Shown piece after piece: positions 1 to 44,925 of a stretch of DNA of 44,925 bases. This DNA comes from Rhodanobacteraceae bacterium (GTDB taxonomy: Bacteria > Acidobacteriota > Terriglobia > Terriglobales > Acidobacteriaceae), in the NCBI GenBank assembly GCA_025350865.1, contig JANXWZ010000001.1, positions 1-44,925 of the forward strand, written 5' to 3'. Within the stretch, counting starts at the first letter, position 1. Every line of letters begins with the position of its first letter. Below the pieces are notes generated by a model. That model was not told where the DNA came from, searched no databases, and saw only the letters and a list, made by a program, of their open reading frames with translations. The position numbers and the translations under genes were made by a program.

Positions 1-1
1 C

Positions 2-556
2 GACGGCGTGCTTGCGATTTATGTCAAGGCAAACCACAAGCTGTTCCTGGCGTACTGCCTCGTCGCCGCCGCAGCCGCCGCACTCGGCTCTCTCGTCCCC
101 TTCTACATCGGCCGCGCCGGCGGCGAACTTTTCCTAATGAAGCGCATCAACCGCGAGCGCTACGAGCAGCTGAGAGACCGCTTCGAAAAGCAAGAGTTCC
201 TCGCCATCATGCTCCCCGCCATGTGCCCCCCGCCCATGCCGGTCAAGCTCTTCGAGCTCGCCGCCGGCGTCTTCGAAATGCGCCTACTGTCCTACTTTCT
301 TGCGATCCTCGCCGGCAAATTCATCCGCTTCGCCGTCGAATCGACCTTGGTGATCATCTACGGCCCGGCCATTCTGTCCACCGTCCTGATGATGTTCCGC
401 CGCCATTCCAACGTCGCCCTCGGCTTGGTTGGCGCCCTCATCTTCGGCCTTCTGTTTTACGTCGTCCGCAAGGTCTTCGACCGCAAAAAGGGCGTAGCCC
501 TCCCCGTCGAAGAGCCACCCCTCCAACTCGAAGTCAGCCCCGACGATAGCCTTTAG
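2..556 (+). CDS. VTT/DedA-like membrane protein, 5' truncated by window edge
   Basis: The reading frame is open from base 2, so the true start probably lies left of the window; a GTG at 8 is only the first possible start inside it. The visible part has a hydrophobic segment near the front, a charged loop, the stretch PPPMPVKLFELAAGVF, a membrane segment holding a conserved-looking GKFIRF, and a last membrane helix before a short polar tail. Proline-rich entry followed by G...R in a helix is typical of the VTT (SNARE-associated, DedA/YqaA) family of inner-membrane proteins, some of which are lipid scramblases or flippases. The exact substrate cannot be told from this piece. The family call is fairly safe and the function is not. 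It is convergent with the next gene, 17 bases away. Confidence 0.7.
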   Translation, partial: DGVLAIYVKANHKLFLAYCLVAAAAAALGSLVPFYIGRAGGELFLMKRINRERYEQLRDRFEKQEFLAIMLPAMCPPPMPVKLFELAAGVFEMRLLSYFLAILAGKFIRFAVESTLVIIYGPAILSTVLMMFRRHSNVALGLVGALIFGLLFYVVRKVFDRKKGVALPVEEPPLQLEVSPDDSL

Positions 557-573
557 AGTTCCGCACGGAAGCC

Positions 574-1617
574 CTACTCGGTCCGCCCACCCATCTTCGT
601 CTCAATGACCCGATGACCCTCCGACTGCGACATGTCCAGCGTCACTACCCCCGACATCGGTGGATTGTCACGCCACTTGAAGCCCAGAACGTCATACATA
701 AAGCGTGCATCTTCAAATGTCACATCCGTCCATGGATGGTTCGCGTCGTCCGTCCTGGTCGCCTGCAACAGTACCGGATACATCGACCAATCCAGGTAGA
801 CCTGCCCGATGTCCGACCGTTTCGCCACCAGCAGCCCCAGCTTCACCGGCGGCTTGAAGATCGTATCCGAAGGATGATGCGGATCGATCATTCCACGCCG
901 CGTATCCACCCTGCTTAGCTGGTAGGACTGCTCCGTTTCGGTCACAGTCGACCAGACAAACGGCGTCACCGGATGCGGGCTGGCAAACACACTGATTGTG
1001 CCTTCGGGGGCATCGGCCGTCGCCAGCGCAATTGCCTTTCCGTGCTCCACAAACCGCACCGCATACATCGCTACCACGCCAATCAGAGCGGCGATCGCCC
1101 ATCCCCGTCCGCGGTACATTTCCTTCTTCGCCCCAACCTCCGAGTTGATCAGCCCGAACAGCGCCGGAGCTACGAGTGCCCCCAGCAACAGCACAAACAG
1201 GATCGGCTCGAAGATGAACACAAACGACCCGGCATACCAGTGCGGATTGAACGGAAAGAACGGCCGCAGACCGTAGTTGTTCGTCCAATCCAACAGCAGG
1301 TGGCTCAGCAATGCCACCACGCAGCCTCCGTAGAGCCACCAGAAGTTAGGCTCGCCAATCCTGGTGCCGTGTCGCCAGCGGTAGAACGCGCGAAACCCCC
1401 ACGTTACCAGCGCCGCTTCGATCGGCACACCGAGAAACGTATGCGTAATCCCGCGGTGGTGTTCGAACCCCGTCACCGGGCCGATCACGCTCCATACGAT
1501 GTCGATGTCCGGCAACTCGGCCGCAATCGCCATCGCCCAAGTGGCGTATGCCGCCTTGCGATTGAACCCCGTGCGAGCCAGTACCGCGCCCGTCAACACA
1601 TGCGTCATTGGTTCCAT
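574..1617 (-). CDS. YdjM-like membrane-bound metal-dependent hydrolase (DUF457 family)
   Basis: The 347-residue protein carries the pattern of YdjM/DUF457 inner-membrane proteins. It has MTHVLTGA at the start (His6), PDID at 36-39, HHRGITHT at 53-60 and SHLLLDW at 105-111, which together supply His and Asp residues for a metal site. Hydrophobic segments follow at about 95-110, 130-155 and 173-187. The last 150 residues form a soluble domain without obvious motifs, longer than in the shortest family members. The substrate is unknown; family members are annotated as hydrolases mainly by motif. The ATG at 1617 is preferred over the ATG at 1606-1608 because TATGCT ends exactly six bases upstream of it. 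It is divergent from the small gene at 1664, with 46 bases between the two starts. Confidence 0.8.
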   Translation of the reverse strand: MEPMTHVLTGAVLARTGFNRKAAYATWAMAIAAELPDIDIVWSVIGPVTGFEHHRGITHTFLGVPIEAALVTWGFRAFYRWRHGTRIGEPNFWWLYGGCVVALLSHLLLDWTNNYGLRPFFPFNPHWYAGSFVFIFEPILFVLLLGALVAPALFGLINSEVGAKKEMYRGRGWAIAALIGVVAMYAVRFVEHGKAIALATADAPEGTISVFASPHPVTPFVWSTVTETEQSYQLSRVDTRRGMIDPHHPSDTIFKPPVKLGLLVAKRSDIGQVYLDWSMYPVLLQATRTDDANHPWTDVTFEDARFMYDVLGFKWRDNPPMSGVVTLDMSQSEGHRVIETKMGGRTE

Positions 1618-1623
1618 CGCTCC

Positions 1624-1629
1624 AGCATA
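1624..1629 (-). promoter_or_regulatory. Candidate -10 box, leaderless start
   Basis: On the minus strand this reads TATGCT, followed by six bases (GGAGCG) and then the ATG at 1617. A -10 box at this distance would place transcription initiation on or next to the start codon. No convincing -35 is visible. Confidence 0.5.
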
Positions 1630-1651
1630 CCCGTACTTGCATATTCCGCAC

Positions 1652-1657
1652 TACAAT
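1652..1657 (+). promoter_or_regulatory. Candidate -10 box, leaderless start
   Basis: TACAAT, then CATCCG (six bases), then the ATG at 1664. It lies back to back with the minus-strand -10 box at 1624-1629, so the two divergent promoters must overlap. Confidence 0.5.
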
Positions 1658-1663
1658 CATCCG

Positions 1664-2095
1664 ATGCCTTCTGTCCTCCCCGAAACAGAACCGGAGATCA
1701 ACTTCTTTCTCGCCGCGTTTGAGGCAGGTACACTGCCCAAGGAACACTGGACCCACGCCTCCCACATCTTCGCTGCGGCCTGCTACGTTCATTCCATGAG
1801 CGAAGCCGCGACCATCGCCCATATGCGAGACCGAATTCAGGCCTACAATCTCGCCGCCGGTGGCCGGAACACGCCAACCAGCAGCTATCACGAGACGATT
1901 ACGGTCTTCTGGATAAAGTTCATCGGTCGTGCCCTCAAAGACTGGGAACCCATCAGTCGAGCAGACTTTGCTGCCCGTTCGGTGGCTGCCTTCTCCCCCC
2001 ACCGCGCCATCTTTGTCGATCATTACGACTTCGACATCCTCGCCTCCCCCGAAGCCCGCGCCACCTGGATCGAGCCCAACCTCCGCCCCCTGTAA
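1664..2095 (+). CDS. Conserved-looking small hypothetical protein
   Basis: The 143-residue soluble protein has no signal peptide or membrane segment. Its recognisable parts are HWTHASHIFAAACYVH near the N-terminus, MRDRIQAYN in the middle, SSYHETITVFWI, and a C-terminal LASPEARATWIEPNL. The regular His/Trp/Tyr pattern suggests a folded helical domain, but I cannot name the family. The frame is open back to 1499; the ATG at 1664 is chosen because TACAAT ends six bases before it and because the upstream part is antisense to the gene at 574-1617. It sits between that gene and ligA, with 67 bases to the latter, and no operon partner is evident. Confidence 0.65.
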   Translation: MPSVLPETEPEINFFLAAFEAGTLPKEHWTHASHIFAAACYVHSMSEAATIAHMRDRIQAYNLAAGGRNTPTSSYHETITVFWIKFIGRALKDWEPISRADFAARSVAAFSPHRAIFVDHYDFDILASPEARATWIEPNLRPL

Positions 2096-2132
2096 ACCCT
2101 GTGCCCCATTCATCGCAGCACTACCGCGATGA

Positions 2133-5499
<3,367 letters not shown>

Positions 5500-5596
5500 T
5501 GCTACACCTTGCTCAGGTCAGAGTGTGAAAGTTGTCAGGTTGCTGAAAGTTGACCGATAATACCAGAATCTTTGCTTCCCAATCGAGAACCCACCC

Positions 5597-6895
5597 GTGG
5601 CCGATGTGTTCGTCAGCTATAAGCGAGAAGACGCGGCGATCGCCGAGCGCATCGTCACGGCGCTCACGGACAGCGGAATCTCAGTCTGGTGGGACGTCGG
5701 TATCACCCCGCGCCAGGCCTGGGACGCAGTCATCGAGCAGGCCATCTCCGAGGCGTCCACCGTCGTGGTGCTCTGGTCGCCCCGGTCGGTCGTCTCCGAG
5801 TGGGTTCGCGCCGAGGCCCACTACGGCAAGGATCGGGGCAAGCTCATTCCAGTGATGGTCGAGCCCTGCACCGTTCCCATCGCCTTCACCCTTAACCAGA
5901 CCGTCAACCTCGCAAACTGGCGCGGCGACCGCGACGACCGCCAATGGCGCAAGCTCCTCACCTGGATCACCGATCTCACCGCCACCAAGCCCGGCAATGC
6001 CAACCTGCCCGGCGGCCTGGTAGCTGTCAACACCGCCAACGCCTACCGCGACTCGGTCGGCACTCTCGCATCCGGCGAAAAAATCTACGACGGAGCCTTC
6101 ATCAACCCGTCCACCCCGCCCGGCACTCTCTTCCGCGACGGTGACAATATGCCGGTCATGCGCACGCTGGCCAAAGGGTCGTTCCTGCTAGGCGCGTCCT
6201 CGGATGATCCCGACCGCACTCCTTACGAATCCCCGCAGAGACGAATCGACCTGCCGGCTTCGTTCGCCATCGGCGTCTTTCCGGTTCTCGCCTCGGAGTA
6301 TGCCAAGATCATCTGCAAATTGCCGTCCGCAGCCGCGCCACCTCCGCCTACTCAGAGCTGGTTCAGCCGGATTACGAAGTCACAGCCTCCACCACAAGCT
6401 GCTGCCCTGGCCGTGTCGGCGGATGGCTTGCCAGTGACTTCGGTCTCGTTTGACGACGCCCAAACCTTCGTCGCACGGCTCTCGTCTGAGTCCCACCAAA
6501 GCTACCGCATCCCCTCGGAAGCGGAGTGGGAGTTCGCCTGCCGGGCGGGTTCGCTCACTCGATATTCCTCCGGAGACAGCATCGATTCCACCAAAGCGGC
6601 GTTTGCCCTCATCGCCGGACCTGTCCCCGTCGGCGCTCATCCAGCCAATAGCTTCGGCCTCTACGACATGCACGGCAATGTTCGGGAGTGGACCGCAGAC
6701 CTGTGGCACGACTCCTACGACCTGACCCCGCAGGACGGAAGACCCGCCCTCGACGGCCACAGTGCTATGCGCGTAGTCCGCGGCGGCAGTTGGTCGGATA
6801 GCGCCGTGATGTTACGCTCGGCCGCCCGCATGAGAGCCACGCAATCGATCCGGAGCAACCTCATCGGCTTCCGCGTTGCTCGCGTCGTCAGCTAG
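5597..6895 (+). CDS. TIR domain fused to formylglycine-enzyme-like (FGE/SUMF1-fold) domain
   Basis: Residues 1-130 form a TIR domain: DVFVSYKRED at 3-12, WWDVG at 31-35, and SEWVRAEA at 67-74, where Glu73 aligns with the catalytic glutamate of NAD-cleaving TIRs (compare DWVHKE in SARM1). From about 170 to the end is an FGE-sulfatase/SUMF1-fold domain: GSFLLGAS, PVTSVSFDDA, YRIPSEAEWEFACRAG, NSFGLYDMHGNVREWTADLW, then VRGGSWSD and GFRVARV at the C-terminus. The copper-binding cysteine pair that follows RGGSW in true formylglycine-generating enzymes is missing, so this half is more likely a binding or recognition module. The start is the GTG at 5597, giving MADVFVSYKR with no ATG further upstream in frame. 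The likely role is signalling or NAD depletion triggered through the C-terminal domain; this is inference. Confidence 0.85.
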   Translation: MADVFVSYKREDAAIAERIVTALTDSGISVWWDVGITPRQAWDAVIEQAISEASTVVVLWSPRSVVSEWVRAEAHYGKDRGKLIPVMVEPCTVPIAFTLNQTVNLANWRGDRDDRQWRKLLTWITDLTATKPGNANLPGGLVAVNTANAYRDSVGTLASGEKIYDGAFINPSTPPGTLFRDGDNMPVMRTLAKGSFLLGASSDDPDRTPYESPQRRIDLPASFAIGVFPVLASEYAKIICKLPSAAAPPPPTQSWFSRITKSQPPPQAAALAVSADGLPVTSVSFDDAQTFVARLSSESHQSYRIPSEAEWEFACRAGSLTRYSSGDSIDSTKAAFALIAGPVPVGAHPANSFGLYDMHGNVREWTADLWHDSYDLTPQDGRPALDGHSAMRVVRGGSWSDSAVMLRSAARMRATQSIRSNLIGFRVARVVS

Positions 6896-6904
6896 AGCCA
6901 GGCT

Positions 6905-7960
6905 CTACCGAATCTGCACCAGCTCCGGCTCATGCGACTTGGCACCCGGCGGCGTAACCTGATTCGTCTGAGGCGCTCTCCAGTGATCGATGTAGCTCAC
7001 CTGGTGGACGCAGGAGATGGTGCAATTCGGCGCACAGCTTTTTTCTGTGACGAACTCGCGCTGCACATCCGCCTTCTTGTATTCGGCAATCGGAATCCCG
7101 GGAAAACCACGCTGCTGCGAGCAGTAATGCACCAGCCCAAATTCGCAGATGTACAGATACCGAGCCCCCGCACGACAGCGCCAGTCATTTGGCTTACCGT
7201 TCGCGATCGCTTCCTGAAAGTGGTTGAAGCGCGAGTAGCTCCGCCGCGTCAGGTTCCGCACCTTATCCCAGACCGTCCGCTCCGCCTCGCCGAGCGGCTT
7301 CAACTGCCCACTGCCGTCGTGGATAATCCCAATCGTCGACGAGAATCCAAGTTCCAGAGCCCGCTCGCTCACCGTCAGCGCGTCGCCGGGATTGGCGACG
7401 CCTCCGCCGACGACCGAGTTGATATTGACATGAAAATCAGCATGCTCGGCCAGCATCTTCAACTTGGCGTCCAGAACTTTGAGGCTCTTCTTCGACACGT
7501 CATCCGGCATCACATTGTCGATCGAAATCTGCATGTGATCGAGGCCGGCGCGGTTCAGCCGCTCGATCCTATCCGGCATGAGCAGATAGCCGTTCGTAAT
7601 CATGCCGGCAATCGCGCCTGTCTTGCGGATCCGCGCGATCACACGATCCAGATCGGGATGTAGCAAAGGTTCGCCGCCCGAGATCGTAATGACTGACGTC
7701 CCGAGCCTCCCGAGCTCGTCGATGCGTCGTTCCATCTCCCCAATCGGCACGGGATCGGAGAAGTCATCAAACTCATTGCAGTAGGTACACGCCAGATTGC
7801 AGCGCCGCATAGGCACGATATGCGCCATGTAGGGGTGCGAGGTTGACGCCAGCGCCGACCCGATCGAGCCATACTCGCGAAGGCGGCGGGTAATCGCCTT
7901 CCAGCGCCTTTTCGGAGTCATCGCGCGCTGCCCGGGCGCAACCGTTTTCGTCTCAGCCAT
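6905..7960 (-). CDS. Radical SAM protein with SPASM-like C-terminal cysteines
   Basis: The 351-residue protein has the radical SAM cluster motif CNLACTYC (Cys54, 58, 61), then ISGGEPLLHPDL (the SAM-binding GGE motif) and a TIM-barrel-like core. The C-terminal 90 residues hold six more cysteines (262, 272, 280, 309, 313, 317), the pattern of a SPASM/twitch domain carrying auxiliary Fe-S clusters. Such enzymes modify peptides or act as anaerobic maturases; the substrate cannot be read here and no small precursor peptide gene was seen next to it. A TATACT lies nine bases upstream of the ATG on the minus strand (7970-7975), suggesting a very short leader. It is convergent with the TIR gene, with 9 bases between the stops. 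Confidence 0.88.
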   Translation of the reverse strand: MAETKTVAPGQRAMTPKRRWKAITRRLREYGSIGSALASTSHPYMAHIVPMRRCNLACTYCNEFDDFSDPVPIGEMERRIDELGRLGTSVITISGGEPLLHPDLDRVIARIRKTGAIAGMITNGYLLMPDRIERLNRAGLDHMQISIDNVMPDDVSKKSLKVLDAKLKMLAEHADFHVNINSVVGGGVANPGDALTVSERALELGFSSTIGIIHDGSGQLKPLGEAERTVWDKVRNLTRRSYSRFNHFQEAIANGKPNDWRCRAGARYLYICEFGLVHYCSQQRGFPGIPIAEYKKADVQREFVTEKSCAPNCTISCVHQVSYIDHWRAPQTNQVTPPGAKSHEPELVQIR

Positions 7961-7995
7961 CGTTTTTCAAGTATAACTGTCCCGCCCACCCCAGA

Positions 7996-8030
7996 GGTCA
8001 TTCTGAGCGAAGCGAAGAATCTCAGTATTT
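7996..8030. repeat. Dispersed intergenic repeat (TTCTGAGCGAAGCGAAGAAT type)
   Basis: The core TTCTGAGCGAAGCGAAGAAT with flanking GTCA and CTCAG is a sequence I recall as a high-copy intergenic repeat in acidobacterial and other genomes. It lies in the 119-base gap between the radical SAM gene and the end of the PDZ gene. Only one copy is present in this window. Confidence 0.5.
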
Positions 8031-8079
8031 CGTCCTTGCCGTTGCCTTCGTTCCTAAGATGAGCCCGCACATGTGGAGA

Positions 8080-8961
8080 CTAGCTATGCTTCTTCGCGTC
8101 CGGAATTACCGTCACGATGGTTTCCTTGCGGTCGCGCAGCACCACTACTGTCACCGGCCGCCCCTTAGCGTCGCGCACGACCTTAGCCCAGTCGGCCATA
8201 TTCTCGACCGCCGTGGCGTTCGCCCGAACCACTACATCGCCCGCTCGAATCCCAGCGACCGCTGCCGGACTGTTGGCCTCGACACCCTTCACCAGCAGCC
8301 CCGTTCCACGCGGCACACCGAAGAATTGCGACAATTGCGGCCCTATCCGTTCCAGCATGACGCCGGTGTAGGCAGGGGTAAGCAGAATGGTCCCCAGAAA
8401 GCCCTTGCTGTAGGTGGTCGACGGAGGCGCACCCGCAGCCGCCGGAATACCCGAGTTTCCGGATGGATCTTCCGAAGGCAAACCCGTCGCCGGAGCCTGC
8501 GGAGACGGCATCAAATGCTGCTCCCACGCCTGCCGCTCTACGGTGGATTTGTCCGCGAGCTGGGCGGTGACTGTGAGGACCTGGCCGTCGCGGCTGATCA
8601 CGAAAGCAACCGTATGGCCCGGGGGAAAGCCGTGCAGCATGCGCCGGACTTGATCTTCGCCCTCGATCCAGATGCCGTTCATCTGGAGGACGACATCGTG
8701 CTCGCGCAGCTTCATCTTGCCCGCCGGGCCGTCATGGTCCACCCGGATAATCTCCACGCCGCGCGAGTCCTTCAGCTTCAACGAGGTCACCTGATCGTCG
8801 GAGATATCGCGAAAGTCGATGCCAAGATAACCGGCATTCACGTGGCTGGTCCCGATACCTCCACGCTGACCTTCATTCGCACGCAGACGCGGCGATGCAG
8901 ACGCGACAACGCACCCTGTCAGCGTTAACGTAACCACCGCAAAGCCCCACATCCGCTTCAT
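8080..8961 (-). CDS. PDZ-domain lipoprotein
   Basis: The protein is about 293 residues, with a lipoprotein signal ending in LTLTGC. Two PDZ-like domains follow: the first around AGYLGIDFRDISDDQVTSLK and GVEIIRVDHDGPAGKMKLRE, the second around GTGLLVKGVEANSPAAVAG and IRAGDVVVRANA near the C-terminus. They are joined by a Pro/Ala/Gly-rich linker. There is no protease triad, so it is a binding protein rather than a DegP-type protease. The start could be the ATG at 8961 or GTGs at 8964 or 8970; GAGG lies 8 to 11 bases before the later ones. It is the last gene of a sigma factor / anti-sigma / PDZ series, 31 bases after the anti-sigma gene, and may act in envelope stress sensing (inference). Confidence 0.8.
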   Translation of the reverse strand: MKRMWGFAVVTLTLTGCVVASASPRLRANEGQRGGIGTSHVNAGYLGIDFRDISDDQVTSLKLKDSRGVEIIRVDHDGPAGKMKLREHDVVLQMNGIWIEGEDQVRRMLHGFPPGHTVAFVISRDGQVLTVTAQLADKSTVERQAWEQHLMPSPQAPATGLPSEDPSGNSGIPAAAGAPPSTTYSKGFLGTILLTPAYTGVMLERIGPQLSQFFGVPRGTGLLVKGVEANSPAAVAGIRAGDVVVRANATAVENMADWAKVVRDAKGRPVTVVVLRDRKETIVTVIPDAKKHS

Positions 8962-8992
8962 CACAGCCACAACCTCAACGATCGAAAACCTG

Positions 8993-9949
8993 TTATTGAA
9001 TGGAATCGGTACCGCGCAACGCTTCGGTGCTTACCGTGCGAATGTACGGATTATCGTCGCGTTCCGATACCGTTCGCAACACCTGCCGCACGCTCGTATC
9101 GGAATCCACCGGCCTCAGCATCGTAAACGCCTTGGTCCGGACCTGCGCACTGATATCCGTCAACAGAACCTGAGCCACCGTATCCCGAACCCGCTCATCC
9201 TGACTAACATAAGGCTGGAGTCCATCCAGAGCCTTCAACCTTACCAGCGGGTTACGATCCGTGCGCAGGCTGGCGAGCAAAGCCGCGCGAATGCCCGTCC
9301 CGTCCGCCTCGCTCCTGCACTCGTGGCCCGACTTGCATGCGTTGGCCATCAGCTCAACAGACATCGCCCGCACGCTGTTGTTGTCTGCAGAATTCATTCC
9401 TGCCAGCAGCAGACGCCGAATCTGTGGCTCGTCCACCGATCCCTCGGCAACCTCCGGGACAATGCGGTTGTAGCTCACTTTCACGGTATCGTTGGGAAGC
9501 TGTTGCACGTCTGAAATCGTCGAAATTCCGCCACCGGTGTTCGAAAGAATCACCAGCGAAGGCGGTTTGGGCGCATTCGCCACCTGGTACCGATAGGTGA
9601 AATTTCCTGCCAGAAAACCGCAGCCAACCAGCAATGTTGCCAGCGCCGGGGCACCCTTCAGGTGTCCGAGCCAGGCTGCCGCATCGGCACGCAAGCGAGT
9701 GAAAAATCCATGTTGTGGGATTGCATCCAGTGCTTCGTCAAGCCGCACCCGAGCCTGCGCCAGCATGTTGGGGTCGGGCTCCAGCATTGGATGCATTGCC
9801 AGCAGCTCATCCAGTTCTCGCATGGCGGAAAGCTCAGCCATGCACTCCTCACACGACATCAGGTGCTGCTCCAACCCAATAGCCTGCTCATCCGGCAGCT
9901 CACCCGCCGCCGCAAGTTGAATGCTGTCCCGTGCACTTTCGCAATTCAT
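8993..9949 (-). CDS. Zinc-finger anti-sigma factor with periplasmic HEAT-like repeats
   Basis: The N-terminus carries an anti-sigma zinc finger: Cys3, His29, Cys33 and Cys36 in HLMSCEEC. This is the HxxxCxxC pattern that clamps ECF sigma factors. A membrane helix at about 98-117 puts the rest outside. Residues from about 165 to 318 contain repeated helical units (RRLLLAGMNSADNNSVRAMS, SLRTDRNPLVRLKALDGL, LLTDISAQVRTKAFTML) resembling HEAT repeats, a protein-binding scaffold. Inferred role: hold the upstream-encoded sigma factor at the membrane and release it on an extracytoplasmic signal. GAGG lies eight bases before the ATG. It is 101 bases downstream of the sigma gene on the same strand. 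Confidence 0.85.
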   Translation of the reverse strand: MNCESARDSIQLAAAGELPDEQAIGLEQHLMSCEECMAELSAMRELDELLAMHPMLEPDPNMLAQARVRLDEALDAIPQHGFFTRLRADAAAWLGHLKGAPALATLLVGCGFLAGNFTYRYQVANAPKPPSLVILSNTGGGISTISDVQQLPNDTVKVSYNRIVPEVAEGSVDEPQIRRLLLAGMNSADNNSVRAMSVELMANACKSGHECRSEADGTGIRAALLASLRTDRNPLVRLKALDGLQPYVSQDERVRDTVAQVLLTDISAQVRTKAFTMLRPVDSDTSVRQVLRTVSERDDNPYIRTVSTEALRGTDSIQ

Positions 9950-10050
9950 CGCTGTCGCCTCGTCTAGCCTCTTAAATTTCGTAACCCAAACTGCCCCCAG
10001 GTCTTTGCCCGGTGAGCCATGCAGAACGCTTTCTATTCCCTACCACTGCC

Positions 10051-10713
10051 TTACAGCCCTTTCAACTCCGCCAGGTTCAACCGCAATTTCCGCGTCGCTC
10101 GGAACAACGTGTTTTTTGCAGTCTCTTCCGTGGTCGAAAGCATCTCGCCGATGGTCCGCAACTTCAGTCCCTGGTAGTGCTTCAGCTCGAACACTGTCCG
10201 CTCACGCGGGGTCAGCTTATCCAGAGCGGCCGCAATCCGCTCTCCCATCACCTTCCGGTCCAACTCGCGACCTGGATTCGCCATGGCGCGTCCGTCAGCG
10301 ATGTTAGCCATCAAATCCATCTCGTCGCCGCTCGAATCGAGGACGGTTGCCGGGTCTTCACGGCGCGACTTCCGCCGCCGGAGCTGGTCGAGACAGAGAT
10401 TCGTCACAATCCGGTAAAGCCACGTATAGAATGAGCACTCAAACCGAAAATTGCCCAGATGCCGATACGCCTTGATGAACGCATCCTGGTGAACATCCTG
10501 CGCATCTTGTTCATTCCCAAGCATATGCAGCGCCAGGCGAAGTACGCTCTGATCATAGCGCCGGACTAACTGGTCGAACGAGCTGCGATCACCGCGTTGG
10601 GCCTCGCGAATCAGCTCATCGTCCTCGACCCGCTGCTGCGCCCGCGCATCCATCTGCGCCTGGGTCAGCTTCGTTCCGTTCCGTGTACCGGTTTGTGCTG
10701 CAGCCTTGGCCAT
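10051..10713 (-). CDS. ECF-type RNA polymerase sigma factor
   Basis: The 220-residue sigma-70 family protein belongs to the extracytoplasmic-function group. Region 2 is visible in FDQLVRRYDQSVLRLALHML, GNEQDAQDVHQDAFIKAYRH and FYTWLYRIVTNLCLDQLRRR. Region 4 is in ALDKLTPRERTVFELKHYQG and LSTTEETAKNTLFRATRKLR. Regions 1 and 3 are absent, as expected for this class. The frame extends to 10833 but that part has no family resemblance. The ATG at 10713 gives the normal N-terminus and has TAGAAT eight bases upstream. The next gene on the same strand is its likely anti-sigma factor. It directs RNA polymerase to stress-response promoters; which ones is unknown. Confidence 0.93.
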   Translation of the reverse strand: MAKAAAQTGTRNGTKLTQAQMDARAQQRVEDDELIREAQRGDRSSFDQLVRRYDQSVLRLALHMLGNEQDAQDVHQDAFIKAYRHLGNFRFECSFYTWLYRIVTNLCLDQLRRRKSRREDPATVLDSSGDEMDLMANIADGRAMANPGRELDRKVMGERIAAALDKLTPRERTVFELKHYQGLKLRTIGEMLSTTEETAKNTLFRATRKLRLNLAELKGL

Positions 10714-10721
10714 TGGCAACG

Positions 10722-10727
10722 ATTCTA
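10722..10727 (-). promoter_or_regulatory. Candidate -10 box of the ECF sigma gene
   Basis: Minus-strand TAGAAT, eight bases before the ATG at 10713. The spacing would give a leader of zero to two bases and supports the shorter start. Confidence 0.4.
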
Positions 10728-10921
10728 CGCCAATTAGCGTGCCCGAACCAGATGCAAGCCCCGGCCGGCGTAACGCCGCCAATACCGGCGACACATTTCC
10801 ATCGACATTTAAACCGAACAATTCAGCGCCCATAAGACCAATCCGACTCCGGAGTCAGAAAATTGAAGCTGCTGTATAGACCCCGATTTCGCAGGAAGGT
10901 TATCACGGTAAAATCTGCCTT

Positions 10922-11611
10922 TTAGTGCTCTCCCCGGTGTTCTGATACCGGAAGACCAGGACGCCACTCCGGATCGTGCAGCAGGCGTTGGAATTCCTCC
11001 ACAAACTGTGCCACGTGCAGGCCATCCACCAACCCATGATGGACGTGGATCGACACCGGCATCGTGCGCCTTCCATCTGCTTCGGTGATCTTGCCGAAGG
11101 TGATCCGCGGCGTCGAATCCTGGGTCGATAGCTTCCGGGCATGGGAGATCGAAGTGAAGTCGAACCACGGCAGCGTCGAATAACGGATCAAATTGGCGTC
11201 AGGATATCGTTCAAGATCGGTGCGCGCGCGAACCCGATCCAGTTCCAGAGATGCTTCGCGGACAAACTCGTCAATCGACTCGCGATAAAGATAATGACCA
11301 AAACCGATCGTTCCATCGGGGCGCCCAACGGCGCTTCCTGCATTCACCCGGTCGTAAAGCCACACCGCACCGTCGTCGATGTGGGTGCGAAAGTTGACGA
11401 TTAACTGCGCAGCCGCAAGGGAACGGTGCAGAAGCGAGAGAAAGACGGAGCAGCCCTGCTGCTTTGCGTAGATGTAGGTCTCCGTGCAGTCGACCCGGAT
11501 ACATACGCCGTGGTACGGCTCGTCAAAGCCCTGAAAGAGCTGGAACAGAGCTCTCCGCTCCCATGTCTCAATGTCAATGCGCCGCCGACCGTCCGGGCTG
11601 GAATCCTGCAT
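10922..11611 (-). CDS. Chloramphenicol acetyltransferase-like protein (CAT type A fold)
   Basis: The 229-residue protein has the size of type A chloramphenicol acetyltransferases. The active-site motif HHxxxDG is intact as HHGLVDG (His191/His192, Asp196). LPWFDFTSISHA and RITFGKI match positions where CAT enzymes have PWxxFTS and a (T/F)xGK segment. CAT enzymes are cytosolic trimers that transfer acetyl from acetyl-CoA to a hydroxyl, classically on chloramphenicol. Chromosomal relatives often act on other substrates, so resistance cannot be claimed from sequence alone. It is divergent from the POTRA gene at 11683, with 71 bases between, and stands alone on its strand. Confidence 0.82.
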   Translation of the reverse strand: MQDSSPDGRRRIDIETWERRALFQLFQGFDEPYHGVCIRVDCTETYIYAKQQGCSVFLSLLHRSLAAAQLIVNFRTHIDDGAVWLYDRVNAGSAVGRPDGTIGFGHYLYRESIDEFVREASLELDRVRARTDLERYPDANLIRYSTLPWFDFTSISHARKLSTQDSTPRITFGKITEADGRRTMPVSIHVHHGLVDGLHVAQFVEEFQRLLHDPEWRPGLPVSEHRGEH

Positions 11612-11669
11612 ACGTCTAGTTTGGGGCGGACCGGTGAAATACGCAAAGTCTACTGCAACTTCCGTTTGA

Positions 11670-11675
11670 TATGCT
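11670..11675 (+). promoter_or_regulatory. Candidate -10 box of the POTRA gene
   Basis: TATGCT, then seven bases, then the ATG at 11683. The in-frame ATG at 11671 lies inside this hexamer, so the later start is preferred. Confidence 0.4.
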
Positions 11676-11682
11676 CAGCCCC

Positions 11683-12933
11683 ATGAAGTCCACCCGCATT
11701 GCCCTACTCCTCGCCGCCCTTCTCTCCATCGCGGCTGCGGTTGCTGCCCAGACTATGGTCGCCAAGACGATCACCTTCACCGGCGCCCCGCAGTCGCAGG
11801 CCGAGCTTCTGACCCTCAGCGGCCTCACACCCGGCAAAACCCTGACGAAAAATGAAATCGACACAGCAGCCGCGCGCCTGGACGCGTCCGGGCTATTTAC
11901 CAGCGTGCAATGGGGGGCAAACGCCGGTGTCCTCACCTTTTCGCTCGAAGCCAATGCCAGCGCCCAGATGGAGCGCGTGCAGTATGGAAATTTCGTATGG
12001 TTCACGCAGGCCGAACTGAACAACGCCATCCACGAAAGGCTGCCGCTCTTTAGCGGGTCTGTTCCTGCGAACGGCGAGTTGAAAGATCAGGTGAAGCAAA
12101 CCCTGGTGGCAGTCATGAGGGATCGAGGGCTGAACGTCACTGTCGAAGGCCACGGCGTCGCCGGTGGCCGCTTCCAGTACAGCATCGCCTCTCCGAAGGT
12201 GCTCGTCACCGATATCAAGATCGACAACGTGAAGTGGGATAGCGATCCGGTGCTCGAATCAGTGCGGCACTCGCAGGTGGACATCGACTATATCGAAGGA
12301 ATCTCGCAGACCGGCGTCCGCGAAAACGTAGGTTACGCGCTGAAGGAAATCGGCTATCTGGACGAAACCGTTGGACCGATCGGCCACGGCGAACCGAAGC
12401 TGGAAGGAGAGCACATCGGCGTCGTCATGACCGGCTCTGCCGACCCAGGCAGCCGATACAAGGTCGCTCGCGTGACGATTCCGAAGCTCGCCGGCAGCGT
12501 CACGGCGGCCGATCTCGAATCGGACCATCAGGTCAATGTGGGCGGAGTGCCGTCGCCGTCGCTGGTCGAAAATACCGTGGCCCGCATGGCTTACGTTTAC
12601 AAGCGACACGGCTTCCTCGACGCCAAATCCAGCGTGGATTCCATGCAGGACCACACCGCCCACACCATGAGCTACACCTTTTCCGTAGTGCCGGGCGAGG
12701 CGTACCACATGCGCAATCTGATCTTCGACCCCGGAATGACCGCCGACCAGAAAGCACAGTTGACCCAGGTCTGGAAGCTGCCCCCGGGCGGGGTGTACGA
12801 ACGGGTCGACGTCGACCGCTCCCTGCAGCAGGTCAAGACCGTTTGTGGCGGCAAGCCCGCCTCAGCAGGCTTGCTGCCGCAACCCGCGACGCATCAGGTC
12901 GATGTCCTGGTCAGCTGCACTTCACAACGGTAA
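11683..12933 (+). CDS. Exported POTRA-repeat protein without a beta-barrel
   Basis: The protein is about 416 residues, with a clear signal peptide (MKSTRIALLLAALLSIAAAV, cleavage near AAQ). It is built of repeated POTRA-like units: one from about 27 with TITFTGAPQSQAELLTLSGL, SGLFTSVQWG and LTFSLEAN; others around VTDIKIDNVKWDSDPVLE, YKVARVTIPKLAGS and YHMRNLIFDPGMTADQKAQL. POTRA units in BamA, TamA and FhaC bind unfolded outer-membrane proteins and precede a C-terminal barrel. Here the protein ends without barrel strands, so it would be a soluble periplasmic protein. I infer a chaperone or adaptor role in outer-membrane assembly. No partner gene is adjacent; hicB follows 56 bases later. An alternative start is the ATG at 11671. 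Confidence 0.75.
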   Translation: MKSTRIALLLAALLSIAAAVAAQTMVAKTITFTGAPQSQAELLTLSGLTPGKTLTKNEIDTAAARLDASGLFTSVQWGANAGVLTFSLEANASAQMERVQYGNFVWFTQAELNNAIHERLPLFSGSVPANGELKDQVKQTLVAVMRDRGLNVTVEGHGVAGGRFQYSIASPKVLVTDIKIDNVKWDSDPVLESVRHSQVDIDYIEGISQTGVRENVGYALKEIGYLDETVGPIGHGEPKLEGEHIGVVMTGSADPGSRYKVARVTIPKLAGSVTAADLESDHQVNVGGVPSPSLVENTVARMAYVYKRHGFLDAKSSVDSMQDHTAHTMSYTFSVVPGEAYHMRNLIFDPGMTADQKAQLTQVWKLPPGGVYERVDVDRSLQQVKTVCGGKPASAGLLPQPATHQVDVLVSCTSQR

Positions 12934-12977
12934 TGCTGGATCCGCGAATGGGAGCGGCGGCGTCAGGATTTCGGCAT

Positions 12978-12983
12978 TAGAAT
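12978..12983 (+). promoter_or_regulatory. Candidate -10 box of the hicBA operon, leaderless start
   Basis: TAGAAT, then ATGACC (six bases), then the ATG at 12990. This favours the second of two in-frame ATGs (12984 and 12990) as the hicB start. Confidence 0.5.
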
Positions 12984-12989
12984 ATGACC

Positions 12990-13298
12990 ATGCAAGGGCA
13001 ACTGGCTCAATCCGTCATCTCCGGTGAATCAACCCAGGTCACCATACGCATCGTTGCTGTGGAGGAGGGCGGTTTCACTGCGGAGTGCCCAGAGATACCC
13101 GGCTGCTACTCCGAAGGCGAGACCCGCGAAGAAGCCGAGCACAACATCCGCAATGCCATCGACGCCTGTCTGAGCGTCATCTTTGAGGATTTGCTTCAGC
13201 GAATCAAACCAGCCGCCGAAGTGCCCAAAAGAGATCAGGCCGCCATTCTCGAGACGGTATCCATCAGTCTGCCCCGACTCGCCAGGGAAGCCGCCTGA
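12990..13298 (+). CDS. hicB: HicB-family antitoxin
   Basis: The 102-residue protein has the HicB partial RNase-H-like fold: TIRIVAVEEGGFTAECPEIP followed by GCYSEGETREEAEHNIRNAI. The EGG(F)xAxxPE(L/I)PGC...G(D/E)T..EA pattern is the family hallmark. HicB binds and silences the HicA toxin and often represses the operon. No extra HTH or ribbon-helix-helix is visible in the C-terminal 40 residues, which are helical and polar. The stop TGA is followed at once by the ATG of hicA, so the two are translationally coupled. The order antitoxin-then-toxin is the reverse of the commoner hicA-hicB order. Start ATG 12990 is chosen from -10 spacing; 12984 would add two residues. Confidence 0.87.
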   Translation: MQGQLAQSVISGESTQVTIRIVAVEEGGFTAECPEIPGCYSEGETREEAEHNIRNAIDACLSVIFEDLLQRIKPAAEVPKRDQAAILETVSISLPRLAREAA

Positions 13299-13535
13299 AT
13301 GGGTTTGTCCGATCTTCCTGACGCCAGCGGCGTTCGCCACCCACGCACCTTCGAGAGTCTGGGATGGGTCACCCGGCGCGCCGCAGAACACATCATCATG
13401 ACTCACCCTGAAGTTTTCTGGGTAACCCTCGCCGTTCCCAACCACAAGATCGTCAAGCCAGCCACTCTGCACAACCTGGTGCGAACCGCCGGGATGACCG
13501 ACAAAGCGTACCGTAAAACATTCGATTCCCTGTGA
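13299..13535 (+). CDS. hicA: HicA-like mRNA interferase toxin
   Basis: The 78-residue protein has the small dsRBD-like HicA fold: FESLGWVTRRAAEHIIMTHP, where His31 takes the place of the catalytic histidine in the family's GSHxx motif, then a strand VFWVTLAVPNHK and the closing helix TLHNLVRTAGMTDKAY. HicA toxins cleave mRNA and halt translation. The usual glycine-serine before the histidine is AlaGlu here, so activity may be altered. The ATG directly follows the hicB stop. The stop codon overlaps a possible GTG start of the RNase HI gene, so all three genes look like one operon. The identity rests on size, histidine position, the VPNHK/LHNLVRTAG end and the HicB partner. Confidence 0.75.
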   Translation: MGLSDLPDASGVRHPRTFESLGWVTRRAAEHIIMTHPEVFWVTLAVPNHKIVKPATLHNLVRTAGMTDKAYRKTFDSL

Positions 13536-13540
13536 AGGCT

Positions 13541-14227
13541 ATGCCACTCTTTCCTCCCGAGAACACCGCTCCCCACGCAACCTCCGACTGGATTTTCGCC
13601 CACTGCGACGGGGGCTCTCGCGGCAATCCTGGCCCCTCCGGCTTCGGAGCTGTCATCACCGACGCCACCGGCAACACGCTCGCCGAACTCAGCGAGTTCC
13701 TCGGCATCCGCACCAATAATTACGCCGAATACAGCGGCCTGCTCGCAGTCCTTGATTGGGCGTTGAAGAACGGTCGCCGCAGCGTCAAACTGGTATCGGA
13801 CTCCGAGCTGATGGTCAAGCAGATCCAGGGCAAATACAAGGTCAACTCGCCCGACCTGAAGCCTCTCTGGCAGACCGCGCGCGACCGCATCGCCAAGCTC
13901 GATGCCTTCGAGATCACCCACGCGCTCCGCCACAAGAACAAGGCCGCCGACGCCCTCGCCAATCAGGCAATGGACCGCGGCATGCGCCGCAGCGTGCTGG
14001 GCAGCGACCCCGCAGCCCCGGCGAAGTCTTCGGGCGCTCCATCGCAATCGGCCCCACCGCCTGCGGTGGGAAACCGTCCACGTGCAACGGCGATCGAACC
14101 CGTCGAACCGAAGGCCTACCCCTCCTCCCCCACGATGCTGCGCGGTTTCGTGAAAAACGGCGCAATCCAGCTCCTCGGCGGGGCCACGCTTCCCGACGGA
14201 ATTTTCGTCAAAATCATTCGCGAATAG
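13541..14227 (+). CDS. rnhA: RNase HI-family protein with C-terminal extension
   Basis: RNase HI cleaves the RNA strand of RNA-DNA hybrids. Counting from the ATG at 13541, the four acidic catalytic residues are present: Asp23 in HCDGGSRGNPGPSG, Glu63 in NNYAEYSGL, Asp87 in LVSDSELMVKQI and Asp137 in NKAADALANQAMD. The nuclease domain ends near residue 150. It is followed by a Pro/Ala-rich linker and a last 30 residues reading GFVKNGAIQLLGG then LPDGIFVKII. That end resembles the KNGxIxL...LPxGxxVxV strand pair of small AF2212/DUF104-type proteins. A GTG at 13532 overlaps the hicA stop and would add three residues; either start would be translationally coupled to hicA. No transcription signal separates it from hicBA. 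Confidence 0.87.
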   Translation: MPLFPPENTAPHATSDWIFAHCDGGSRGNPGPSGFGAVITDATGNTLAELSEFLGIRTNNYAEYSGLLAVLDWALKNGRRSVKLVSDSELMVKQIQGKYKVNSPDLKPLWQTARDRIAKLDAFEITHALRHKNKAADALANQAMDRGMRRSVLGSDPAAPAKSSGAPSQSAPPPAVGNRPRATAIEPVEPKAYPSSPTMLRGFVKNGAIQLLGGATLPDGIFVKIIRE

Positions 14228-14247
14228 TCTGCTAACCTTGCGCCAGC

Positions 14248-15843
14248 ATGACGGGTCAGCAACCGACAACCGCGCGCAGCTTCTTTACGCAGGCGCTCCT
14301 CGCAGCCGCCATGGCCGCCCTGTTGCTTTACGAGATCCGTCTACTGTTTGCGCTCTTTCCCGGCCACGATCAATCCTGGTACCTCTACGGCGCGCAACGT
14401 CTGCTCGCCGGCGACCAGCTCTACGGGCCTCACCTCACTGAGGTAAATCCGCCCCTTATCCTCTGGTTCAACGAGATCCCCGCCATTCTGGCGAGCGTCC
14501 TCCACATCTCCGCGACCACCATGATGCGGCTCACCGTGCTGGCCCTCAGCTTTGCCACCGCGCTGTGGTCGGTCAGCATTCTCAGGCGGCAATCGTGGAT
14601 GACCGGCTGGCGAGTGTTAACCTTGGTTGGCTTCGCCATCGTCGCAGCATCGTTTGAAATTCGCCTCTACAATTTCGGCCAGCGCGAACAACTGCTGGTG
14701 ATCCTGATGGTGCCGTACATACTTTCGGCAGCCACGTCCGAGTTGCGGCGTCTCCACTGGCCCGAGTACTGCCTGCTTGGTCTCGCCGCCGGCATCGCCA
14801 TCTGCTTCAAGCCCCAGCAGAGCCTGATCATCATGGCGCTGGAGATATTTCTCGCCCTCGACCGACGCAGCCTGCGCCGAGCCATCAGCCCCGAATTTGT
14901 AACGCTTGTTGCGAACATCGTGGCGTACGTGCTCGTCGTGCTGATCGGAACGCCACTCTACCTCAGGCAGGTAGTTCCGCTGCTGGTCAATAGCTATTGG
15001 GCGCTCGGAAACTTACGAGGAGTCGACATCGTTCTCTCCCACCGCAGCTACGCGTTGTACCTGGCGCTGATCCTGCTTCCGATCTGCATCGTGAAGCGAC
15101 GGTCGTTGCGGGCGCCTGCCATACCAACGGCGTTACTGTGCTGCAGTCTGGGCGCTTCGGTTGCCTTCGCGATGCAGAAGGCCGGGTGGGTCTACCACGG
15201 GTATCCGGCACTGGCGTTTCTCTTTCTGGCCGTCAGCTTTCTGGCGATGGAGGCAGTGCATTCGCATCGAGCGGCCCTTGAGACCAACCCCAGCCCGGCT
15301 TTCCGCGTCATCCTCACGCTCGTAACGCTGGCAGCCGTTAGCCTGGGCGCGTCCCTTCTGCGCGAAGAAAGCCTGCACGTCGTGTATCGCGAGCGTGGCA
15401 AGGTGGAAGCGTTGCTTGCGCCGTATCCACCCGGCACCACCGTCTATGTCTTCTCCACCAGCAATGTGGCGTTCTCGAACGTCTTCCTGCACAGATTCCG
15501 CTGGGGCAGCCGCTTCGCGCATCTGTGGATGCTCCCCGCAATCGTGCAAAACAAGCTCGGCCCGACGAGGCCCAATAGCCCCTTCAAAAAGCTCACTCCC
15601 GAAGCCTTGCAGCAACTGGAATCAACCCAGCGCACCGACACCGCGCAAGACCTTGCCTACTATCGCCCAACAGTCATCCTGATCGACCACTGCACCCAGC
15701 GGCATCCGTGCGGAGGGATCGAAGGAAAGGACTTCGACATGCTTACGTGGTTTCTGGAAAGCCCCGAGTTTGCTGCAGAATGGACGCACTACGAGCGCGA
15801 GTTCAGCGACGCCTCGTTTGACGTGTACACGCGAAGGCCGTGA
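14248..15843 (+). CDS. GT-C type membrane glycosyltransferase-like protein
   Basis: The 531-residue integral membrane protein has roughly ten hydrophobic segments, a first extracytoplasmic loop with an acidic residue at Asp41 (FPGHDQSWYLYGAQRLLAGD), and a soluble C-terminal domain of about 150 residues. This layout is that of GT-C enzymes (GT39/ArnT/PMT-like), which use polyprenyl-phosphate sugars and act on the periplasmic side. The family is too divergent to name donor or acceptor. A TAACCT lies nine bases before the ATG, suggesting a very short leader. It follows the RNase HI gene by 20 bases and could be read through from it. No polysaccharide cluster adjoins it. Confidence 0.7.
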   Translation: MTGQQPTTARSFFTQALLAAAMAALLLYEIRLLFALFPGHDQSWYLYGAQRLLAGDQLYGPHLTEVNPPLILWFNEIPAILASVLHISATTMMRLTVLALSFATALWSVSILRRQSWMTGWRVLTLVGFAIVAASFEIRLYNFGQREQLLVILMVPYILSAATSELRRLHWPEYCLLGLAAGIAICFKPQQSLIIMALEIFLALDRRSLRRAISPEFVTLVANIVAYVLVVLIGTPLYLRQVVPLLVNSYWALGNLRGVDIVLSHRSYALYLALILLPICIVKRRSLRAPAIPTALLCCSLGASVAFAMQKAGWVYHGYPALAFLFLAVSFLAMEAVHSHRAALETNPSPAFRVILTLVTLAAVSLGASLLREESLHVVYRERGKVEALLAPYPPGTTVYVFSTSNVAFSNVFLHRFRWGSRFAHLWMLPAIVQNKLGPTRPNSPFKKLTPEALQQLESTQRTDTAQDLAYYRPTVILIDHCTQRHPCGGIEGKDFDMLTWFLESPEFAAEWTHYEREFSDASFDVYTRRP

Positions 15844-15912
15844 TTCGAGGAAGCTTTGCGACGTTTGTCGCCGCGAGAAAGACAAATACGGAGATTCTGG
15901 CTTTGCCAGAAC

Positions 15913-16042
15913 GACGGCGGTGGTGGGTTGGACTGACGGCGGTGGTGGGTTGGACTGACGGCGTGGCGGGTTGGACTGACGGCGGTGGTGAGTTGGACTG
16001 ACGGCGTGGTGGGTTAGACTGACCGCGGTGGTGAGTTGGAGT
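15913..16042. repeat. Six-copy 21-22 bp tandem repeat
   Basis: There are six head-to-tail units of 22, 22, 21, 22, 21 and 22 bases with consensus GACGGCGGTGGTGGGTTGGACT. The 21-base units both lack one G of the GGCGG run, and the later units carry single-base changes. It fills most of the gap between the GT-C gene and the end of yqeY. Both strands are free of a convincing gene: a minus-strand frame reads SVQPTT-like repeats but has no other protein features. Confidence 0.9.
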
Positions 16043-16095
16043 GTGTTGGATGGGCAGCGTCCGTTGGCTCTGAGGGATGACCTCTGGACGATCTC

Positions 16096-16587
16096 TCACC
16101 CCGCCAGCTCCGCCTTCACCATCTCGCTCACGATCTTGCCATCGGCGCGGAGTCCGCTCGCCAGAATCCGCTGCTGCACCACCTTCATCACGGTACCCAT
16201 GTCGCGTGGTCCCGGCTTTACGCCGCCGCCACTCTCTGTCAGCGAATGGATCGCGCCCTGCACCAGCGCCCGCACCTCGTCGTCGCTGGCAGACTGCGGC
16301 AGATAGCCTTCGATCATCGCGATCTCAAGCTGCTCCTTCGCCGCCAATTCTGGCCGGCCACCTTTGGTAAACGAATCCACCGACTCTCGCCGCTGTTTGA
16401 TCAGCGTCGTCAGAATTTGCGTCTCCTCCGCATCGGTGAGCGGCTCACGCTTATCGATCTCCTTGTTCTTCAGCGCCGACTTCACCATGCGCAGCGTCGT
16501 TAAAACATGTTCATCCTTCGCCCGCATCGCGGCAATGATGTCCTTGCCAATGCGTGTCCCGATCGTTACTTTCTCCTGCTCGCTCAT
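16096..16587 (-). CDS. YqeY/GatB-like domain protein
   Basis: The 163-residue protein belongs to the YqeY family, a stand-alone version of the C-terminal domain of GatB. Visible parts are VLTTLRMVKSALKNKEIDKR, EETQILTTLIKQRRESVDSF, QLEIAMIEGYLPQSASDDEV and a C-terminal GTVMKVVQQRILASGLRADG followed by VSEMVKAELAG. Family members may bind tRNA or act with amidotransferases, but their role is not firmly known. The ATG at 16587 is chosen over one at 16623: GAGGA lies just upstream, and a TAAGAT 17 bases before the start fits a leadered promoter. Full-length gatB is in the same window at 43151-44653, not linked. Confidence 0.9.
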   Translation of the reverse strand: MSEQEKVTIGTRIGKDIIAAMRAKDEHVLTTLRMVKSALKNKEIDKREPLTDAEETQILTTLIKQRRESVDSFTKGGRPELAAKEQLEIAMIEGYLPQSASDDEVRALVQGAIHSLTESGGGVKPGPRDMGTVMKVVQQRILASGLRADGKIVSEMVKAELAG

Positions 16588-16627
16588 CGCAATCCTCGGC
16601 TTTGATCTTAGTCCAAAATGCAAATCG

Positions 16628-16659
16628 GCCCGCCGCCCCTCGATTGCGGGGCAGCAGGC
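16628..16659 (-). terminator. Strong hairpin after the outer-membrane barrel gene
   Basis: A 12-bp stem (GCCCGCCGCCCC paired with GGGGCAGCAGGC, two G-U or equivalent wobble pairs depending on strand) closes an 8-base loop. It lies 21 bases past the stop of the minus-strand gene at 16680-17669. The following minus-strand sequence is only moderately T-rich, so termination is plausible but not certain. Confidence 0.5.
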
Positions 16660-16679
16660 CGTTCCACAAAGCTTGTCTT

Positions 16680-17669
16680 CTATCGCCAGAATATCGTAGA
16701 TACCTTGTGCCCGAAACGGTAGCTGAGCGACGTGGTGAGGATCGGATAGAACCGCAGAATTTGAATCTCGCGATTCACGTCCAGTTGCTGCTGTTTGAGG
16801 TCTGCCACGGACTGCGGGTCGTCCTGAATCCGGGTGCAGCCGTCAGCCGGCGTGCACACGCTGCCATTCATAACCAGCGTGAACTTCGGCGTCCCTATAA
16901 ACTGCACACCGAAATCCGTCTGCAGGGTCCAGTTCGCGCTGCGCTTCAGCATATTGCCGAAGCCCACCGTAAGGCTCGGCGCAAACCGCCGCCCGAGGTT
17001 GACGTCGAACCAGCCATGCACCGGATCGGTCGGATCGCTCACGTAGTCGATGTCGTTGATCGAAAAATGCTGCCCTCCGGCGATATTGGTCACCGCGGTC
17101 ATCCGGTTGCCGTTGTACATGGTCAACCCGGGCGAAATGTGAAACGTGCTGCGGTAGGGAAAGACGTCCACACCGGCATAAAGCGAACGCAGCCGAACCG
17201 CGCCGTCAATCGGGATTCCCTGCTCAATAACCTGAGGATTCACGTTCAAAAAGCTGCCACCCACCCGCAGATTGATCTTGGTCCCCAACGCAGTCGATAC
17301 CTGTGCCCCCAGGCCACCCAGGCCGAAAACAAATCCCACCGCCGTCTGCGAGAAGCGATCCGTCACCATCCGCAGTTTGGTTTGGCGCCCAAAACCCTTC
17401 GGCAACGCGCCTCGAAACTCTTCGATTGAGTCCGCATCCGGAGCGTCCGGCAGCGACGACAAACTTGACGACCACGAAGAGCTAATCGACGATGAAGACC
17501 TCAATCCCGAATCCGAATTAGCCGTAAATCCTTCGCAGCGGATCGATTCCGCAAGAGTAAACGCGCGATTCGAGCAACTTCCATCCAACGCACGCGGCGC
17601 TTCGGCAAGGCTGAGCCCGGCCGAGTAGGAGATGAGAAAGACTAGGACTGCGGCACGCAACATCAACAT
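16680..17669 (-). CDS. Outer-membrane beta-barrel protein, function unknown
   Basis: The 329-residue protein has a signal peptide (MLMLRAAVLVFLISYSAGLS, cleavage after AEA). A serine-rich low-complexity stretch around residues 50-75 follows. From about 105 on there are alternating amphipathic strands, for example INLRVGGSFLNVNPQV, RSLYAGVDVFPYRSTFHISP and LTVGFGNMLKRSANWTLQTD. This is the pattern of a small outer-membrane barrel. Two cysteines near the mature N-terminus (GSCSNR, IRCEGF) could form a disulfide. No known porin or receptor motif is seen. AAGG nine bases before the ATG at 17669 supports the start; a second ATG is two codons later. It is divergent from the aminotransferase gene, with 226 bases between. 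Confidence 0.65.
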   Translation of the reverse strand: MLMLRAAVLVFLISYSAGLSLAEAPRALDGSCSNRAFTLAESIRCEGFTANSDSGLRSSSSISSSWSSSLSSLPDAPDADSIEEFRGALPKGFGRQTKLRMVTDRFSQTAVGFVFGLGGLGAQVSTALGTKINLRVGGSFLNVNPQVIEQGIPIDGAVRLRSLYAGVDVFPYRSTFHISPGLTMYNGNRMTAVTNIAGGQHFSINDIDYVSDPTDPVHGWFDVNLGRRFAPSLTVGFGNMLKRSANWTLQTDFGVQFIGTPKFTLVMNGSVCTPADGCTRIQDDPQSVADLKQQQLDVNREIQILRFYPILTTSLSYRFGHKVSTIFWR

Positions 17670-17883
17670 AATGAGGATCCTTCACCAATAACCAGGGAGT
17701 AGTCACCGCCGGGTACGAACTTTGGTAACCAGCTAGGACAATTCAAATGTTAGACGGAAACGATGGCGTCCGGGCAACCATATCCATGCAACTTTAGTCT
17801 TAGCGCGACTTGTTACCCGTTTGTTAATTTCAGGCCTGTCCACCCCTTCTCAGCCCGTCGTTCGCCTATCGCACCAACATCGC

Positions 17884-17889
17884 TACAAT
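17884..17889 (+). promoter_or_regulatory. Candidate -10 box, leaderless start
   Basis: TACAAT, then AGTGGC (six bases), then the ATG at 17896. No Shine-Dalgarno sequence is present, as expected for a leaderless mRNA. Confidence 0.55.
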
Positions 17890-17895
17890 AGTGGC

Positions 17896-19146
17896 ATGAT
17901 CCGCAAGACTCGCCTCTTCACTCCCGGCCCCACCCCACTGCTCCCCGCCGCCCAGTTCGCCATGGCAGCCGCCGACATTCACCACCGCACCGCCGAGTTC
18001 CGCGCCCTTTACACCTGCGTGCTCGTCCAGCTCAAAAAGTTCGTCGGCACCGAGGCTGGCGACATCATCATCCTTTCGAGCTCCGGCACCGGAGCGATGG
18101 AAGCCTCCGTCTCCAACCTCACCTCGCCCGGCGACCGCGTGCTGGTCCTGACCGCCGGTAAATTCGGCGAACGCTGGTCTTCTCTCTGTAAAGCCTTCGG
18201 GTGCCATGTCGATGTTGTCTCCGCGCCATACGGCCAGACTTTCTCTATCGACGAGATCAAGGCAAATCTTCACCTCGAAACCCGCGCTGTCTTCATGCAA
18301 TCGTCTGAGACCTCGACCGGCGTCCGCCACTGCGTACCCGCCGTGGCCAAACTCCTCAAGGACACCGCATCCGAAGCTTTGCTTGTCGTCGACGCCATCA
18401 CCGGCCTGGGCACCACCCACATCGATATGGACGGCCAGGGCATCGACGTCCTGATCGGTGGATCGCAAAAGGCCGTCATGATTCCGCCCGGCCTGAGCTA
18501 CCTCGCCGTCGGCCCCAGGGCCTGGGACCGGATGGAAGCCGCCTACAATCCGCGCTACTATTTCGACCTCCGCAAGGAACGCAAGAACGCCCGCAACGGA
18601 GAATCCGCCTACACCCCGGCAGTGGCTCTGATCGCCGCACTGGGCGCCGCGCTCGACTGGATCGCAGCGCAGGCTGCTACGGCGGAGAATCCGGCCGGAG
18701 ATATCGTCGAAGGCCGCAAGAAGCTGATTGAAAACGCGGAGACAATCGCCGCCATGACCCGCGCCGCGATGCTCGCCATGGGCTGCACGCTGTTCGCGCC
18801 GGATGCACCTTCCGCCGCGGCAACATCAGTCCTGCCACCGGCTGGCGTCAGCTCAACGCTGTTCGTAAAGGAACTGAAGTCCCGCTTCGCCGCCATCATC
18901 ACAGACGGCCAGGGCGAGATGAAGGGGCAGATCTTCCGCATCGCCCACCTCGGCTTCTTCGACTACATGGACACCATCGCGCTGATCGGCGCGCTGGAAC
19001 AAGTGATGGTTAAGTCGGTCCCGGAATCAGGATGCAAGTTCGGTGACGGCTTGATCGCCGCGCAAGGGTTCTACGCCCAACGGAGCGCGACGGCCGCCGC
19101 AGAAAATAAGTGTCAGTGCGGGCGCAGTACCTGCTGCCTAGCGTAA
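17896..19146 (+). CDS. Class V aminotransferase (serine-pyruvate / alanine-glyoxylate type)
   Basis: The 416-residue PLP enzyme begins with the family signature LFTPGPTPL. The cofactor phosphate region is SSSGTGAMEASVSNL (61-75), Asp166 in VVDAITGLG contacts the PLP ring nitrogen, and the Schiff-base lysine is Lys192 in IGGSQKAVMIPPGL. These enzymes transfer an amino group from alanine or serine to glyoxylate or pyruvate; some bacterial members act in serine synthesis in place of SerC, which serA in this window would complement. That link is inference. The C-terminus is odd: after the catalytic domain it ends in KCQCGRSTCCLA, four cysteines in ten residues, not part of the usual fold. The frame extends to 17821, but TACAAT six bases before 17896 and the family N-terminus fix the start. 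Confidence 0.93.
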   Translation: MIRKTRLFTPGPTPLLPAAQFAMAAADIHHRTAEFRALYTCVLVQLKKFVGTEAGDIIILSSSGTGAMEASVSNLTSPGDRVLVLTAGKFGERWSSLCKAFGCHVDVVSAPYGQTFSIDEIKANLHLETRAVFMQSSETSTGVRHCVPAVAKLLKDTASEALLVVDAITGLGTTHIDMDGQGIDVLIGGSQKAVMIPPGLSYLAVGPRAWDRMEAAYNPRYYFDLRKERKNARNGESAYTPAVALIAALGAALDWIAAQAATAENPAGDIVEGRKKLIENAETIAAMTRAAMLAMGCTLFAPDAPSAAATSVLPPAGVSSTLFVKELKSRFAAIITDGQGEMKGQIFRIAHLGFFDYMDTIALIGALEQVMVKSVPESGCKFGDGLIAAQGFYAQRSATAAAENKCQCGRSTCCLA

Positions 19147-19158
19147 CTCATCCCTCAG

Positions 19159-19201
19159 GGTGCCCCATTCTTTCCAGCATCATGCGAAAGGGTGGGGTAC
19201 C
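19159..19201. repeat. GGTGCCCCA...TGGGGTACC hairpin element
   Basis: Two 15-base arms (GGTGCCCCATTCTTT and AAAGGGTGGGGTACC) pair fully as RNA if G-U pairs are allowed, around a 13-base loop. It starts 13 bases after the aminotransferase stop. I recall similar GGTGCCCCA/TGGGGTACC palindromes as dispersed elements in Acidobacteriaceae, and the GGGTGCCCCATGTCTC motif before the MLDVHPPHS genes is related in sequence. It may also act as a terminator, though no T-run follows. Confidence 0.6.
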
Positions 19202-19272
19202 GTTAGCAGAAGCAAACGACAGCCTTATATTTTGAACCGTTATAAACTGCGATCATTCCTTCCGAGGATTCC

Positions 19273-20547
19273 ATGTCCTCTGCCCACAGGTTTACCCTGG
19301 TCGTCGCAATCCTGACTGGATCAGCAGTCTCTGCACAAATCCGCCAAATCGACCGGACGCAACTCCCTACAGACAATGCCGTCCAAGTCGCTTACGACGA
19401 CCTCCTTCCAATCAATGGCTATGCCCGAACCTACGAATCCGGGTGGCGATTTCCCGTGCCCCGGGACCAAGTCGCAAATCGCCTCAAGGTTGATCTGCTG
19501 GCCCTGCAATCGGCTCAGCGATCACACCCACAGAACGTTGAACTGCAATTATTGACAGGCCTTACAGCACACCTCGCATACAACCTAGACTTGCAAGAGG
19601 CGTACAACCCAGCAATGAAGCTCCTTGGAGCCCTCGCCGCGAACGACTACCGTGCCGCGTGGTTCCTCGGTATCCATCGCTGCCAATCCAACGACACCGT
19701 CGGTGGAATGAACCAGCTCCTCGGCGTAGAAGCCTCAACCCAGAAGCTCCCCAGCGACTTCTGGCAGGACTATGCGAATTGCGCCAGTGTCACCTTCATG
19801 CCGGCCCACGCCGTCCGCGCATACGACCTCGCTGACGCTGCCAACAACGGGCAACCAGTCGACTCCGCCCTCGAGCGGATTGCACGCAACGCCATCAAGC
19901 CGAGCGCAAACACCGGAACGTACACAGACAAGCAAGCATGGTCCGAGATCCAAGCCGGCAAGACGGCCCGCTTCACGAGCACCCTCTGCGGTATCTCCTT
20001 CGAAATCCCATCCGACGACGCAGTCCAGATCGGCAGTAAGATCGAGAATGGGCCGTGCTATGCAGGCGTCGAGACTCCGCGCTACAAGACTCGCACCAAG
20101 CCGAGCAGTGCGACGATGTCTCTTCACTCAGATCCGGCGCCACCCGGAGAATCGCTTGCTTCCTTTGCCCAGAGCTACCTAGACAAGCCCGACTTTGCCG
20201 GTGCAAAGATCGCAACCGGCCTCCCCTGTCCGACCCAAGATTGCGTCGCCTATGAGCTCATCACCAACAACATTTATTACCTGCAAGGCGGAGCGCACGC
20301 CCTGCTCCTGTTCTTTGCCAGCGATCAACCTCAGTATCCGGGGCTAAAGCTGGAAAGCCCCACCGCCCTGCCTAAAGCCGATCCCAAGTCCTCCGGGCCG
20401 ACCTTTTATCGTCCTAAAGAAACTTTGCAACGTCTACCCGGGATCCGCTTCTTCGTTGCCATCCTCGACGCGAACGCCGACATTTACACCCCTTCGCGCA
20501 CAGACTTCAATGCCTTCCTGCGAAGCATCGTTGTTGATTCGAAGTAG
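19273..20547 (+). CDS. Secreted hypothetical protein, possible helical repeat N-half
   Basis: The 424-residue protein has a signal peptide (MSSAHRFTLVVAILTGSAVS, cleavage near SAQ). The N-terminal half is helical with alternating small and large hydrophobics (VANRLKVDLLALQSAQRS, LQLLTGLTAHLAYNLDLQ, AMKLLGALAANDYRAAWFLG), like TPR-type repeats. The C-terminal half is mixed and contains five cysteines that could pair (CGISFEI, GPCYAG, CPTQDC). No enzyme motif was recognised. GAGGA five bases before the ATG gives a good ribosome site and TAAACT further upstream a possible -10, so this gene is leadered. It stands alone on the plus strand, convergent with brnTA. Confidence 0.7.
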   Translation: MSSAHRFTLVVAILTGSAVSAQIRQIDRTQLPTDNAVQVAYDDLLPINGYARTYESGWRFPVPRDQVANRLKVDLLALQSAQRSHPQNVELQLLTGLTAHLAYNLDLQEAYNPAMKLLGALAANDYRAAWFLGIHRCQSNDTVGGMNQLLGVEASTQKLPSDFWQDYANCASVTFMPAHAVRAYDLADAANNGQPVDSALERIARNAIKPSANTGTYTDKQAWSEIQAGKTARFTSTLCGISFEIPSDDAVQIGSKIENGPCYAGVETPRYKTRTKPSSATMSLHSDPAPPGESLASFAQSYLDKPDFAGAKIATGLPCPTQDCVAYELITNNIYYLQGGAHALLLFFASDQPQYPGLKLESPTALPKADPKSSGPTFYRPKETLQRLPGIRFFVAILDANADIYTPSRTDFNAFLRSIVVDSK

Positions 20548-20594
20548 CCCGTTTCGCGATCCGTCGTACTCCAGATACACCGATCCTCAGCAGC

Positions 20595-20834
20595 CTAGCT
20601 TGCCCTCTTCAACTCCTGCGCCGACTTCGCCGCCTTGATCAGCAGCCGAAGCGCTTCGTTTACGGAACGCGAATCGGGGAAAGCCGCCTTCACGTCGGGA
20701 TCGAGTGATACAACATCGTCGGAAGAGGACTCAGGCTTGTCCTCGACAGCGATCCGCACCAGCGAGTGACTCTCGTTGTAGTCCTTGTGATGGACTCCCT
20801 GCACAGCATTTGAGAAATCGTAGCTCTTTCGCAT
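20595..20834 (-). CDS. brnA: BrnA-like antitoxin
   Basis: The 79-residue protein starts MRKSYDFS, the usual opening of BrnA antitoxins, and ends in a ribbon-helix-helix-like part (VVSLDPDVKAAF, SRSVNEALRLLIKAA). The middle is acidic and polar. BrnA binds BrnT and represses the operon. The ATG at 20834 lies two bases after the brnT stop; a TTG at 20840 overlapping that stop would add two residues. Position right after brnT is the conserved gene order. The sequence match to classical BrnA is partial, so the call leans on context. Confidence 0.68.
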   Translation of the reverse strand: MRKSYDFSNAVQGVHHKDYNESHSLVRIAVEDKPESSSDDVVSLDPDVKAAFPDSRSVNEALRLLIKAAKSAQELKRAS

Positions 20835-20836
20835 TG

Positions 20837-21124
20837 TCAACCACCACGCCTTTCCAGATACTCCGCAATCTCGTCGCTCTCAGATTCCCACGCGCTGATG
20901 AGTCGAATTACGTTTTCCATCTGGGTATAAACCACCGTCAAGATGCGACCAGCGTTCGATTCTCCAATACTAATGCTTCTCTCTTCCTCGCCGCTGTGGT
21001 CCGGATCGGGGATCATAAGTTCATAGGGGTCGCCGAAAATTGTCTGAGCCTCGACGAATGAAACCTTGTGCTTGCGCTGGTTGGACTCGGCCTTCTGCGG
21101 GTCATGTTCGAAGACCAATGCCAT
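20837..21124 (-). CDS. brnT: BrnT-family toxin
   Basis: The 95-residue protein matches the BrnT ribonuclease fold: FEHDPQKAESNQRKHKVSF, FVEAQTIFGDPYELMIPDPD, then ERSISIGESNAGRILTVVYT and VIRLISAWESESDE. The family pattern F(E/D)WDxxKAxxNxxKHxVSFxEA...FxDP and the closing IRxISAR are nearly complete, with RISAR reading LISAW. BrnT is a translation-blocking RNase neutralised by BrnA. The ATG at 21124 gives the standard N-terminus; the frame runs on to 21202 without resemblance. TACGCT ends six bases before the ATG on the minus strand. Confidence 0.9.
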   Translation of the reverse strand: MALVFEHDPQKAESNQRKHKVSFVEAQTIFGDPYELMIPDPDHSGEEERSISIGESNAGRILTVVYTQMENVIRLISAWESESDEIAEYLERRGG

Positions 21125-21130
21125 TTCGCT

Positions 21131-21136
21131 AGCGTA
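21131..21136 (-). promoter_or_regulatory. Candidate -10 box of brnTA, leaderless start
   Basis: Minus-strand TACGCT, then AGCGAA (six bases), then the ATG at 21124. Autorepression by BrnTA would be expected here, but no palindrome stands out. Confidence 0.4.
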
Positions 21137-21229
21137 CACCCGGCTTACACAGCCCCCATTGCCCAACCCGTTTCCCATTTCCGCAAACCTGCCCTGCAAC
21201 ACCCAACCCCTGATAACCTTTTGTTCAGG

Positions 21230-21601
21230 ATGAAGCGCTCACTCCACGTCTCCGCGCCCTTGCTTGCCGCCGCCGCGCTTTCCATCACCACCGGCTGCCG
21301 CAAGCCCGAGATGCAGCGTTGTGTCGACGAAAAAAACCAAGTCGTCGCCGACAGCTTCTGCCAGAACACCAACTCTCAGCAACCTATCCGCAACTCCACC
21401 GGCGGCTTCTACTATCCATACCGCTACTACTACGGGGGCATGGGCGGCTATGGCCTCGGAACACCGGTCACGGGCGGCGGATATGCGCCGATTGCGGGTC
21501 GATCCTACTCGTCGAGCACTACGCGCGGCGGCTTTGGCAGCACCCACAGCGGCTCCGGGGAATCCGGCGGCGGCTCGCACGGCAGCAGCGGAGGAGAGTA
21601 A
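21230..21601 (+). CDS. YgiB-like lipoprotein
   Basis: The 123-residue lipoprotein has a signal ending LSITTGC. After a short Cys-containing part (MQRCVDEKNQVVADSFCQ) come Tyr/Gly-rich sequence (YYPYRYYYGGMGGYGLG) and a Ser/Gly-rich tail with TTRGGFGSTHSG. The TxxRGGFG motif and the position directly before a YgiC-type ligase match the E. coli ygiB-ygiC pair (DUF1190 lipoprotein plus glutathionylspermidine-synthetase-like protein). Function in E. coli is unsettled, with biofilm and envelope roles proposed. Its stop TAA overlaps the ATG of the next gene by one base. The start ATG at 21230 is fixed by the lipoprotein signal; TAACCT lies ten bases before it. Confidence 0.75.
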   Translation: MKRSLHVSAPLLAAAALSITTGCRKPEMQRCVDEKNQVVADSFCQNTNSQQPIRNSTGGFYYPYRYYYGGMGGYGLGTPVTGGGYAPIAGRSYSSSTTRGGFGSTHSGSGESGGGSHGSSGGE

Positions 21602-22860
21602 TGCAGCGAATCACCCTCACCCCGCGTCCCGACTGGCAAGCCAAGGTCGAAGAGCAAGGCCTCACCTACCACTCACCCTCGGCCATGGCTCCGCATCCAT
21701 ATTGGGACGAGTCTGCCGCGTACCACTTCACCGCCGCCGAGATCGATACTCTCGAAGCGGCCGGCAACGAGTTGCAGACCATGTGTCTCGCCGCCGCGCA
21801 GCACGTCATCGACAAGCAGCGCTATCACGAGCTCGATATTCCGCCCGCCGCTGTCCCGATGATCGAGTGGGCGTGGAACAAGGAGCCGCCCGCAATCTAC
21901 GGGCGCTTCGATATCTCGTGGGCCGGCGCGTCGTCCGGTCAGGCTCCCAAGTTGCTGGAATACAACGCCGACACCCCGACTTCGCTGCTTGAAGCCGCAG
22001 TGGTCCAATGGGCGTGGATGGAAGACGTGACCGAGACCCTGCCCGGAACGTCGTTCCTGCACAAGCGCGACCAGTTCAACTCGATCCACGACCGCCTGAT
22101 CGCGAAGTGGAAGGATGTCGCCGAATCGCTTACCCAGCCCGTCTACTTCGCCGCGCTGGAGTTCGACGAGCCCGATCCGCAAAGCGCGAAGGAAGCCGCC
22201 GAAGACCTGCTCACCGTCACCTATCTCCGCGATACAGCCGAGCAGGCTGGCCTGCAGACGCGCCATATTCCGCTCCAGGACATCGGTTGGAACCCCGACC
22301 GCCACTGCTTCGTCGACACCGACTTCGACGAGAACCAGATGCAGTCGATCTTCAAGCTCTACCCGTGGGAGGCGATGCTCGCAGAGGAGTTCGGCCCCAA
22401 CGCGCTGGCTACCTACCAGTCGATGACGTGGATCGAGCCGATCTGGAAGATGCTGCTCTCGAACAAGGGAATCCTGCCCATCCTGTGGGAGCTTTACCCG
22501 AACCACGAGCTGCTGCTCCCAGCTTTTTTTGAGCGACCGGGCGAAGACATGCAGACGAGCAGCTATACCCGCCTCTCCTCGTATGTCCGCAAGCCGCTGC
22601 ACTCACGCGAAGGTGCCAACGTGTCCATCATCCGGCCCAACGCGCAGACGGTTGAGACCCCCGGCCCATACGGTGGCGGCCCGTTCATCCGGCAGGCTAT
22701 CGCGCCGGACGCAATCTTCCCCAACGCCGCCGGGCAGCCGCGCTATCCGATCCTCGGCGTATGGATGATCGACCAGGAATGCAGCGGGCTGGGTGTCCGC
22801 GAGTCGGCCGGGCCAATTACGGATAACCTCAGCAGCTTCATCCCGCACTACTTCACCTGA
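21601..22860 (+). CDS. ygiC: Glutathionylspermidine synthetase-like ligase (YgiC family)
   Basis: The 419-residue ATP-grasp enzyme is related to the synthetase domain of glutathionylspermidine synthase. Markers are RFDISWAGASSGQAPKLLEY, NADTPTSLLEAAVVQWAWME, GPNALATYQSMTWIEPIWKM, NKGILPILWELYPNHELLLP, YVRKPLHSREGANVSI and a C-terminal GVWMIDQECSGLGVRES. YgiC/YjfC proteins lack the amidase half and probably ligate an amine to a peptide-like substrate, but their substrate is not known. The ATG overlaps the stop of the YgiB-like gene (TAATG), so the two are co-translated. The 3' end overlaps the convergent membrane-protein gene by 13 bases. Confidence 0.92.
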   Translation: MQRITLTPRPDWQAKVEEQGLTYHSPSAMAPHPYWDESAAYHFTAAEIDTLEAAGNELQTMCLAAAQHVIDKQRYHELDIPPAAVPMIEWAWNKEPPAIYGRFDISWAGASSGQAPKLLEYNADTPTSLLEAAVVQWAWMEDVTETLPGTSFLHKRDQFNSIHDRLIAKWKDVAESLTQPVYFAALEFDEPDPQSAKEAAEDLLTVTYLRDTAEQAGLQTRHIPLQDIGWNPDRHCFVDTDFDENQMQSIFKLYPWEAMLAEEFGPNALATYQSMTWIEPIWKMLLSNKGILPILWELYPNHELLLPAFFERPGEDMQTSSYTRLSSYVRKPLHSREGANVSIIRPNAQTVETPGPYGGGPFIRQAIAPDAIFPNAAGQPRYPILGVWMIDQECSGLGVRESAGPITDNLSSFIPHYFT

Positions 22861-24419
22861 GCTTTGCGGCATTGTGGCTTGACCATGAAAATCCGTACTG
22901 GATTGTTGGCGTCTGGCTCGCCATTCGCTCGCATCAGCATTTGCTCCTCGACGCACCTTCCCAACTCACCGTTTGCGTCGCCTGCTCGCTGACTCAGACC
23001 TGCGGAAAACCAGACACGGAAGTCCAACACGGTCTTCAGGTCGCGCTGCCGCACATAAGTTGCGAGCGTTCCGGCGGACGAGTAAGGCAAAATCCGGTCA
23101 TTGACGAGCCCGTCCAGGTTGGTGACCTCTCCATCCCCAAAGTAGGAGATGATGCCACTGTTCCATGCTCCAACCGGCCGCAATTCCGGATGAGCCTTGA
23201 GGTAGACTCCCCCTCCATATAACGCCGCCTGATATGTCAGTGGAGGCTCAAAGCTGAACCAAACCCCGCAGGCACAAACCAGCCCGGCGATCGTGAGCGA
23301 CAGGACACGCTGCCGTTCAACCAGCCACCTGCCCCCGCCGGCAGCGAGAAGCGCTACTGGAATTTCAAGGTTTGCTACATACCAGTTCTGCAGCTCGGAG
23401 CTGTTGAAGCGGTAGAAGACGACGTAAGCAAGGATCGTACCCACCACTCCGAAGACCATGGCCCTACGCTTTGGATCACCATCTGAAATGGTCTTCCACA
23501 GCCCGGCAGTCAAAGATGCCAACATCCCGAACGCAACTGTCGCAGCAATCCATTCCACTCGCCGCGATATCGTACCGCTGTTCTCAGACGGCAGGAAAAA
23601 TCTGTGCAGCAGACTAAGCACCAGCCTGGACGAATAGCCCCGCTGGCGCGACCAGAGCAGCTTCTGCAGCGCGCTGGACTGGGCCCATTCGCCTGAGATC
23701 CAGTGTGTGTGCAACAACACAACTGCGAGCCCGAGCACTGATCCAGCCAGCACAGCGGCACTGATCCGGGTCATCGTCCGGCTCGAGAGTCCTCGCTTCG
23801 CCATAAGAAAGTGCATCGCAAAAAGGCATAGCGGCAGCATCCCGAAGTCGCTGCGCGCCAGCATCCCGAACAAGCCGAGTCCTACAGCAGCAGCAGCCGA
23901 CCACCGCGAGGTAGCCTCGTCCGTGCGGCACAACAAGTCCAGCACCGCCGCCGACGCGAGCAGCACGGGCGCCGTCTCCATCAGGTTTACGTCCCATTGA
24001 AGCGATAGCGCGGAGAGCATTACGATTGCAATGCCAATCGTTGCACCATCGCCATAAAGTCTCGCGGCAGTCCGAGCCGCAAGCCACGCAGCAAGCGTTA
24101 CACAGCCAATGTTGACCACACCGGTGACCAGTATGATGCCTTGCAGATTGATCGCTGGAGCCATGCGGTACAGGGCGGCAAGCAGATATCCCCAGAGCAG
24201 GTGGAAGCCGCTGGCAGGCTCGACGCCGTCGAAGGTCCAGCGCCCGGTTTGCGCAAAGTTCCGCCCCATGACGAGGTAATAGTAGGCGTCGTCCGGAATG
24301 TATCGCACAAGCAAGCGATCAGGCAGCCGATACAGAAATATCAGCCGAGCCACAGCCACCAGCCCAACCAGCGCCGTCACAATCCACTGACCAGCACGTC
24401 CGGGCTCGGCTCGATTCAT
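22848..24419 (-). CDS. GT-C type membrane glycosyltransferase-like protein
   Basis: The 523-residue membrane protein starts with a basic N-terminus and helix (GQWIVTALVGLVAVARLIFL). A loop then carries the paired acidic motif IPDDAYYYLVMGRNFAQTGR (Asp43, Asp44), typical of the catalytic first loop of GT-C enzymes. About ten more hydrophobic segments and a C-terminal soluble domain of around 130 residues follow. Donor and acceptor are unknown. It differs from the GT-C gene at 14248 and is not a recent duplicate. The frame extends to 24707 but TATACT six bases before 24419 and the basic-helix start define the N-terminus. It is divergent from ampH with 51 bases between. Confidence 0.72.
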   Translation of the reverse strand: MNRAEPGRAGQWIVTALVGLVAVARLIFLYRLPDRLLVRYIPDDAYYYLVMGRNFAQTGRWTFDGVEPASGFHLLWGYLLAALYRMAPAINLQGIILVTGVVNIGCVTLAAWLAARTAARLYGDGATIGIAIVMLSALSLQWDVNLMETAPVLLASAAVLDLLCRTDEATSRWSAAAAVGLGLFGMLARSDFGMLPLCLFAMHFLMAKRGLSSRTMTRISAAVLAGSVLGLAVVLLHTHWISGEWAQSSALQKLLWSRQRGYSSRLVLSLLHRFFLPSENSGTISRRVEWIAATVAFGMLASLTAGLWKTISDGDPKRRAMVFGVVGTILAYVVFYRFNSSELQNWYVANLEIPVALLAAGGGRWLVERQRVLSLTIAGLVCACGVWFSFEPPLTYQAALYGGGVYLKAHPELRPVGAWNSGIISYFGDGEVTNLDGLVNDRILPYSSAGTLATYVRQRDLKTVLDFRVWFSAGLSQRAGDANGELGRCVEEQMLMRANGEPDANNPVRIFMVKPQCRKAQVK

Positions 24420-24425
24420 GCCCCG

Positions 24426-24431
24426 AGTATA
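24426..24431 (-). promoter_or_regulatory. Candidate -10 box, leaderless start
   Basis: Minus-strand TATACT, then CGGGGC (six bases), then the ATG at 24419. It faces the ampH promoter 27 bases away, so the two promoters overlap. Confidence 0.55.
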
Positions 24432-24458
24432 TCCACCGCTTCGTCGGCAGCGCCGCGA

Positions 24459-24464
24459 TAAGAT
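24459..24464 (+). promoter_or_regulatory. Candidate -10 box of ampH, leaderless start
   Basis: TAAGAT, then AGAGGC (six bases), then the TTG at 24471. The spacing supports the rare TTG as the real start. Confidence 0.45.
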
Positions 24465-24470
24465 AGAGGC

Positions 24471-25694
24471 TTGCGTCGCCCCAAACTCATTTGCACCGCC
24501 TTCGCCTTCGCGTTGATGCTCGCGCCGCATCCATATGCGTCTGCACAAGCCGCTCTGCCCGACCTGCAGACGGCCGATGCTCTCGGCCAGGACCTCTTCA
24601 TCAGGTCCGGCTCGACCGGCATGGTGATGGTCGTCGTGCGCGACAAGCAGGTCTTCTTCCGCGGCTATGGCGAGACGGCTCCGGGCAGCGGCCAGGTGCC
24701 TACGCAATCGTCGATCCTGCGGCTCTGTTCGCTCTCGAAGATTTTCGCTTCAGACCTGTTCATCAAGCTCGCAGGCGACAAGCTGGTGAGGCTCGATGAC
24801 CCGCTGCAGAAGTTCGCTCCGCCCAAGGTCAAGGTTCCCGGCAAACCCGGCCATCCTATCGTCCTGTCGAATCTCGCGACGCATACCTCGGGGATTCCAC
24901 GCGAGGTAGGCCACGCCCCTAAGGGCACGCCGCACTTCACCTTTCCAGACGAGCCTTCCCGCTGGCGCTGGCTCCCGAAGCAGGTTCTGAAGTCCACGCC
25001 GGGAACCGAGGCCGTCTACAGCAACGTCGGCTTCGACCTGCTGGGCGACGCGCTGGAGAAGGCCGCACACAAGCCCTACGCGACGCTACTCTTCGAGCGC
25101 ACCACCCAGCCACTCGGGATGCGCGAGACCGGCTTCACTCCGAATGCCAGCCAGTGCGCCCGCCTGCTGCAGGCCGGACGCGACGAAGGCCCGTGCACCG
25201 ATACGCAGGAGTCGGCGGGCTCTTCGGGGCTCTACTCGACTGCCGCCGACGTGACGCTCTGGCTCCAGTACCTGCTGGGGGCGCAGCCGGCAATCGCGGA
25301 GGCGGTCTACGTTGATCCCGCTACCCTGCTGAAGCAGTCGGGACTGGATCATGCCGGTGCGCCTACGGGGATCGGCCTCGGGTGGATGCACATCGCCGCG
25401 ACTGATGGGTCCGATATCACGGAAAAGACTGGTGGCGGCGCGGGCTTCGTGACGTACATCGCGCTCAGCCAGACGCATCACACCGCGATCTTCGTTGCTG
25501 CAACCGACGGCGCTCCGAACCCCAACCCCGCGCCGCCCGCTGCTCCGGTGCCGCACCTCAACTTCTTTGGGCTGGCGAATAACGTTCTGCTTGGCGTCGA
25601 CGGTCTGGCGCCGCTCGCGCCACCGCCGCCGAAGCCGATCCGCCGGACGAAGCCAAGAACCAACGCGATCCCGAAACGGCGCGTCCGCCGCTGA
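24471..25694 (+). CDS. ampH: AmpH-like D-Ala-D-Ala carboxypeptidase/endopeptidase (class C beta-lactamase fold)
   Basis: The 407-residue penicillin-binding-type serine hydrolase is exported by a signal peptide ending near ASA at about residue 25. The active-site SxxK is SLSK (Ser87, Lys90) within LRLCSLSKIF, and the second element YSN is at 183-185. The KTG box is present as KTGGG in ITEKTGGGAGF. LRLCSLSK, DDPLQKFAPP, LATHTSGIPRE and QPLGMRETGFTP follow the E. coli AmpH pattern closely. AmpH trims peptidoglycan peptides and takes part in recycling and cell shape; it is a weak beta-lactamase at most. The C-terminal tail is Pro-rich then strongly basic. The start is TTG at 24471, with an in-frame ATG at 24516 that would cut the signal peptide. 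Confidence 0.88.
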   Translation: MRRPKLICTAFAFALMLAPHPYASAQAALPDLQTADALGQDLFIRSGSTGMVMVVVRDKQVFFRGYGETAPGSGQVPTQSSILRLCSLSKIFASDLFIKLAGDKLVRLDDPLQKFAPPKVKVPGKPGHPIVLSNLATHTSGIPREVGHAPKGTPHFTFPDEPSRWRWLPKQVLKSTPGTEAVYSNVGFDLLGDALEKAAHKPYATLLFERTTQPLGMRETGFTPNASQCARLLQAGRDEGPCTDTQESAGSSGLYSTAADVTLWLQYLLGAQPAIAEAVYVDPATLLKQSGLDHAGAPTGIGLGWMHIAATDGSDITEKTGGGAGFVTYIALSQTHHTAIFVAATDGAPNPNPAPPAAPVPHLNFFGLANNVLLGVDGLAPLAPPPPKPIRRTKPRTNAIPKRRVRR

Positions 25695-25773
25695 ATGTGG
25701 CGGCTTAGGCCTCGCGGCGAACCATATGCCATGTTTGGGGTGGGATACCATAGACCCATCGGAGGGACTGGCA

Positions 25774-26385
25774 ATGCGCGCTGGACAAATCGACCTGCTC
25801 GACCTCACACTGCCCATCACGCTGCGCCCGAGCGCTCCTGTCTCGGACGAAGAGCTGATGCGTTTCTCCGAACAGAACAAGCCCTACAAAATCGAGCGGA
25901 ACAAAGAGGGAGAGATCACGGTAATGACCCCAGTCGGCGGAATTGGAAGCACCCACGAGCGATACGTCAACGGCGAGCTATATATCTGGACGCGCAAGGC
26001 TGGGACCGGTATCGACTTCAGCCCGAGCGTCGGGTTCAACCTTCCGGACGGCTCCTGTCTCTCGCCCGATGCCTCCTGGGTTGCACTGGACCGTTGGAAC
26101 GCGTTGACGCCGAGCCAGCAATCCGGCTTCCCGCCCCTGTGCCCCGACTTCCTCATCGAAGTCCGCTCGCAAAGTGACCCGCGCCGGATGGTGGAGGCCA
26201 AGATGCAGACGTGGCTCGATAACGGTGCGAAGCTTGCGTGGCTGGTCGATCCGATCGCAGGCAGCGTTACCATCCATCGCCCCGGGCGACCAGCCGAAAT
26301 CCTCGACCGTCCAGATATCGTTCGAGGGGAAGGCCCGGTCGATGGATTCGAGTTGCCCTGCGGCCCTCTCTGGCTGTCGCGCTAG
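25774..26385 (+). CDS. Uma2-family (DUF820) endonuclease-like protein
   Basis: The 203-residue protein carries the PD-(D/E)xK-type fold of the Uma2 family: LSPDASWVALDRW, then CPDFLIEVRSQSDPRRMVEA, KMQTWLDNGAKLAWLVDPIA and the closing GFELPCGPLW. Family members are abundant in cyanobacteria and soil bacteria; nuclease activity is inferred from fold and the biological role is not established. GGAGGG eight bases before the ATG at 25774 fixes the start, and a TACCAT upstream may be its -10. It lies 79 bases after ampH and just before the MLDVHPPHS array. The lone copy here shows no partner gene. Confidence 0.85.
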   Translation: MRAGQIDLLDLTLPITLRPSAPVSDEELMRFSEQNKPYKIERNKEGEITVMTPVGGIGSTHERYVNGELYIWTRKAGTGIDFSPSVGFNLPDGSCLSPDASWVALDRWNALTPSQQSGFPPLCPDFLIEVRSQSDPRRMVEAKMQTWLDNGAKLAWLVDPIAGSVTIHRPGRPAEILDRPDIVRGEGPVDGFELPCGPLWLSR

Positions 26386-26400
26386 CCGATTGCTGGGTGC

Positions 26401-26426
26401 CCCATGTCTCGCGGTTGAGACATGGG
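26401..26426. promoter_or_regulatory. Perfect inverted repeat next to the promoter of array copy A
   Basis: CCCATGTCTC and GAGACATGGG are perfect 10-base arms around GCGGTT. The likely -10 (ATACGAA region) starts directly after the right arm, so the repeat covers the -10/-35 spacer as an operator would. The preceding bases GGGTGC make it similar to dispersed GGGTGCCCCA palindromes, so a mobile or repeat origin is also possible. Related versions lie before copy C (degraded, near 28032) and copy D (32363-32390). Confidence 0.6.
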
Positions 26427-26460
26427 ATACGAATACCCAACCCCTTCCTTCGGAGCCTTA

Positions 26461-27228
26461 ATGCTCGACGTTCACCCGCCCCACAGCCCCACCCATACGT
26501 GGAAAGACTTCTTAATCCATATCGCCACCATCGTTGTCGGCTTGCTCATTGCCATCGGCCTGGAGCAGACGGTGGAGTATCCGCATGAGCGCAAGCTCGT
26601 CGCCGAAATCCGAAATGCGTTGGAGACCGAGCGACTGATCAACATCAATCGTTTCGAGGCCAATACCAAGGAATTTCGCCGGGAGATTGTCATGCTCCTC
26701 GACAATCGTGCCGTCTTCGTCTACCTCAAGCAGCATCCGGGAGCGCCAGAGTCTGAATGGCCCGCCAAGCTCGAGTGGTATCAGGTGCTCCTCGTTCCGC
26801 GCGATTCGGTATGGCTTCGCGCCCAGCAGGATAATGTCCTGTCTCATCTGCCTGACGCGGAAGCTCGCCACATCGCCAGCCTCTATCGTGAATTGGACAT
26901 CCTGGCCGTAGTCCTGCGCGAGAAGGTAAAGGCCATCCACAGCGCGAATACGTATGCCGTCGCGAAGCTCCCATCTCAGCTCACCCCCGCCGAAATCGAT
27001 CGCGAGATCGAGTACATCGACAAAAGCATCGCTACATGCGAGGAAGTAGCCTGGGAACAGCGCACGCTGACCAGAACGTTCCCGGACTTTGATCGCTCCC
27101 CAACCTGGGCTGAGATGCGCATGGACGGCCCCGCCCATGCCGAGCCGACTCACGATGGAGCCCGCATCCTCGACGAAGCCCATGAATACGCCAGCAAACT
27201 CGAAGCCGAACGAGGAGAAGGAAAGTAA
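26461..27228 (+). CDS. MLDVHPPHS-family membrane protein, copy A
   Basis: The 255-residue protein of an unnamed family seems typical of Acidobacteriaceae. The cytoplasmic head is MLDVHPPHSPTHTWKDFL with four histidines, followed at about 19-38 by one membrane helix (IATIVVGLLIAIGLEQTVE end). The rest is a helical, charged domain, probably periplasmic. A conserved-looking element reads DSVWLRAQQDNVLSHLP, matching SVWAISKSNGTAALLP in copy B. No enzyme motif is visible. GGAGCC three bases before the ATG is the ribosome site, shared with copies C and D. Copy A lacks the HHHH stretch seen after the helix in B and D. Copy B starts 35 bases downstream, so the two probably form an operon. Function unknown. 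Confidence 0.8.
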   Translation: MLDVHPPHSPTHTWKDFLIHIATIVVGLLIAIGLEQTVEYPHERKLVAEIRNALETERLININRFEANTKEFRREIVMLLDNRAVFVYLKQHPGAPESEWPAKLEWYQVLLVPRDSVWLRAQQDNVLSHLPDAEARHIASLYRELDILAVVLREKVKAIHSANTYAVAKLPSQLTPAEIDREIEYIDKSIATCEEVAWEQRTLTRTFPDFDRSPTWAEMRMDGPAHAEPTHDGARILDEAHEYASKLEAERGEGK

Positions 27229-27263
27229 ACCAACCGGAGCGGTCACGAAAGGACATGCCTCAA

Positions 27264-28001
27264 ATGCTCGACGTACACCCGCCGCACAGCCCTACCCATA
27301 CGTGGAAAGACTTCTTCATCCACATCGCCACCATTGTGGTCGGCCTGCTGATTGCCGTGGGCCTGGAGCAGACGGTCGAAGCTGTCCATCACCACCATCA
27401 GCGCGAAGATCTTATCGCCGAGTTTCGCGGAGAGTGCGAGCGCAATATCAAGCTGGCCGATACGAACCTCAAGAACATGCAGAGCGACCGGGCGTGGGAG
27501 AAGGCATGGCTGGAGACGCTCCGCAAGTCTGCCACGGACCCACGCGTCGCTACGATCGTGCTGCCCGCACGACCCAGCGCCAACCAGTATGAAGGCGTCA
27601 CACGTTCGGTCTGGGCCATCTCGAAATCGAACGGCACAGCCGCATTGCTGCCAGAAGGTCTCGCCGAGATGTACGACCGCACCGACCACGAGAGCGACGA
27701 GGTCTACGTCAGCGCCGATCAGTACACCGCGACCCTCCGCCACCTCAGCAATGTCGCTCGTGCCGATGGCTTCGCGTTCAACGCGCGGGCGACCGCACCC
27801 GCCATCGCCGCGGAACTCTCGTTGCTTCAGCGCACTGAACTCATCTCCGCCCTTGCCGACCTGATTGGCGACGACGACGCACTCATACGGTGGACTGCCA
27901 TCCTGCGAGGGGCAAGCCAGGCGGTTCTGGACAATGTCGGTTCACGCGACGCCATGGGGCCTTACATCCGTCGCGCCCAGACGGAAGCCACCGTCGAGTA
28001 A
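27264..28001 (+). CDS. MLDVHPPHS-family membrane protein, copy B
   Basis: The 245-residue paralogue of copy A has the same head (MLDVHPPHSPTHTWKDFF) and membrane helix (IATIVVGLLIAVGLEQTVEA), then VHHHHQRED and a helical domain with FRGECERNIKLADTN and SVWAISKSNGTAALLPEGLA. The His-rich head before the helix and the His cluster after it could hold metal or pH-sensing sites; this is inference. The ATG at 27264 is preferred (AAGGA about ten bases upstream); an ATG at 27255 would add three residues. Unlike A, C and D it has no inverted repeat before it, consistent with cotranscription from the copy A promoter. Function unknown. Confidence 0.8.
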   Translation: MLDVHPPHSPTHTWKDFFIHIATIVVGLLIAVGLEQTVEAVHHHHQREDLIAEFRGECERNIKLADTNLKNMQSDRAWEKAWLETLRKSATDPRVATIVLPARPSANQYEGVTRSVWAISKSNGTAALLPEGLAEMYDRTDHESDEVYVSADQYTATLRHLSNVARADGFAFNARATAPAIAAELSLLQRTELISALADLIGDDDALIRWTAILRGASQAVLDNVGSRDAMGPYIRRAQTEATVE

Positions 28002-28090
28002 CCATTGACGTGTGTCGGGTAGCGGGTGCCCATGTCTCGACTCTGGGACAGAGGATACGATTACCGCAACCCTGAACCTCCGGAGCCAGA

Positions 28091-28153
28091 ATGCTAGACG
28101 TACACCCGCCCCACAGCTCCACCCCCACCTGGAGAGACCCTTGCAGTTCATAG
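28091..28153 (+). pseudogene. MLDVHPPHS-family relic, copy C
   Basis: A complete upstream region (degraded inverted repeat near 28032, ATACGATTACC, GGAGCC) is followed by an ATG and 14 codons that read MLDVHPPHSSTPTW. The frame then runs RDPCSS and stops at 28151-28153. The membrane helix and the whole C-terminal domain are gone. The minus-strand histidine kinase ends 70 bases further on, so this is where the array is broken by the kinase/regulator/PD40 cassette. Confidence 0.8.
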
Positions 28154-28223
28154 GGGATGGACCAGAGCAGCAAATAGTTGAACCATTCAGCCTTCACCGG
28201 AACCATAGCTTTGGGCTGTGCTC

Positions 28224-29627
28224 TCAACACTCTTTCTCTTGAAGAAGCGGCAACGTGACCAGAAACTTCGAGCCACAGCCAAGCTGACTCGTTACGGTGA
28301 TGGTTGCTTTGTGTTGGGCGGCGATTTGCAACGCCAAGGCAAGGCCCAGCCCAGTCCCGCCGTCGAGCCGGGATCGAACCTTGTCTGCACGCCAGAAGCG
28401 GTTGAAGAGCATTGGCAGGGCAGAGCTTTCAATGCCGATACCGGTGTCTGAAACCTCAAGTAGTATGTCGGAGTCGCAGACCGCCAGGGTTACGGATATC
28501 GTGCCTGCCTCGGTGTACTTCAGCGCGTTGTCGATGAGGAGTACCAGGAGGCGGCGCAATTGGGTGTAATCTCCGCATGTAATCACTTCGCCTTCTGCGA
28601 CCGTACTCACCAGGTGGATGCCCTTGCGGGTGGCCAATGGCTGAAGCTCCTCTACCGTCTCTCGCGTCGTCCTTACCAAATCCACGCGTTCAAATATTGT
28701 CCTGTTCTGGTGCGCATCATTCCGCGCCAACGCGAGTAGTTGCTCTACCAGGCGCGTCATGTGAAGCGCCTCTCGCTGCACGGTTTGAAGGGTTTGCGCG
28801 AGTTCCTCCCGCGAATGTTGACGGCGAAGTGTGATCTCGGTCGCGGTAAGGATCAGAGCCAAAGGTGCTCGCAGCTCGTGAGAGGCATCTGCCGTGAACT
28901 GCTGCACAGCGTGGAAGCCGTCCTCAATGCGGGTGAGCATGGCGTTGAGAGTCTGTGCAAGACGCTTCAACTCGTCGTCCGTTGGAGGGAGAGGCAGTCG
29001 GGAAGACAGGTGGTCGGAATCGATAGCCTCTGCATCACGTCGAAGACTCTCGACTGGTGCGAGCGCGCGACGGCTGACCAGGTAAGCCAGGTTTGTCGCG
29101 ATGATGACCGCAAGAGTGAGCAGTAAGGCGAGATAGGTCGTGTATTCGCGCAGGGATACGAGCATGTCGCGCAGCGGCTGGACGAGGTGGATCGTCAGCG
29201 GAACGCCGCCTGAAACAATCTGCTTACTTGCCACTCGAATCGGCCATTGCCGCCAACGTCCCACGGTCGAGAGATCGATCGTTCCCGATGCGGAGGCAGG
29301 GGGGAGCGCGGAGATGCGATGAGAACGAAGGATGTTGGACTCAAAGACAATTTCAGAACGGTCGTTGGTGACTTGAACGAAGACACCGAGCACAGCCGTG
29401 CTGGACTCGCTTGAAAAGGCGCTTTGAAACTGCTCCAGGCTGTTCATCTTATGGCCCTCGATGAACGGCATAACCTGCGCAACGCGAAATTTGAGATCGC
29501 GGTCCACAGTGTGAAGCATGCTTGCGCGCATGGCATACCATGATCCCGCAGCGAACAGCGCGAGGATCAGGGCAGTCGTGACGAGATACCACGCCGTAAG
29601 CCGAAGCTGAATGGTAAGGCCCTTCAC
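28224..29627 (-). CDS. Sensor histidine kinase
   Basis: The 467-residue membrane kinase has a first membrane helix at about 13-33, a periplasmic sensor of roughly 125 residues, a second helix at 163-184, then a HAMP linker. The HisKA domain follows with the phosphoacceptor His250 in FTADASHELRAPLAL. The ATPase has an N box (LLIDNALKYT), G1 (VSDTGIGI), F region (LFNRFWRAD) and G2 (GGTGLGLALA). All catalytic elements are intact. It autophosphorylates and passes phosphate to the regulator encoded just upstream on the same strand, whose stop overlaps its GTG start by four bases. The signal sensed is unknown. The pair resembles CusS/TctE-type kinases in layout. Confidence 0.95.
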   Translation of the reverse strand: MKGLTIQLRLTAWYLVTTALILALFAAGSWYAMRASMLHTVDRDLKFRVAQVMPFIEGHKMNSLEQFQSAFSSESSTAVLGVFVQVTNDRSEIVFESNILRSHRISALPPASASGTIDLSTVGRWRQWPIRVASKQIVSGGVPLTIHLVQPLRDMLVSLREYTTYLALLLTLAVIIATNLAYLVSRRALAPVESLRRDAEAIDSDHLSSRLPLPPTDDELKRLAQTLNAMLTRIEDGFHAVQQFTADASHELRAPLALILTATEITLRRQHSREELAQTLQTVQREALHMTRLVEQLLALARNDAHQNRTIFERVDLVRTTRETVEELQPLATRKGIHLVSTVAEGEVITCGDYTQLRRLLVLLIDNALKYTEAGTISVTLAVCDSDILLEVSDTGIGIESSALPMLFNRFWRADKVRSRLDGGTGLGLALALQIAAQHKATITVTSQLGCGSKFLVTLPLLQEKEC

Positions 29628-30322
29628 TCTTCGCCCTCTCTCAGCGAGTAGCCGACACCGCGTTCGGTGTGTACGAGTCTTGGCAAGCCCGGCAGATTTA
29701 CTTTGCCACGAAGGTACCGGATGAATACGTCCAGATTGTTATCGCTGACGTCCCTGCCTCCCCAGACCTGTTCGATGATGCGGCTTCGGCGCACCACGCG
29801 ACCTGCGGAACGCATGAGGGTCTCCAGAATGGCATACTCGGTTTGCGTCAGGTCCAGGCGGCGCCCGCTGCGGTGTGCGACGTGTTTCTCGGAATCGAGC
29901 ACGATGTCCGCATAACGCATCGGTGGGGCGAGATGGTCTGCGTTGTACCGTGTTCGGGCTCGAATGCGCGCCAGTAGCACTTCGAACTGGAATGGCTTCG
30001 ACAGATAATCATCCGCGCCCGCATCGAGGCCACGAACAATGTCATCGGCCGAATCGCGCGCTGTAAGAAGCAGGATTGGCGTTCGAATATTCTGAAGCCG
30101 CATTCGTTTGGTGACTTCAAAGCCGTTCAGGACCGGAAGCATAACGTCGAGCAGGATGATGTCATAGGCATGCAGCTCGGCTTGCCTTAGGCCGGTTCCT
30201 CCATCATGTGCGACCGCAACAGAACAATCCTCATCTCGCAGGCCTCGCTGGACAAAGGTTGCAAGCTCCTTGTCGTCTTCGACCAGGAGAATGTTGAGTC
30301 CGGCAATGGATGGTTTATGCAT
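29624..30322 (-). CDS. OmpR-family response regulator
   Basis: The 232-residue protein has a receiver domain with the acidic pocket LLVEDDKEL, phosphoacceptor Asp59 in IILLDVMLP, the LLLTARD switch and the YLSKPF lysine. A C-terminal winged helix (LTQTEYAILETLMRSAGRVV, then SDNNLDVFIRYLRGKVN and ERGVGYSLRE) binds DNA. It is the partner of the kinase that overlaps its 3' end. AGGA seven bases before the ATG marks the ribosome site. The gene is divergent from the PD40 protein at 30428, with 105 bases between, so the regulator may control that gene and its own operon; this is inferred from layout. Confidence 0.96.
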   Translation of the reverse strand: MHKPSIAGLNILLVEDDKELATFVQRGLRDEDCSVAVAHDGGTGLRQAELHAYDIILLDVMLPVLNGFEVTKRMRLQNIRTPILLLTARDSADDIVRGLDAGADDYLSKPFQFEVLLARIRARTRYNADHLAPPMRYADIVLDSEKHVAHRSGRRLDLTQTEYAILETLMRSAGRVVRRSRIIEQVWGGRDVSDNNLDVFIRYLRGKVNLPGLPRLVHTERGVGYSLREGEE

Positions 30323-30427
30323 TTGCAGTCCTAAAGGTCTTTGCAGCGCACCACGAACTTCTACAAAGTCATCACACCATACTTGGTTCTCAGAGAGATT
30401 TAAGGTCGCGCTTGCAAGCTTCTATCC

Positions 30428-32266
30428 ATGATTACGCTCGCTGCATTCAGCCTCCTGCTTCTCGGCGCTCTTGCTCCCGCAAAAGACGTCATGCTGATGA
30501 ATCGCATTGGCCCTTCCACCTCAGAACTGTACATGGCGAACCCCGATGGGAGCGGCGAGCGGAAGGTATTCCCAACCAGCAGCTTCGATTATCACGCGAC
30601 CTATTCCTTCGACGGGAAGTGGATCGTCTTTACGTCGGAGCGAACCGGTTCCGGCCAGGCAGACATTTACCGTGCGCATGCCGATGGGACCGGTGTGGAG
30701 CGGCTTACGGACGATCCTGCGCTGGATGATCAGGCTGTGTTTTCGCCGGACGGCAACAGTGTTGCGTTCGTGTCTACGAGAGGCAGTAGCCACCGTGCCA
30801 ACATCTGGATTCTCGACCTCAAGACGAAGCGCCTGCGAGAACTGACCGGCTCGGCGGACGTCCAGGGCGACCCGATGAAGCCGGATGCGTTTCTCCGCCC
30901 TTCCTGGTCACCAGACGGCAAGTGGATTGCCTTTAGTTCTGACCGGAATACAGAATGGAAAGGCCACGGCAACGGCAACGGGTGGGAGCACGTTCAGGAA
31001 CTGAGTATCTACGCCATTCATCCGGACGGATCGGGTCTCCGTCGCTTGACCGGTGCTGGAATCTGCTCCGGCTCGCCCAAGTGGTCCGCAGATTCCAGGC
31101 AGGTTGTCTTCTACGAGATTCCGGTCGAGAGTACCTGGGACGCGCGAGTGTTCCAACTTTCTACACGAGCTACCTCTCAGATTTTCTCGGTCGAGCTGGA
31201 AACCGGAAAACGTACCCCACAGACCACCGGACCCGGCCTGAAGGTAGAGCCACAGTTTTTGGCCGACGGTCGTATCGGGTTCGCCACGAAGTCTGGCAGA
31301 AATCAGGGTATCGCCTACGTTGGAGCGAGCGCCGTGCCGTCCAAAGCCTTTCCGGGAAGCCTCCGATCGCCCGCGTGGACCCCAGACGGCACACAGGTCA
31401 TTTACGAACGGGTAGATTACTCCCCTCGGCCGCAAAACCAGCAGTTGTATAGCTGGGATCCCAAATATGAATATCGCTACACGGACGTGTTCCCAAGCTT
31501 CAGCAAAGACGGAAAGCTCCTCGTCACCAGCAAGGACGCTGATTCCTCTGTCGTCACCATGAATGCGGATGGCAGCGACAGAAAGGTAGTGTTCCAGACC
31601 GTAAAGGGGGCAGCATTCGCGCCAAGCTGGTCGCCGGATGGGCAGCGTATCGCGTTTGGCTACGGGGGATTCCTGCAGGGAAGGCTCACGGCTGGAGCAC
31701 GAATCGTTCTTGTCAATCGCGATGGTACCGGCGTGCAGGAACTCACTCCGGATATGCCGAACGCTGGCTTTCCCAGCTGGTCACCCGACGGCAAAGAGCT
31801 GGTGTATCGCTCCTTCGGTACTGGCGAGATGGGTCTCCGTATATTCAACCTTGAAACCAAGACCACCCGGACCCTGACGACCGAGTCGGATAATCTGCCG
31901 TATTGGTCACCAGACGGAACGCGCATCCTCTTCACGCGGAAGCAGGATAACAACTTCGATATCTTCACCATCAGGCCCGATGGCAAGGACCCGAAACCGA
32001 TGACAACCTTCCCGACGAACGACGCCCATGCGGTGTGGAGCGGGGACGGCAAGTACATCCTGTGGGATAGCGGCGAGTACGGCTTTCGCGATGAGGCAGC
32101 GCTGTATGACAATTCATTCCAGCCTTACGGCTCGATCTGGATCATGAAGGCTGACGGCAGTGAGAAACGCCAACTGACTGAGAGCCACTGGGAAGACTCG
32201 ATGCCGTGCTTTGCCAGCGGGGAACACATGTTGCCGAACCGGGGGACATCCAAGCCGGTGCGATGA
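30428..32266 (+). CDS. Secreted TolB-like PD40 beta-propeller protein
   Basis: The 612-residue protein has a hydrophobic N-terminal signal (MITLAAFSLLLLGALAPAK) and no other membrane helix. The body is made of PD40 (TolB-propeller) repeats, seen as recurring SPDG units: FSPDGNSVAFVSTRGS, SPDGKWIAFSSDRN, WSPDGQRIAFGYGG, WSPDGKELVYRS, WSPDGTRILFTR and a final WSGDGKYILWDS. The many copies suggest two propellers. Such proteins are periplasmic binding or scaffold modules, sometimes joined to peptidase or sensor functions; no catalytic domain is attached here. No Tol-Pal genes are nearby, so it is not the Tol-system TolB. It is divergent from the response regulator and could be its regulated target or signal partner. 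Confidence 0.88.
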   Translation: MITLAAFSLLLLGALAPAKDVMLMNRIGPSTSELYMANPDGSGERKVFPTSSFDYHATYSFDGKWIVFTSERTGSGQADIYRAHADGTGVERLTDDPALDDQAVFSPDGNSVAFVSTRGSSHRANIWILDLKTKRLRELTGSADVQGDPMKPDAFLRPSWSPDGKWIAFSSDRNTEWKGHGNGNGWEHVQELSIYAIHPDGSGLRRLTGAGICSGSPKWSADSRQVVFYEIPVESTWDARVFQLSTRATSQIFSVELETGKRTPQTTGPGLKVEPQFLADGRIGFATKSGRNQGIAYVGASAVPSKAFPGSLRSPAWTPDGTQVIYERVDYSPRPQNQQLYSWDPKYEYRYTDVFPSFSKDGKLLVTSKDADSSVVTMNADGSDRKVVFQTVKGAAFAPSWSPDGQRIAFGYGGFLQGRLTAGARIVLVNRDGTGVQELTPDMPNAGFPSWSPDGKELVYRSFGTGEMGLRIFNLETKTTRTLTTESDNLPYWSPDGTRILFTRKQDNNFDIFTIRPDGKDPKPMTTFPTNDAHAVWSGDGKYILWDSGEYGFRDEAALYDNSFQPYGSIWIMKADGSEKRQLTESHWEDSMPCFASGEHMLPNRGTSKPVR

Positions 32267-32362
32267 TCGCCGGGTCGATACGACCTGCGGATGTTAGCCC
32301 AATGATCATTAGCCGCTAGAAACCTAAACGATCCTTCTAGAAGCAACGCCGGGTGCCAGGCG

Positions 32363-32390
32363 CCCCATGTCTCTTCGTTGAGTCATGGGG
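32363..32390. promoter_or_regulatory. Inverted repeat next to the promoter of array copy D
   Basis: CCCCATGTCTC and GAGTCATGGGG pair at ten of eleven positions around TTCGTT. TACGATTACC follows at once as a likely -10, then GGAGCC before the ATG at 32425. It is the same arrangement as at 26401-26426 before copy A. Confidence 0.55.
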
Positions 32391-32424
32391 TACGATTACC
32401 CCAATCCCTTCACCCGGAGCCGGA

Positions 32425-33219
32425 ATGCTAGACGTCCACCCGCCCCACAGCCCCACCCACACCTGGAAAGACTTCTTCATCCATATCGCAACAATCACTG
32501 TCGGCCTGCTCATCGCCGTCGGCATTGAGCAGACTGTCGAGACGTTGCATCACCATCATCAGGCCCACGAACTCGAAGAAAACCTGCAGGACGAAGCCCA
32601 CAATAATGCCCAACGCATCGAGAACAGCTACGGTGCCAGCGATATCGAGCTCCAGTGGCTCCTGGGTCTCCAGCAGGACATCCAAACCGTACTGACCACA
32701 CACGCCAAACTGGCGTATCGCCCCCGCCCACAGTCCGCACCGGGCGTGCCGTTCATCTGGGATCTCCCCGTCACAGGCGTCTGGGATGCCGCTAAACAGT
32801 CCGGCACCGTCGCCCTTCTGCCCGCTCACCTCGCCGAGCAGTACACTTCCGACTACCATCAGGTCGAGATCTCCTACGACTATCGCACTCGCTTCTACAC
32901 TGCACTTGCACAGCAGCAAGCCTACGAGAGCAAATTCGCATCACCAGCTTGCCCCACCACGCCTGACCTCACTCGTATGAATCCGGAACAGCTGGAGCAA
33001 TACTCGACGCTCGTCGGAAATACGTTCGCTGCAGGGCTGGCCGCCAAAAATCGGCTCCGGATCTTCCAGTACGTGCATAACACCATCACCCACGACTTCA
33101 CCCCCGAGGCGGCAGCAGCCGACCGTACCGCTGTCTTGCGCAGCCACGAAGACAGCTTTCCCGCTCCTGCCCTTGGACGCCCAGCCAGCGATGCCACCTG
33201 TTCCGCCTCTCAACCCTGA
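32425..33219 (+). CDS. MLDVHPPHS-family membrane protein, copy D
   Basis: The 264-residue paralogue has head MLDVHPPHSPTHTWKDFF, a membrane helix (IATITVGLLIAVGIEQTVET) and LHHHHQAHELEENLQDEA after it. The C-terminal domain includes GVWDAAKQSGTVALLPAHLA, matching the SVW...ALLP element of copies A and B. The last 70 residues are longer than in the other copies and end in an Ala/Pro/Ser tail. The start is fixed by the family N-terminus and GGAGCC upstream; an in-frame ATG at 32353 lies before the promoter. It is followed after 31 bases by copy E. Function unknown; probably a one-helix inner-membrane protein with a periplasmic domain. Confidence 0.8.
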   Translation: MLDVHPPHSPTHTWKDFFIHIATITVGLLIAVGIEQTVETLHHHHQAHELEENLQDEAHNNAQRIENSYGASDIELQWLLGLQQDIQTVLTTHAKLAYRPRPQSAPGVPFIWDLPVTGVWDAAKQSGTVALLPAHLAEQYTSDYHQVEISYDYRTRFYTALAQQQAYESKFASPACPTTPDLTRMNPEQLEQYSTLVGNTFAAGLAAKNRLRIFQYVHNTITHDFTPEAAAADRTAVLRSHEDSFPAPALGRPASDATCSASQP

Positions 33220-33250
33220 ATCTACTTCTTACCCCATCCGGAATCCAACT

Positions 33251-33886
33251 ATGCTCGACGTCCACCCGCCCCACAGCCCCACTCACACCTGGAAAGACTT
33301 CTTCATCCACGTCGGAACCATCTGCGTTGGCTTGCTCATCGCGGTCGGCCTTGAGCAGACAATCGAGGTGGTCCACCACCACAGCGAGCGCACCGAGGCC
33401 CGCTAAAACCTCCGCGGCGAGATCACCGCCAATCGCAAGACGCTCGCCAAAGACCTGAAGAGCCTCGACTCCGAAAAGCAGATGCTCGAAGCCGACATGG
33501 ATATCCTGCACAAGCTCCGCGCGCACCAGACCGTCGCGCCCGATAGCCTCCGCTTCTATTGGCAGTGGTCGTCCATGGAAGATTCAGCGTGGCAGACCGC
33601 ACGGGAAGCCGCCGCGATCCCACTCTTCCCGACGTGGCAGATTCAGGGTTACAGCTCCGTTTACGGCCAGCAGGCGCTGGTCAACTCCGCCGGCATCGCG
33701 CTCAGCCGCCAGATCACCGAAGCCGCCATCCCGCTGCGCGTTGAACCCACGCTAGCCGCGCTGAGTCGGTCGCAGATCGATGAACTCCTCCGCTCCTGCG
33801 CCTCCGCAATCAATCAGATCGACTACACCCAATCAGTCGCCGCCACGCTCGACCCCACGTATAACAAGGCGCTCGACGCGCTGTAG
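33251..33886 (+). pseudogene. MLDVHPPHS-family copy E, interrupted by one in-frame stop
   Basis: The head (MLDVHPPHSPTHTWKDFF), helix (VGTICVGLLIAVGLEQTIEV) and HHHSERTEAR are intact, then a TAA at 33404-33406 stops the frame. The same frame continues without any other stop for 160 codons: NLRGEITANRKTLAKDLKSL aligns with FRGECERNIKLADTNLKNM in copy B. The final part includes SAWQTAREAAAIPLFPTW, the equivalent of the SVW...ALLP element. A single base change of GAA or CAA to TAA would explain it. It is either a recent pseudogene, a sequencing error, or a readthrough gene. If translated only to the stop, it would give a 51-residue head-plus-helix peptide. Confidence 0.8.
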
Positions 33887-33951
33887 CGGGTTCTTCTTCC
33901 GACACATGCGATACGATTGTCCGACCCAGCAGAACGCCGGAGCCGCATGCC

Positions 33952-34110
33952 ATGTTCCTCCACCTCATCACCATGTGCGTCGGCCTCATCATCGCCTTCG
34001 GCCTGCAGCAGATCGTCGAATTCTGGCAGCGTCGCAGGCGCATCCACAAGGCCCGCGACCTCGACCTCCAGGCCCAGCGCGATCACGTCGGTCCGCCAGA
34101 TCTTCCGTAA
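33952..34110 (+). pseudogene. Array relic F, helix-only remnant
   Basis: The 52-codon frame reads MFLHLITMCVGLIIAFGLQQ then IVEFWQRRRR, which aligns with the membrane helix of copies A-E starting at FFIHIATIVVG. The MLDVHPPHS head is missing and the C-terminal domain is reduced to about 20 residues. The upstream ATACGATTGTCC and GGAGCC resemble the promoter and ribosome site of the intact copies. The ATG in the expected place (33947) is out of frame, which points to a deletion. It might still be expressed as a small membrane protein. Confidence 0.55.
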
Positions 34111-34151
34111 AGTCCCACAGCGATCAAAGCCCGATCAGGAGCCTTCGAACG

Positions 34152-34456
34152 ATGTACTGCCTCCGCCACAGAATCGCCGCAATCGCACTTGTGTTGCTTG
34201 GCGTCGGACCAGCTCTCGCACAAACACAAACCGGCACGATCACTGGCCGCATCGTCGACCTGCAGACCGGCGAGCCAATCGCCAAGGCCGCCGTCTCCAT
34301 CACCGACGTAAACAAGACCGCCACCACGGCCACACCAACTATCGCTACTACCAGTTCGCGTACCTGGGCACCATCGCGACGTCACACTCGGTCCAGGGAT
34401 CTCGCGAAAGTACGCTCCCGTTCCTGCCTGCCGCCGGACTTACCCTGGAGTTTTAG
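34152..34456 (+). pseudogene. Collapsed outer-membrane receptor remnant (carboxypeptidase-regulatory-like N-end)
   Basis: The first part (frame from the ATG at 34152) encodes a signal peptide ending ALLQ-like in GPALAQ, then TQTGTITGRIVDLQTGEPIA and KAAVSITDVNKT, which is the start of the carboxypeptidase-regulatory-like domain found at the N-terminus of acidobacterial TonB-dependent receptors. From about 34325 sense is lost in that frame. Another frame reads NYRYYQFAYLGTIATSHSVQ and ends AAGLTLEF with a terminal Phe, as in outer-membrane proteins. So the two ends of a barrel protein appear joined out of frame after loss of the middle. It overlaps the 3' end of the convergent marR-type gene by 4 bases. 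Confidence 0.5.
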
Positions 34457-34971
34457 CCAATAGACCGCGGCGAGTGTCTGGCGAAACCCAGGTCCGTCCG
34501 GATACGGTTCGGCACACCCACACCCAGCTCGCGCTCCAGCGCCTCGTGTTCTCGCGTCCAGATGGGAACCGCCTCGGCCAACACTCGCATCCCGTGGTCA
34601 GTCAGCCGTAGCACCTTGGTGCGCCGGTCCGACGGGTGACTGTCCAGCCGGAGGAGTTTGCGACCCGACAAAATCCGCGCTGAGGCCGTCACGGTCGTCC
34701 GATCCATACCCAACAGCTCCGCCACACTGCCGATCGTCGCCCGCGGGACACCCTGCGCCTCGGGCCGGTTGAGGCTCATCAACAACGAGAATTGGCCATT
34801 CGTCAGCCCGGTCGGCTTGAGCGCCAGGTCAAAACGCCGCGCCATCTGTCTGGCCGCCCGCTGCAGATGCAGGCAGAGGCAGTGGTCCTTCACCATCAGA
34901 GTCGTACTGAAAGGCACGGCCCGGTCAGTGTCAGCCTCTGCACGAAAATTAACGTTTTCGCGAGTTGACAT
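34453..34971 (-). CDS. MarR-family transcriptional regulator
   Basis: The 172-residue protein has the MarR winged-helix fold: GLTNGQFSLLMSLNRPEAQG, then SVAELLGMDRTTVTASARIL (recognition helix) and SHPSDRRTKVLRLTDHGMRV (wing and following helix). Helices before and after provide the dimer interface. MarR proteins repress a divergent gene until a small ligand binds. Here the divergent gene is the VOC protein at 35061, with 89 bases between and an inverted repeat at 34984-35002 as candidate operator. The two CLCLH cysteines in the first helix (KDHCLCLHLQ) could be redox-sensitive; this is inference. The start ATG at 34971 gives the normal family length. Confidence 0.9.
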   Translation of the reverse strand: MSTRENVNFRAEADTDRAVPFSTTLMVKDHCLCLHLQRAARQMARRFDLALKPTGLTNGQFSLLMSLNRPEAQGVPRATIGSVAELLGMDRTTVTASARILSGRKLLRLDSHPSDRRTKVLRLTDHGMRVLAEAVPIWTREHEALERELGVGVPNRIRTDLGFARHSPRSIG

Positions 34972-34983
34972 AGCTCTATTGTG

Positions 34984-35002
34984 TTGATACCAACGTAATC
35001 AA
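34984..35002. promoter_or_regulatory. Candidate MarR operator
   Basis: TTGAT, nine bases, ATCAA: an inverted repeat between the divergent marR-type and VOC genes, 12 bases from the regulator start. Size and symmetry fit a MarR dimer site. Confidence 0.4.
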
Positions 35003-35060
35003 TCAACTGGGCGCAGTCCTTTGTGTTGTAGCGTCCGTGGCATCAAGGAGAAGTGCCCAA

Positions 35061-35828
35061 ATGTTTACTCCCAAAGGAAAATTTGGCTGGTATGAACTGA
35101 TGACCAGTGACCCAGTAGCCGCCGGGAAGTTTTACTCAGAGGTGGTCGGATGGACCACTTCCGAAATGCCCAGTGACGGCGGAAATCCGTATACAGTATT
35201 CAATCTGGGCAATGTCGGCATCGCCGGAATGATGGCGATGGAGGGCCACTCCGCCTGGATCGGCTACATCTCGGTCGACGATGTGGATGCCCATATCGAG
35301 AAGATTGTTGAAGCCGGCGGCAAGCTCTGGAAACCTGCCACCGACGTTCCCGGGATGCTTCGCTTCGCGGTGGTGTCCGATCCGCAGGGTGCGGCGTTCG
35401 TCGTGTTTACGCCAAATCCCGCCATGCCGTCGCCTGAACGCCCTGAATCGCCGACGCCCGGCACAATCGGCTGGCACGAGCTCTACACCACTGACCTCGA
35501 AGCAGCGACGGAGTTCTACAGCACCATGTTCGGTTGGACCAAGCTCAACGACATGGACATGGGACCCATGGGCACGTACCGGCTCTTCGATCAGGGCGAC
35601 AACAAGCCTATGGGCGACGGCGGCATGATGTTGAAGTCGCCCCAGATGCCAGTGTCTGCCTGGGGCTTTTACTTCAACGTAGGCGCGATCGGTGCCGCGA
35701 TACAGCGTGTGCAGGCTGGTGGCGGAACGGTCCTCAACGGACCGATGCCGGTACCGGGCGGCGGCTGGATCATGCAGGGAATGGACCCGCAGGGGGTCAT
35801 GTTTAGCTTGGTGAGCAACAAAGAATAG
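35061..35828 (+). CDS. VOC-family protein with two glyoxalase-like domains
   Basis: The 255-residue protein has two tandem VOC domains. The first begins GKFGWYELMTSDPVAAGKFY and ends near GAAFVVFTP. The second begins GTIGWHELYTTDLEAATEFY and ends QGVMFSLVSNKE. His, Glu and Tyr residues at strand starts could supply metal ligands. Related proteins (CFP-30B type) are found across soil bacteria; substrates are mostly unknown, with roles in detoxification or antibiotic handling suggested for some. AAGGAG ten bases before the ATG at 35061 fixes the start; a GTG at 35037 is less likely. It is probably controlled by the divergent MarR protein. Confidence 0.9.
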   Translation: MFTPKGKFGWYELMTSDPVAAGKFYSEVVGWTTSEMPSDGGNPYTVFNLGNVGIAGMMAMEGHSAWIGYISVDDVDAHIEKIVEAGGKLWKPATDVPGMLRFAVVSDPQGAAFVVFTPNPAMPSPERPESPTPGTIGWHELYTTDLEAATEFYSTMFGWTKLNDMDMGPMGTYRLFDQGDNKPMGDGGMMLKSPQMPVSAWGFYFNVGAIGAAIQRVQAGGGTVLNGPMPVPGGGWIMQGMDPQGVMFSLVSNKE

Positions 35829-35932
35829 GCACGGTCGCAAAGTTGACAAAACACGACCGGGCCAGCGGCGATGATTGCCCTGGTCCGGTCTTCCTGTCTC
35901 AGCGTTATGCCTTCGGCCAGCCAGGAAGCAGA

Positions 35933-35938
35933 TAAGAT
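35933..35938 (+). promoter_or_regulatory. Candidate -10 box, leaderless start
   Basis: TAAGAT, then ATTGCG (six bases), then the ATG at 35945. No Shine-Dalgarno sequence is present. Confidence 0.5.
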
Positions 35939-35944
35939 ATTGCG

Positions 35945-36622
35945 ATGGGCACTGCGCAACAGGTGCGATTTCGCACGCGACTTTATCGGCACCATGCACC
36001 CCTTTTTCTTGCCTGTGTGATCAGCGTGACCGGGCTATATGTGACACGGCCTTATAAAGATGCAGTGTCGAAGCTTAGCTTCGCGACAGCGTATCCAGCC
36101 CTGGTCCTGCTGGTATTCACGCTGTTGATCGGGCCGTGGAATTTGCTGCGCAGGCAGCGCATGCCGACTTCCAGCGACTGGCGCCGCGATGTCGGCATTT
36201 GGGCCGGCATTCTCGGATTGCTCCATGCCGTGATTGGCCAAAATGTCCATCTCCGCGGGCGGCCGTGGCTCTATTACGTGTACGAACACCGCCTGCACGG
36301 TCCGACGGGGCTTCGGCATGATCTGTTTGGCTTCAACAACTTCACCGGTCTGGTCGCGACATTCGTCTTGCTTGCCCTGTTCGCAACGTCAAACGACTGG
36401 TCGCTGCGTCGCCTTGGCACTCCCGCATGGAAGCGGCTCCAGCGTTGGAATTACCTCTGCTTCGCGTTATCCGCGGCGCATGCCATCGGGTACCAGGCGA
36501 TGGAGAAGCAGAAGGTTGGGTTCGAGATTGCGGCGGCGTCCTGCATCGGCGTCACCCTGCTGCTGCAGGGCGCGGGCTATATCCTGCGACGTCGCGAAGT
36601 AGCTGCCCGGGTGGCGGCGTGA
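35945..36622 (+). CDS. Ferric-reductase-like transmembrane protein (YedZ/MsrQ-like)
   Basis: The 225-residue protein has six predicted membrane helices: APLFLACVISVTGLYV, YPALVLLVFTLLIGPW, VGIWAGILGLLHAVIGQN, TGLVATFVLLALF, LCFALSAAHAIGYQ and IGVTLLLQGAGYIL. Histidines inside helices three and five (GLLHAV, SAAHAIGYQ) are positioned to bind heme, as in the ferric reductase-like domain of YedZ/MsrQ and FRE proteins. No flavin or NAD domain is attached, so electrons would come from a partner. MsrP, the usual MsrQ partner, is not in the window. It stands alone, with serA 49 bases downstream on the same strand. Confidence 0.78.
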   Translation: MGTAQQVRFRTRLYRHHAPLFLACVISVTGLYVTRPYKDAVSKLSFATAYPALVLLVFTLLIGPWNLLRRQRMPTSSDWRRDVGIWAGILGLLHAVIGQNVHLRGRPWLYYVYEHRLHGPTGLRHDLFGFNNFTGLVATFVLLALFATSNDWSLRRLGTPAWKRLQRWNYLCFALSAAHAIGYQAMEKQKVGFEIAAASCIGVTLLLQGAGYILRRREVAARVAA

Positions 36623-36671
36623 GCGAAGGATCATCGCAGAGAGTGCCTTTGCGGATAAACTAGGGACACTC

Positions 36672-38285
36672 ATGAAGATCGTCCTCGCAGAGAAAGTCTC
36701 CCCCGCAACCCTCGCCCTCCTCGTAAAAGAACCCGGCTGGAACTGCGTCACTGCCGACAAGATCACGGACCTGAAGGCAGAACTCGCCGACGCCGACGCT
36801 CTGATCGTCCGCTCTGCGGTGCAGGCTGACGCGGCTTTGATCGAGGCCGCGCCGAAGCTGCGCATCATCGGCCGGGCGGGCGTCGGTGTGGACAACATCG
36901 ATACCGCAGCCGCTACTCATGCCGGCATCGTGGTGATGAACACACCGGGCGCGAACGCAGTCGCTGTGGCGGAGCTGACGCTTGGGCTGATGATCGCGAT
37001 GTGCCGGTCGATTCCGCGTGCGAACGAGACGATGCACGCCGGCAAGTGGGACAAGAAGTCACTGCAAGGTCTGGAACTCCGCGGCAAGACGCTCGGTATT
37101 GTTGGGCTTGGGCGGATCGGGCTTGAAGTCGCCCGACGCGCCGCAGCCTTTGGCATGGAACTGGTCGCTTACGATCCGTTTATCGCGCCGGTGATCGCCC
37201 GCGAGAACGGCGTCACTCTTGCCAACCTCGACGATGTCTTCCGCCACTCCGACTACCTGACGCTCCACGTCGGGCTGACGGCGCAGACCGAAGGCATGAT
37301 CAATGCGACGTCGATCGCAATCATGAAGCCCGGTGTCCGCATCGTGAACTGCGCCCGCGGTGAACTGATCGTTGATGCCGCACTCGCCGACGCACTCAAG
37401 TCCGGCAAGGTCGCAGGTGCCGCGCTGGACGTGTTCCACCAAGAACCGCTCAAGGACTCGCCCTACTTTGCGCTGCCCAATGTGCTGCTCTCTCCGCACA
37501 TCGCCGGCGCAACGGACGAGGCGCAGGAAGCGATCGGCATCCAGCTTGCGACGCAGGTCCGCGACTACCTCAAGCTCGGCGTCGTTCAGAATGCCGTCAA
37601 CCTGCCATCGCTTTCGCATGAGGAGTACCTCGAAGTCGCACCCTACATTGAGATGGCGTCGCGGCTTGGGCACTTCCTCTCGCATTCCACCCCGGGGCAA
37701 TTGGAGAATATCCAGATCACGTACTCGGGCCGCATCGCACAGGGCAAGACAGATTTGATTCGCAACGCGGCTATCGCGGGCATCTTCGCGGATACGGAAG
37801 GCGAGAACAGCGTCAACCGCATCAACGCGGCAGCGATTGCGCAGGAGCGCGGCATCCGCATCCAGGAAGACAAGAAGGAATTCGTCAGCGGCGGCTCGGG
37901 CTCGGTGCTGAAGCTCACGCTTCACTCCTCGGACGGCGATAGCGCGGCGTCGGCAACGGTGCTGCATGGAACTTCGCCGCGCCTGCTTACCTATGACGGC
38001 ATCGACATTGAGGCGCCGCTGAATGGAACGCTGGTCGTCATCCGTAACCACGACGTTCCCGGCGTAGTCGGGCGGATCGGTACCATTCTGGGCGAGCATC
38101 AGATCAACATTGCCAACTTTGCGCTCGGGCGGAGCACGCGTTCGCAGAAAATTCCACAGGGGCAGGCGCTCGCTGTCGTCCAGATCGACGTGCCTAGCGC
38201 GCACGATGCCGCACCTGCATTAGCCGCGCTGAAGGCCGTGGAGGCGATTGCCAGTGTGCGTCTGGTCGAGCTGGGAGAGGCGTAA
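36672..38285 (+). CDS. serA: D-3-phosphoglycerate dehydrogenase SerA (long type)
   Basis: This is the first enzyme of serine synthesis, oxidising 3-phosphoglycerate with NAD+. At 537 residues it is the long form with four domains. The nucleotide-binding motif GLGRIG is at 145-150. The catalytic triad is Arg229 (NCARGEL), Glu258 (DVFHQEPL) and His276 (LSPHIAGAT). A regulatory/intervening domain spans about 320-450. The C-terminal ACT domain (VVIRNHDVPGVVGRIGTIL, then HQINIANFALGR) is the usual site of serine feedback inhibition. AGGGA and a TAAACT ten bases before the ATG mark the start region. The class V aminotransferase at 17896 could supply the next step but is unlinked. Confidence 0.97.
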   Translation: MKIVLAEKVSPATLALLVKEPGWNCVTADKITDLKAELADADALIVRSAVQADAALIEAAPKLRIIGRAGVGVDNIDTAAATHAGIVVMNTPGANAVAVAELTLGLMIAMCRSIPRANETMHAGKWDKKSLQGLELRGKTLGIVGLGRIGLEVARRAAAFGMELVAYDPFIAPVIARENGVTLANLDDVFRHSDYLTLHVGLTAQTEGMINATSIAIMKPGVRIVNCARGELIVDAALADALKSGKVAGAALDVFHQEPLKDSPYFALPNVLLSPHIAGATDEAQEAIGIQLATQVRDYLKLGVVQNAVNLPSLSHEEYLEVAPYIEMASRLGHFLSHSTPGQLENIQITYSGRIAQGKTDLIRNAAIAGIFADTEGENSVNRINAAAIAQERGIRIQEDKKEFVSGGSGSVLKLTLHSSDGDSAASATVLHGTSPRLLTYDGIDIEAPLNGTLVVIRNHDVPGVVGRIGTILGEHQINIANFALGRSTRSQKIPQGQALAVVQIDVPSAHDAAPALAALKAVEAIASVRLVELGEA

Positions 38286-38525
38286 CCGACACAATCCAAG
38301 GGGAATAGAGGAAATTCCGGGGAAGATTAAAATGGCGGCAATCGCCGCAACTGTTCGTCGCAACCGGTGTTTGTTGTCTGAATAGGTTCAAAAGAAGAAC
38401 TGCTTCCATACTGTTTATCGTTATCGCCCGCTACGCGTCTTTCGTCGTCTTATTGGATAACCAGAAAGAAATCGGTTATTTCACCATGCGGCGTCCAGGG
38501 TAAGGGCAGTCGCACCGGAGGGAAG
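38286..38525. other. Intergenic region, no gene seen
   Basis: These 240 bases separate serA from the glycosyltransferase. They hold a small hairpin GCGGC-AATC-GCCGC (38335-38348) without a T-run and an AT-richer stretch around 38390-38460. GGAGG at 38517-38521 is the ribosome site of the next gene. No convincing RNA gene was recognised. Confidence 0.5.
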
Positions 38526-39752
38526 TTGCTGCCGCCACTCACATTGACCATTGCGGATTTCCTCGACGAGACCTCGACCCTTCCAGTGACAGCTCTGCGT
38601 TGCTCACCATTGGACCTGGCGGTTGTGCTTCCTACCTTCAACGAGCGAGAGAATATACCCCTCGTCATAGCGCGCCTGACCGAAGCGCTTCGCGGGCTGG
38701 CGTGGGAAGCCATCTTCGTCGACGACGATTCTCCCGACGGAACGGCCGAGGTGATTGCCGCACATGCCCGCTGGGATTCGCGCATCCGGGTGATCCACCG
38801 CATCGGCCGGCGTGGACTCTCGTCGGCCTGCATCGAGGGCATGATGGCGACTTCCGCCCCTGTGGTCGCGGTGATGGACGCCGATCTGCAGCACGACGAG
38901 ACGATCCTGCCGAAGATGCTGGGCCGCCTGCGCGCGGAGTCGCTCGATGTGGTGGTCGGGACACGCAACTCCGACGGCGGCAGCATGGGAGAATTTGGGC
39001 AGTGGCGTGTGATGTTGAGCCGACTCGGCCGCAGGGTGAGTCAATCCGTCTGCGGTTGCACTCTCACCGACCCGATGAGCGGCATTTTCGTGATGCGGCG
39101 CAGCTTCCTGCTGGACGTGGTGCGCGATCTGCAGGGCGGCGGATTTAAGATTCTTGTCGACGTGCTGGCATCCAGTTCGGTTCCGGTGCGGATTGCAGAG
39201 GTTGGGTACACGTTCGGCGCGCGGCGACATGGCGAGAGCAAGCTCAACGTCGTCGTCGGCATCGAGTACGTCTTGCTGGTGTTGAACAAGCGGCTGGGTA
39301 GAATCCTGCCCTTGCATCTTGCCCTCTACATGCTGGTGGGGGTGGTCGGTCTGGTCACGCACCTGGCGATCTTCCTTGTTCTCAGCCACTTCGTAACCAA
39401 GAGCTTTGTTGCCGCGCAGGTGGTCGCCACGTTTGTCGCGATGGTGGAGAACTTCCTGCTGAACAACATGCTGACCTTCCGCAGCCGTGGCCTGCACGGT
39501 GCGGAGATGCTGACCGGCGCGGCGCGCTTTGTCGCGGCCTGCTCGTTCGGGGCGTGGGCGAACATCATCTTTGCGCGGGCGTTGTGGCAGTCCGGCGTTG
39601 AATGGTACGTGGCCGGAGCAGCCGGAATCGTACTCGGTTCAGTCTGGAATCTCTCCGTCAGCAGCGTATTCACGTGGGGAATGCTGCGCCGGAGCCCGCG
39701 TCGTGAATCGGTCGAAGAGGTTTTGGTCAGCGACATTGAGGTTTCGGGTTGA
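38526..39752 (+). CDS. Dolichol-phosphate-mannose-synthase-like glycosyltransferase with GtrA domain
   Basis: The 408-residue fusion has a GT2 catalytic domain: LAVVLPTFNERENIPLVIAR (31-50), nucleotide-binding VDDDSPDGTAE (65-75), metal-binding MDADLQHDETILPK (117-130) and the MSGIFVMRR and RRHGESKLNV motifs typical of DPM1-like enzymes. It makes polyprenyl-phosphate sugars, usually mannose or glucose, on the cytoplasmic face. From about 265 a four-helix GtrA-like domain follows (LYMLVGVVGLVTHLAIFLVL onward), which may flip the product. The start is a TTG at 38526 with GGAGG five bases upstream. Its stop overlaps the TTG start of the next gene (TTGA), a membrane mannosyltransferase that could use the product. 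Confidence 0.93.
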   Translation: MLPPLTLTIADFLDETSTLPVTALRCSPLDLAVVLPTFNERENIPLVIARLTEALRGLAWEAIFVDDDSPDGTAEVIAAHARWDSRIRVIHRIGRRGLSSACIEGMMATSAPVVAVMDADLQHDETILPKMLGRLRAESLDVVVGTRNSDGGSMGEFGQWRVMLSRLGRRVSQSVCGCTLTDPMSGIFVMRRSFLLDVVRDLQGGGFKILVDVLASSSVPVRIAEVGYTFGARRHGESKLNVVVGIEYVLLVLNKRLGRILPLHLALYMLVGVVGLVTHLAIFLVLSHFVTKSFVAAQVVATFVAMVENFLLNNMLTFRSRGLHGAEMLTGAARFVAACSFGAWANIIFARALWQSGVEWYVAGAAGIVLGSVWNLSVSSVFTWGMLRRSPRRESVEEVLVSDIEVSG

Positions 39753-40972
39753 GCCTGGTGCAGCGCGAAGCAACGACCGAACGACTCGCCAACAACCGCA
39801 TCCTGATAGGTTTCTGGATAGTTGTCATCCTGGCGGTGGCGTGCTGTCTCCCGCTCGCCTCCACAAGCTGGGATGTGCGTGTCTATAAGGCCGCCATCGA
39901 CTCACTTCATGTGGGCCATGATCCGTACGCCGATGCGATGGCGATCCAGCGGGCCTACCACGCCAAGGCAATGCTGAATGCCAACGGCGACCCGCCGTAC
40001 AGCTACGTCTACTCGCCCATTACGCTGCCGCTGGTCGGCCTAATTGGGGCGCTTCCCTTCTGGCTGAGCGGCAGCGTGTACTGGCTGTTGTACGTCCTGG
40101 GCGTATTCGGGCAGATGTGGTTCGCAATCCAGTTCACCGAGGGCAAGGAGCGGAAGTTCTTTCTGTATCTTGCGCTGGTTTCAGCTTTCTTTCCCGGAAT
40201 GCTGGAGAACGGCACAGTACTGGGTGGAAATATTGCCTACGTTCTGTACGCAGCGGTATTGCTGTGCGCGCTGCTGGGTTGGCGGCGCGGCAACTGGAAC
40301 TGGTTTTACGTCGCGACGCTGGCGGCCTCGTGCGTCAAAGCTCCGCTGCTCAGCCTGGTGGTGATTCCGCTGCTCTCCGCGAGGAAGCAATGGATTCCCG
40401 CTGGTCTGACAGCCGCTGCGGGAGTGGCGCTGTTCGCCATGCAGCCCTTCGTCTGGCCGACGCTGTTCCGGAACTACCTGCATGCGGTGGACCTGCAATT
40501 TCTCTTCAACCGCGACTTCGGATGCAGCCCGGCGGGCCTGTTCAGCGATGTGCTTTACAACCACGGCATTGCGTATTCGCCCGGCGGCATCATTTTTTAC
40601 TTTGGCTATGCTCTCCCATTGCTGGGGCTGCTATGGTATCTGTCGCGCCGTTTCCTCAGCGGACAATTCACGCTGGAGCAGTGGGTTCCGGTGCTGCTGA
40701 CGGGAGTGATCCTGCTGAACCCGCGCATCATGGAGTACGACGTCGCACCGGTAACTCTGCTGATGACGCTGATCGCCTGGCGCTTCTTCGCACGGTTTAC
40801 TTCTACGACGAAGACCATTGTCTGCCTCGCGATTCTGTTCGCGGTGACGAACGGCATTGCCGCCTTCGGCTGGTACATCCGCAAACTGGTCGATGGACCG
40901 TTGCTGGTGGTTGTGTTCGCGGTGGGATGCTGGATGCTGTTGCGACCCACAGTCAGGGTTTGTGAGGCTTAA
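39749..40972 (+). CDS. GT87-type (DUF2029) polyprenyl-sugar membrane glycosyltransferase
   Basis: The 407-residue membrane protein has about ten helices. The first loop after helix one carries the acidic residue Asp42 in STSWDVRVYKAAIDSLHVGH, then DPYADAMAIQRAYHAK and the PPYSYVYSPITLPLVG motif seen in GT87 proteins such as mycobacterial PimE-like mannosyltransferases. LENGTVLGGNIAYVLYAAVL and LASCVKAPLLSL are also typical. It would use a polyprenyl-phosphate sugar on the outer face of the inner membrane. Translational coupling (TTGA overlap) to the DPM-like/GtrA gene makes a donor-synthesis plus transfer pair likely; the acceptor is unknown. Confidence 0.85.
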   Translation: MSLVQREATTERLANNRILIGFWIVVILAVACCLPLASTSWDVRVYKAAIDSLHVGHDPYADAMAIQRAYHAKAMLNANGDPPYSYVYSPITLPLVGLIGALPFWLSGSVYWLLYVLGVFGQMWFAIQFTEGKERKFFLYLALVSAFFPGMLENGTVLGGNIAYVLYAAVLLCALLGWRRGNWNWFYVATLAASCVKAPLLSLVVIPLLSARKQWIPAGLTAAAGVALFAMQPFVWPTLFRNYLHAVDLQFLFNRDFGCSPAGLFSDVLYNHGIAYSPGGIIFYFGYALPLLGLLWYLSRRFLSGQFTLEQWVPVLLTGVILLNPRIMEYDVAPVTLLMTLIAWRFFARFTSTTKTIVCLAILFAVTNGIAAFGWYIRKLVDGPLLVVVFAVGCWMLLRPTVRVCEA

Positions 40973-41009
40973 TCTGCGGATGGGTTAAACTACTTACAGG
41001 AACCCCATC

Positions 41010-41315
41010 ATGCCGCTTTACGAGTACGAATGCACCGCGTGCCATAAGCACACTGAAAAGATCCAGAAGTTTTCCGATCCGGAGATCACGACCTGCCCCC
41101 ATTGCGGCGGAGAGTTGAAGCGCGTCATCTCCGCGCCTGCTTTCTCGATGAAGGGCGGCGGATGGTACGCGGACGGCTACGCCTCGGCTAAACCCGCAGC
41201 AGCATCGGGCGATACTCCTGCGGCAGCGGCCAGCGCGCCTACGGCCGCACCCGCTGCGGCGCCGGCCAGCGCTCCGGCAGCGGCAACAACGTCTTCCTCT
41301 TCATCTGACAAATAG
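41010..41315 (+). CDS. FmdB-family zinc-ribbon protein
   Basis: The 101-residue protein starts MPLYEYECTACHKHTEKIQK and binds one zinc through Cys8, Cys11, Cys29 and Cys32 (TTCPHCGG). FSMKGGGWYADGY, another family marker, follows. The last 45 residues are a low-complexity Ala/Pro/Ser tail. FmdB-type proteins are linked to expression of some amidase genes, but their general role is uncertain. AGGA lies upstream, with a TAAACT 18 bases before the ATG. It is convergent with the short basic protein gene, 4 bases away. Confidence 0.93.
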   Translation: MPLYEYECTACHKHTEKIQKFSDPEITTCPHCGGELKRVISAPAFSMKGGGWYADGYASAKPAAASGDTPAAAASAPTAAPAAAPASAPAAATTSSSSSDK

Positions 41316-41319
41316 ATCG

Positions 41320-41514
41320 TTAGCGGTCCGATGCGGTTGGAACTTTCGCTCCGGCTTTGCGAGCCTCGGACAAGCCGATGGCGATTGCTTGTTTGGGGTT
41401 CGTCACCTTTTGCCCGCTGCCGCTCTTCAGCTTGCCCGCCTTCATCTCGCGCTCGACGCTCTTGCCCGCCGCCGGGCCGAACTTGGTGCTGGAACTTTTC
41501 TTCGCTGTGGCCAT
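41320..41514 (-). CDS. Small basic DUF6496-like protein
   Basis: The 64-residue Lys/Ala-rich protein includes KFGPAAGKSVEREMKAGKLK, then SGSGQKVTNPKQAIAIGLSE and ARKAGAKVP. This is the DUF6496-like pattern (often in larger Lys-rich proteins of unknown, possibly DNA-binding, role). GGAGG six bases before the ATG at 41514 fixes the start; the frame extends to 41565 without resemblance. It probably belongs to no operon, though the envelope gene at 41569-43053 is upstream on the same strand with 54 bases between. Confidence 0.78.
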   Translation of the reverse strand: MATAKKSSSTKFGPAAGKSVEREMKAGKLKSGSGQKVTNPKQAIAIGLSEARKAGAKVPTASDR

Positions 41515-41568
41515 GTTGCCTCCGCACTGTTGGAGATTCAGGCCTGGCGAAGCGTTGTCTGGCACAGG

Positions 41569-43053
41569 CTAAACGGTGCGTTTCCACCAGCGTTTGCGGA
41601 AGAAGGCGGCAGCTGAGAGCAGTATCCCGATCAGAAAGCTGGCCAGCTTGAAGCTACGCCACCAGGCTACATTCGTCCGCTCCAGGTTTCCTGCGGTCCA
41701 CGCCTGATGGACAGCGACGAGATCGACGCCAAGGCCAGGGATTGCAACCGTAGCGAGCTCTGCGTCCGATGAGCCAACCGGCAGCGATCCAAAGATTCGC
41801 TCCACTTCCGGCGGCTTCCCGTCTCGATCTTTTGGCAACCGCCGAATCAGATCGTTGATCTCCGCGTCGCGTGGATCGGTGAAGAGACGCATATCGGCAG
41901 TGTTGGGGAAGAGCGTGGTCTTGCCGGTCATCTTCATTTCCACTGCGGCGGCGACATCCTGACAGACACCGAAGGCGTAGTAGCCGTCGAAGGGCGTGTC
42001 AGGGTGAGCCTGATGCAGGCGCACGTAAGTCCGCGTCATCTGGCCGAAGAGCCGCGTGATCTCGAGCGCATCCGGACCGGTGAAGGTGTGGGCGTCGCGC
42101 TTCATCACCCACGACTGGTCGAGCTCGTCCATGGTGCGGAACTCGGCTTTGCCGTCGATGCCGAAGTAGAAAGACACGTCTGCGTTGAGCAGAGGGCCGC
42201 GAATGTGCCACTCGTATTCTGCGTGAGACACCGGCACAAGCAGGGGGCGGTTCGTTCCGGGAACGAGAATTTGGGTGTCCACGAAGAACGGCATCATGAC
42301 GTTCTGGCCGTGCCAATGCAGGTGGCCGAAGTTGGCGAAGAAACGCGAATCGGTCACCGTGACGCTCTGGCCCGTGCGAGCGATGGCCTCGATCAGTTCC
42401 TCTGGTGTTGAGGGCGTTCGCTCGTCGTTCCAGAAGACGTTGGCAGGAGAGACACCATCAAGGCCATTGGCAGCGAGCCGGTTGAGCGCGTAAGCGAGGC
42501 GCTGCGAGTCGGGGTGGGTGGCGGCCAGCGGGCTGGGGCCGTCGGGGCGGGTTACGCCGTAGCCGAGCTGCTTTGCCGGGTCATCGACGGAGAAGCTGGG
42601 GAGCGTCGACGGCTGGCGGAAGTCGACCAGGGTGCCGGCGGAGTTGAGGGCGTAGGGCCCGACGTCGAGGTACTTCGCCAGCAACTCCTTTGCCCTGGGG
42701 CTGTCATTGTCGCCACGGAGGCGGCTGACAGCACCAACTGTGGGGGTGATGGAAGACATGGTCCAGCCGGGAAAGCGGTCGAGGCCGGCCCAGTCCTTGC
42801 CGACGATGAGCTTGCGCAGGTGGTCGACGAGATCGGGCGTGAGCATGGCAGCGCCGCTCTTCTGGTCGCCACCTTCAAGTTGCTTGAGGAAGGCTTCGGT
42901 GAATCCGGGGTTGGCGGAGAGCTCGCGCATCATCTGCGAGAGGGTGACCGTGTTGGGCGGGAGAGTGCCGGGTTGGAGATTGCGGGCTGGTGCTGCGAGT
43001 TCCATCGCTGAAGCCATCGCAATCACCGTAAGCCCGAGGCGGAGAAGCTGCAT
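41569..43053 (-). CDS. Unknown exported protein with C-terminal membrane anchor
   Basis: The 494-residue protein has a signal-like N-terminus (MQLLRLGLTVIAMASAMELA) and a single hydrophobic segment at about 472-485 followed by FRKRWWKR. It is therefore probably held in the inner membrane with a large periplasmic domain. The middle contains FFANFGHLHWHGQNVMMPFF with three spaced histidines (244, 246, 248). VSHAEYEWHIRG and DVSFYFGIDGKAEF follow, which together could build a metal site. It resembles no family I can name; HWHG also occurs in multicopper oxidases but the other copper motifs are absent. A TAGCAT 12 bases before the ATG suggests a short leader. It lies 97 bases after gatB on the same strand. 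Confidence 0.7.
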   Translation of the reverse strand: MQLLRLGLTVIAMASAMELAAPARNLQPGTLPPNTVTLSQMMRELSANPGFTEAFLKQLEGGDQKSGAAMLTPDLVDHLRKLIVGKDWAGLDRFPGWTMSSITPTVGAVSRLRGDNDSPRAKELLAKYLDVGPYALNSAGTLVDFRQPSTLPSFSVDDPAKQLGYGVTRPDGPSPLAATHPDSQRLAYALNRLAANGLDGVSPANVFWNDERTPSTPEELIEAIARTGQSVTVTDSRFFANFGHLHWHGQNVMMPFFVDTQILVPGTNRPLLVPVSHAEYEWHIRGPLLNADVSFYFGIDGKAEFRTMDELDQSWVMKRDAHTFTGPDALEITRLFGQMTRTYVRLHQAHPDTPFDGYYAFGVCQDVAAAVEMKMTGKTTLFPNTADMRLFTDPRDAEINDLIRRLPKDRDGKPPEVERIFGSLPVGSSDAELATVAIPGLGVDLVAVHQAWTAGNLERTNVAWWRSFKLASFLIGILLSAAAFFRKRWWKRTV

Positions 43054-43091
43054 ATAGGGACTCTGATGCTAAAGACAAGGCATGATCTTCC

Positions 43092-43117
43092 AGCTGTGAG
43101 CTTAAGAGCTGTGAGCT
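43092..43117. repeat. Short direct repeat AGCTGTGAGCT
   Basis: AGCTGTGAGCT occurs twice, at 43092-43102 and 43107-43117, in the gap between gatB and the unknown envelope gene. AGCT at both ends of each unit makes the region partly palindromic. It could be a regulatory site or a fragment of a dispersed repeat. Confidence 0.5.
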
Positions 43118-43150
43118 GACAGCCTAAGACAGGTCATTCTCTCTGCTGTG

Positions 43151-44653
43151 TTAGACGGCGTCGAGCTTTTTGATGACGAGTTCGTTCAGGACGGCTGGGT
43201 TGGCTTGTCCCTTGGACGCTTTCATCACCTGGCCGACGAAGAAGGCGGCGACGGTTCGTTTGCCTCCGCGGAACTGCTCGACCTGCTTCGGATTCGCAGC
43301 GATGACTTCGTCAATCAGGCCTTCGATGACGCCTGTTTCGGAGATCTGCTGCGGCTTGTCGCGCTCGTAGACGGAGGTGAAATCTTCGCGGTTGGCGAAG
43401 GCTTTGTCAAGCAGGTCTTTGAGCATCTTGCTGGAGAGTTCGCCGGATTCAGCGAGGTCAGCGGCGAGGACCAGGCCGTCTTCGCTGATCGGCGACTCGT
43501 GGTTTGACCCCTCACGATAACCAGCCGCGGCACGGAGGCGCATGGTGATTTCGCTAGTGAGCAGCGAGGCCACGCGGCGCGGCGATTTGGCGCGTTTGGC
43601 GGCTGATTCGAACTGATCGGCAAAAGCTCGGGTGGCGGTGAAGGTGGCGGCGTCCTGGGCGGAGATGCCGAACTCTGCGATGAGGCGGGCGCGGCGCGGT
43701 TCGGGGAGTTCAGGCAAAGCTTTCAGGATTTCGGCTTGCCAATCGGCACCGACGATGAGCGGTGGAAGGTCGGGCTCGGGGAAGTAGCGGTAGTCGTGGG
43801 CCTCTTCCTTGCTGCGCATGGAGTAGGTGCGGCCTTCGCCGTTGTTCCAGAGGCGCGACTCCTGCTTGACGCGGCCGCCGCCTTCGATCACGCCAATCTG
43901 GCGCTCGATCTCGTGCTCGACTGCGGAGCGGATGTATCGGAACGAATTGACGTTCTTTACTTCGGCCTTGGTTCCGAACTCTTTTGCGCCTTTTAGCATG
44001 ACGCTGACGTTGGCGTCGCAGCGGAGGGAGCCTTCTTCCATGTTGCAGTCGCTGACGCCGGTGTAGAGCAGGATTTCCTTGAGGCGGGTGAGGTACTCGA
44101 AGACCTCGTCGGCGGAGCGGAGGTCAGGCTCGGAGACGATCTCGACGAGCGGGGTGCCGCAGCGGTTGAGGTCGATGTAGGTGCGGGTGACGGAGTCGGC
44201 GAAGCCGTCGTGGATGCTTTTGCCGGCGTCTTCTTCCATGTGCAGGCGGGTGATGCCGATGCGCTTCAGGATGCCGGTGGAGCCGTCGCCCTCGGGGACG
44301 TCGAGCCAGCCGTTCTCGGCGATGGGCTTGTCGAACTGGGAGATCTGGTAGCCCTTGGGGTTGTCGGGGTAGAAGTAGTTCTTGCGGGCGAAGATGCTGG
44401 TTTCGCGGATTTCGCAGTGGATCGCTTTGGCAGCCAAGACGGCGAATTCCACGGCTCTACGGTTCAGCACCGGCAGGGCGCCGGGCAGGCCGAGGCAGGT
44501 GGGGCAGACGTGGGTGTTGGGTTCGCCGCCGTACTTGTTGACGCAGCCGCAGAAGGCCTTGGACTCGGTGAGGAGCTGGACGTGGACTTCGAGGCCGATG
44601 ACGGGCTGGTACTTGGCGAGGATTTCAGGCGAGAGAGAGACGGTCGCGGACAT
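43151..44653 (-). CDS. gatB: Aspartyl/glutamyl-tRNA amidotransferase subunit B
   Basis: GatB is the kinase/tRNA-binding subunit of GatCAB, which converts Glu-tRNAGln or Asp-tRNAAsn to Gln- or Asn-tRNA. The signature VIGLEVHVQLLTESKAFC is at the N-terminus, followed by zinc cysteines (CGC and CPTC), FFYPDNPKGYQISQFD-like sequence, EEDAGKSIH, DLNRCGTPLVEIVSEPD and the YRYFPEPDLPPL box. The C-terminal 150 residues are the GatB/YqeY domain. The length of 500 residues is normal. The ATG at 44653 has GGAAG seven bases upstream; one at 44665 would add four residues. gatA and gatC are not in the window. Confidence 0.97.
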   Translation of the reverse strand: MSATVSLSPEILAKYQPVIGLEVHVQLLTESKAFCGCVNKYGGEPNTHVCPTCLGLPGALPVLNRRAVEFAVLAAKAIHCEIRETSIFARKNYFYPDNPKGYQISQFDKPIAENGWLDVPEGDGSTGILKRIGITRLHMEEDAGKSIHDGFADSVTRTYIDLNRCGTPLVEIVSEPDLRSADEVFEYLTRLKEILLYTGVSDCNMEEGSLRCDANVSVMLKGAKEFGTKAEVKNVNSFRYIRSAVEHEIERQIGVIEGGGRVKQESRLWNNGEGRTYSMRSKEEAHDYRYFPEPDLPPLIVGADWQAEILKALPELPEPRRARLIAEFGISAQDAATFTATRAFADQFESAAKRAKSPRRVASLLTSEITMRLRAAAGYREGSNHESPISEDGLVLAADLAESGELSSKMLKDLLDKAFANREDFTSVYERDKPQQISETGVIEGLIDEVIAANPKQVEQFRGGKRTVAAFFVGQVMKASKGQANPAVLNELVIKKLDAV

Positions 44654-44749
44654 GGTTGCTTCCATCTTACCAACGGTTTAGCGGGGCCCTCCCCCGTTTC
44701 CTGCGTAAAGAGACCGGAACAAAGGAGATAGATTGGGAATCTGTATGGG

Positions 44750-44798
44750 GGCATTGAGAACAATGCCAAAAGGCTCCGGAAATTCCCGGAGCCCTTTT
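44750..44798. terminator. Tandem hairpins with terminator character upstream of gatB
   Basis: Two perfect stems lie side by side: GGCATTG-AGAA-CAATGCC (44750-44767) and GGCTCCGG-AAATTC-CCGGAGCC (44772-44793). The second is flanked by AAAA and CTTTT, so it looks like an intrinsic terminator on either strand. On the minus strand it would end transcripts entering from the right, 119 bases before gatB. The remaining bases to 44925 are AT-rich and carry no gene. Confidence 0.65.
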
Positions 44799-44925
44799 CA
44801 ATCCTGTGATAAGGATAGCAGAGTGAAGATAGTGATCGTGCCATTTATCTTTGCGAAATAATGGAATGGATCGGTTGCGTTGTTCAGGCGAATTATTATG
44901 CTTAACACGTCCAGAGCGCGATGCG

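Follow-up and report, generated by a model that had tools for sequence, protein, structure and literature searches.

DUF6090 (Pfam PF19578) is a Bacteroidota family of one-helix proteins in which a membrane helix at the N-terminus, bearing a G-x-x-x-A step, precedes a helical domain, the same layout as in the array family analyzed here. The likeness is by description only, and by Pfam profile match the two families are set apart: PF19578 was unmatched in 6 proteins at E<=1, in 25 members at E<=0.1 and, at E<=10, in sets of 10 and 6, and it was not among the 25 listed of 79 weakly matching families (85 members, E<=10). DUF6090 members were sought in 60 genomes and found in none (0/60), but were found in none of the controls either (0/14), and a hand-written probe detected none in plasmids. 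From the four-helix-bundle sensors of chemoreceptors (Tar, Tsr, MCP2201 and PcaY), array copies A, B and D differ in having one membrane helix only and in ending after the bundle; a second membrane helix with a HAMP or signalling domain was not found, no HAMP or MCP family being among the matches listed. As for the bundle itself, a Z in the range obtained here is frequent among bundles. As described in PMC4770551, the PE/PPE families of mycobacteria combine a conserved N-terminal part with genetic variability and reported recombination, and in these respects they are like the array family by description only; they differ in their signature motifs and in being described as scattered in the genome, whereas the array family lies in tandem. 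Concerted evolution of prokaryotic paralogues such as tuf, for which PMC6053082 gives same-genome paralogues closer to each other than to other-species orthologues, offers a parallel in that likeness, but in the array family the signal covers no more than the first ~40 codons and is seen in only some of the arrays.

The window, by which we mean the whole stretch of 44,925 nucleotides analyzed, contains the following features.

21601..22860, plus strand: glutathionylspermidine-synthase-like gene (GSPS), bounding the conserved locus on the left (Pfam GSP_synth, synteny)
26401..26445, plus strand: leader of A, opening with a dispersed palindrome (repeat family D3)
26461..27228, plus strand: copy A, an intact gene of 255 aa comprising head, membrane helix and helical-bundle tail (open frame, AlphaFold pLDDT 90.3)
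27264..28001, plus strand: copy B, intact, 245 aa, beginning 35 nt past A (open frame, AlphaFold pLDDT 93.1)
28029..28073, plus strand: leader of C, 76% identity to the A leader
28091..28138, plus strand: copy C, a true relic, a 16-codon head fragment (85% DNA identity to A over 48 nt, then stops)
28224..30322, minus strand: histidine kinase and response regulator, between C and D (Pfam)
30428..32266, plus strand: gene for a PD40 beta-propeller (TolB-like), also between C and D (Pfam)
32364..32408, plus strand: leader of D, 78% identity to the A leader
32425..33219, plus strand: copy D, intact, 264 aa (open frame)
33251..33886, plus strand: copy E, with a single in-frame TAA at 33404-33406, the rest of the frame open to 33883
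33952..34110, plus strand: copy F, a 52-aa mini-gene, membrane helix then Arg-rich end, without the tail domain
36672..38285, plus strand: serA, bounding the conserved locus on the right (Pfam, synteny)

Comparison of the first 340 bases of A with the window DNA returned B (E 1.8e-38), D (1.2e-33), E (1.5e-28) and C (1.8e-8), and the likeness of the heads, which start at 26461, 27264, 28091, 32425 and 33251 in copies A to E, is therefore not a matter of chance. The sequence-only reading had described an array of six copies or relics. The array is real, with A, B and D intact, E broken by one stop and C a relic, but F is not a relic. It is a conserved mini-gene, kept in two other records, where the same kind of tail-less one-helix frame adjoins an array (Granulicella sp. 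L46) or a single member (G. sapmiensis). One further family member lies elsewhere in the genome of this soil bacterium (contig C181:9979-10608). The palindrome that opens the leader of A was rejected as a family element, being a dispersed repeat with 7 exact genome sites of which the other 6 are on contigs without heads, and a common leader was rejected since the motif TACGAWT occurs within 160 nt upstream of only 2 of 93 members, both of them window copies (A and D).

Family members gave no convincing Pfam or NCBIfam match. Domain names from weak matches in these databases varied between members and were not accepted, nor was the best hit in a sequence search against solved structures (E 0.074); a literature search, with most subscription journals outside its scope, found no paper on the family among the matches listed. 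The family carries no name in any database searched, and its profile matches lie in two phyla, Acidobacteriota and gammaproteobacteria. Within the genus the profile finds a match in 34 of 62 genomes (from 0 to 6 per genome), and in a gammaproteobacterial order it does so in 27 of 200, where the array-like arrangement recurs as neighbouring copies. Single-copy, evenly evolving members, which the sequence-only reading had named as contrary to its view, were found in part: 16 of the 34 matching genomes of the genus have a single match, but others have arrays of several copies, and evolution is uneven between heads and tails. Loci with at least three complete or almost complete members are that of the window (copies A, B, D and E) and L038, L040, L044, L054, L060, L111, L145, L146, L153 and L155. 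Viral origin was rejected, as none of the 96 pattern stretches that the profile picked out in viral contigs was a relative by tblastn, and so was plasmid spread, with one copy in 72,556 records (Acidisarcina pACPOL4), broken across two frames.

The members have a preferred chromosomal position. In 12 of the 14 additional genomes selected for this synteny test they lie between GSPS and serA, and among 12 family-free genomes of the genus the junction is empty in 3 (genes ~110-160 nt apart), with only a Uma2 gene separating GSPS and serA in a fourth. These genome comparisons show that the number of copies at a single fixed place on the chromosome varies upward from none. The view that the array is turning over is supported by these empty junctions, from the range of matches per genome in the genus and from broken copies outside the window (G006 and the plasmid copy). 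Neither the histidine kinase/response regulator pair nor the PD40 beta-propeller gene of the window was present in the compared loci of relatives (0/16 loci for each). Clustering of 930 neighbouring genes from 80 loci gave 18 clusters seen in 5 or more loci, among them serA, GSPS, alaS and genes for an aminotransferase and an FAD oxidase (identified by eye unless Pfam-scanned); these mark several separate conserved loci without a common partner, and a conserved partner gene was rejected. Tandem, varied, membrane-anchored copies that some genomes have and others lack at a fixed locus would also suit a stack of orphan immunity genes, each tail neutralizing a different competitor toxin. We consider this highly improbable, as inspection by eye found no toxin or secretion gene among the clusters in at least 5 of the 80 loci, and genomes share tail classes at the same locus.

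A full gene consists of a ~40-codon head (His-rich start and membrane helix) and a ~200-residue helical-bundle tail. AlphaFold predicts one fold for A and B, a long helix crossing the membrane into a helical bundle, and their tails are only 29% identical, yet have the same predicted fold. The membrane helix carries a stripe of His, Gly, Ala and Glu (H20, G27, A31 and E35, a GxxxA pattern) in 85/85 rows of alignment A3, in which A, B and D are rows, and the matching positions are H, S, A and E in 14/14 rows of the gammaproteobacterial alignment A6. The invariance of H20 and G27 partly reflects how loci were chosen, because the pattern used in the scan that supplied 64 loci contained both. In the tail core of A3, W117 is kept in 80/85 rows and A120 in 82/85, and the counterpart of W117 is present in 14/14 rows of A6; the two alignments match by hhalign over 210 columns (E 4.8e-21). 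On a cytoplasmic head with an outer tail, as first proposed, the evidence is divided: by Lys/Arg counts the tail would be cytoplasmic in 57 of the 93 members, with 29 equal and 7 opposite, and the low cysteine content of the tails (0.23%) hints at a non-cytoplasmic location.

Rapid change of the tail was not supported. In 8 pairs of tail-class mates dN/dS was 0.15-0.37 (a rough estimate, as dS exceeded 1 in 3/8), and no positive selection was seen in these pairs. Tail classes are common to several genomes in differing combinations, and on this evidence the tails are distinct types, constrained between genomes, rather than hypervariable. The view of the sequence-only reading, in which receptors vary by diversification of an outer domain and signal via one partner, is quite improbable.

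The likeness of heads within arrays ends shortly past the helix. Among 47 within-array pairs of 16 arrays (L111, L054, L060, L056, L146 and L157 being left out) we found 33 blocks of at least 80% identity, with a median start at -1 from the start codon and a median end at +134 (quartiles 117 and 149). The nearest neighbour was in the same array for 29 of 57 heads (shuffled labels: mean 2.6, maximum 12) and for 8 of 57 tails (mean 2.5, maximum 10). Codons at shared residues were identical in 66.7% of cases for heads within arrays versus 44.1% expected (65% versus 41% for the window heads), in 47.4% versus 41.3% for tails within arrays and in 54.5% versus 42.1% for heads between arrays; the pairs behind these counts are not independent. 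The partial first copy of L038 was kept out of the tail-identity, nearest-neighbour and codon comparisons but counted in the dS comparison, such that L038.3 of the nearest-neighbour test is L038.4 of the dS test; for L152, L155 and L157 the copy numbers of the nearest-neighbour and codon tests run opposite to those of the dS test, and a third, shorter L146 copy was omitted from the former two.

These data could reflect strict protein conservation of the heads with extra nucleotide constraint near the start codon, the tails having diverged after old duplications without recombination. Heads between arrays also exceed the codon expectation, and therefore such constraint may add to the signal; blocks usually begin at the start codon, and the heads of L153 are near expectation (0.45 versus 0.38). 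In 7 chosen quartets, 3 followed the array (5:1, 4:2, 5:2), 3 the tail history (5:2, 14:3, 21:1) and 1 was a tie. We nevertheless regard conservation alone as rather unlikely, since the within-array excess (0.226) is about twice that between arrays (0.124), and in two mosaic pairs synonymous divergence is greater in the head than in the tail: L045.1/L048.1 (tail dS 0.10, head dS 0.37) and L111.5/L145.2 (0.23 and 0.59). Moreover, heads share 34/35 codons in L191, of the gammaproteobacterial phylum, where the tails are 33% identical in protein, and 25/28 in L190. Of 8 chosen pairs, 2 had a head dS clearly above the tail dS, 3 had similar values and 3 a lower head dS. In L060 and L146 the codon excess of the tails was greater than that of the heads. 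Head homogenization is episodic and limited to part of the arrays, in which heads seem to match their neighbours at synonymous sites beyond what codon usage or tail history would give. The suggestion of a recombining gene family holds up in this form, with tail classes in different combinations between genomes and within-array heads alike beyond codon usage, though not in every array.

We favour a cassette family with head recombination, which we judge probable. The ~120-nt head would be a site of homologous recombination, by conversion or unequal exchange, that adds, deletes and re-pairs cassettes in frame and keeps the heads alike. The fuller picture, of tandem one-helix membrane proteins built as recombining cassettes with a common helix module and interchangeable bundles, is in our estimate evenly balanced between right and wrong. 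The stripe H20-G27-A31-E35 may pack against other helices, so that copies and the tail-less F could assemble into homo- or hetero-oligomers or bind a single shared partner in the membrane; we hold this helix-docking role to be less likely than not, with a common partner of the head as a possibility. Each copy would present a different bundle, binding something or sensing a condition, a role that we hold to be doubtful. More speculative still is a membrane 'plug-board', in which interchangeable GxxxA heads kept by recombination let varied bundle tails join mixed complexes, with F as a helix-only partner or brake. Recombination appears to homogenize only the membrane-helix module of these tandem paralogues, and if heads are exchanged to fit each other or one partner, the arrays would be a natural test of helix-helix specificity; the family would then illustrate how bacteria assemble mixed membrane complexes from cassette genes. 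Through the conserved tail-less mini-gene F, two small proteins would suffice for a test of this idea.

The window is one entire contig (44,925 bases) of an acidobacterial genome of 4.78 Mb in 246 contigs, and comparison with related genomes establishes that its repeated genes belong to an unnamed family found in tandem arrays. The features considered are as follows.

5597-6895: TIR and sulfatase-modifying-factor-like domains in one fusion (Pfam PF13676, E 2.7e-25, and PF03781, E 1.5e-46, respectively)
21601..22860 (+): glutathionylspermidine-synthase-like gene (GSPS)
26461 (+): copy A, intact
27264 (+): copy B, intact
28091 (+): copy C, 16-codon fragment
32425 (+): copy D, intact
33251 (+): copy E, single in-frame stop
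33952: copy F, mini-gene
34154-34463: secreted-protein-like start, by eye resembling a TonB-receptor N terminus, with no Pfam match at E<=1e-4
36672..38285 (+): serA

The six copies or remnants proposed in the sequence-only reading were recovered, five through DNA comparison of their heads (the His-rich start and membrane helix), all on the plus strand, and F at the protein level. One more member lies on another contig (C181) of the same genome. Copies C and D are separated by kinase, regulator and PD40 genes, which turned up at none of the 16 compared loci and so were probably inserted into the array; their insertion may have cut copy C, if this order of events is right. A dispersed palindrome, CCCATGTCTC..GAGACATGGG, occurs exactly at seven places in the genome (window 26401-26426 and six other contigs), and copies C and D carry decayed forms of it in their leaders.

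The array occupies a fixed chromosomal locus at which the family is present or absent, as established by comparison of gene order. Of 80 loci, the window among them, 11 have serA nearby and 10 have GSPS. In the 16 loci chosen for nearby serA or GSPS or for arrays (14 genomes, with two same-contig pairs), members lie between these two genes in 12 of the 14 genomes, with four copies in L044, three in L054 and L060, two in L045, L048, L056 and L157, and one each in L057, L061, L066, L077 and L120; L146 shows only serA of the two border genes, and L129 is arranged otherwise. Of 12 family-free genomes of the genus, three have GSPS and serA adjacent (gaps of ~113, 127 and 161 nt), one has a Uma2 gene alone between them, four show an aminotransferase, and four have no window gene inside the 1.5 kb examined. 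Other members occupy different conserved sites, with neighbours that by eye include alaS and an FAD oxidase, and such varied neighbourhoods therefore imply no functional partner.

Heads were compared with tails (the helical-bundle region) in 57 copies from 19 Acidobacteriaceae arrays. Judged by head DNA, 29 of the 57 copies had their nearest neighbour in the same array; judged by tail protein, 8 of the 57 did. Mean head identity was 0.784 within arrays versus 0.689 between them, a difference reached in 0 of 2000 shuffles; the corresponding tail values were 0.254 and 0.244 (157 of 2000). With per-locus codon usage as the expectation (22 arrays, three of them gammaproteobacterial-order loci; cells not independent), codon identity at shared residues within arrays was 66.7% against 44.1% expected for heads (n=2170) and 47.4% against 41.3% for tails (n=3832); between arrays it was 54.5% against 42.1% and 43.8% against 39.6%, respectively. 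At the level of sequence, a within-array likeness of heads exceeding codon usage is thus established, and recombination in the head region would maintain it. The clearest mosaics were L045.1/L048.1 and L111.5/L145.2, with head/tail synonymous divergence ratios of 3.6 and 2.6. Counting against general homogenisation, head dS in eight chosen pairs of tail-class mates was higher than tail dS in two, similar in three and lower in three, and seven chosen quartets gave array grouping in three, tail grouping in three and one tie. Because both comparisons split, we conclude from the sequences that head homogenisation is episodic. We conjecture that the head is a helix-docking module; conceivable roles for the tails are sensing, binding or immunity. 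At L191 (4062-5530, gammaproteobacterial order), two adjoining members have 34 of 35 head codons in common and tails 33% identical in protein, apparently the sharpest case of head copying found.

Tails fall into 15 classes with at least two members (40% identity, single linkage), which combine differently per array (for example, by class letter, F-I, F-B and H-F; M-K-L; C-A, C-A-J and C-A-G); the window's four tails lie outside all 15. The tail had been described as fast-changing, but dN/dS was 0.15-0.37 in eight pairs of class mates (tail dS >1 in three), so that tails are, on these estimates, under constraint. Comparison across genomes establishes both this constraint and the sharing of tail classes by several genomes.

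Copy F codes for a tail-less product in which a methionine is followed by a helix, bearing the His and the GxxxA step typical of the family, and by an Arg-rich end. It had been taken for a relic, a view contradicted by recurrence of the mini-gene at L040 (Granulicella sp. L46), preceding a four-member array, and at L059 (a G. sapmiensis MAG), preceding a single member. Its conservation is established at the sequence level; dN/dS for the three pairs was 0.64, 0.31 and 0.26 (a small sample of 33 codons). A three-sequence profile matched at full length in 2 of 250 family genomes, its own and L46, both in the profile. Many of the weaker matches are heads of full-length members, and this profile, which detects such heads too, gives 13 matches in the L46 genome; one weaker match, in G510, by eye resembles chance.

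Copy B as query matched 18 of 61 genomes, its own included, and a family profile matched 34 of 62 in the genus, with no match in 28, one in 16, two in 11, three in two, four in three, five in one and six in one (the window's own), counts that in some cases include pieces of single broken genes. Across the phylum, a smaller profile matched 22 of 297 genomes. The collection scan returned 64 loci, mostly from Acidobacteriaceae, plus gammaproteobacterial records; eight of the loci represent seven genomes with 1-9 matches each. Among 200 genomes from the order to which the Rhodanobacter record belongs, 27 matched at E<=0.001, four below 1e-50 and the rest at ~1e-21 to 5e-4, and three (G782, G743 and G678) have two or three copies inside ~5 kb. 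Either inter-phylum transfer or an ancient origin of the family may lie behind this distribution. Two gammaproteobacterial MAGs (G593 and G595) have nine and six matches over many contigs, several short or broken, unlike tandem arrays. Distant members at L200 and L201 have different helices (LLLAFGASAWH and VLLALAIGEWS), a hint of a wider gammaproteobacterial superfamily. On the Acidisarcina plasmid pACPOL4 (L131, 8001-8592), a broken member has its head and tail in different frames.
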